From contig JAAYPK010000004.1 of NCBI GenBank assembly GCA_012519845.1, positions 1 to 36,878 of the forward strand: DNA of 36,878 bases, read 5' to 3'. Positions 1 through 36,878 of this stretch are shown here, one piece after another. Below the pieces are notes generated by a model. The model searched no databases. It saw nothing but the letters and a program-made list of their open reading frames with translations, and was not told the DNA's origin. This DNA is from Clostridiales bacterium. Its GTDB lineage: Bacteria; Bacillota; Clostridia; Clostridiales; Clostridiaceae. A program made the position numbers and the translations under genes. Positions within the stretch are counted from its first letter, which is position 1, and every line of letters starts with the position of its first letter.

Positions 1-2
1 AA

Positions 3-104
3 ATAGAAATTATTTATTTAGCTGATGATATATCTTACAGAAAGTTGTATAGATATAAAGTTAAAGATAATAAATTAGTTTTACTAAATAAAATAGAAAG
101 GTAA
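3..104 (+). CDS. C-terminal fragment of a probable pilin/pseudopilin
   Basis: An open frame runs in from the left edge and ends at the TAA at 102-104, giving the last 33 residues of a protein (ending LVLLNKIER). The frame is open from base 3 and a ribosome binding site for the next gene lies at its end. The fragment has no diagnostic motif. The short charged strand pattern and the three PilM/N/O-like genes directly downstream suggest a minor pilin or pseudopilin, but that is inference from context only. The N-terminus lies outside the window. Confidence 0.45.
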   Translation: MEIIYLADDISYRKLYRYKVKDNKLVLLNKIER

Positions 105-113
105 ATACTATTA

Positions 114-722
114 TTGAAAAAATCAATTATTTATGTAAGTAATAATTATTTAATTTATAATAAGGAATGGTATGATATTAATAGTTTTATAAAAGTACCC
201 AATATGGAAAAGAATAGAATAATTATACTATTAGAGCATCAACTGTATATTAGTACAGGATATATAAAAAAAGGAACTAGTATTAAAGAAATAATACATG
301 AGAATTTTGGTGGTGATGAAAATTATTTAGTTCAATATTTCTATATTAACAAAGGTAAGAAAGCTATTATATATGCTGTTAATGAAAGTAAAAATCTGAT
401 TCCAATTTTAAAAGGATCGGTTAAAACTAAGATTTTACCTATTCAAACTTATGTAGCATCAATAATGAATAAAAAAAATAAAAATAAGAGCTGGAATTTA
501 TTGTTTAAATTTAGAAATGTAATATATTTAATAATGCATAACAGCACAAATATTTATTTTTCTTTTTTTACTGGAAATGAAGAATTATTAATGAGTAAAA
601 TTAATGAACTAAACATAAAAAACAATCTTTATGTGTTAAAGGACTGTAATATTAATATTGGATATAAATATGAAAACATTAGTTTAGGGGACATATTTAA
701 TGAGAAAAACCTATGTAAATAA
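114..722 (+). CDS. Hypothetical protein, possibly PilM/GspL-like (type IV pilus assembly)
   Basis: 202 residues from a TTG start with GAAAGG about 12 nt upstream. It has no signal peptide and no clear membrane segment, so it is probably cytoplasmic. Alternating short strands near the N-terminus, a helix containing LLEHQL (about 40-45) and the strand YLVQYFYINKGKKAIIYAV (about 71-89) resemble the layout of actin-fold PilM/GspL cytoplasmic domains. It is much shorter than PilM (about 350 residues) and I see no ATP-binding motif. Its 3' end overlaps the next gene by 23 nt, and the two following products have the PilN and PilO layout (one N-terminal membrane helix plus a small domain). The PilM-like call rests mainly on that order. 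An unrelated clostridial hypothetical is the alternative. Confidence 0.4.
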   Translation: MKKSIIYVSNNYLIYNKEWYDINSFIKVPNMEKNRIIILLEHQLYISTGYIKKGTSIKEIIHENFGGDENYLVQYFYINKGKKAIIYAVNESKNLIPILKGSVKTKILPIQTYVASIMNKKNKNKSWNLLFKFRNVIYLIMHNSTNIYFSFFTGNEELLMSKINELNIKNNLYVLKDCNINIGYKYENISLGDIFNEKNLCK

Positions 723-1095
723 GGATTTTTTGCCATATACTATTTTAAAAGAAAAAGAGAGTAGAGAGGTAAAAAAAAATAAAAGATTAATACTTATTTT
801 TTTAATTTTATTTTTGGGATTATTACCGTACACCATAAAAGGTTTTTATAAAGAAAAGCCTATTGTAAGAAAAGAGATAAAGGAAGAATATAAATATGAG
901 TCAATTAATAAGTTAACAGAAATACTTGGTATTACAGTATATAGTGAAAAGGGAGAAATAAGTAAAGGAGAATGTTCATTAATAGTAAATGAAGAAGGTA
1001 TAAATAATTATTTGTCTAATAACGGAATAATTAAAATAAAATCTATAGAAAAGTGTGAAGAGAATATGTATAAAATTAAGTTTAAGGTGGAATAA
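700..1095 (+). CDS. Small single-pass membrane protein, PilN-like
   Basis: 131 residues, ATG start with AGGGG about 10 nt upstream inside the preceding gene. Residues about 1-27 are a basic cytoplasmic tail with FLPYTILKEKE, which recalls the N-terminal segment of PilN that contacts PilM. One membrane helix follows (LILIFLILFLGLLPYTI, about 30-46), then an external domain of about 85 residues. Classical PilN is about 180-200 residues, so this is short. Translation is coupled on both sides: 23 nt overlap upstream, and its stop region overlaps the next ATG. The likely role is the inner-membrane assembly platform of a type IV pilus. This is inferred from order and topology, not from a strong family motif. 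Confidence 0.42.
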   Translation: MRKTYVNKDFLPYTILKEKESREVKKNKRLILIFLILFLGLLPYTIKGFYKEKPIVRKEIKEEYKYESINKLTEILGITVYSEKGEISKGECSLIVNEEGINNYLSNNGIIKIKSIEKCEENMYKIKFKVE

Positions 1096-1475
1096 TGAAA
1101 AAATATAATATATATTTATTTATAGTTATATTTCTTTGTATAATGGAAATTACTATAATATTATGTAATATTGATGATAGCAATAAAGTAATTGAAACAA
1201 TAAGTACTAATTATAACAACAAAGAAGTGAAAATAAATGAAATTATCGATTATGTTAATTTAAATGAAATGGGTGAAATAAAAAAAATAACTAATGATAA
1301 TTTAGGTTATTTAGTTGAAATAGAGAAGGTAATTATGTCTCAAGATATTTCACAATTTATAAATGAGAAATATAATAATGAAAAAATATTTGATTATAAA
1401 TTTATTATGAAAAATAAAGAAATAATTTGTAATATTACCATTTTATTTCCTAAGTTTATTAGTAGTATTGCATAA
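1095..1475 (+). CDS. Small single-pass membrane protein, PilO-like
   Basis: 126 residues, ATG start overlapping the end of the previous gene, with AGGTGG just upstream. An N-terminal membrane helix (about 5-26) is followed by a soluble external domain of alternating helices and strands. Topology and position (third after PilM-like and PilN-like) match PilO, which pairs with PilN in the pilus inner-membrane platform. At 126 residues it is clearly shorter than PilO (about 200), and no diagnostic residue is visible. It is the last gene of this group. A 9-bp AT-rich inverted repeat (1482-1490 with 1502-1510) follows but has no U-tract, so termination there is uncertain. Confidence 0.4.
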   Translation: MKKYNIYLFIVIFLCIMEITIILCNIDDSNKVIETISTNYNNKEVKINEIIDYVNLNEMGEIKKITNDNLGYLVEIEKVIMSQDISQFINEKYNNEKIFDYKFIMKNKEIICNITILFPKFISSIA

Positions 1476-1569
1476 ACTTAATTAAGTAAAGATACTTATA
1501 ATTTACTTAAGATAAATAGTAGCTTATTGCATTTATTATATTGTTCTGATAAAATAAAATTGTTGTGCA

Positions 1570-1605
1570 GATAACATTGTTATCAAAATAACATTGTTAT
1601 TATAT
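1570..1605 (+). promoter_or_regulatory. Possible efp promoter overlapped by two tandem palindromes
   Basis: Two copies of the perfect 13-bp palindrome ATAACATTGTTAT lie at 1571-1583 and 1588-1600, 17 bp apart start to start. The first extends to GATAACATTGTTATC (1570-1584). They overlap a possible promoter, TTGTTA (1577-1582) and TATATA (1601-1606, 18-bp spacer), about 95 bp upstream of efp. Another palindrome, TTTTACGTAAAA, lies at 1622-1633. The arrangement looks like an operator; the protein that would bind is unknown. Confidence 0.4.
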
Positions 1606-1700
1606 AAAAAAGTAAATTAATTTTTACGTAAAACGTAGATATTAAGTACCGTTAATTAGGTATTAAAATTGAAACTTATATATTTTGGAGGGATACTCAT

Positions 1701-2258
1701 ATGATTTCAGCAGGAGATTTAAGAAAAGGAACAACTTTTGAGCATGAAGGACAAGTTTATACAGTTATAGACTTTTTACATGTAAAGCCAGGTAAGGGAG
1801 CTGCTTTTGTAAGAACTAAATTAAGAAATGTAATTTCAGGTGGAGTTACTGAAACAACTTTTAACCCAACTGCTAAATTCCAAGAAGCAGTTATAGAAAG
1901 AAAGGAAATGCAATATCTTTATTCAGATGGTGAATTATATTACTTTATGGATCAAGAAACCTTTGAACAAATTCCTTTAAATTATGAAAAAGTAGAAGAT
2001 GCAATAAAATTCTTAAAAGAAAATATGTTTGCAGTAATTAAGTTTTATAAAGGAGATGCTTTTTCAGTAGAAGCTCCAAACTTTGTTGAATTACAAATTA
2101 CTCATTGTGAACCAGGAGTAAAGGGTAATACAGCTACAAACTCATTAAAGCCAGCAACAGTTGAAACTGGTGCAATAGTAAATGTACCTATGTTCGTTAA
2201 TGAAGGTGACGTAATTAGAATTGATACAAGAACTGGGGAATATATGGAAAGAATTTAA
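1701..2258 (+). CDS. efp: Translation elongation factor P
   Basis: 185 residues, the usual EF-P length, with GGAGGG 8 nt before the ATG. EF-P binds between the P and E sites and relieves ribosomes stalled on polyproline stretches. The three beta-barrel domains are recognisable: the KOW-like N-terminal domain carries the loop KPGKGAAF with Lys32 at the tip, where other bacteria place modifications; the C-terminal domain ends with the family signature [22 protein letters not shown] lies next to spoIIIAA in Bacillus too. It appears to be monocistronic, between the palindromic promoter region and a strong terminator. Very secure call. Confidence 0.98.
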
Positions 2259-2272
2259 CCATTAATTTTATT

Positions 2273-2321
2273 AGAGATATTTCAAAATTATTACAATTCT
2301 TTTGAGATATCTTTATTTTTT
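2273..2321 (+). terminator. Rho-independent terminator of efp
   Basis: Inverted repeat with arms AGATATTTCAAAA and TTTTGAGATATCT (one G-U pair), an 11-nt loop, then a T-rich run. Confidence 0.8.
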
Positions 2322-2368
2322 AAAATTTATCTAAGGTTTTATATATACTTTTACAAGGATGTGTTTTT

Positions 2369-2731
2369 GTGAAAAAAATAAAAAATGAAATTAAAATGCT
2401 GAAGGATGATATCTTAAAGATTGAAGATGATAAATATAGTGATGTATTTTCAAAAATTGTTAATATATTAGATAATTTATATAATAAAGTTGAAGAAGTA
2501 ATGGTAAATCAAACTGTAATTGCTGAAAATTTAAATTATATGAATGAGGATATATCAGGACTGCAAGAAGAGCTATTTGAAGAAGTATCTATTGAAGAAT
2601 TAGATGAATTAGAAGAAGAATATAAAGAGATTAATTGTGAAAATTGTGGTAAGACAATTTTCATTGAAGAATCTGCTTTGATAAATAATAATATTAAGTG
2701 TCCATATTGTAATAATAACATAAAAAAATAA
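2369..2731 (+). CDS. CD1247-type coiled-coil protein with C-terminal zinc ribbon
   Basis: 120 residues from a GTG start with AAGGA 9 nt upstream. Residues about 1-85 are acidic and strongly helical with heptad-like spacing (VNILDNLYNKVEEVMV), suggesting a coiled coil. The C-terminus has two Cys pairs, CENC and CPYC, about 25 residues apart, a rubredoxin-like zinc ribbon. It resembles the clostridial family labelled CD1247 N-terminal domain protein, whose function I do not know. There is no membrane segment. It sits alone between two terminators, between efp and the spoIIIA operon. The 61-codon frame on the opposite strand is a shadow of the acidic repeats. Confidence 0.75.
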   Translation: MKKIKNEIKMLKDDILKIEDDKYSDVFSKIVNILDNLYNKVEEVMVNQTVIAENLNYMNEDISGLQEELFEEVSIEELDELEEEYKEINCENCGKTIFIEESALINNNIKCPYCNNNIKK

Positions 2732-2740
2732 TTATTATTA

Positions 2741-2780
2741 ATGCCTTAAGGATTAGTTTTAATCTCTTAAGGCATTTTTT
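2741..2780 (+). terminator. Rho-independent terminator
   Basis: Perfect 10-bp stem ATGCCTTAAG / CTTAAGGCAT with a 15-nt loop, followed directly by six T. It separates the zinc-ribbon gene from spoIIIAA. Confidence 0.9.
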
Positions 2781-2805
2781 CTTTACATATTTACGGAAAG
2801 TTAAT

Positions 2806-2835
2806 GTAATATTTCAAACATACTAACATAATAAT
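2806..2835 (+). promoter_or_regulatory. Possible SigE promoter of the spoIIIA operon
   Basis: AATATT (2808-2813) and CATAATAAT (2827-2835), separated by 13 bp, resemble the mother-cell SigE pattern (ATATT-like -35, CATA-start -10). It lies 30 bp before spoIIIAA, whose Bacillus ortholog is SigE-dependent. The -10 match is only partial. Confidence 0.4.
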
Positions 2836-2864
2836 GAAATATAAAGTTTGGAAGAGGAAGTGAT

Positions 2865-3773
2865 TTGAAGTTGGATGAAGACTTAATTAAAATTTTTCCT
2901 TTAAGTTTATTAGAATATATTAAGAAATATTTAATTAATAATAAATTACAGGAAATTAGAGTTAAAGAAAACAAGCCATGTATATTATTTATAGAAGAAA
3001 GGGAGGTACTAGTAGACTATATAGTAAAAAAAGAAGATATTAAATTTATACTTCAGAAAATTTCCAATTTTTCTTTATATGCATTTGAAGAGGATATAAA
3101 GCAAGGGTTTATAACTATAAAAGGTGGACATAGAGTTGGGCTAGCAGGGGAATGTGTTATGGAGTCTGGAAAAATTAAAACAATAAAAAATATATGTTCT
3201 ATGAATATAAGGATATGTAGAGAAGTAATTGGGTGTTCCAATAAGGTAATAAGATATATATCAGAAAATAATAGTATAAAAAATACATTAATTATTGCAC
3301 CACCAAAGTGTGGTAAGACCACCATCCTTAGGGATATGGCAAGGAATATTTCAGGGCTGGGTAAAAAAGTAACAATAGTTGATGAAAGAAGTGAAATAGC
3401 TGCATGTTATATGGGAGTGCCACAAATGGATGTAGGTATAAGAACAGATGTTTTAGATAATTGTTTGAAATCAGAGGGGATGATTATGGCAATTAGAAGC
3501 CTTTCTCCGGAAGTTATAATTTGTGATGAAATTGGAACAAAGAAGGATATAGAATCTTTAATTATGGCTTTTAATTCAGGTGTTAAAATAATTATTACTC
3601 TTCATGGATTTACAATTAATGATTTTTTTAAAAGGATAGTTTTTAAAGAATTAATTGAAAATTACATTTTAGATAGAATAATAGTTTTAAGTAGTAAAAA
3701 TGGTGTTGGAACTATTGAAGGAGTTTATAAAGTAATGAAAGGAGAAGCAGATAAATGTTTAAAATTATGCTAG
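2865..3773 (+). CDS. spoIIIAA: Stage III sporulation protein AA, secretion-type ATPase
   Basis: 302 residues from a TTG start with AGAGGA closely upstream. SpoIIIAA is the cytoplasmic ATPase of the SpoIIIA-SpoIIQ channel linking mother cell and forespore, related to the ATPases of type II/IV secretion. The P-loop APPKCGKTT (about 145-153) and Walker B VIICDE (about 217-222) are both intact, so it should bind and hydrolyse ATP. LHGFTINDF near residue 245 matches the conserved His box of this family. It is the first gene of eight; its end overlaps spoIIIAB by 19 nt. The opposite-strand frame at 3053-3325 is a shadow. Confidence 0.96.
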   Translation: MKLDEDLIKIFPLSLLEYIKKYLINNKLQEIRVKENKPCILFIEEREVLVDYIVKKEDIKFILQKISNFSLYAFEEDIKQGFITIKGGHRVGLAGECVMESGKIKTIKNICSMNIRICREVIGCSNKVIRYISENNSIKNTLIIAPPKCGKTTILRDMARNISGLGKKVTIVDERSEIAACYMGVPQMDVGIRTDVLDNCLKSEGMIMAIRSLSPEVIICDEIGTKKDIESLIMAFNSGVKIIITLHGFTINDFFKRIVFKELIENYILDRIIVLSSKNGVGTIEGVYKVMKGEADKCLKLC

Positions 3774-4273
3774 CAATTATTGTTTTTTCAATATTTTCTT
3801 ATATAGGTTTTGTTTATGGAGAAAAATTTAGAAAAAGGGTTTTAGATTTAAAAGAATGTTACAAGGGAATTACATTATTACAAAATCAAGTAATTTATAA
3901 TAATACACCATTACCTGAAGCATTTTTAGAGGTTGAAAAAAATCTTAAGAAACCTTATTCAGAAATACTACTTAAAAGCTCCTTTGATTTAACTAATTGT
4001 AACAAAGATAATATTATTGATGCCTTTAAGGATGCATCTTCACATTATATGGATAATATTCATTTAAAGGAGGAAGATTTAAAAGTATTAATTGATTTTT
4101 TATCATCCTTAGGAGATACAGGTATATACTGTCAAGATAAAATTTTCAATATAGCTTTAGAAAACATGAAAAATAACTTAAAAGAAGCAGAGGAATCCTC
4201 ATCTACAAATACTAAACTTTATAGATACTTAGGAATTTGTTTTGGGGCTATGGTAGGAATATTAATAATATAA
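3755..4273 (+). CDS. spoIIIAB: Stage III sporulation protein AB
   Basis: 172 residues with N-terminal and C-terminal membrane helices (about 3-20 and 155-172) around a helical domain. The layout is similar to the GspF domain of type II secretion platforms. The start is the ATG at 3755, with AAGGAG about 10 nt upstream inside spoIIIAA; a second in-frame ATG at 3767 is less well placed. The motif FGEKFRKR-like start (VYGEKFRKRVLDL), seen after the first helix, is usual for SpoIIIAB. It forms the membrane platform next to the SpoIIIAA ATPase. Confidence 0.93.
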   Translation: MFKIMLAIIVFSIFSYIGFVYGEKFRKRVLDLKECYKGITLLQNQVIYNNTPLPEAFLEVEKNLKKPYSEILLKSSFDLTNCNKDNIIDAFKDASSHYMDNIHLKEEDLKVLIDFLSSLGDTGIYCQDKIFNIALENMKNNLKEAEESSSTNTKLYRYLGICFGAMVGILII

Positions 4274-4286
4274 TGGGAGGACAAGG

Positions 4287-4484
4287 ATGCTAGACGTAAG
4301 CATACTTTTTAAAATTGGGGGAGCAGGAATAATTTTAGTTATATTAGATAAAGTTTTGACTAGCAGTGGTAAAAGTGAAATTGCAGCTATTACAAACATA
4401 GCAGGAATAGTAATAATACTTATAATGATTATATCATTAATAAGTGATTTATTTAATGCTGTAAAAACTATGTTTATGTTTTAG
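4287..4484 (+). CDS. spoIIIAC: Stage III sporulation protein AC
   Basis: 65 residues, the family's usual size, with GGGAGG before the ATG. Two membrane helices (about 7-24 and 33-54) with the conserved sequence FKIGGAGIILVILDKVL. It is an integral membrane part of the SpoIIIA complex, located between spoIIIAB and spoIIIAD with 13 and 8 nt gaps. Confidence 0.95.
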   Translation: MLDVSILFKIGGAGIILVILDKVLTSSGKSEIAAITNIAGIVIILIMIISLISDLFNAVKTMFMF

Positions 4485-4492
4485 GTGATGTT

Positions 4493-4876
4493 ATGGAAAT
4501 TATTAAAATCATAGGATTTATATTAATAGCTTTATTTTTTGTACTTTTTTTTAAAGAAAAAAGAAGTGATATAGCTGTATTAATTTCATTAGTAGCAGGG
4601 GTAATTGTTTTTTTATTTTGTTTAAAGGAGCTTGGACAAATAATTAATTTTTTAAAAGCATTATCAGAAAAAGCTGGAATAGATACTGTCTATTTTGGAA
4701 TAATACTTAAAATATTAGCTATTGCATATCTATCATCCTTTGCAAGTGAAATTTGTAAAGATGCAGGTGCTTCAAGTTTATCATCAAAAGTTGAATTTTC
4801 AGGAAAGTTATTTATTTTAATTTTGGCAATACCAATATTAGGCGCTGTCTTAGATTCTATATTACAAATACTGTAG
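4493..4876 (+). CDS. spoIIIAD: Stage III sporulation protein AD
   Basis: 127 residues with four hydrophobic stretches. The segment YFGIILKILAIAYLSSFAS (about 63-81) followed by EICKDAGASSLSSKVE is the recognisable family core. It is homologous in layout to SpoIIIAC and is an integral membrane component of the channel. Its GTGATG ribosome site overlaps the end of spoIIIAC. Operon spacing continues to spoIIIAE. Confidence 0.95.
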   Translation: MEIIKIIGFILIALFFVLFFKEKRSDIAVLISLVAGVIVFLFCLKELGQIINFLKALSEKAGIDTVYFGIILKILAIAYLSSFASEICKDAGASSLSSKVEFSGKLFILILAIPILGAVLDSILQIL

Positions 4877-4884
4877 GTGTGAAA

Positions 4885-6087
4885 ATGAAATTTATAAAAA
4901 AACTTATAATCTTGTTATCAGTAAGCATATTTATATTTTTAACTTTTAATAGTACTGTCAGCTGTAAAGCAGAAGATAAAACAAAAGATAATTATGAGGA
5001 AGAAGTAAAAAAGGTATTAAAGGAAAATAATGAAGAAATTGATCAATTATATAAATATATAAACAAAATGAAAAGTGATATTGAATTAATGAATGAATTA
5101 GATCCAGGAGAATATATTATAAGTTATATAAAAAGTGGGACTGGGAATATTTCTGTAGATAAGGTATTAAAAGCATGTGTAAGTTTAATTTTTAAGGAAG
5201 TTTCAACAGTATTAAAATTTGCTATATCTATGGTTGCAGTTGCAATTTTGTGTACACTTATAAAGAATCTTCAGGATGCATTTACTAGCAAAGGTATATC
5301 AGAAGTAGCTTTTTATGCTTGTTATGTAACGTTAATACTAATTTTATCTAAAAGTTTTTTGATTTCCATATCAGTTGCAAAAGAAGTTATATATGGTATA
5401 TCTAATTTTATGTCAGCAATATTACCTATTTTAATAAGTATGGTTTCATTGTCAGGTGGTGTAGTTCAAGCAGCTATTCTTGATCCGGTAATTTTAAGTG
5501 GAGTAATTTTAATTCCTAAAATATATACAAACGTAATAATTCCACTTATTATGATTAGCTTTATATTACAGTTTGTAAACAACTTATCCGATGAACATAA
5601 AATTAATAACTTATGCAAAATGACAAAGCAGTTTACAATTTGGATTCAAGGTATAGTTATTACAGTTTTTATAGCTATGTTAACAATAAGAGGTATTTCA
5701 GGAAGTACTATAGATGCTGTAACTTTAAAAACAACTAAATTTGCAGTAGATAATTTTGTTCCTATAGTTGGTAAAGCTTTTTCTGATGCTATTACTTCTG
5801 TAGCTAGTTATTCACTAATAATTAAAAATGCTATAAGTTCAATAGGGTTAGTTGTAATTATTTTGATTATCTTATATCCAATTATTAAAATTTTACTTAT
5901 GTCTTTTATTTACAAATTTACAGCAGCTCTTATAGAGCCTATTTCAGATAAAAGAATTACCTCATGTGTACAAGCAGCAGGTGATTCACTAATATTATTA
6001 TTATCATGTGTTCTTAGTGTAAGTTTAATGTTCTTTATTTTACTAGCAGTAATAGCAAACTGTGGAAAATATTTAGTGGGAGCTTAA
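4885..6087 (+). CDS. spoIIIAE: Stage III sporulation protein AE
   Basis: 400 residues counted from the ATG at 4885. A GTG two codons upstream (4879) is also in frame, but the only ribosome site, TAGGTG at 4874-4879, would overlap it, so I prefer the ATG. An N-terminal signal-type helix (about 5-25) is followed by a helical external segment (about 30-90) and then seven or so membrane helices. Family sequences MSAILPILISMVSLSGG and LCKMTKQFTIWIQG are visible. It is the large polytopic membrane protein of the SpoIIIA channel. Confidence 0.96.
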   Translation: MKFIKKLIILLSVSIFIFLTFNSTVSCKAEDKTKDNYEEEVKKVLKENNEEIDQLYKYINKMKSDIELMNELDPGEYIISYIKSGTGNISVDKVLKACVSLIFKEVSTVLKFAISMVAVAILCTLIKNLQDAFTSKGISEVAFYACYVTLILILSKSFLISISVAKEVIYGISNFMSAILPILISMVSLSGGVVQAAILDPVILSGVILIPKIYTNVIIPLIMISFILQFVNNLSDEHKINNLCKMTKQFTIWIQGIVITVFIAMLTIRGISGSTIDAVTLKTTKFAVDNFVPIVGKAFSDAITSVASYSLIIKNAISSIGLVVIILIILYPIIKILLMSFIYKFTAALIEPISDKRITSCVQAAGDSLILLLSCVLSVSLMFFILLAVIANCGKYLVGA

Positions 6088-6089
6088 GG

Positions 6090-6665
6090 ATGGATATAAT
6101 AAATAAATTTGTAATTACTTTAGTATCAACCTTAATATTAATGTCAGCAGTAGAATTAATTTCGCCAGATAATAGTATGAAAAAATATCTTAAATTTGTC
6201 TTAGGATTAATATTAATATCAGTAATGTTGTCGCCAATAATAGAATTTGCAAATAAAGGGGATAAAGTAATTACAACCTTAATTAAAGATTATGAAAAAG
6301 AATTTGAAAGCATAAATTATTCTGAAAGTATAGTTAATAATAAAAATATCAAAGAAGAATCTTTGGTTAAAAATATAAATAGTAATTGTGAAAGAATCCT
6401 TAAAGAAAGATTTATAGACATTGACTTTACATGTGATGCAAAATGTGAAATTGATTATGAAAAAATGACTTTTGATTTAGAGAAAATAGAAATAGAGATT
6501 AAGGATAATAAAGTGAGAAAGATAGAAAAAATACAAATAGGAGAGGCCAAGGACAATAAAGAGAATACTGAAGATGACCTTCAAAAAAAAATAAAGGATT
6601 ACTTAAGCGAAGAACTAAAGATATCAAGGAATAGAATAATAGTTAATTATTCGGAAGGAGGTTAA
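6090..6665 (+). CDS. spoIIIAF: Stage III sporulation protein AF
   Basis: 191 residues, starting 2 nt after spoIIIAE with GGGAG upstream. Two membrane helices at the N-terminus (about 5-22 and 32-50) with the conserved sequence YLKFVLGLILISVML, then a long charged domain outside the membrane that belongs to the ring-forming (RBM/EscJ-like) class. It is one of the ring-forming components between the two membranes of the engulfed forespore. Confidence 0.94.
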   Translation: MDIINKFVITLVSTLILMSAVELISPDNSMKKYLKFVLGLILISVMLSPIIEFANKGDKVITTLIKDYEKEFESINYSESIVNNKNIKEESLVKNINSNCERILKERFIDIDFTCDAKCEIDYEKMTFDLEKIEIEIKDNKVRKIEKIQIGEAKDNKENTEDDLQKKIKDYLSEELKISRNRIIVNYSEGG

Positions 6666-6666
6666 A

Positions 6667-7239
6667 ATGGATAGCAATAAAATCAAGAATGAAATAAAAA
6701 AATTATTGTCAGATAAAAAAGTGAGTAACGTTTTAGCAGTTTTGCTTATAATTTGCTTTATACTTATTGCAATAAATATAATAAGCCCGGATTTTGTAAA
6801 TGCATCTAACAAAGATAACAAAACAACCAATGAAGAAAAAACACCAATTAGTAATAGTCAATATGAAGAACTTGAAAAAACAGAATTAATAAGTATTTTA
6901 AAGAAAATTGATGGAGTAGGAGAAGTTGAAGTTAAGATTAATTTTGAAAGCGATTCAGTAAAAGTACCTGCCTATGAATCAACAAAACAAAATAATACTA
7001 CAGAAGAAACTGATAAAGAAGGTGGAAAAAGAACTAATAGACAAGAAAATGATACATCAAAGGTTGTAATGTCTGATAATGAGCCTTATATTTTACAAAC
7101 TTATAAACCAAAAGTAATGGGAATAGTAGTAGTAGCAGAAGGGGCTAATAATAGTAAAGTAAAGCATGATATAGAAGTTGCTGTTTCAAATCTATATAAT
7201 TTATCAGCAAACAAAGTAAATGTATATTCAATGAAATAA
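6667..7239 (+). CDS. spoIIIAG: Stage III sporulation protein AG
   Basis: 190 residues, with a near-perfect GGAAGGAGG ribosome site. One membrane helix (about 18-37, VLAVLLIICFILIAINII) is followed by a domain with the family sequence GVGEVEVKINFES, an acidic/polar insert (about 100-135), and a second conserved half (GIVVVAEGA, then KVNVYSMK at the end). SpoIIIAG forms the large ring of the feeding tube in Bacillus; the split domain with an insert fits that family. Confidence 0.95.
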   Translation: MDSNKIKNEIKKLLSDKKVSNVLAVLLIICFILIAINIISPDFVNASNKDNKTTNEEKTPISNSQYEELEKTELISILKKIDGVGEVEVKINFESDSVKVPAYESTKQNNTTEETDKEGGKRTNRQENDTSKVVMSDNEPYILQTYKPKVMGIVVVAEGANNSKVKHDIEVAVSNLYNLSANKVNVYSMK

Positions 7240-7278
7240 GTGCATATAATTCAATAGAAAATAATAGGAGGTATAAAA

Positions 7279-7806
7279 ATGACAAAAAAGCAAATGGGAA
7301 TAATATTTACATTATTAGCTTTAATAGTTTGTACAGCTTTATTAGCAGGGAAACTAAATAAACAAGGATTAAATGATCAAACAGAATTAAGTACTTTATT
7401 AACAGAAGATAATTTAGATAAAGATAGTGAATCAGGAGATCAAGAAACATTAAGTACACAAGACTTTTTTTATTCATCAAGAAGTGAAAGAGAACAAAAC
7501 GAAGCAACAACAGTTCAAAATTTAAATGAGCTTATAAATAATGCTAATACTTCAGCAGAAAGAAAGGAAGATGCAAGTAAAGAGCTTCAAAAGTTAATTT
7601 TAAAGCAAGACAAACAAAAGAGTGTAGAATTAAGTATTAAAAATAGTGGATATGATGATGCAATATGTGAAATAGCAGAGGATTTATCTTTTGTAAATAT
7701 AATATTAAAAGCTGATGCTCTTGATGAAAATCAAGGGGCTAATATTCAGGAAATAGTACAAAATGCTTCAAATATAAAAGAAGTTAAAATTGAACTTAAA
7801 AAATAA
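7279..7806 (+). CDS. spoIIIAH: Stage III sporulation protein AH
   Basis: 175 residues with AGGAGG before the ATG. A single membrane anchor (about 6-24) is followed by a polar linker, then a conserved domain from about residue 80 with FFYSSRSEREQNEA just before it. SpoIIIAH binds SpoIIQ from the forespore; its C-terminal domain is YscJ/FliF-like. It closes the operon: the 39-nt gap before it and the new promoter after it (7811-7839) mark the end. No hairpin terminator is visible directly after it. Confidence 0.95.
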   Translation: MTKKQMGIIFTLLALIVCTALLAGKLNKQGLNDQTELSTLLTEDNLDKDSESGDQETLSTQDFFYSSRSEREQNEATTVQNLNELINNANTSAERKEDASKELQKLILKQDKQKSVELSIKNSGYDDAICEIAEDLSFVNIILKADALDENQGANIQEIVQNASNIKEVKIELKK

Positions 7807-7810
7807 TTAA

Positions 7811-7839
7811 TTGTATTATAAATATGTATTTGATATAAT
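7811..7839 (+). promoter_or_regulatory. Probable SigA promoter of yqhY
   Basis: TTGTAT (7811-7816), 17-bp spacer, TATAAT (7834-7839) preceded by TGA, an extended -10. It lies 49 bp upstream of the yqhY start and separates the housekeeping run from the sporulation operon. Confidence 0.6.
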
Positions 7840-7887
7840 TAACATAAGAAAATAGTTTTGATATCAAGACTTAGGAGGTTATGCAAA

Positions 7888-8268
7888 ATGGAAGACTTAA
7901 ACAACAATGAAAACATTGGTGTTGTCAAGATTTCTGATGAAGTTGTAAGCGTTATAGCTGGAATTGCAGCAGAAGAAATCAAAGGTGTTGTAGAATTTCA
8001 AGGTGGTGTTACAAACAATTTAACACATATATTTAAAGGTAAAAAGTCTTCAGGTAGAGCTGTTAAGGTGACATTAGAAGAAGATAGAGCTATAATTGAT
8101 ATAGGATTGGCAGTTGAATATGGAGTTAAAATAATGGATGTTGTTGGCCAAGTTCAAGAAAATGTAAAAAAGACTGTTGAAGCAATGACAGGACTTGTTG
8201 TTGATGATGTTAATGTAACAGTTCTAGATATATTTTTACCAAAAACTATTGAAAAACAAGAAGTTTAA
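7888..8268 (+). CDS. yqhY: Asp23/Gls24-family envelope stress protein YqhY
   Basis: 126 residues counted from the ATG at 7888, which has AGGAGG (7873-7878) 9 nt upstream. A longer in-frame TTG at 7858 lacks a ribosome site. The whole length is one Asp23 domain: GVVKISDEVVSVIAGIAAEE at the start, IDIGLAVEYGVKIMDVVGQV in the middle and VNVTVLDIFLP at the end. In Bacillus the ortholog lies between accC and nusB and is linked to acetyl-CoA carboxylase control. Here accB and accC are absent from the neighbourhood, so that link may not hold. Confidence 0.94.
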   Translation: MEDLNNNENIGVVKISDEVVSVIAGIAAEEIKGVVEFQGGVTNNLTHIFKGKKSSGRAVKVTLEEDRAIIDIGLAVEYGVKIMDVVGQVQENVKKTVEAMTGLVVDDVNVTVLDIFLPKTIEKQEV

Positions 8269-8320
8269 AAAAACAAGCTATTTAAAATAGAATTGCTATT
8301 TTAAATAGCTTGTTTTATTA
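8269..8320 (+). terminator. Rho-independent terminator of yqhY
   Basis: Long perfect stem: AACAAGCTATTTAAAATAG pairs with CTATTTTAAATAGCTTGTT across a 5-nt loop, then T-rich sequence. The A-rich 5' flank could let it work in both directions. Confidence 0.9.
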
Positions 8321-8423
8321 TTTATCACTTTTTATTTATTAAATCTAGAAAGTAAAGTATTCTTGTGATAAAATATAACAAGTTATTTAATCGTAATGGG
8401 AAATAAATTTTCGGAGGAAGAAA

Positions 8424-8828
8424 ATGAGTAGAAAAAGTTCGAGAGAAAAAGCATTAGAAATATTATATGGAATGGAAATAAGTAAAGACACTCCAGAAGA
8501 AGCAATAGAAAGCTTTTATGAAAATTATGAAGGTGATATTACTGAAATATCTAAAGAGTATTTGGAAAAAGTGGTAAAAGGAGTATTTGAAAATAAAGAG
8601 GAACTTGACCAGTTAATTGAGGGGAAACTTCAAAACTGGAAATTGGAAAGGGTATCCAAAGTAAATTTATCTATTCTAAGAATTGCAATATATGAAATGA
8701 AATATATTGAGGATGTGCCTTCTAAAGTAGCATTAAATGAAGCAATAGAATTATGTAAAAAATATTCTGATGATAAAAACAAATCCTTTATTAATGGAGT
8801 TTTAGATAAGATTTTACATACTAATTAG
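8424..8828 (+). CDS. nusB: Transcription antitermination protein NusB
   Basis: 134 residues, usual length, with CGGAGGA before the ATG. All-helical RNA-binding protein that pairs with NusE (S10) on boxA RNA in rRNA antitermination. Family motifs: [12 protein letters not shown] at the N-terminus, and [11 protein letters not shown] followed by [20 protein letters not shown] and FINGVLDKI at the C-terminus. It starts the nusB-folD-xseA-xseB-ispA run, with 9 nt to folD. Confidence 0.97.
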
Positions 8829-8837
8829 GAGGGAAAT

Positions 8838-9686
8838 ATGGGGCAAATAATTAATGGAAAAGAAATAGCTTCTACTGTAAAAGAAGAAATTAAAGCTTAT
8901 GTAAATGAAAGAGTAGCTGAAGGAAAGTCAAGACCTAAGATAATTTCAATATTAGTTGGAAATGATGGCGGTTCTATATATTATATGAATAGTCAGGAAA
9001 AAGTGGCTGTTTCATTAGGACTGGAATTTCAAAAAGTAATATTAGAGGATAATATTACAGAAGAATTATTAATTAATGAAATTGAAAAATTTAACAAGGA
9101 TACTTCTGTAAATGGTATAATGCTTCAGCTTCCGCTTCCAAAAACAATTAATGAAAAACATGTAGTTAATGCTATTTCACCAAGTAAGGATATAGATTGC
9201 TTAACAAGCGAAAATGTAGGGAAACTATATTTGGGAGAAACAGGTTTCATACCTTGTACTCCAAACTCAGTTATTACTTTATTAAAAAGATTAAATATTG
9301 ATCTTAATGGTAAAAATGCAGTAGTAATTGGAAGAAGTAACATAGTAGGAAAGCCAGTAGCACAATTACTTTTAAAAGAAAATGCTACAGTAACTATTTG
9401 TCATTCTAAAACCAAAAATATTAAAGATATTACAAGAACAGCTGATATACTTGTTGTTGCTATTGGAAAGCCAAAATTCTTAGATGATACATATATAAAA
9501 GAGGGTGCAATAGTAATAGATGTAGGAACATCTTCCTTTGAAGGGAAAATAACTGGCGATGTAGATTTTGATAAAGTAATAAACAAAGCTTCATTACTAA
9601 CACCAGTTCCTGGAGGGGTAGGTGCATTAACAACTACATTACTTATAAAAAATGCATGTGAGGCAATGATTAAAAATGAAAATTAA
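8838..9686 (+). CDS. folD: Bifunctional methylenetetrahydrofolate dehydrogenase/cyclohydrolase FolD
   Basis: 282 residues with TAGGAGGG upstream. It interconverts 5,10-methylene-, methenyl- and 10-formyl-tetrahydrofolate with [14 protein letters not shown] contains the catalytic Lys, LPLPK lies in the substrate loop, the Rossmann signature is [13 protein letters not shown] (about 162-174), and the C-terminal [11 protein letters not shown] is intact. The gene overlaps xseA by 11 nt. Opposite-strand frames at 9125-9343 and 9401-9586 are shadows. Confidence 0.97.
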
Positions 9687-10869
9687 AATCTTATCTGTAT
9701 CTGAGGTTAATAATTACTTAAAAAAAATAATTGATAATGACTTTGTTTTAAATAATCTCTCTGTAAAAGGAGAGATTTCTAATTTAAAGTATCATTCTAG
9801 TGGACATATATATTTTTCATTAAAGGATAACAGTTCAAAAATAAATTGTGTTATGTTTAAAAGTAAAGCTATGATGCTTAATATTAGGTTAAAAGAGGGA
9901 ATGAATGTTATATTAAGTGGAAGAGCATCCATATATACTGCAACAGGAAGTATGCAGATATATTGTGAAGAAATAGAAGAAGATGGCGTTGGAAAATTAT
10001 ATATAGAATTTGAAAAATTAAAAGAAAGATTATCTAAAGAAGGATATTTTAATGAAGATAATAAAAAACCAATCCCTAAAATGCCAAGTAGAATAGGAAT
10101 TGTAACATCATTAACTGGAGCAGTATTTCAAGATATAAAAAACGTAACCAGAAGGCGTAATGACTTAGTTGATTTAGTTTTATATCCAGCAAAAGTACAG
10201 GGGAATGGAGCATATAAAGAAATAATTAGTGGTATTAAATACTTTAATAAAAGCAATTCTGTTGATGTAATTATAATTGGTAGAGGTGGAGGTTCTATAG
10301 AGGAATTATGGAACTTTAATGAAGAGGAATTAGCTAAAGAAATATTTAAATCTAAATTACCAATTATATCAGCAGTAGGTCATGAAGTTGATTATACTAT
10401 TTCAGATTTTGTAAGTGATTGTAGAGCTGCTACACCATCACAGGCGGCAGAAATTGCAGTGCCTATGAAGGAAGAAATTACTAGTAGTATAGATTATATT
10501 AAAACAAATATGGAAAGAATTATAAGAGATAGACTTAAAGGAGAAAAAGAAAAAATTGATTCCTTAGTAAGGATCTTAAAATTAAATTCACCTATGAGCA
10601 AAATTGCAAATTCATATTTGGAAATTGATAAAATACAAAACAGAATGAATTATATAATGAGAAAAAAAATTGAAATGGAAAAAGAAAAATTAATAGGACT
10701 AAATAATTTATTAATTGCCAATAATCCTACTAACCTTCTAATAAAAGGTTATGCTATAATAGAAGATGAATTTGGAATAATAAGTACAAAAAGCAAGATA
10801 TCTGAAGAAAAAAATATTAAAATAACATTAAAAGATGGAAAAGTTCAAGGAAAATTTACACCTTTATAA
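9676..10869 (+). CDS. xseA: Exodeoxyribonuclease VII large subunit
   Basis: 397 residues. An N-terminal OB fold (about 1-100; [20 protein letters not shown]) binds DNA. The nuclease core has [31 protein letters not shown] and [17 protein letters not shown] with [11 protein letters not shown] coiled-coil region (about 260-335) is where XseB subunits attach, and the usual GYAI end domain is present. It works with XseB on single-stranded DNA ends. The start overlaps folD, suggesting translational coupling. Confidence 0.97.
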
Positions 10870-10883
10870 TAGGAGGAAATAAA

Positions 10884-11093
10884 ATGGCTAAGAAAGAAAG
10901 TTATGAGGAAATGTTAAACAAACTTCAAGAGGTACTTAACTCTTTAGAGGAAAAGGAACTGAACTTAGAGGAATCGATGAAGGCCTATGAGGAAGGTGTT
11001 AAGCTTGTAAACAAGTTGCAAAAAACTTTAAGTACTTTGGAAGGAAAAATATTAGTTGTTAAAGATGAAAAAGAGATAGAGTTAGGAGAATAA
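10884..11093 (+). CDS. xseB: Exodeoxyribonuclease VII small subunit
   Basis: 69 residues with TAGGAGG before the ATG. Helical hairpin protein with the conserved [20 protein letters not shown] and [17 protein letters not shown]. Several copies wrap the XseA coiled coil. It is 14 nt after xseA and 1 nt before ispA. Confidence 0.96.
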
Positions 11094-11094
11094 T

Positions 11095-11967
11095 ATGAAA
11101 ATAAATAATCTTAAAAATGAAATTAATATTTATTTAAATGACTATTTTAAAAATAAAGGTTCTTATAATAAAATTATTTATGAGGCAACAAGTTATAGTT
11201 TAAATATTGGTGGAAAAAGAATAAGACCTATTTTCATGTTATTAACATATAGTTTATATAAGGATAATTATAAAGAGGTTTTACCAATGGCAGCAGCAAT
11301 AGAAATGATTCATACGTATTCATTAATTCATGATGATTTACCAGCTATGGATAATGATGATTTAAGAAGAGGAAAGCCAACAAATCATAAAGTTTTTGGA
11401 GAAGGAATTGCAACTTTGGCAGGTGATGCTTTACTAAATGAAGCAATGATAATCTTAATTAATTATTCATTAGAAAAAGGAAGATCTGCTTTAAGAGCTG
11501 CAAAAGAAATTGCAGAAGCAGCCGGAGCAGAAGGGATGATTGGTGGCCAAGTAGTAGATATATTAAGTGAACAAAAGGAAGAAATAAGTGAAGATGAACT
11601 TAAGTATATGCATTTAAAGAAAACAGGAGAACTTATTAGAGCATCAATAATTGCTGGTGCAATCCTTGCTGAGGCCAGTGAAAAAGATATATTAACTTTA
11701 AATACATTGGGGGAAAAAATAGGGTTAGCATTCCAAATTAAAGATGATATTTTGGATGTTACTGGAAATGAGAAAAAGTTAGGAAAACAGGCACATAAGG
11801 ATATAGAGGGTAACAAGTGTAATTTTATTACTACTTATGGCATAGAAAAATGTAAAAAAATGTGTGTGGAATTAACTAAAGAGAGCTTAGACATTTTGGA
11901 TGGATTAAATAAAGATTCAAAAGAATTAAAAGAATTAATAATTAATCTCTTAGAAAGAGAAAATTAA
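11095..11967 (+). CDS. ispA: Polyprenyl (farnesyl/geranyl) diphosphate synthase
   Basis: 290 residues. Both Asp-rich motifs of trans-prenyltransferases are present: the first, DDLPAMDNDDLRRGKPT (about 81-97), and the second, KDDILDVTG (about 218-226), plus GGKRIRP for diphosphate binding. It condenses isopentenyl diphosphate with allylic diphosphates to C10-C15 products for undecaprenyl phosphate and quinone-type chains. The next gene, dxs, supplies the precursors through the methylerythritol pathway. Chain length is inferred from ispA synteny. Confidence 0.95.
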   Translation: MKINNLKNEINIYLNDYFKNKGSYNKIIYEATSYSLNIGGKRIRPIFMLLTYSLYKDNYKEVLPMAAAIEMIHTYSLIHDDLPAMDNDDLRRGKPTNHKVFGEGIATLAGDALLNEAMIILINYSLEKGRSALRAAKEIAEAAGAEGMIGGQVVDILSEQKEEISEDELKYMHLKKTGELIRASIIAGAILAEASEKDILTLNTLGEKIGLAFQIKDDILDVTGNEKKLGKQAHKDIEGNKCNFITTYGIEKCKKMCVELTKESLDILDGLNKDSKELKELIINLLEREN

Positions 11968-11983
11968 AAAGGAAATGATTATA

Positions 11984-13843
11984 ATGACAAATTTATTAAA
12001 TAGTAAGAAGTTTCCTAATGATATAAAGACGTTAAGTAATAATGAAACAGAAGAATTAGGGAAAGAAATACGTGAATTTCTAATAGAAAGTGTTTCTAAA
12101 ACTGGTGGCCATTTAGCTTCTAACTTAGGTATTGTTGAATTAACCTTAAGTATATTTAAAAGTTTTGATATAGGTAAAGATAAAATAATTTATGATGTTG
12201 GTCATCAAAGTTATGTTCATAAAATTCTAACTGGTAGAAAAGATAAATTCCATAAATTAAGGCAAAAAGATGGAATAAGTGGATTCCCTAAAAGGAATGA
12301 AAGTGAATACGACTATTTTGATACAGGACATAGTAGCACTTCAATTTCAGCAGCACTTGGAATGGCAAGAGCAAGAGATATAAAAGGTGAAGATTACTCA
12401 GTAATTGCAGTTATTGGTGATGGAGCATTAACTGGTGGCATGGCATATGAAGCTTTAAATGATGTGGGATTTAAGAAAACAAAATTAATAATAATTTTAA
12501 ATGATAATCAAATGTCTATATCTAAAAATGTAGGAGGATTATCAAAATATTTAAATGATTTAAGAATGGAACCTAAATATAATGAAATTAAAAATAATAT
12601 TAATACTACTTTAAAAAATAGTAGGTATGGAAAAGGATTAATTAAACCTTTAACCAAAATAAAAGATAGTATTAAACAATTAGTTGTGCCATCAATGTTA
12701 TTTGAAGATATGGGCTTAAAATATGTTGGACCAATTGATGGACACGATATTAATAAAATGAATGAAGTATTCAAAAAAGCAAAAGCTATAGATGGACCTG
12801 TCATTATCCATGTAATAACTCAAAAAGGAAGAGGATATGAACTTGCTGAGAAGAGTCCACAAACTTATCATGGAGTATCACCATTTAATTTAGAATGTGG
12901 AATAAAATTAGGTGAAGATACAGTAGATTATTCAAGTGAATTTGGAAAAGTAATGACTGCAGTAGGAAGGGAAAATAAAAATGTTGTTGCAGTTACTGCA
13001 GCTATGCCAGATGGTACAGGATTAAAAGATTTTGCAAAGGAATTTCCTAAAAGATTTTTTGACGTAGGAATTGCTGAAGAACATGCAGTAACATTATGTG
13101 CAGGAATGACATGTGGAGGCTTGAAGCCTGTATTTGCAGTGTATTCAACTTTTTTACAAAGAGCCTATGATCAAGTTTTACATGATGTTTGTATACAAAA
13201 CTTACCTGTTGTATTTGCTATTGATAGGGCAGGAGTTGTAGGAGCAGATGGAGAAACTCATCAGGGAATAATGGATATATCGTATTTGTCTATGATACCT
13301 AATATGACAATAATTGCGCCAAAGTGTGTGAAAGAAATGGATATATTAATAAGGTACGCAATAAATCATAATGGACCAATTGCAATAAGGTATCCTAAAG
13401 GTACTGATACAATAAGTAATATTAAGCCTATCACTAAAATTAAATATGGGAAATGGGAAATAATTAATAGTGGTGAAAAGGTAGCAATAATTGGAACAGG
13501 TAAAATGATTCAAAATATAATTATGGCAAATGAAAAGTTAAAAGAAGAAGGTATTAATTGTACAATAATTAATGCAATTTTTATAAAACCCATAGATAAA
13601 GAATTAATTAAAACTTTAGCAGAAAATAATTACAAAATACTTACAGTTGAAGATAATATGCATTCTGGTGGATTAGGTTCTATGATATTAGATGAATTAA
13701 ATAAATGTGGTTATATAGATAAGATTAAAATTTTAGCCTATGAAGATACATTTGTAAGTCAAGGGAAAATAGAAGAACTATATGAAGAAAACGGATTAGA
13801 TATGGGAAATATAATTAATGAAGTTAAAAAACTGTTAATATAA
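11984..13843 (+). CDS. dxs: 1-deoxy-D-xylulose-5-phosphate synthase
   Basis: 619 residues counted from the ATG at 11984. An ATG three codons upstream (11975) leaves only 2 nt after the AAAAGG ribosome site, so I prefer 11984. Thiamine diphosphate enzyme that joins pyruvate and glyceraldehyde-3-phosphate, the first step of the methylerythritol phosphate route. Motifs: YDVGHQSYVHKILTGR, FDTGHSSTSISAALG, thiamine-binding GDGALTGGMAYEALN with NDNQMSIS, and transketolase-type FDVGIAEEHAVT and HQGIMDISYL. It follows ispA directly and precedes tlyA by 14 nt. Confidence 0.97.
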   Translation: MTNLLNSKKFPNDIKTLSNNETEELGKEIREFLIESVSKTGGHLASNLGIVELTLSIFKSFDIGKDKIIYDVGHQSYVHKILTGRKDKFHKLRQKDGISGFPKRNESEYDYFDTGHSSTSISAALGMARARDIKGEDYSVIAVIGDGALTGGMAYEALNDVGFKKTKLIIILNDNQMSISKNVGGLSKYLNDLRMEPKYNEIKNNINTTLKNSRYGKGLIKPLTKIKDSIKQLVVPSMLFEDMGLKYVGPIDGHDINKMNEVFKKAKAIDGPVIIHVITQKGRGYELAEKSPQTYHGVSPFNLECGIKLGEDTVDYSSEFGKVMTAVGRENKNVVAVTAAMPDGTGLKDFAKEFPKRFFDVGIAEEHAVTLCAGMTCGGLKPVFAVYSTFLQRAYDQVLHDVCIQNLPVVFAIDRAGVVGADGETHQGIMDISYLSMIPNMTIIAPKCVKEMDILIRYAINHNGPIAIRYPKGTDTISNIKPITKIKYGKWEIINSGEKVAIIGTGKMIQNIIMANEKLKEEGINCTIINAIFIKPIDKELIKTLAENNYKILTVEDNMHSGGLGSMILDELNKCGYIDKIKILAYEDTFVSQGKIEELYEENGLDMGNIINEVKKLLI

Positions 13844-13857
13844 GAGGAGTTAGTTTA

Positions 13858-14667
13858 ATGTCAGAAAAAAAAGAAAGACTTGATACTCTGCTTGTTGAAA
13901 AAGGAATACTATCATCAAGAGAAAAAGCAAAAGCAAGTATTATGGCTGGAGAAATATTTGTTAATGATCAAAGAGTTGATAAAGCAGGAGAAAAAGTTAG
14001 TGTAGATTCAAAAATAGAATTTAAAGGGAAAACCCTTAAATATGTTAGTCGTGGTGGATTAAAATTAGAAAAAGCAATGAAATCATTTCCTATTGTTTTA
14101 AATGATAAAATTTGTATGGATATAGGCGCATCTACAGGTGGATTTACAGATTGTATGTTGCAAAATGGTGCCAAAAAGGTATATGCAGTTGATGTGGGCT
14201 ATGGTCAATTTGCTTGGAAGCTAAGAACTGACGAGAGAGTTGTTTGTATGGAAAGAACTAATATTAGATATGTAACTGAAGACGATATTTCTGATAAACT
14301 TGACTTTGCTTCTATTGATGTGTCATTTATTTCTTTAAAAAAGATTATGCCAGCTATAGTTAATTTATTAAAGGATAATGGGGAAGTAGTAGCTTTAATA
14401 AAGCCTCAATTTGAAGCAGGTAGAGAAAAAGTAGGCAAAAAAGGTGTTGTTAGAGATATAGAAGTACATAAAGAAGTTGTATATGATATTGTAGATTATT
14501 TACTATCAATTAATCTTAATGTTTTAGGATTAAGTTATTCGCCAATTAAAGGACCAGAGGGAAATATTGAATATCTAATCTATTTTTCAAAGGACAACGG
14601 AAAAGCAAGTAGTTTTGAAAGAGCCATTGTGGAAAAGATAGTTTTAGATTCCCATACGGAAATATAG
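13858..14667 (+). CDS. tlyA: TlyA-family 2'-O-methyltransferase (S4 + FtsJ domains)
   Basis: 269 residues, GAGGAG before the ATG. An N-terminal S4 RNA-binding domain (about 5-65; RLDTLLVEKGILSSREKAK) is joined to an FtsJ-like SAM methyltransferase with motif I MDIGASTGGFTDCML (about 87-101) and catalytic-type residues in LIKPQFE. The actinobacterial ortholog methylates 16S and 23S rRNA riboses; Bacillus YqxC occupies the same locus. The exact rRNA target here is inferred. Confidence 0.93.
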   Translation: MSEKKERLDTLLVEKGILSSREKAKASIMAGEIFVNDQRVDKAGEKVSVDSKIEFKGKTLKYVSRGGLKLEKAMKSFPIVLNDKICMDIGASTGGFTDCMLQNGAKKVYAVDVGYGQFAWKLRTDERVVCMERTNIRYVTEDDISDKLDFASIDVSFISLKKIMPAIVNLLKDNGEVVALIKPQFEAGREKVGKKGVVRDIEVHKEVVYDIVDYLLSINLNVLGLSYSPIKGPEGNIEYLIYFSKDNGKASSFERAIVEKIVLDSHTEI

Positions 14668-14682
14668 AATTTGGGGGGAATT

Positions 14683-15510
14683 ATGAAAAAATTAGCTATT
14701 GCCATAAATCCTACAAAGGATGCAGAATATAAAATATTAAAAATTGTAAAGGATAAATTTCAGAAAGCTTTTAATTTAGAAGAAGTTATTGTTTTTAATT
14801 CCTTTGACTCATATAAACAACAACTAAATCATGACATTGATTTGATTTTAGTTTTAGGTGGAGACGGAACTTTTTTAAATGTAGCAAGAGAAATGAGTAA
14901 GAAAGTTTCTATTCCATTAGTAGGAATAAATATGGGTAATTTAGGTTTTTTATCTGGAATTGAAGTAGGAAATATTGATGAGGCTATTGAAAAAATTAAA
15001 AACAAATATTATTCTATTGATAAAAGGATATTGCTAAATTGTACTATTGGAAATAAACATAATGAAAATGCAGTAAATGATGTTGTTGTATCTAGAGGAA
15101 TATTGTCAAGAATTGTAAATTTTCGAATTTTCGTTGATAATAAATTGTATACAACCTTCAAAGGGGATGGTTTAATTGTATCTACCCCTACAGGATCTAC
15201 AGCATATAATTTTTCAGCTGGTGGACCTATTGTATATCCCAATTTAGATTTAATAACTTTAACTCCCATTTGTCCTCATACAAAAAGTATGCAACCTATG
15301 GTGGTTAATGGTAATAGCGTAATAGAAATAATTCCAGAAAATAGCAGAGAAATTCATTTAACAGTTGATGGACAAAAGGTAATTAAGGTATTGGAAAAAG
15401 AAAAAATTAGGGTAACTAAAGCAAATAAAAATATAAAAGTACTTTTATTTGATGATTATGACTACTTTAAAGTATTAAGAACAAAAATATTAAATAATTC
15501 TAATGAATGA
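14683..15510 (+). CDS. nadK: NAD kinase
   Basis: 275 residues from the ATG at 14683 with GGGGGG at 14673-14678. An in-frame TTG at 14671 lies before the ribosome site and is rejected. It phosphorylates NAD to NADP. Motifs: GGDGTFLN (59-66), NMGNLGFLSG and TPTGSTAYNFSAGGPIV with the NAD-contacting residues. Placement between tlyA and argR differs from Bacillus, where these two are adjacent. The opposite-strand frame at 15009-15269 is a shadow. Confidence 0.96.
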   Translation: MKKLAIAINPTKDAEYKILKIVKDKFQKAFNLEEVIVFNSFDSYKQQLNHDIDLILVLGGDGTFLNVAREMSKKVSIPLVGINMGNLGFLSGIEVGNIDEAIEKIKNKYYSIDKRILLNCTIGNKHNENAVNDVVVSRGILSRIVNFRIFVDNKLYTTFKGDGLIVSTPTGSTAYNFSAGGPIVYPNLDLITLTPICPHTKSMQPMVVNGNSVIEIIPENSREIHLTVDGQKVIKVLEKEKIRVTKANKNIKVLLFDDYDYFKVLRTKILNNSNE

Positions 15511-15523
15511 GATGGTGAAGCAA

Positions 15524-15973
15524 GTGAAGTCAAAAAGGCATATAAGAATATTAGAAATAATTAAAAATAAGGATGTTGATACCCAAGAGGAGTTAGCAGA
15601 AGAATTAAAAAAAGCAGGATTTGACGTTACACAAGCGACAGTTTCGAGAGATATAAAGAATTTGAAGCTAATTAAAGTTCAGGGAGCTTCTGGCAAGTAT
15701 AGATATGAAGCGCCAAAAACAGAAAATACTTTAGTAAATAAAAAATTAAATTCTATGATTTCAAGTTTAGCAGTTTCGGTGGAAAATATAGACAAAATGG
15801 TGATAATTAAAACAGTCTCTGCGGGTGCAGCACCTGTAGCAGAGGCAATAGATAGTTTAGATTATAAAAATATTGCAGGAACTATAGCAGGAGAAAATAC
15901 AATATTTATTATAGTTAGATCTATAGAAGCAGCTGAAGAATTGGTGATTAATATAAAAAAATTAATTTCATAA
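15524..15973 (+). CDS. argR: Arginine repressor ArgR
   Basis: 149 residues from the GTG at 15524, with GGTG at 15514-15517. Alternative in-frame ATG at 15503 overlaps nadK and gives an N-terminal extension not usual for the family (MKSKRH start and 149-residue length are typical). It controls arginine biosynthesis and catabolism as a hexamer. The winged helix domain covers about 1-65 (SRDIKNLKLIKV) and the oligomerisation domain about 80-149. The arginine-binding motif normally reads GDDT or GDNT; here it is GENT (123-126), so the first Asp is Glu. Confidence 0.95.
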   Translation: MKSKRHIRILEIIKNKDVDTQEELAEELKKAGFDVTQATVSRDIKNLKLIKVQGASGKYRYEAPKTENTLVNKKLNSMISSLAVSVENIDKMVIIKTVSAGAAPVAEAIDSLDYKNIAGTIAGENTIFIIVRSIEAAEELVINIKKLIS

Positions 15974-15985
15974 AGGTGGTAGGTA

Positions 15986-17689
15986 ATGTTAATTCAATTA
16001 AATATAAGAAATTTTGCATTAATTGAAGAAGTATCAATTGAATTTAATGAGGGTTTCAATATTCTATCTGGTGAAACAGGTGCAGGTAAGTCGATACTTA
16101 TTGATGCTATAGACTATGTTTTAGGTGGAAAATTTTCAAAAGATTTAATTAGAACTGGTGAAGAAAGAACTTATGTTGAAGCAGTATTCTCTATTAATAA
16201 TGAAGGCATAAAAAATTCTTTAAATAATCTTAACATTGATTATGATGATATAATAATAATTTCTAGAGAAACTACTTTAAGTGGGAGAAGTATAATAAAA
16301 GTTAATGGTAAAAGTCTTATAGCAAGTCAATTAAAGAATATTCGCGAAAAGATTTTAGATATTCATGGACAACATCAAAATCAAAGTCTTCTTCAAAGAG
16401 GTGTACATATTGAATACTTAGATAATTTTATTGGATTAGAATTAGAAAAACCTTTAGATAATTTTAATATATTAAAAAGTGAATTATTAAAAGTACAGGA
16501 TGAAATAAATGAAATCAAAGGTAATGAGGATAACGAAAAACTTATAGATTATATAAAATTCCAAATAGATGATATAAAAAAGGGGAATTTATCATTAAAT
16601 GAAGAAGAAGAATTAAAAGAAGAGTATAATATTTTATCTAATGCTGAAAAAATAAATAATTCACTTAAAAATAGTTATGAATTACTAAAATCAAATGCTG
16701 AAGGAAATTCTATAATAGAATCATTAAGTAAAGTAATTAATGAGGTTTCCACTATAGAAAAGCATATTGAAACTTTTTCAAAGAAAAAAGAAATTTTAGA
16801 AGAGGCTTTTTATAATTTAGAGGAAATAGCAAGAGATATTCGGGATTTAGGCGATGAAATTGTTTATGATGATAATAAATTAGGAAAGATTAATGAAAGA
16901 TTATATGAAATTAATAATTATAAAAAGAAATATGGAAAAACAATAGAAGATGTACTTAAATATTATGAGGAATTAAATAGCAAATATGATAATTTATTAA
17001 ACGCAGAAGAAAAGTTAGCAGAATTAAAAGAAAAAGAAGAAGAAATACTTGCTAAGATGAAGGATGTAGGAATTATACTACATAATATAAGGCAAAATCA
17101 TTCAAAACAATTAGAAGACAAAATTTTAAATGAATTATCTTATGTTGGGTTGGAAAAATCCTCAATGAAAATATTAGTAGAATTTCAAGATGAATATAAC
17201 GAAAAAGGGTTTGATTCAGTAAGTTTTATGATTTCTACAAATACTGGAGAACCATTAAAACATTTAGAAAAAGTTTTATCAGGTGGAGAGTTATCAAGAA
17301 TAATGCTTGCTTTAAAATGTGTTTTTGCAGATAAAGAGTCAATTTCTACATTGATATTTGATGAAATTGATACAGGAATTAGTGGAGCAGTTGGGCAGAG
17401 AGTTGGAGAAAAAATGTATCAAGTATCTATCGGAAGACAAGTACTATGTATAACTCACTTACCTCAAATTGCAATACTATCAGATCATCATTATTATGTA
17501 AGTAAAAATGTAAAAAATGGAAAAACATTCACAGAAATTAAGCTTTTATCAAAAGAAGAAAAAATAATGCAAGTAGCAAGTATGTTAGGTGGAAATGAGG
17601 TAACAGAAGCAACAATTAACAATGTTAGAGAAATGTTGGCATTCGCTGAACAAAAGAAAAATGAAATAAAGTCTAATAAAAATACATAA
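15986..17689 (+). CDS. recN: DNA repair protein RecN
   Basis: 567 residues with AAGGTGG before the ATG. SMC-like ATPase acting early at double-strand breaks. Walker A GETGAGKSILIDAIDYVLGG at about 30-49, the motif DIHGQHQNQSLL, a long central coiled coil (about 155-375), ABC signature LSGGELSRIMLAL and Walker B TLIFDEIDTGISG, then ITHLPQIA. It follows argR by 12 nt as in Bacillus and ends at a clear terminator, so recN closes the housekeeping run. Confidence 0.97.
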   Translation: MLIQLNIRNFALIEEVSIEFNEGFNILSGETGAGKSILIDAIDYVLGGKFSKDLIRTGEERTYVEAVFSINNEGIKNSLNNLNIDYDDIIIISRETTLSGRSIIKVNGKSLIASQLKNIREKILDIHGQHQNQSLLQRGVHIEYLDNFIGLELEKPLDNFNILKSELLKVQDEINEIKGNEDNEKLIDYIKFQIDDIKKGNLSLNEEEELKEEYNILSNAEKINNSLKNSYELLKSNAEGNSIIESLSKVINEVSTIEKHIETFSKKKEILEEAFYNLEEIARDIRDLGDEIVYDDNKLGKINERLYEINNYKKKYGKTIEDVLKYYEELNSKYDNLLNAEEKLAELKEKEEEILAKMKDVGIILHNIRQNHSKQLEDKILNELSYVGLEKSSMKILVEFQDEYNEKGFDSVSFMISTNTGEPLKHLEKVLSGGELSRIMLALKCVFADKESISTLIFDEIDTGISGAVGQRVGEKMYQVSIGRQVLCITHLPQIAILSDHHYYVSKNVKNGKTFTEIKLLSKEEKIMQVASMLGGNEVTEATINNVREMLAFAEQKKNEIKSNKNT

Positions 17690-17708
17690 CAAATAATAAG
17701 ATGGAAAA

Positions 17709-17745
17709 AATAAAACCACAAGGTATAGTGGTTTTATTTTTTTAT
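17709..17745 (+). terminator. Rho-independent terminator of recN
   Basis: Stem ATAAAACCAC / GTGGTTTTAT with a short loop, followed by a T run. Confidence 0.88.
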
Positions 17746-17782
17746 ACATAAAATAAATGTCATTACTAACAAACTTACTATA

Positions 17783-17811
17783 GCATATAAGAATTCTTCA
17801 AAGGGTAAATT
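17783..17811 (+). promoter_or_regulatory. Possible SigF/SigG promoter of spoIVB
   Basis: GCATA (17783-17787), 15 bp, then GGGTAAATT (17803-17811). This fits the forespore pattern G-pyrimidine-ATA, N15, GGnRAnAnT with one mismatch. The Bacillus spoIVB gene is SigG (and weakly SigF) dependent, and the site ends 27 bp before the ATG. Confidence 0.5.
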
Positions 17812-17838
17812 AATGATAGAAGCAAAGGAGGAGATAAT

Positions 17839-19029
17839 ATGAAAAGAAAAGTATTAAAAATATTTAGCATAATTATTGCTCCACTATTGATTCTTCAATT
17901 GGCTAATTTCATTATATTAAAGAATGTTCCAAGTGCTATTTATACTAAAAATGAACAAACAGTAATGACTATAATACCAGAAGTAGGACCATTTAATACT
18001 ATTAACTATTCAGAGGAAAGCTTAAAGATAAGATTTCTTGGAGTAATACCAATAAAATCAATAAAGTTAAATAAAATTGAAGATTTAGAAGTAATCCCTG
18101 GTGGTAATTGTATTGGAGTTAAACTTTCGTCAAAAGGTGTATTAGTAGTAGGATTTTCAGATATAATTGTTGATGGTAGTAGTGTTGAATCACCAGCCAA
18201 AAAAGTTGGAATTGAAATAGGGGATTTGATTACAAAAATAAATAATATAGAAATTGAAAGCACATCATCTCTAATTAAAACTTTAAAGGATATTAATAAA
18301 GAAAAAGTAACAGTTGAGCTTATTAGAAATAATGAAATGTTAACGCGAGACATTAATTTAATTAAGGAAGATTCCAATATATACAAAATAGGTTTATGGA
18401 TAAGAGATACAACAGCTGGAGTAGGAACGCTTACCTTCTATGATGAAAAAACAGGTAAATTTGGAGCTTTAGGTCATCCTGTTACAGATGGTGATACAAA
18501 TAAATTATTTGATATTAAAAAAGGAGATTTAATTGAATCTTCAATAATAAGTATAAAAAAAGGTGAAAAGGGAGATCCAGGTGAATTAAGGGGAATATTC
18601 TTAAATGGCAATGAGCCCTTAGGCGAAATTAAAAAGAATACTGAGTGTGGTATTTTTGGAGAATGTTCACAAAAGCTTATGGAACAAAATAAAGGCAAAA
18701 AAATAAAAGTAGGATTTAGAGATGAAATAAAAGAAGGAAAAGCCAAAATAATAGCTACAATAGATGAAAATCCACCACAAGAATATGACATTGAAATTGT
18801 AAAATTATATCCACAAAGTAAGATTGATGCTAAAAGTATGCTTATTAAAATAACAGATGAAAGACTTTTAAATAAAACAGGAGGAATAGTTCAAGGAATG
18901 AGTGGAAGCCCAATAATTCAAGATAATAAATTGGTTGGAGCAGTTACTCATGTACTAATAAATAAGCCTGATATTGGATATGGTATTTATATAGATTGGA
19001 TGTTACAAGAATCAGGGATTATTAAATAA
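17839..19029 (+). CDS. spoIVB: SpoIVB serine peptidase, forespore signalling protease
   Basis: 396 residues with AAAGGAGG before the ATG. In Bacillus it is made in the forespore, crosses to the intermembrane space and cleaves SpoIVFA to start pro-SigK processing. N-terminal membrane anchor (about 7-28), a PDZ domain (about 95-175; SPAKKVGIEIGDLITKINN) and an S55 peptidase domain: GALGHPVTD carries catalytic-type His213, and GMSGSPI the Ser near 355. Ends ...GIYIDWMLQESGIIK, as in the family. Opposite-strand frames here are shadows. Confidence 0.96.
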   Translation: MKRKVLKIFSIIIAPLLILQLANFIILKNVPSAIYTKNEQTVMTIIPEVGPFNTINYSEESLKIRFLGVIPIKSIKLNKIEDLEVIPGGNCIGVKLSSKGVLVVGFSDIIVDGSSVESPAKKVGIEIGDLITKINNIEIESTSSLIKTLKDINKEKVTVELIRNNEMLTRDINLIKEDSNIYKIGLWIRDTTAGVGTLTFYDEKTGKFGALGHPVTDGDTNKLFDIKKGDLIESSIISIKKGEKGDPGELRGIFLNGNEPLGEIKKNTECGIFGECSQKLMEQNKGKKIKVGFRDEIKEGKAKIIATIDENPPQEYDIEIVKLYPQSKIDAKSMLIKITDERLLNKTGGIVQGMSGSPIIQDNKLVGAVTHVLINKPDIGYGIYIDWMLQESGIIK

Positions 19030-19076
19030 ACAAAATACAATATATGTAAAAATAATATTTTTTTTGCAATAACCTA

Positions 19077-19163
19077 TTTACGAATGGAAAAAAATAGTGT
19101 ATAATTTACAAATAGTGGAAGATGTAATAAATGAATGAAGAAATTTCGATAATGTAGTATAAT
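19077..19163 (+). promoter_or_regulatory. spo0A upstream region: SigA-type promoter and possible 0A box
   Basis: The 292-bp gap before spo0A holds TTTACG (19077-19082), 17 bp, TATAAT (19100-19105), a good vegetative promoter. Downstream lie TTCGATA (19145-19151), one base from an inverted 0A box (TTCGACA), and a second TATAAT at 19158-19163 without a clear -35. The long leader (about 210 nt) is unusual and AT-rich. A SigH promoter, expected by analogy with Bacillus, is not convincing: TGGAAGA and GAAT at 19116-19136 are too close. Confidence 0.5.
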
Positions 19164-19321
19164 AAATTATAATGAACATTGTGTTATAAAAATATTGTGA
19201 TTTATTATGTATAGACAGAAATATCTATCATTTTAATGAATATTACAGTATAATAATTCCATTAAGGGAACAGAAATACAGTTTTATGAGTGATTAATTA
19301 AGTTAAAAAGGGGAATGAAAA

Positions 19322-20140
19322 ATGGAAAATAACAAGATATCTGTTTTAATAGCAGATGACAATAAGGAATTTTGCACTATCTTAAATGATTATTTATTAA
19401 ATCAAAAGGATATAGTAGTTACTGCTATAGCAAAAGATGGTAAAGAAGCTTTAGATTTAATAGAAGAAAAAAAGCCTGATTTAGTTGTTTTAGACATAAT
19501 TATGCCTCATTTAGATGGTTTGGGGGTATTGGAAAAATTAAATAATATGAAATTAGATAAATTTCCAAGAATAATAATTTTATCAGCAGTGGGTCAGGAT
19601 AAAATTACTCAACAAGCAATTACATTAGGCGCAGATTATTATGTAGTTAAGCCATTTGACATGGATGTTTTTACAAAAAGAATTAGGGAAATGTTTAATA
19701 ATAATTCTTCTGAAAAAATAGTGCAAAATAGCACATCTACAATGCCAATAGTTGAAAGAGAAGCGGCTGCAACTGGAAATGGACCAGTTGATTTAGAAAC
19801 TGAAATAATAAGTATAATTCATGAAATAGGAGTGCCTGCACATATAAAAGGCTATATGTATTTAAGAGAAGCAATAACAATGGTAGTAAATGATATGGAA
19901 CTATTGTCAGCTGTAACTAAAGAATTATATCCATCTATAGCTAAAAAATATAATACTACAGCATCAAGAGTAGAAAGAGCTATAAGACATGCAATAGAAG
20001 TAGCTTGGGGAAGAGGCCAAGTGGAGGCTATTAATAAATTATTTGGATATACAATTCACAATGAAAAAGGTAAGCCAACAAATAGTGAATTTATTGCTAT
20101 AATAGCTGATAAGCTAAGATTAAAGAATAAAGTATCTTAA
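19322..20140 (+). CDS. spo0A: Spo0A, master regulator of sporulation
   Basis: 272 residues with AAGGGG before the ATG. Response regulator: receiver domain about 5-125 with acidic pocket ADD (11-13), phosphoacceptor Asp58 in VVLDIIMP and Lys near 108 (VVKPFD). The C-terminal DNA-binding domain (about 155-272) is highly conserved: [37 protein letters not shown]. Phosphorylated Spo0A binds TGnCGAA boxes; one perfect box occurs in this window at 29844. In clostridia it is usually phosphorylated directly by orphan kinases. Confidence 0.98.
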
Positions 20141-20185
20141 ATTGTTTGATATAAATATTAAAAAATATTAATTTCAATAAAATAA

Positions 20186-20239
20186 TAAAAATCATTATTA
20201 AGATCGGTGATAAATAAATCGGGTTAATAATGATTTTTT
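20186..20239 (+). terminator. Rho-independent terminator of spo0A
   Basis: Arms AAATCATTATTAA and TTAATAATGATTT pair perfectly around a loop of about 22 nt, followed by six T. The loop carries the small inverted pair GATCGG / ATCGGG. Confidence 0.82.
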
Positions 20240-20321
20240 CATGGAAAAATAAATTTTGATACTTATTCATGTTTAAAGATTTTAATATTTTTTTGCAATA
20301 AAAAATGAAAGAGGATTAAAT

Positions 20322-20735
20322 TTGAAAAAAGAAATAAAAAATGATGTAAGAAATTTACTTGTAGGTTCATTTGCATTCATTATTTTTACTCAAATAATGA
20401 ATTATTTATTTGGAACAATTTGTACATTAAAACTTTTCTTTGGGATTCCTTGCCCATTCTGTGGTATTACGAGGGCTGCTATTGAATTGCTTAATTTAAA
20501 TATAAAAAAATCATTTGAAATGCATCCTTTACTTATTTTTGTAATTATTGCTATGATTTTTTATTTATTTAATAAATATTTTTGTGAAAAATATGTAAAA
20601 ATATATAAAATATATGTTATAATACTATTGTTTCTTTTTATAACAATATATGTTTTAAGAATGATTAATGACTTTCCTAATGTAGAGCCTTTAGTTTATT
20701 TTGATAATAATATATTTCATATAATAAAGAAATAA
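20322..20735 (+). CDS. DUF2752 membrane protein
   Basis: 137 residues from a TTG start with GAGGAT upstream. The family signature is present: GIPCPFCGITRAAIELL (about 43-59), with the CxxC and TR followed by HPL (about 71). Three or four membrane helices (about 12-30, 68-86, 93-125). Function unknown; DUF2752 proteins are thought to sit in the inner membrane. The next gene also encodes a small membrane protein 31 nt downstream, so the two may be co-transcribed. Confidence 0.85.
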   Translation: MKKEIKNDVRNLLVGSFAFIIFTQIMNYLFGTICTLKLFFGIPCPFCGITRAAIELLNLNIKKSFEMHPLLIFVIIAMIFYLFNKYFCEKYVKIYKIYVIILLFLFITIYVLRMINDFPNVEPLVYFDNNIFHIIKK

Positions 20736-20766
20736 ATAGGGATATAAATAAAGAGGAGGATGAAAA

Positions 20767-21027
20767 ATGGATAATAATGGGTTTGATTTTTCACAAGAAG
20801 ACAATAAGGTAATGACTGTTGGACAGTGGGTAATTACAATATTAGTTTATTCAATTCCGTGTGTAAATATTGTAATGATGTTTGTTTGGGCATTTGGAAG
20901 TGGAAATAATAACAGAAAGAATTATTCAAGAGCTATGTTAATTTATATGGCAATTGGTATAGTACTATATTTAATTTTTTTCTTAGTATTTGGTGCAGCT
21001 ATTTTTGGTAACTTAGATAAAATGTAA
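20767..21027 (+). CDS. Small two-helix membrane protein, function unknown
   Basis: 86 residues with GAGGAGG before the ATG. An acidic polar head is followed by membrane helix 1 (about 18-43) with TVGQWVITILVYSIPCVNIV, a short polar loop (FGSGNNNRKNYSRA) and helix 2 (about 55-80). The sequence V-x-NIVMMFVWAFGS plus an NxxRxNY loop is common in small membrane proteins of Firmicutes and Bacteroidetes, to which I cannot assign a role. A terminator follows, so it ends a two-gene unit with the DUF2752 gene. Confidence 0.75.
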   Translation: MDNNGFDFSQEDNKVMTVGQWVITILVYSIPCVNIVMMFVWAFGSGNNNRKNYSRAMLIYMAIGIVLYLIFFLVFGAAIFGNLDKM

Positions 21028-21043
21028 GTACATATCATTAGAA

Positions 21044-21079
21044 GAATTTCTTGAAATAAACTTCAAGAAATTTTTTTAT
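21044..21079 (+). terminator. Rho-independent terminator
   Basis: Arms AATTTCTTGAA and TTCAAGAAATT, 6-nt loop, followed by a run of T. It closes the DUF2752 unit. Confidence 0.88.
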
Positions 21080-21096
21080 ATATTGATATAATAAAA

Positions 21097-21167
21097 TGAA
21101 AATGATTATCAATAACTATTGACAAAAATTAAATAATGTATTATTATTTAATTGAAAATAGTTATCA
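21097..21167 (+). promoter_or_regulatory. Promoter flanked by two Fur-box-like sites
   Basis: TTGACA (21119-21124), 17 bp, TATTAT (21142-21147) is a strong SigA promoter. TGAAAATGATTATCA (21097-21111) matches the 7-1-7 Fur pattern TGATAATnATTATCA with one mismatch. TGAAAATAGTTATCA (21153-21167), at the expected start site, matches with two. No gene of convincing size starts before the terminator at 21266. Confidence 0.6.
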
Positions 21168-21300
21168 TTAAATAACTGATGTGAATAAATTTATTTTACT
21201 ATCTTATCGCGTTCAAAAAATAGAGTTATTCTCCCATTAAAAGTATTAGTTATTTATTATGCTTTGGAGTACTTCTTATAGAGGTGCTCCTTTGTATTTA
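21154..21300 (+). ncRNA. Candidate Fur-regulated small RNA
   Basis: This fills the larger part of the 324-bp gap between 21028 and 21351. The promoter above would start a transcript near 21154. A hairpin with 10-bp arms GGAGTACTTC / GAGGTGCTCC (two G-U pairs), 5-nt loop, lies at 21266-21290, then TTTGTATTTATT. The transcript of about 140 nt carries TTCTCCCATT (about 21229-21238), complementary to GGGAGAA-type ribosome sites, as in Fur-controlled sRNAs such as Bacillus FsrA. The only open frame is 19 codons from a GTG near 21181 without ribosome site. An alternative is a 5' leader of aroQ, but that gene has its own promoter. Confidence 0.42.
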
Positions 21301-21319
21301 TTAATAAATTTGATATAAT
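21291..21319 (+). promoter_or_regulatory. Possible SigA promoter of aroQ
   Basis: TATAAT (21314-21319) preceded by TGA (extended -10); weak -35 TTTGTA (21291-21296) at 17 bp. It overlaps the tail of the upstream terminator. Confidence 0.5.
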
Positions 21320-21351
21320 ATTTTAATAGATAGAGTAAGGGGGACATCACT

Positions 21352-21798
21352 ATGAAATTTATGGTTATTAATGGACCTAATATTAATATGACAGGTATAA
21401 GAGAAAAAGGTGTCTATGGAACTAAAACCTTTGAGGAAATATGTAAAATAATTAAAGAAGTAGGAGCTGAGAAGGGATATAAAATTGATTTATTCCAAAG
21501 TAATTCAGAAGGAGAAATAATAGATTTTCTTCAAAAAGCGTATTTTGATAAATATGATGGAGTGATTATTAATCCAGGTGCCTACACTCATTATAGTTAT
21601 GCAATTCATGATGCCATTAAGGGAAATGTTAACATACCAACAGTTGAAGTGCATATGTCTAATATACATGCTAGAGAAGAGTTTAGAAAAGAATCTAAAA
21701 CTGCACCTGCTTGCATAGGACAATTATGTGGATTTGGTTATTTTGGTTATATATTGGCAATGGATGCTTTGGAAAATTATATAAATAATAAAAATTAA
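21352..21798 (+). CDS. aroQ: 3-dehydroquinate dehydratase, type II
   Basis: 148 residues with AAGGGGGA before the ATG. It converts dehydroquinate to dehydroshikimate, third step of the shikimate route. Motifs: GPNINMTG (8-15) with catalytic-type Tyr22, FQSNSEGEIID (48-58), NPGAYTHYS (74-82) with His80, EVHMSNIHAREEFR (99-112) with His101 and Arg108. In Bacillus yqhS (same family) also lies near efp and spoIIIA, though here it is 19 kb from efp. The opposite-strand frames are shadows. Confidence 0.97.
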   Translation: MKFMVINGPNINMTGIREKGVYGTKTFEEICKIIKEVGAEKGYKIDLFQSNSEGEIIDFLQKAYFDKYDGVIINPGAYTHYSYAIHDAIKGNVNIPTVEVHMSNIHAREEFRKESKTAPACIGQLCGFGYFGYILAMDALENYINNKN

Positions 21799-21813
21799 GT
21801 AGTCATTTTTTAA

Positions 21814-21838
21814 TTCCTTAATATAATATATTAAGGAA
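21814..21838 (+). promoter_or_regulatory. Hairpin covering the amidase ribosome binding site
   Basis: Perfect 11-bp stem TTCCTTAATAT / ATATTAAGGAA with a 3-nt loop. The AAGGAA of the 3' arm is the ribosome site for the ATG at 21848. There is no T run after it, so it is not a typical terminator. It could reduce translation when read through from aroQ. Confidence 0.55.
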
Positions 21839-21847
21839 GTGAAAAAA

Positions 21848-22681
21848 ATGAAAATTGCAATTGACTTAGGACATGGAGTAGGACAGGATAGAGGGGCTGT
21901 TGGAATAATTAATGAGGAAACTATAATTAATTCTGTAGGAAGAATCGTTATAGAAGAGCTGAAAAAAAGAGGACATTTTATCTTAGATGTTAGACCTTTA
22001 AATTCAAGATCTGTTAGTGAGTCATTAAGTAATAGAGTTAATAGTAGTAATAATTTTAATCCAGATATATTCATTAGTATTCATGCAAATGCTGGTGGAG
22101 GAAAAGGTAGCGAGATATTTACCTATAAAGGATCAAAAATTCAAGAGGCACTTAACATTTTGTCTAATATTGAGAAGTTAGGTTTTGTTAATAGGGGCAT
22201 TAAAGATGGAAGTTCTTTATTTGTAATAAGAAATACGGTATCAACTGCAATGTTAATTGAAATATGTTTTGTTGATACGTCTTCTGATGTTAATATTTAT
22301 AATACTGTAGGACCACAAAAAATAGCTGAGGCAATTATTAATGGAATATTAGGTAATTCAATTAATTATAATAATACTGGAATTGAAGATAGCTCCAATA
22401 GTTGGATTACAAGGTTCCAAAAGGAAATAAATTTACAAGGATTTGGTGCAATTGATGTTGATGGTATAGCAGGACCTAAAACTTTAGGAGCAAGTCCTAT
22501 GATTAAGATAGGTGCACAAGGGAATATTACTAGATTACTACAAGAAAAGCTAGGAATTAGTGTAGATGGAATTTTTGGACCTAATACTAAAAAAGCTGTA
22601 GAATTATTTCAAAAGAAAAATGGTTTAGTAGTAGATGGAATAATTGGTGTTAATACCTGGAGCAAATTACTTGGATTATAG
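21848..22681 (+). CDS. N-acetylmuramoyl-L-alanine amidase with peptidoglycan-binding repeats (endolysin-like)
   Basis: 277 residues from the ATG at 21848 (AAGGAA 8 nt upstream; GTG at 21839 overlaps that site and is rejected). Amidase_3 domain about 1-175 with the zinc ligands His9 (DLGHG), Glu23 and His79 (ISIHANAGG), and catalytic Glu139 (IEICFVDT). The C-terminal part (about 186-277) has two PG_binding_1-type repeats, the last being VDGIFGPNTKKAVELFQKK and GLVVDGIIGVNTWSKLL. There is no signal peptide or membrane segment, as in phage endolysins. No phage genes surround it. It may act through a holin-like export, in mother-cell lysis, or be a domesticated phage gene. Confidence 0.9.
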   Translation: MKIAIDLGHGVGQDRGAVGIINEETIINSVGRIVIEELKKRGHFILDVRPLNSRSVSESLSNRVNSSNNFNPDIFISIHANAGGGKGSEIFTYKGSKIQEALNILSNIEKLGFVNRGIKDGSSLFVIRNTVSTAMLIEICFVDTSSDVNIYNTVGPQKIAEAIINGILGNSINYNNTGIEDSSNSWITRFQKEINLQGFGAIDVDGIAGPKTLGASPMIKIGAQGNITRLLQEKLGISVDGIFGPNTKKAVELFQKKNGLVVDGIIGVNTWSKLLGL

Positions 22682-22689
22682 TAATTTGT

Positions 22690-22733
22690 GGGTGCATTAT
22701 ATCATAAAAAGTGGTATACTGCATCCTTTATTT
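22690..22733 (+). terminator. Probable terminator of the amidase gene
   Basis: Arms GGGTGCA (22690-22696) and TGCATCC (22720-22726), with one G-U pair and further TATA pairing inside, then TTTATTT. Confidence 0.6.
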
Positions 22734-22759
22734 AATTAATTATTTAAGGTGGTATAAAA

Positions 22760-23278
22760 ATGGATTTAACAGAACAAGTTATTAGTAAAGAAGTTATGTT
22801 TAAAGGAGATTTTCTGACTGTTGAAAGGACTAAAGTTAAGTTGCCAAATGGAAAAGAAGGAAATAGAGATATAGTTAGACATCCTGGAGCAGTGGCAATT
22901 TTAGCATTTTTAGATGAAGATACTATTATTTTAGAAAAACAGTTTAGGTTACCTTTTAACAAAACTATACTAGAAATTCCAGCAGGAAAGTTGGAGAATA
23001 ATGAAAATATAGAAAATGCTGCCCGTAGGGAATTGGAAGAAGAAACAGGGTATAAGGCTAACAAAATGGAGTTTTTAGGAAAAATAATGACGGCAGCTGG
23101 TTTCTGTGATGAATTCATATACATATACAAGGCTACAGAATTATATTCTGGAGCTAAAAATTGTGATGAGGATGAATTTATAGAAATTGACGGATATAAA
23201 ATTTCTAAAGTAAAAGAAATGATAAAAAAAGGTGAAATAATGGATGTAAAAACTATTTCAGCCTTAATGTACTTATAA
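22760..23278 (+). CDS. nudF: ADP-ribose pyrophosphatase (Nudix)
   Basis: 172 residues with AAGGTGG before the ATG. Hydrolyses ADP-ribose to AMP and ribose-5-phosphate. The Nudix box (GX5EX7REUXEEXGU) runs from Gly76 to about Tyr98: GKLENNENIENAARRELEEE then TGY. The upstream sequence ILEKQFRLPFNKTILEIPAG and downstream GFCDEFIYIYKA are typical of the NudF branch. It is 17 nt from the U32 gene, so they may share a transcript. The opposite-strand frame is a shadow. Confidence 0.93.
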   Translation: MDLTEQVISKEVMFKGDFLTVERTKVKLPNGKEGNRDIVRHPGAVAILAFLDEDTIILEKQFRLPFNKTILEIPAGKLENNENIENAARRELEEETGYKANKMEFLGKIMTAAGFCDEFIYIYKATELYSGAKNCDEDEFIEIDGYKISKVKEMIKKGEIMDVKTISALMYL

Positions 23279-23295
23279 AAAGAAAGGAAAATAAT

Positions 23296-24522
23296 ATGAT
23301 AAATAAAAAGCCAGAGCTTTTAGCTCCAGCAGGTAATTTAGAAAAACTAAAAATTGCATTTCAGTATGGAGCAGATGCTGTATATTTTGGAGGAGAATTA
23401 TTTAATTTAAGGGCTGCAGCTAAGAACTTCACTATTGAAGAAATTAAAGAAGGGGCAGAGTATGCACATAAACTTGGAAAGAAAATTTATTGTACAGTAA
23501 ATGTTATGCCAAGAAATAATGAATTAGAAATGTTGCCTAAATTCTTAATGGATATTGAAGAAGCTAATGTGGATGCTGTATTAGTTTCAGATTTAGGTGT
23601 TTTATCAATAGTAAAAAAATATACAAATTTACCTATTCATATTAGTACTCAAGCTAATACTATAAATTATGAGGCTTGCAATATGTATGAAAGCCTTGGA
23701 GCAGAAAGAGTAGTTTTAGCAAGAGAATGTTCTATGAATGAGATAAAAGAAATAAGAAATAATATTTCTAATGATTTAGAACTAGAAGTGTTTGTTCATG
23801 GAGCAATGTGTATGTCTTATTCAGGAAGGTGCCTTTTATCAAGTTTTATGGCAAACCGTGATTCTAATAGAGGTTCTTGTGCTCAATCTTGTAGATGGAA
23901 GTATACATTAATGGAAGAAAAAAGGCAGGGAGAATATTTTCCTATTGAAGAAGATTCAAATGGTACGTATATAATGAATTCTAAGGACTTATGTATGATA
24001 GAATATATACCTGAATTAATTGAAGCTGGTGTAAGTTCATTAAAAATTGAAGGAAGGAATAAAAGTGAATACTATGTTGCTATTATAGTAAATGCATATA
24101 GAAAAGCTTTGGATTTGTATTTCAGTGATCCAGAAAATTATAAACTACCAAAGGAATTATTAGATGAAGTTTATAAAGTAAGTCATAGAAAATATTTTAC
24201 TGGTTTTTACTTTAATGAACCTAAAGAAGATGGATTCATTTATGATACTAATAATCACATACGGGAGTATGATGTTGTTGGGATTGTTATAGATTATGAT
24301 AATAAAACTAAAATGGCTACATTAAAACAAAGAAATAAATTTTCACTTGAAGATGAGGTGGAAATATTATCACCAAAATCTTTTAATGAAAAATTTAAAA
24401 TAAATAAATTACTTGATGAAGAGGATAATCCTTTAGAAACTGCAAATCATCCAGGAATGATTTGTAAAATTCAGTCTCCATATCCTTTAGAAAAGAATAC
24501 TTTTATACGAAAAAAAGTGTAA
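23296..24522 (+). CDS. trhP: U32-family protein, TrhP-like tRNA hydroxylation factor
   Basis: 408 residues with AAAGGA upstream. N-terminal TIM-barrel-type domain PELLAPAGNLEKLKIAFQYG and DAVYFGG. The U32 signature VFVHGAMCMSYSGRCLLSS (about 168-186) is followed by the Cys set GSCAQSCRW, which with the preceding Cys residues probably binds an iron-sulfur cluster, and a C-terminal U32_C domain (about 335-408). This architecture matches E. coli TrhP/YegQ and Bacillus YrrO, which make 5-hydroxyuridine at tRNA position 34 from prephenate. Older annotations call such proteins collagenases; the tRNA role is better supported by knowledge of the family. Confidence 0.85.
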   Translation: MINKKPELLAPAGNLEKLKIAFQYGADAVYFGGELFNLRAAAKNFTIEEIKEGAEYAHKLGKKIYCTVNVMPRNNELEMLPKFLMDIEEANVDAVLVSDLGVLSIVKKYTNLPIHISTQANTINYEACNMYESLGAERVVLARECSMNEIKEIRNNISNDLELEVFVHGAMCMSYSGRCLLSSFMANRDSNRGSCAQSCRWKYTLMEEKRQGEYFPIEEDSNGTYIMNSKDLCMIEYIPELIEAGVSSLKIEGRNKSEYYVAIIVNAYRKALDLYFSDPENYKLPKELLDEVYKVSHRKYFTGFYFNEPKEDGFIYDTNNHIREYDVVGIVIDYDNKTKMATLKQRNKFSLEDEVEILSPKSFNEKFKINKLLDEEDNPLETANHPGMICKIQSPYPLEKNTFIRKKV

Positions 24523-24555
24523 AAATAAAAGAGTTTTAATAAATAAGCTAATTAT

Positions 24556-24602
24556 AAGGTGGAATGATAAAGTTTATGTATACTTTTATCATTCCACTTT
24601 TC
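24556..24602 (+). terminator. Rho-independent terminator
   Basis: Arms GTGGAATGATAAA and TTTATCATTCCAC, 13-bp perfect stem, then CTTTT. Ends the nudF-U32 unit. Confidence 0.85.
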
Positions 24603-24631
24603 ATACCAAAAAGGACGAAATATGTAAAATA

Positions 24632-24660
24632 TTTAAATTATACAGAAAATATTGTATAAT
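24632..24660 (+). promoter_or_regulatory. Probable SigA promoter
   Basis: TTTAAA (24632-24637), 17 bp, TATAAT (24655-24660), 33 bp upstream of the next gene. Confidence 0.5.
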
Positions 24661-24692
24661 TATACTGTTATAATTAATAAGGGGAGGACAAA

Positions 24693-25904
24693 ATGAAGAA
24701 GAAAAAGATTATTGTTATTGTTGCAATTGCTTTGGTGTCATTATTAGGTGGAACTACATATCAATATACTTCCTATGGACAGTATAAAAATAAAGTTAAT
24801 AATGCTATAGAGCATAATGAATATGATTATCTTAAAACTTTAGTTAATGATAATTTAAAACTTAATGTATTTAAAAAAATATATTTTAATAATGAATTAA
24901 CTAATAAATTAAATAACAAATTAGATAGTATTCTTCAAGAAGCTAAAGAAGAAGATGGAGATTTAGACAATTATTTAGAGTCTGTAGAAAGTATTAAAGA
25001 ATACGATGTTGTACAAGATAAGGTGGAAAATATTAATAATAATATTGAATTTTTGATTAAATATAAAGAAGCTGTTAATTTATTTAAAAGTGAAAAATAT
25101 ATAGAAGCGTATAAAGCTTTCACTTTATTAACAGATATTCCAAGTGAATGTAGTGAATATAAAGATAAGATAAATAAGTATAAAACAGATTCAAAGGAAA
25201 GTATAAAAGGTTCGATTTTTATTAAGGTAGACTTTTTAATAGAAAAAAATCAATATACTGAGGCTAAGGAATTATTAGACGGGGTTAGTGACATTTTAGG
25301 GGATAATGATGAATTTGTTAAAAAATTAACTGAAGTATATAAATTAGAAGAAAAATATAGTAGCGATGAAAAGAAAAAAGAAGAGTTAAAAAAAGCAGAG
25401 GAAGAAGAAAAGAAGAAAGAAGAAGAAGCTCTAGAAAATAAAATAAATGAAGCAGAAAGTGATAAAAATGCATTAACTTCATTAAATACTAATAATATAA
25501 ATTCTCTAAATATAGTAAGTGATACAAATAATTTTGTATATGTTGATTTAAGTACACAAACAATGAATATTTATAATGGAGAAGTGAATAAATGGAACTT
25601 GGTATCATCATTTTCTATATCTTCTGGAGTAAATGGATCTGAAACGCCAAAAGGAGTAACAAAAGTATCAAATTCAAAGGGACCATGGTATTTTGATGAA
25701 GATTATAATGAGGGAGCAAAATATTGGGTTAGAATGGCAAATGGTGTTTTATTTGAATCTATTCTATTTGCAGAAGATAAAAGTACTGTAGTTAATGGCA
25801 CATTAGGAACTCCTGCCTCTGATGGAACCGTTAGATTATCAGAAGAAAATGCTAAATGGTTTTATAGTAATATTAAGTCAGGAACAAAAGTTATAATAAA
25901 ATAA
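24693..25904 (+). CDS. Membrane-anchored L,D-transpeptidase-like protein with altered active site
   Basis: 403 residues with GGGGAGGA before the ATG. N-terminal signal anchor (about 4-25), then an all-helical external region (about 30-230) with a TPR-like unit (KSEKYIEAYKAFTLL) and an acidic/Lys coiled coil (about 225-262; EEEKKKEEEALENKINEAES). The C-terminal part (about 283-403) has the YkuD fold features: VDLSTQTMNIYNGE, SSGVNGSETPKGV, GPWYFDE, and GTPASDGTVRLSEENAKWFY. Active relatives have FHS, then SHGCVRL. Here these are FES (Glu355), Asp377 and Thr379: both His and the nucleophilic Cys are replaced. The frame is intact, so it is not a decayed gene; it is probably a non-catalytic wall-binding protein. 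Confidence 0.82.
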   Translation: MKKKKIIVIVAIALVSLLGGTTYQYTSYGQYKNKVNNAIEHNEYDYLKTLVNDNLKLNVFKKIYFNNELTNKLNNKLDSILQEAKEEDGDLDNYLESVESIKEYDVVQDKVENINNNIEFLIKYKEAVNLFKSEKYIEAYKAFTLLTDIPSECSEYKDKINKYKTDSKESIKGSIFIKVDFLIEKNQYTEAKELLDGVSDILGDNDEFVKKLTEVYKLEEKYSSDEKKKEELKKAEEEEKKKEEEALENKINEAESDKNALTSLNTNNINSLNIVSDTNNFVYVDLSTQTMNIYNGEVNKWNLVSSFSISSGVNGSETPKGVTKVSNSKGPWYFDEDYNEGAKYWVRMANGVLFESILFAEDKSTVVNGTLGTPASDGTVRLSEENAKWFYSNIKSGTKVIIK

Positions 25905-26111
25905 TAATTAGAAAAGAGGGGTAGTAAAAACTAAGAGAGTAGTTTAGTAGAAGTTAGAATAGAAACTAATAAAGAAAGTGACTCTTTGATAGAATTACTC
26001 AAACAAACCTATAATTAAAGAAATTTGTGATTTCTATCCACTTCTCTTATCTATTACTCTTAGTTCTGCACATCCCAACAGTTCTTCTCTATCAAAATCC
26101 CTGGCGGAGTT
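25903..26111 (-). ncRNA. Candidate structured RNA with pseudoknot, likely read from the - strand
   Basis: A gene-free segment between convergent genes. It contains GC-richer patches unlike other spacers (CCCTGGCGGAG, TCTGCACATCCC). Arms pair over the whole length: 25929-25937 with 26057-26065 (AACTAAGAG / CTCTTAGTT), 25950-25954 with 26040-26044, 25959-25965 with 26031-26037, and GGGG at 25918 with CCC at 26074. A further 9-bp pair, TTTGATAGA (25985-25993) with TCTATCAAA (26088-26096), crosses these, i.e. a pseudoknot. The - strand is favoured: TTCAAA (26141-26146), 17 bp, TTTAAT (26118-26123) with TGG extension would start near 26111, and the 3' end (about 25903) is U-rich. Size, conservation-like patches and a clostridial host recall the raiA-motif RNA, but I cannot confirm this. 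Confidence 0.5.
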
Positions 26112-26375
26112 TCATATATTAAACCATACTACAATTATTATTTGAAGTATTAATATTGTAGGACCACCAATATAAAATAGAGGATGTTTTGTTTTATGTC
26201 TAAAAGTATACATGCCTAATAGCATTCCAATGCTCCCACCTAAAACAGCTAGTCCAATTAATGTAGATTCTTTTATTCTCCATTTTTTATGAATTGCTTT
26301 CTGTTTATCAATGTACATAAAAATAAATGATATAAAATTAATTAATAATAAAAAAAATATTACAAATCTATTCAT
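26112..26375 (-). CDS. DUF1294 membrane protein
   Basis: 87 residues, with AGGTAGG before the ATG on the - strand. Three membrane helices (about 4-20, 38-58, 68-85). Family signature present: YIDKQKAIHKKWRIKESTLI then LGGSIGMLLGMYTFRHKTKH. Function unknown. It is divergent from feoA, separated by 179 bp that also holds the Fur site; an AT-rich TATAAT on the - strand near 26420 may be its promoter. Its 3' end converges on the structured RNA region. Confidence 0.9.
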   Translation of the reverse strand: MNRFVIFFLLLINFISFIFMYIDKQKAIHKKWRIKESTLIGLAVLGGSIGMLLGMYTFRHKTKHPLFYIGGPTILILQIIIVVWFNI

Positions 26376-26466
26376 ATAAAACCTACCTTAGAAAAAATAT
26401 TATTACAATAATTATATACTAAATTGTATTTTTATCCATGGAAAATTAATTATTATAATTTGATTA

Positions 26467-26510
26467 TGATAATGACTATCATTGACAAGAATGTAAACAA
26501 GATGTAAACT
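26467..26510 (+). promoter_or_regulatory. Fur box and SigA promoter of the feo operon
   Basis: TGATAATGACTATCA (26467-26481) matches the Fur 7-1-7 pattern with one mismatch and touches the -35 TTGACA (26482-26487). After 17 bp comes TAAACT (26505-26510). Binding of iron-loaded Fur would block the -35. The arrangement resembles the site at 21097. Confidence 0.75.
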
Positions 26511-26554
26511 ATAGTTGAAGTAAGTGTAATTACTTAAGTGAATGGGGGAATTTT

Positions 26555-26785
26555 ATGACATTATTAGATGGTAGCATTGGAGATGTCTTTTTAGTGAATT
26601 ATATAGATATTCAAGAAAAAGTAAAAAAACGTCTGGAAATTCTTGGACTCACTAAAGGAACCCAAGTTAAAATTTTAAATAATAAGAGAAGTGGTTCAAC
26701 TATAATAAAATTAAGAGGTACAAGATATGCAATTGGAAAAGAAATAGCATTTGCAATAAAAGTTAGGAGGAAAGAAAATGAATGA
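26555..26785 (+). CDS. feoA: Ferrous iron transport protein A
   Basis: 76 residues with GGGGG before the ATG. SH3-like FeoA domain: KKRLEILGLTKGTQVKILN and SGSTIIKLRGTRYAIGKEIA are the family core. It assists FeoB; ends 8 nt inside feoB, implying coupled translation. First gene of the Fur-boxed operon. The opposite-strand frames here are shadows. Confidence 0.96.
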   Translation: MTLLDGSIGDVFLVNYIDIQEKVKKRLEILGLTKGTQVKILNNKRSGSTIIKLRGTRYAIGKEIAFAIKVRRKENE

Positions 26786-28835
26786 AACAATAAATGTTGC
26801 ATTTATAGGAAATCCTAATTGTGGTAAGACAACATTGTTTAATGCATATACAGGAGCAAAACTTAAGGTAGCTAATTGGCCAGGAGTTACTGTTGAAAAA
26901 AAAGAAGGAGCAATGAGATACCACGATAATAATTTTAAACTGGTTGATTTGCCAGGGATATACAGTTTAACCTCATACACTATGGAAGAAAAGCTATCAA
27001 GAAAATACATTTTAGATGATGAGGTTGATATTGTAGTAGATATTGCGGATGCATCTTCACTAGAAAAAAATTTGTATTTAACCTTACAACTAATTGAATT
27101 GGGTAAACCTGTTATTTTAGCTTTAAATATGATGGACATTGTTGAAGAACGTGGAATGGACATAGATCTTCATAGACTTCCAGAAATGCTTGGTATTCCA
27201 GTAATCCCGGTATCTGCTAGAAAAAAGAGGGGATTAGATGTATTAATCCATGCAGTTGCTCATCACAATAATGAAAATAAAGAAAATATTTTAAAGCAAC
27301 ATAGAATTGAAAAAGAAAACAGTAAATATAGGCATAAACATGATCATCATAATGAATATGCAGTAGTTTATAGTGATGAAATAGAAGATAAGATAGATAT
27401 TATTTCTGATAGGTTAATATTAGAGTATCCTGAAATAGAAAATGTAAGATGGCATGCTATAAAAATACTTGAAATGGATGAAGAAGTAAAATCAAAATAT
27501 CCAATTGATTTTTCAGATGTTGTAGATAAAAATTATGAATCTCAAATTGTAAATGAAAAATATGATTTTATTGAAGAAATTATTAATGAATGCGTAGTTA
27601 ATAAGGATTCAAAGGCAGAGAAAACTGACAAAATTGATAAGATATTAACTAATAGATATTTAGGAATTCCTATTTTTTTAGGTATAATGGCACTTGTGTT
27701 TTTTTTAACTTTTACTGTAGGTGATTTTTTAAAAGGCGGTTTTGAAATTGGATTAGAATGGTTTACTCAAACTGTCGCTAGTTTTTTAGAAGGTGTACAT
27801 GCAAATGAAATAGTAACTTCATTAATTTTAGATGGAATTATTGCAGGAGTTGGAGGTATATTAACATTTTTGCCTAATATATTCATTCTATTTTTAGCAT
27901 TAGCCTTTCTTGAAGATAGTGGATATATGTCAAGAGTTGCTTATGTTATGGATGGATTAATGGGAAAGATTGGTCTTTCTGGAAGGGCCTTTATTCCTTT
28001 ACTTTTAGGTTTTGGATGTACAGTTCCAGCTGTAATGGCTTCAAGAGCCTTAGAGGATAAAAGAGACAGGCTAAAGACTATATTAATTACTCCTTTTATG
28101 TCTTGTAGTGCTAGGTTACCAATATATGTTTTGTTTTCTGAATTATTTTTTCAAAAGCATGCCATGTTAGTTGCTTATTCAATGTATATCATTGGATTAA
28201 TTGTAGCAATTTTGGTTGCTCTAGTTATAAATAAAATTGATAAAAAGAAGAATAAAGAAGTAAATACATTACTAATAGAACTACCAGAATATAAATCGCC
28301 AAATGCCAGAACAATATCAATTTATGTGTGGGAAAAGGTTAAAGATTATTTATCTAAAGCTGGTACAACAATTTTTGTGGCTTCAATAATTATTTGGGGA
28401 TTATTAAATTTTGGACCTACAGGAAAAGTAGCTGATATGGGAGAAAGTTTTGGTGCAATTATAGGAAAGAGTGCAATTTGGTTATTTGAACCAGCAGGTC
28501 TTGGTTACTGGCAAATAATAGTGGCGCTAATTTCAGGAATTGCTGCTAAAGAAGTTGTTGTTTCAAGTATGAGTGTATTATATGGAATATCCAATATTAA
28601 TTCTACTCAAGGAATGGCTAGCATACTTTCAATATTTAGTTCAGAAGGTTTTGGACCTCTTAATGCATATTCATTAATGGTATTTTGTTTATTATATATT
28701 CCATGTATAGCTACAATAGCAACAATTAAGAAAGAAACCAATTCTAATAAGTGGATGATATTTTCAATTGTGTTTCAATTAGTAGTTGCCTGGGTAATTT
28801 CAACATTAGTTTATCAAATAGGAAGCCTAATTTAA
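26778..28835 (+). CDS. feoB: Ferrous iron transporter FeoB
   Basis: 685 residues with AGGAGG upstream. GTPase-controlled Fe(II) uptake. G domain: G1 GNPNCGKT (11-18), G3 DLPG (57-60), G4 NMMD (117-120), VSAR (145-148), followed by a helical spacer. The membrane part (about 295-685) has the FeoB Gate and core signatures, GILTFLPNIFILFLALAFLE, GFGCTVPAVMASR and FMSCSARLPIYVLF. The linker after the G domain is rich in His (162, 163, 175, 186, 188, 190, 191), which could bind metal. Very secure call. Confidence 0.98.
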   Translation: MNETINVAFIGNPNCGKTTLFNAYTGAKLKVANWPGVTVEKKEGAMRYHDNNFKLVDLPGIYSLTSYTMEEKLSRKYILDDEVDIVVDIADASSLEKNLYLTLQLIELGKPVILALNMMDIVEERGMDIDLHRLPEMLGIPVIPVSARKKRGLDVLIHAVAHHNNENKENILKQHRIEKENSKYRHKHDHHNEYAVVYSDEIEDKIDIISDRLILEYPEIENVRWHAIKILEMDEEVKSKYPIDFSDVVDKNYESQIVNEKYDFIEEIINECVVNKDSKAEKTDKIDKILTNRYLGIPIFLGIMALVFFLTFTVGDFLKGGFEIGLEWFTQTVASFLEGVHANEIVTSLILDGIIAGVGGILTFLPNIFILFLALAFLEDSGYMSRVAYVMDGLMGKIGLSGRAFIPLLLGFGCTVPAVMASRALEDKRDRLKTILITPFMSCSARLPIYVLFSELFFQKHAMLVAYSMYIIGLIVAILVALVINKIDKKKNKEVNTLLIELPEYKSPNARTISIYVWEKVKDYLSKAGTTIFVASIIIWGLLNFGPTGKVADMGESFGAIIGKSAIWLFEPAGLGYWQIIVALISGIAAKEVVVSSMSVLYGISNINSTQGMASILSIFSSEGFGPLNAYSLMVFCLLYIPCIATIATIKKETNSNKWMIFSIVFQLVVAWVISTLVYQIGSLI

Positions 28836-28849
28836 AAGAAGGTGATAGT

Positions 28850-29008
28850 ATGATTTTTTCCATTATTTTATTAGTATTAATTGGATCTTATGCAGGTTTT
28901 GTAATATATAAAAGAGTTAAAGATATAAAAAAAGGAAAGTACTGTAATTGCGGATGTGATAATTGTACAAATAAATGTAATAGTAAAAAAGATGTTAATT
29001 TTAAATAG
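28850..29008 (+). CDS. FeoB-associated Cys-rich membrane protein
   Basis: 52 residues from the ATG at 28850 with GAAGGTGA upstream; the longer frame from 28751 lies inside feoB without a ribosome site. One membrane helix (about 3-21) then KRVKDIKKGKYCNCGCDNC, with five Cys in the last 22 residues (CNCGCDNCTNKC). This is the usual third gene of clostridial feo operons. Its role is unknown; iron binding or FeoB stabilisation is inferred from the Cys cluster. Confidence 0.9.
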   Translation: MIFSIILLVLIGSYAGFVIYKRVKDIKKGKYCNCGCDNCTNKCNSKKDVNFK

Positions 29009-29028
29009 TAATTAATTTAACATTAAGA

Positions 29029-29070
29029 AAGGATGCTACAAAGTGTTTTCATTTTGCAGCATCCCTTTTT
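29029..29070 (+). terminator. Terminator of the feo operon
   Basis: Arms GGATGCTACAAA and TTTTGCAGCATCC with a 9-nt loop, followed by a T run. Confidence 0.88.
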
Positions 29071-29107
29071 ACTATAAAAATATAACATAAGGTTCTTAAA
29101 GTATTAT

Positions 29108-29136
29108 GCATAATCAAAAAATAAATAACATAGTAT
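29108..29136 (+). promoter_or_regulatory. Possible SigE promoter of spoIIM
   Basis: GCATAAT (29108-29114), 14 bp, CATAGTAT (29129-29136). This matches the SigE pattern (GnATAnT, N14, CATA...T) well. The Bacillus spoIIM gene is SigE-dependent. Confidence 0.55.
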
Positions 29137-29166
29137 AGTCTATAATTACTTAAAGAGGAGTAAGAG

Positions 29167-29805
29167 ATGAATAGATTAATGGAAAGTTTTCACAATGGTT
29201 TTAGAGAACATAAACTATACTATCTGTTGGTTCTATTATTATTCTGTATAGGCATTGTAATTGGAATATGTACAGTTAAGTATATGGATCCAACAAATAA
29301 AAGTGATGTAACTTCTTATTTTAACACCTTTGTAAATGGCGCATCAGAAAGAACAACTGATTATGGTGATTTATTTTTAAAAGTACTAAAAAAAAATATG
29401 CTATTACTAATACCTATAATATTATTATCATTAACTTTTTTTGGAGCACCATTGATATTAATATGTGATTTAGTAAAAGGGTTTACCTTAGGATATACTT
29501 TTACATTTTTATTAACAACATTTAATGGAAAAGGTTTTATTCTTGCTTTAGCATCTGTAATTCCTCAAAATTTATTTTATATTCCTTGTTATATAGCAAT
29601 AAGTGTAATTGGAATAAACATGTCAAATAAAACTTTAAAGGAACGATTTCTAAAAAGCCCTGTGAAAAGTAAGATAGAAAAAATAAAAAACATAAGTAAT
29701 TCTTTAGTGATGATTTTAATATTTTTTATTATTGGAGTTATGGTTGAAACATACCTAGGACCTAATATTATAAAATTTGTATTAGAGAAATTTTATACTA
29801 GTTAG
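29167..29805 (+). CDS. spoIIM: Stage II sporulation protein M
   Basis: 212 residues with AAAGAGGAG before the ATG. Mother-cell membrane protein that, with SpoIID and SpoIIP, drives engulfment of the forespore. Five membrane helices; family features include the hydrophobic segment after the charged N-terminus (YYLLVLLLFCIGIVIGI), and FFGAPLILICDLVKGFTLGYT in the middle. It is next to the xerD-like gene as in Bacillus (spoIIM-xerD-deoB), though a possible 0A box lies between them. Confidence 0.95.
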   Translation: MNRLMESFHNGFREHKLYYLLVLLLFCIGIVIGICTVKYMDPTNKSDVTSYFNTFVNGASERTTDYGDLFLKVLKKNMLLLIPIILLSLTFFGAPLILICDLVKGFTLGYTFTFLLTTFNGKGFILALASVIPQNLFYIPCYIAISVIGINMSNKTLKERFLKSPVKSKIEKIKNISNSLVMILIFFIIGVMVETYLGPNIIKFVLEKFYTS

Positions 29806-29843
29806 AATTGTAGATAAAACCTGTAAAGGATATAAAAAAATGT

Positions 29844-29850
29844 TGTCGAA
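29844..29850 (+). promoter_or_regulatory. Perfect Spo0A box (TGTCGAA)
   Basis: TGTCGAA at 29844-29850, 33 bp before the xerD-like ATG. It is the only perfect TGnCGAA I saw in either orientation. A TATTAT-like sequence directly follows (29851-29856), so Spo0A could affect a promoter here. Confidence 0.4.
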
Positions 29851-29882
29851 TATTATAAAGTAATAATGCATGGGAGAGAATA

Positions 29883-30761
29883 ATGATAGAAATTATTAAT
29901 GAATATAGGGACTATTTGTTAAACAATGACAAAAGTGAAAATACTGTTTATGCTTATGTAACAGATGTCAATTTATATTTGAAATTTCTAAAGAAAAAAG
30001 ATATTGATATATTTATTTCAGATAACGTATCCATAATGCTATATATTAATAATTTACTACAGGATGGGAAATCCGAAAGATCAGTAAATAGAATTGTAAT
30101 TAGTCTTAGGAGTTTTTATGGATTTTTAAAAATTAATGAATTAATTAAAGAAATACCAAAAATAACTTATAAAAGTAGTAAAATAGATAAAAAGCTTCCT
30201 GAAATATTAACAATCGAAGAGGTTGATAAAATTATAAAATCTATAAATAAGGAAGGAACAAAAGGGATTAGAGATAATGCATTATTAGAATTAATGTATG
30301 CAACTGGTATGAAAGTATCAGAGTTAATTGGGGTTAATGTGGAAGATGTAAATTTAGATTTAGCTTTTGTTAAGTGTAGTGATAATAGAAAGTATGAAAG
30401 ATTAATTCCAATAGGTAGAAGTGCTTGTTATGCAATTGAAGAATACATGGAGATTAGAAGCAGAGTAGCAGATATTGGAGTAAATAACTTATTTGTGAAT
30501 TTAAATGGAAATAAATTAACAAGACAAGGAATATGGAGAATTGTAAAGGAATATTCACATAAGGCAGGAATAAAAAAGGATGTAAATCTTAATACATTTA
30601 GGCATTCATTTGCAGTTCATATGCTTCAAAATGGAGCAAATGTAAGAGCAGTTCAAAAACTTCTTGGAAATCAAGTTTTAACATATATGGACACATATTA
30701 TGAAATTATAAATAGTGATAAAATTAATTTAATTTATAGAAAAACTCATCCAAGAGCATAA
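29883..30761 (+). CDS. xerD: XerD-like tyrosine recombinase with altered active site
   Basis: 292 residues with GGGAG before the ATG. N-terminal SAM-like core-binding domain (about 1-95) and catalytic-fold domain (about 108-292). Position between spoIIM and deoB is that of Bacillus xerD (ripX). The usual catalytic set is Arg, Lys, His-x-x-Arg, His/Trp, Tyr. Here Lys144 replaces the first Arg (ATGMKVSEL), Lys170 is present, Asn237 replaces the first His (NTFRHSF), Arg240 is kept, Asn263 replaces the third His (LGNQV) and Tyr272 is kept. So three of six are changed, though the frame is intact. It may be a non-catalytic relative, with the true XerC/XerD elsewhere in the genome. Confidence 0.8.
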   Translation: MIEIINEYRDYLLNNDKSENTVYAYVTDVNLYLKFLKKKDIDIFISDNVSIMLYINNLLQDGKSERSVNRIVISLRSFYGFLKINELIKEIPKITYKSSKIDKKLPEILTIEEVDKIIKSINKEGTKGIRDNALLELMYATGMKVSELIGVNVEDVNLDLAFVKCSDNRKYERLIPIGRSACYAIEEYMEIRSRVADIGVNNLFVNLNGNKLTRQGIWRIVKEYSHKAGIKKDVNLNTFRHSFAVHMLQNGANVRAVQKLLGNQVLTYMDTYYEIINSDKINLIYRKTHPRA

Positions 30762-30788
30762 TAATAAAAACGAAAGGATGGTAGATTA

Positions 30789-31964
30789 ATGAACAGAGTT
30801 ATTATAATTGTATTAGATAGTTTAGGTATAGGTGAATTACCAGATGCAAAAGAATATGGGGATGAAGGAAGTAATACTTTTTGTAATATTTATAAGGCCT
30901 TAGGAGGATTAAATATTAACAATTTAAGAAAACTTGGTATTGGGAATATTAATGGCTGTGAAACATTAGAAAAAAGTATAAACCCTATTGGCTGCTTTGG
31001 AAAAGCAAAAGAAAAATCAAAAGGAAAAGATACAGTAACAGGACATTTAGAAATATCAGGAGTAATTTTGGAGAAACCTCTTAATACTTATCCTAATGGA
31101 TTTTCAGAAGATATAATTGAAGAATTTAAGAAAAGAGCCAATATTTCAGGAGTTTTAGGAAATAAAGTAGCATCAGGCACTGAAATTATTAAGGAATTAG
31201 GTGAAGAACATATAAAAACCGGTTTTCCAATTGTATATACCTCAGCAGATAGTGTATTTCAAGTGGCAGCACATGAAGATGTAATTAGTTTATCAAAACT
31301 ATATAAAATGTGTGAAGAAGCAAGAAAGTTATTTGTTGGAGATAAAATAATAGGAAGAATTATTGCAAGACCTTTTATTGGAAAGCCAGGATCTTTTGAA
31401 AGAACTTCTAATAGACGTGACTATGCTCTTGACCCTTCTGGAAAAACAATTTTAGATTATATATTTGAGAATAATAAAAAAGTTGCTTGTGTAGGTAAAA
31501 TTGAAGATATATTTAATAAAAGAGGTGTAACAGATGCCATTCATACAAAGAATAATAATGATGGTGTAGATAAAACTCTTGAATACATGAAAAACATAGA
31601 TAATGGGTTGATTTTTACTAATTTAGTGGATTTCGATATGGTATATGGTCATAGAAATGATGTTAAGGGATATGGAAAAGCTATAGAAGAATTTGATTAT
31701 AGACTTAACGAAATATTAGTTAACTTAAGAAAAGATGATATTTTAATTATTACTGCAGATCATGGTTGTGATCCAACTACAGAAAGTACAGATCATTCAA
31801 GAGAATATATACCTATTTTAGTTTATGGAGAAAAGATAAAAAAAGGTGTAGAAATAAGTACTAGAGATTCATTTGCTGATATAGGAAAAACAGTTTTAGA
31901 ATATTTAAATATTAAAAATGAATTAACAGGAAAATCCTTTTTAAATGAAATTTTAGATAAATAG
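30789..31964 (+). CDS. deoB: Phosphopentomutase
   Basis: 391 residues with AAAGGATGG before the ATG. Interconverts ribose-1- and ribose-5-phosphate and the deoxy forms. Alkaline-phosphatase-like metal sites: [11 protein letters not shown] at the N-terminus, [12 protein letters not shown] with the phospho-Thr, and DHGCDPT with HSREYIP near the C-terminus. Followed after 11 nt by pdp, so the two form a nucleoside salvage unit. Confidence 0.97.
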
Positions 31965-31975
31965 GAGGAAGAGAA

Positions 31976-33280
31976 ATGAGGATGTATGATATCATACTTA
32001 AAAAGAGAAACGGAGGAGAGTTATCTTTAGAAGAAATCGACTATTTTGTTCAAGGGTTTACTAAAGGTGAAATACCAGATTATCAGGCCTCAGCTTTACT
32101 TATGGCTATTTATTTAAATAAAATGAGTAAAAGAGAAACTGCAGATTTAACTATGTCAATGGTTAATTCAGGAGATATTTTAAATCTGGATGACATAGGT
32201 GGAATAAAGGTTGATAAGCATTCAACTGGAGGAGTAGGAGATACAACAACAATACTTTTGGCACCTATGGTTGCATCTACAGGAGTGCCAATTGCAAAAA
32301 TGTCTGGAAGAGGTCTTGGTCATACAGGTGGAACTATTGATAAATTAGAATCCTTTCCAGGATTTTCAGTTGAACTATCTAAGGAGAAATTCATAGAAAA
32401 TGTTAACAATATTGGACTAGCTTTAGTTTCACAAACAGGGAATTTAGCACCAGCAGATAAGAAGATATATGCATTAAGAGATGTTACAGCAACAGTAGAC
32501 AGTATGCCATTAATAGCCTCTAGTATTATGAGTAAAAAAATTGCTTCAGGAGCAAATGCTATTGTACTTGATGTAAAGGTTGGAGAAGGTGCTTTTATGA
32601 AAACTCCTGGAGAAGCAAGGGCGTTAGCAAAAGAGATGGTTGATATAGGTAAAAGTGTTGGCAGGAAAACTATAGCAGTTATTTCTGATATGGATCAACC
32701 TTTAGGCTATGCAATAGGAAATTCATTAGAAATTATTGAGGCAATTAATACATTAAAAGGTAAGGGACCAAAGGATTTACTTGAGTTATCATTAGTACTT
32801 GGAAGTAATATGTTACTTTTAGCTAAAAAAGTAAGTACAATAGAAGAAGGAAAAAAGCTACTTTTAGAAAATATAAAAAATGGAAAAGCTTTAAAGAAAT
32901 TAAAGGAATTTATTATAGCACAAGGTGGAAATGAAGAATTTGTAGATAATATAGATTTATTTGAAAAACCTTCTTACATAATAGATGTTAAGTCCAATTC
33001 CTCAGGAGTTATTAAGAAAATACATTCAGAAGCACTTGGAATAATTGCAATGAAATTAGGTGCTGGAAGAGAAAAAAAAGAAGATAGTATTGACTTATCA
33101 GTAGGAATAGTATTAGAAAAGAAAAGAGGAGATAAAGTATCAAAAGGTGAGGTTTTAGCTAAAGTTTATGCAAATGATAATAATAAAGGTAATATTGCAG
33201 CTAGAGAAATTTTAAAAGAAATTGAAATAGTAGATAAATATGAAGAAAATATTCCTTTAATTTATGAAATAATACAATAA
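31976..33280 (+). CDS. pdp: Pyrimidine-nucleoside phosphorylase
   Basis: 434 residues; ATG at 31976 with AGGAGG about 7 nt upstream, rather than the Met two codons later. Releases ribose-1-phosphate from uridine and thymidine, feeding the preceding DeoB. Phosphate-binding [12 protein letters not shown] (about 80-91) and [13 protein letters not shown] are present. In Bacillus the deoB neighbour is a purine nucleoside phosphorylase; here a pyrimidine enzyme takes the place. Confidence 0.96.
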
Positions 33281-33294
33281 AATTAATATATTTG

Positions 33295-33323
33295 TCATAA
33301 TTTAATGAATCCTGGGGAACAAT
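33295..33323 (+). promoter_or_regulatory. Possible SigF/SigG promoter of dacF
   Basis: TCATA (33295-33299), 15 bp, GGGAACAAT (33315-33323). The -10 fits the forespore pattern GGnRAnAnT exactly and the -35 has one mismatch; dacF is SigF-controlled in Bacillus. Confidence 0.55.
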
Positions 33324-33345
33324 ATGTTACGAAGGAGGAAGATGC

Positions 33346-34512
33346 ATGAAAAAATTAATAGTTAAAGTAATTAGTGTTTGTATTTTATTTACCTTAGGAA
33401 TAATTATTTTTCCTACCTATAAAGGATATTGTGCTGAAGAAGGAAGTATGGATAATATAGAGGCTAAATCAGCTTTATTAATGGAACCAATATCAGGTAA
33501 AATAATTTATGAAAAGAATATTGATGAAAAATTTGCACCAGCTTCAGTAACTAAAATTATGACAATGTTATTAGCTATGGAAGCAATAGACAATGGTAAA
33601 ATAAGCTTTGAGGATAAAGTTACCTGTAGTGAAAATGCTAAAAATATGGGCGGAAGCACTATGCTATTAGATACTGGAGAAATTAGAACTATGGAAGAGC
33701 TTATAAAAGGTGTGGCTATTGCCTCAGGTAACGATGCAGCAGTTGCAATAGCTGAATATTTAGCAGGTACAGAATCAGATTTTGTTATAATGATGAATAA
33801 TAGAGCAAGTGAACTTGGAATGATTAATACATCATTTAAAAACTGTAATGGACTTCCTGCAGAAGGACATTTATCAACAGCTAGAGATATTGCTATTATG
33901 TCACAAGAACTTTTAAAACATCCTTCAATTCTAAAATATTCAGGAATATATATGGAAACTATATCTGAAGGAAGAAAATCACCAATAGAACTTGTTAATC
34001 ATAATAAACTTGTAAGGTTTTTTGAAGGTTGTGATGGATTAAAAACAGGTTATACAAGTGAAGCTAAGTATTGTATTTCTGCTACTGCTAAAAGAAACGG
34101 TGTAAGAATGTTAACAGTAATAATGGGTGCTCCTACTTACAAAACAAGAAATAGAGATGCAGGAATTTTAATGAATTTTGGATTTTCTAAATTCCAAGGT
34201 AAAAAACTTGTATCTAAGGATGAAGATGTGGAAGAAGTTAAAATGGGAGAAAATACTGATAGGTTCTTTATTGCTAAGGCAAAGGAAGATTTAGAAGTAG
34301 TACTTCCAAAAGGAGTAGATGGAGAATTAACTAAAAATATAGTAATAGAAGATCTTAAAAAAGAATACAAAGCAGGTGAAGTAGTTGGAAAATGTGAAGT
34401 ATTTCTTGGTGAAGAAAAAGTAGGAGAAGTAGAAGTATATTCCGATAGAGATATTGAAAAAGGCGGATTACTAGATTCAATAAAATATAATATAAAAAAT
34501 ATTTTCAAGTAA
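33346..34512 (+). CDS. dacF: D-alanyl-D-alanine carboxypeptidase DacF
   Basis: 388 residues with GAAGGAGG before the ATG. Signal peptide (about 1-30; ends YCAEE). Low-molecular-weight penicillin-binding protein: SVTK (67-70) nucleophile, SGN (127-129), KTG (233-235), followed by a C-terminal beta domain (about 275-370) and a basic amphipathic end. Trims pentapeptides from peptidoglycan, likely spore cortex. As in Bacillus it follows deoB and nucleoside phosphorylase genes; the spoIIA operon that follows there is absent here. Confidence 0.95.
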   Translation: MKKLIVKVISVCILFTLGIIIFPTYKGYCAEEGSMDNIEAKSALLMEPISGKIIYEKNIDEKFAPASVTKIMTMLLAMEAIDNGKISFEDKVTCSENAKNMGGSTMLLDTGEIRTMEELIKGVAIASGNDAAVAIAEYLAGTESDFVIMMNNRASELGMINTSFKNCNGLPAEGHLSTARDIAIMSQELLKHPSILKYSGIYMETISEGRKSPIELVNHNKLVRFFEGCDGLKTGYTSEAKYCISATAKRNGVRMLTVIMGAPTYKTRNRDAGILMNFGFSKFQGKKLVSKDEDVEEVKMGENTDRFFIAKAKEDLEVVLPKGVDGELTKNIVIEDLKKEYKAGEVVGKCEVFLGEEKVGEVEVYSDRDIEKGGLLDSIKYNIKNIFK

Positions 34513-34560
34513 AAAAGTGAGTAGATAAAGTTTATTTATCTACTCACTTTAAATTTTTTC
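34513..34560 (+). terminator. Terminator of dacF
   Basis: Stem AAAGTGAGTAGATAAA / TTTATCTACTCACTTT, a long perfect pairing, then AAATTTTTTC. Confidence 0.9.
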
Positions 34561-34630
34561 AACTTGTTAAAGATACAGAAAATTGATATTATATATATAC
34601 AATGAAGATAAAAAGGATAGGGATGAAAGT

Positions 34631-35377
34631 ATGGAATTACCTAAAATTAAGGTCGCAGATTTTGAAGGACCCTTTGATTTATTACTACATTTAATTAGAA
34701 AAAATAAAATGAATATTAAAAATGTAGAAATATATAAAATAACTAATCAGTACCTTAATTATTTAGATGAAATGAAAGAAATGGACCTTGAAATTACATC
34801 TGAATTTATTGTTGTAGCAGCAACTTTAATTGAAATAAAATCAAAGGTTCTTCTTCCAAAGCCAAAAGTGGAAGAAGAGGATGATGAAGATGTTGAAAAG
34901 AAACTTCTTGAAAAATTAATCCTTTATAAAAAAATAAAGGAATCTACAGCTTTTTTTAGTAGTAGATATATAAACTCTGGATGTGTTTTTACAAAGAAAC
35001 CTGAAGTTATAGAAGAAAAAGAATCCCCAAGCAATAATGAAGATTTATTTCAAAATGTATCCTTACTTGATCTGTATCGAATTTATAATAATTTACTTGA
35101 AATTTATTTAAGTAAGCAAAATAAAGTTAATGTTGTACAAAGAAAAATTCATGTAGATAAATACAAAATTGAAGACAAGTATGATTATCTTATTGATAGA
35201 TTGAGTAAAACAAAAGTTGTTGAGTTCGGTGACATAATAATAGATTGTGAATGTAAAATGGAATGTGTCGTTACCTTTTTAGCTTTACTTGAACTTATAA
35301 AACAAAAGGAAGTTAAGGTATATCAAAATGCAAGTTTTGGGGACATTCTTATTGAAAGGATAGAAGAAAATGAATAA
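34631..35377 (+). CDS. scpA: Segregation and condensation protein A
   Basis: 248 residues from the ATG at 34631, with AGGG a few nt upstream; the longer frame from 34583 lacks a ribosome site. ScpA is the kleisin that bridges SMC heads. N-terminal helix with FEGPFDLLLHLIRKNKMNIKN (kleisin motif), an acidic linker (EEEDDEDVEKK) near 95, and a C-terminal winged helix ending VKVYQNASFGDI. Overlaps scpB by 8 nt. Confidence 0.95.
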   Translation: MELPKIKVADFEGPFDLLLHLIRKNKMNIKNVEIYKITNQYLNYLDEMKEMDLEITSEFIVVAATLIEIKSKVLLPKPKVEEEDDEDVEKKLLEKLILYKKIKESTAFFSSRYINSGCVFTKKPEVIEEKESPSNNEDLFQNVSLLDLYRIYNNLLEIYLSKQNKVNVVQRKIHVDKYKIEDKYDYLIDRLSKTKVVEFGDIIIDCECKMECVVTFLALLELIKQKEVKVYQNASFGDILIERIEENE

Positions 35378-35975
35378 TTTTGATGCAGGACAATTTGAAT
35401 TTGAAGAAACTTCTAGAAAGAAAATTCAAAAATCTACTGTTGAAGCTTTGTTGTTTGTAAGTGGAGAACCATTAACTTTAAGAGATTTAGCAATAAATAT
35501 GGATGTAACACCTAAGTATTTAGAGGAACTGATGGAAGAAATGGTTCATGATTATGAAAGTGAAGAAAGAGGAATAAAGTTAATTTCTATCAATGGCGGT
35601 TATCAATTTGTTACTAAGCCAGAACATGCTGATTATATTCAAAAATTGTTAAAAAAGAATAAAAGACAATCTCTATCACAAGCATCATTAGAAAGCTTAG
35701 CTATTGTGGCATATAAGCAGCCTATAACAAGAATAGATATAGATGAAATAAGAGGAGTAAAATCAGATAGTGCCATTCAAAGACTTATAGAGAAGGATTT
35801 AATTAAAGAAATTGGAAGGCTAGAAGTTCCAGGAAGACCCATATTATATGGAACTACTGAAGAATTTTTAAGACAATTTGGATTACAAGATTTAAAAGAA
35901 TTGCCATCTTTGGATATGTTTTCTCTTGAAGAGGAAGTTTTTGATGAAAATATTGATGATGATAATGAGGAATAA
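35370..35975 (+). CDS. scpB: Segregation and condensation protein B
   Basis: 201 residues. Two winged-helix domains: VEALLFVSGEPLTLRDLA at the start, and the second with SLESLAIVAYKQPITRIDIDEIRGV and GRLEVPGRPILYGTT. Dimeric partner that stabilises ScpA in the SMC condensin complex. Ends with an acidic tail. Translation coupled to scpA. Confidence 0.96.
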   Translation: MNNFDAGQFEFEETSRKKIQKSTVEALLFVSGEPLTLRDLAINMDVTPKYLEELMEEMVHDYESEERGIKLISINGGYQFVTKPEHADYIQKLLKKNKRQSLSQASLESLAIVAYKQPITRIDIDEIRGVKSDSAIQRLIEKDLIKEIGRLEVPGRPILYGTTEEFLRQFGLQDLKELPSLDMFSLEEEVFDENIDDDNEE

Positions 35976-35977
35976 TA

Positions 35978-36018
35978 AATTTAGGGGAAAAGAAATTTAG
36001 TCTTTTCCCCTAATTTTT
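35978..36018. terminator. Bidirectional terminator between scpB and ytfJ
   Basis: Stem TAGGGGAAAAGA / TCTTTTCCCCTA (35982-36012), flanked by AAATT on the left and a T run on the right, so it can end transcripts from both convergent units. Confidence 0.85.
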
Positions 36019-36466
36019 AAATATTTTCAGAATTATTATTTATGTTAATATAGCAATCACAGGAATCCATATCTTTTTTTATATCTTTTTTTTCTTTATT
36101 AAATAGGTCTTTAAGTTTATCCATTGCTAAAGGAATATAATCTGCTAAAGCACTATATGGGTTATTGCCTTCTACTGGAATAAGCTTAACGGTATCATCT
36201 GTAGCAATTAAAAAAGCAATTGGCTTAATTGATATACCAGCACCAGATCCACCACCAAAGGGGAATTTTCCTTCTGTATTTGAATTAATTGGAGAAAAAT
36301 CGCTACCACCTGAGGCAAATCCGAAACTTACTTTTGAAATTGGAATAATATATGTTCCGTTTTTTGTTTCTACAGCTTCACCAACTATTGTATTAACATC
36401 AATCATTTCTTTAATATTTTCTAAAGTGCTTTTCATTAAACTTTCTATTGGATGTTCATTATTCAT
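36017..36466 (-). CDS. ytfJ: GerW-family (YtfJ) sporulation protein
   Basis: 149 residues on the - strand with AAAGGTG before the ATG. Family features: ESLMKSTLENIKEMIDVNTI, VGEAVETKNGTYIIPISKV, FGFASGGSDF and the Gly-rich GGGSGAGISIKPIAFLI. The Bacillus protein is a spore product needed for efficient germination. Overlaps the upstream DUF2953 gene by 8 nt; ytfI (DUF2953)-ytfJ is the Bacillus arrangement too. Confidence 0.93.
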   Translation of the reverse strand: MNNEHPIESLMKSTLENIKEMIDVNTIVGEAVETKNGTYIIPISKVSFGFASGGSDFSPINSNTEGKFPFGGGSGAGISIKPIAFLIATDDTVKLIPVEGNNPYSALADYIPLAMDKLKDLFNKEKKDIKKDMDSCDCYININNNSENI

Positions 36467-36878
36467 ATTTTTTCACCTTTTCTACAATTATTTCTTTAAG
36501 AATTAAATAAAACATATATATAATATGCCCAATTGAAACACGGACTATACATTTTATATTAGCTTTAATATAAATTTGATTTTTAAATAAAGGATTAATT
36601 GCTATATCATACTTCTTAACTTTAAGAAATATGGATAAAAAGTTATAAGTAAAGCCGTATAAAATTGAAGATAATCCAAATATTATTGCAGTATCAGAAG
36701 AATCTTCTAATGAATAATCTATGTTACCAGTTGTTTTTAAAGTAGGTTTATATTTAGATTTATTAACAGATCTAATATATTTAATTATTCTAAGGAGTGT
36801 AATATTTTTTTTCTTTTTTTCACTCTTTTCTTTAATATGATCTTTTTTAGAAATATCATTTTTTTTATCATTGCTTAT
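36459..36878 (-). CDS. DUF2953 protein (YtfI-like), partial
   Basis: The - strand frame is open from the right edge to the TAA at 36459-36461: 139 residues, C-terminal part. It has a Lys-rich linker (EKSEKKKKN), a domain with YSLEDSSDTAIIFGLSSILYG that is characteristic of DUF2953 (normally G-x-x-D-x-A-x-T-x-x-x-x-G), and a final membrane helix GHIIYMFYLILKEII. The N-terminus and start lie outside the window. It is co-transcribed with ytfJ. Confidence 0.8.
   Translation of the reverse strand: MSNDKKNDISKKDHIKEKSEKKKKNITLLRIIKYIRSVNKSKYKPTLKTTGNIDYSLEDSSDTAIIFGLSSILYGFTYNFLSIFLKVKKYDIAINPLFKNQIYIKANIKCIVRVSIGHIIYMFYLILKEIIVEKVKKYE

Follow-up and report, generated by a model that had tools for sequence, protein, structure and literature searches.

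The window analyzed here is a stretch of 36,878 nucleotides from a Clostridiales bacterium of the Clostridiaceae (assembly GCA_012519845.1, contig JAAYPK010000004.1). The original prediction had placed a pseudoknotted, structured RNA in a 207-bp gap of this window, between two convergent genes. We find the gap at 25905-26111, between a YkuD ORF on the plus strand and a DUF1294 ORF on the minus strand, and it holds no long open frame, the longest stop-free run in 25881-26140 being 49 codons. The genes and the parts of the element that lies between them are as follows.

24693..25904, plus strand: flanking gene, YkuD L,D-transpeptidase ORF (ORF and protein-domain assignment).
25909..26091, no strand assigned: whole repeat copy, 183 bp from TA to TA, an imperfect palindrome with internal hairpins (similarity to seven other places of the genome, ends compared with other copies, and fold; bounds set by eye).
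25911..25969, plus strand: left arm, purine-rich, pairing with the right arm and containing blocks 25929-25937, 25950-25954 and 25959-25965 (perfect pairs checked, fold).
25985..25993, plus strand: left half of the crossing helix, within a segment common to two sister copies, L002 and L004 (sister-copy comparison).
26006..26060, minus strand: arm and core recognized by sequence model R2 (59.1 bits, E 9.1e-9; the window copy is one of the 20 training copies of R2).
26011..26039, minus strand: core GGATA and hairpin 1 (AGAAAT..ATTTCT), whose closing C-G pair is lost in the window copy (comparison of cores).
26031..26089, plus strand: right arm, pyrimidine-rich, the complement of the purine-rich arm units, containing blocks 26031-26037, 26040-26044 and 26057-26065 (pair check, arm analysis).
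26088..26096, plus strand: right half of the crossing helix, crossing the element end and without partner in both sister copies (pair check, sister-copy comparison).
26112..26375, minus strand: flanking gene, DUF1294 protein ORF (ORF and protein-domain assignment).

Checking the four pairings that had been listed for this spacer, we found each of them perfectly complementary. The best predicted structure is a single long imperfect hairpin bearing small side hairpins, and TA stands at both ends of the copy (25909-25910 and 26090-26091). Taken singly, the window copy shows only a marginal excess of pairing over chance. The spacer contains two 9-mer inverted pairs; over 1000 dinucleotide shuffles the mean was 0.30, and 6.5% of the shuffles had at least two. 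The fold z value is -1.7 on the plus strand (8 of 200 shuffles equally good) and -2.7 on the minus strand (0 of 200). We take the structure to go beyond chance because other copies exist in the genome.

The crossing helix, which had been read as a pseudoknot, did not survive as a structural feature. Its right half passes the element end at 26091 and runs into the flank. The sister copies L002 and L004 keep the left half with one base changed in each, and neither has a partner for it within 160 bases. With its right half in the flank and its partner missing in both sister copies, we reject the pseudoknot. The minus-strand promoter proposed at 26118-26146 falls inside the DUF1294 ORF, and it is absent among the three promoter-like sites found by our scan (2.3 expected in shuffles). 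A TTGATA-18-TATAAT sequence with 11 of 12 promoter letters lies within the element on the plus strand (25986-26015), in a scan whose total was not above chance; by eye, the same site is also present in L004.

Using the window element as a query, we found seven other matching places in its own genome, with E values from 2.5e-13 to 1.2e-4. One matched copy, used as a new query, gave further copies, including complete short ones with inverted ends. Altogether, the genome carries about 30 other full or partial copies besides the window copy. The shortest two-armed copies measure about 40 bp and the longest, the window copy, 183 bp; one 48-bp copy has a perfect stem. The copies have two end types, TAGAGAAGAAC and TAAGTAAGAAC. 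The end pattern TAGAGAAGAACTAAGAGA, allowing up to three mismatches, matched 65 times compared with 23 times for its reversed control, and 27 of the 65 had at most two mismatches; three matches inside ORFs were treated as chance. A sequence model of one element end, built from 15 own copies (model R1), gave 23 matches in this genome and one weak match each in six of the 67 other genomes of the genus. One of these six, in G060, is a heptad-armed copy. Thus, dispersal and palindromy are observed directly, and the elements have the MITE features of being short, non-coding, multi-copy and inverted at the ends.

The element does not mark one conserved locus. The DUF1294 gene is present in 57 of 68 genomes of the genus, its own genome counted. 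From the 56 other genomes that bear it, 29 loci were examined, and in none does the transpeptidase gene or feoAB lie less than about 1.5 kb from the DUF1294 gene. The spacer was non-syntenic at all 29, which rules out a single conserved locus. None of these loci has the spacer, and no empty site was found among them. For this reason, insertion is something that we infer. Outside its own genome, the window query, run over 40 relatives, gave just pieces of 24-43 bases, in four genomes. Plasmids held short pieces of at most 48 bases. A phage source was rejected, since phages gave no match; the end pattern matched one viral contig, in which a second arm was not visible by eye in 401 bp. A 23-base pattern of end plus core had no match in a genome contig database, from which near records may be omitted.

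Searching 206 genomes of the family with model R1, we found seven matches in G183, a genome of another genus. The four G183 matches that we inspected have the same core, GGATA plus a hairpin, and quite different arms. We describe the wider family with a second model, R2, which comprises the heptads and the core and was built from 20 copies of four genomes. Its matches, the training copies included, number 12 in the own genome, at least 25 in G183, at least 25 in G188 and 13 in G189, in a search of 225 genomes of the order. Any match at E ≤ 1e-3 was seen in 23 of the 225, most of which gave no more than one or two weak matches. When 391 genomes sampled evenly across the class were searched, the own genome was the sole match at E ≤ 1e-5; G183, G188 and G189, whose R2 matches surpass that threshold, evidently lie outside this sample. 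For comparison, we retrieved 20 stretches each for G183 and G188, out of the at least 25 matches in each, and all 13 for G189. Mean identity among the copies over core-spanning matches was 84.8% in G188/G189 and 83.5% in G183.

The anatomy of the family is as follows: two inverted arms of tandem seven-base units close on a core and on one or two more hairpins. The core consists of GGATA and a hairpin of 6-7 bp with a three-base loop. By eye, its GGATAA resembles half a DnaA box. The core hairpin is mostly AGAAATC-GATTTCT in the own genome, (A/G)AAAATC-GATTTTC in G183, and AAAACTC-GAGTTTT in G188 and G189. Its stem has at least six pairs in 8 of 14 own copies, 19 of 20 in G183, 19 of 20 in G188 and 10 of 13 in G189. 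Among 28 distinct hairpins from 67 copies, we find compensatory pair differences at pair 3 (A-T 17, C-G 5), pair 6 (A-T 16, G-C 9) and pair 7 (A-T 15, G-C 3), as raw counts of differences that fall mostly between genomes and hence represent few independent events. The core hairpin changes in a compensatory manner between genomes.

The seven-base period is present at the level of the family, in the arms upstream of the core pooled over copies. These arms gave a z value of 5.7 for period 7 in 13 own copies, and of 11.8 at lag 7 and 8.8 at lag 14 in nine copies of three other genomes. The own downstream arms showed no clear period (z 1.6 at lag 7). We also compared the upstream and downstream arms for complementarity. 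Within a genome, it was 13.8 in G183 and 15.2 in G188/G189, against 8.5-8.7 after shuffling; between G183 and the others, it was 7.9-9.0, i.e., at the shuffled level. Unit sequences differ between genomes and the arms still pair, so the palindrome is maintained, by selection or by a copying mechanism. The arm code is not cleanly private to a genome, because the own and the G188/G189 arms cross-complement in part (10.2 and 11.1). Pairing between the arms of own copies is weak (11.6 for the same copy, 12.0 for other copies and 8.2 for shuffled arms; one of eight at 14 or above). Several copies are predicted to fold as a long stem with two or three hairpins, and others are less clear.

Altogether, the feature in the window is very probably a degraded copy of a palindromic repeat that is non-coding, dispersed, MITE/REP-like in the broad sense and non-autonomous in itself. 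Its dispersal, together with arms particular to each genome, argues for spread inside individual genomes. The copies would spread as mobile DNA that depends on an enzyme supplied elsewhere and is recognized in folded form, and the arm sequence of a given genome would be set by a copy that newly became dominant there. In the own genome, old copies may persist where their hairpin serves as a bidirectional terminator between convergent genes, or where it harmlessly replaces one.

We checked the placement of the copies with respect to the neighboring genes, which were called by a longest-ORF rule and not taken from annotation. The set comprises 30 copies, the window copy included, hand-picked from R1, BLAST and pattern matches, one-armed ones among them; one copy lacks a left gene, leaving 29 that were classed, and two touch an ORF end. 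Of these 29, 17 lie in convergent spacers, 12 in tandem and none in divergent ones. Three one-armed cores first omitted (C31, C56 and C76, all tandem, C31 overlapping a 76-aa ORF) bring the convergent share to 17 of 32. In comparison, a 685-kb sample of the genome has 306 spacers of at least 40 bp, of which 30 are convergent, 44 divergent and 232 tandem. Fisher tests gave p values of 2e-9 for the convergent and 0.02 for the divergent class, with the spacer of the window taken out of the convergent baseline count (29, not 30). Thus, a concentration in convergent spacers is observed directly in the own genome.

This placement raises the question of whether the family consists of bidirectional terminators that are held by selection at gene ends and multiplied via duplication rather than transposition. 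We consider this possible, though on balance doubtful. Consistent with it, a terminator-like hairpin is present on one strand or both in 26 of the 29 convergent spacers that lack the element (on both in 21), and in 12 of the 17 convergent spacers with an element, the best such hairpin of at least one strand lies inside the element. In addition, a stricter finder saw no terminator outside the element across these 17 spacers. On the other side, 4 of the 17 have the best hairpin of one strand or both outside the element as bounded, 3 have it only there, and 2 of the 17 have none; since one best hairpin per strand was retained, weaker ones outside the element could be hidden. The stricter finder, run on the element-bearing spacers, saw a terminator in 8 of 17. 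The window copy itself has one weak hairpin before T-rich sequence, of -6.3 kcal/mol and on one strand, and no terminator by scan, which falls short of a bidirectional intrinsic terminator; several sister copies do have a hairpin followed by a T tract on both strands. A terminator role for this copy is weak because a good hairpin with a T tract was not found.

The relatives also argue against a family of terminators. Among the copies that could be classed there (18 of 20 in G183, 18 of 20 in G188 and 12 of 13 in G189), convergent placement was seen for 2 of 18, 5 of 18 and 5 of 12, respectively, and other spacers at the same loci were convergent in 2 of 15, 3 of 8 and 3 of 9 cases. The convergent bias holds in the own genome and not in the three relatives, and a terminator role would therefore be at most a local outcome.

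Returning to the reading as a non-autonomous mobile repeat, we searched for candidate enzymes. One candidate is a Y1 (HUH) transposase that moves the repeat as folded single-stranded DNA, in the manner of a REP/REPIN-like element. We regard this particular mechanism as unlikely. In its favor, all three copy-rich relatives have Y1_Tnp matches (5, 7 and 15 across G183, G188 and G189, 27 in total). In the two long Y1 proteins that we scanned, the C-terminal domain is DnaA-like, with a score under the curated cut-off. In G188, a 325-aa Y1 protein with such a domain is encoded about 300 bp from a copy, an adjacency that could be chance at such copy number. Moreover, among G183 copies in tandem spacers, 13 of 15 have their core on the strand opposite to that of the genes, a bias that is missing in G188 (5 opposite, 4 same) and G189 (2 opposite, 3 same). 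Against the mechanism, the own assembly, which is 89% complete, lacks Y1 (PF01797). The loci of 12 of the 27 Y1 matches, when searched for copies, gave one good copy and one weak match (E 0.0018). In addition, passages of PMC6006769 state that REP-like sequences were not found near genes of the DnaA-tailed Y1 subclass.

A bolder version of the same idea is that the heptad-armed palindromes are DNA substrates of DnaA-tailed Y1 (HUH) transposases (TnpA-Y1 subclass 2.1). At the base of the folded core hairpin, the enzyme would recognize TTATCC as a half-site, the core GGATAA being like half a DnaA box, and the founder copy of each genome would renew both seven-base arms at once. We consider this a long shot.

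Movement as a MITE of IS630/Tc1 type, with TA target duplication, appears quite improbable. The inverted ends agree with it, as do the two end types, which are like the left and right ends of an insertion sequence, and in 21 of 40 arms the 16-base end is directly bordered by TA on its outer side. In the remaining 19 arms, TA is shifted away or absent. The own genome lacks the DDE_3 transposase of IS630 (PF13358), for which 3 of 14 control genomes gave a match. In L080, where a pair of ends lies 1.28 kb apart, no transposase is found in between. The lack of empty sites, and the modular build and variable ends of the copies in the relatives, also count against this type of movement.

A conserved structured RNA gene or riboswitch-like RNA at this locus, either raiA or a new family, is hardly credible: the fold on the minus strand and the structure maintained across genomes would fit it, but the copies are dispersed on both strands, the neighborhood is not conserved, the crossing helix is not conserved, the arms vary independently within the genome and Rfam gives no match. 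In the Rfam search, the window had no match at gathering score, and the segment at a relaxed threshold gave six matches, with E values from 0.7 to 9.4, all far below gathering. With no match at either threshold, raiA, which we take to belong to the 4227 families searched, and other known RNAs are ruled out. We also checked whether the two arms of a copy change together, as the prediction of an RNA had implied; within the own genome, they mutate independently. The arms of one copy were alike at 12.05 of 16 bases, compared with 11.83 of 16 between copies (n = 20 copies, permutation p 0.22), in a set that retains three barely recognizable left arms (C94, C121 and C96, with 6 of 16 mismatches). 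In 6 of the 20 copies, one site or more carries the same change in both arms. Overall, coupled arm change was not found within the own genome. In summary, the original prediction was right that a structured, non-coding element lies between the convergent genes and wrong about its kind, which is a dispersed repeat copy and no RNA gene at a conserved locus. The element may act as RNA or as DNA.

The heptad-armed repeat is real, of a known broad kind and an unusual build, and it is not a pseudoknotted RNA gene. Like REP, BIME and REPIN sequences and other small intergenic repeats (MITEs, BOX and RUP), it is short, intergenic, multi-copy, palindromic, modular and confined to few genomes. Unlike them, it has tandem seven-base arms and is without an established cognate transposase. 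Seven-base units also build the repeat stem P6b of the Nostoc trnL intron (Class I TDNGATT and Class II NNTGAGT), as described in the portion of PMC4476775 that we consulted. That stem likewise consists of seven-base units and their complements, with lineage-specific units, a constant structure and side stem-loops; it lies within a cyanobacterial group I intron, whereas the heptad family is a dispersed repeat of Clostridia. The TAACTGA heptamers of Beggiatoaceae, Cyanobacteria and Bacteroidetes are tandem and intergenic as well; according to the passages seen of PMC4679880, they differ in being direct repeats, mostly just upstream of start codons in the main genome, and those passages describe no palindrome or core hairpin. 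Clop-1 of C. perfringens and Clot-1 of C. tetani, from excerpts of PMC2267715, are small structured intergenic stem-loop families of clostridia too, a likeness that we draw from description and not from sequence. We found no description of the heptad-armed family in titles, abstract starts or passages of the literature collection searched, which lacks most subscription papers.

If the reading as a mobile palindromic repeat is true, the arm sequence has been swapped in each genome while the pairing, the seven-base period and the core hairpin were kept, which would make the family a natural experiment on the requirements of a mobile hairpin. The family also connects scattered reports of seven-base repeat stems with dispersed palindromes, and the genome of the window provides a case of repeats that often occupy terminator positions between convergent genes.

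Several further observations concern the copies and their surroundings. Several copies in G183, G188 and the own genome are located no more than 200 bp from a contig end. This points to a repeat that interrupts assembly and to true copy numbers above those counted. In G188, locus L220 has an extra heptad array of a different unit type (AAAGTTC/AAATATC) about 100 bp downstream of the core, and G183 loci L175 and L243 have AATTGAC-type arrays. In three G183 loci (L178, L237 and L240), the arm is adjoined by a small hairpin rich in GC, which reads AAAGGGC-ACA-GCC or similar on the opposite strand, with a T run between. A second hairpin, GGAAGTC-ACA-GACTTCC, with the same ACA loop, lies about 50-60 bp upstream of the core in G183 loci L241, L245, L246, L247, L251 and L253. 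Variants of this hairpin occur at L239 and L244, and the hairpin units appear as if stacked.
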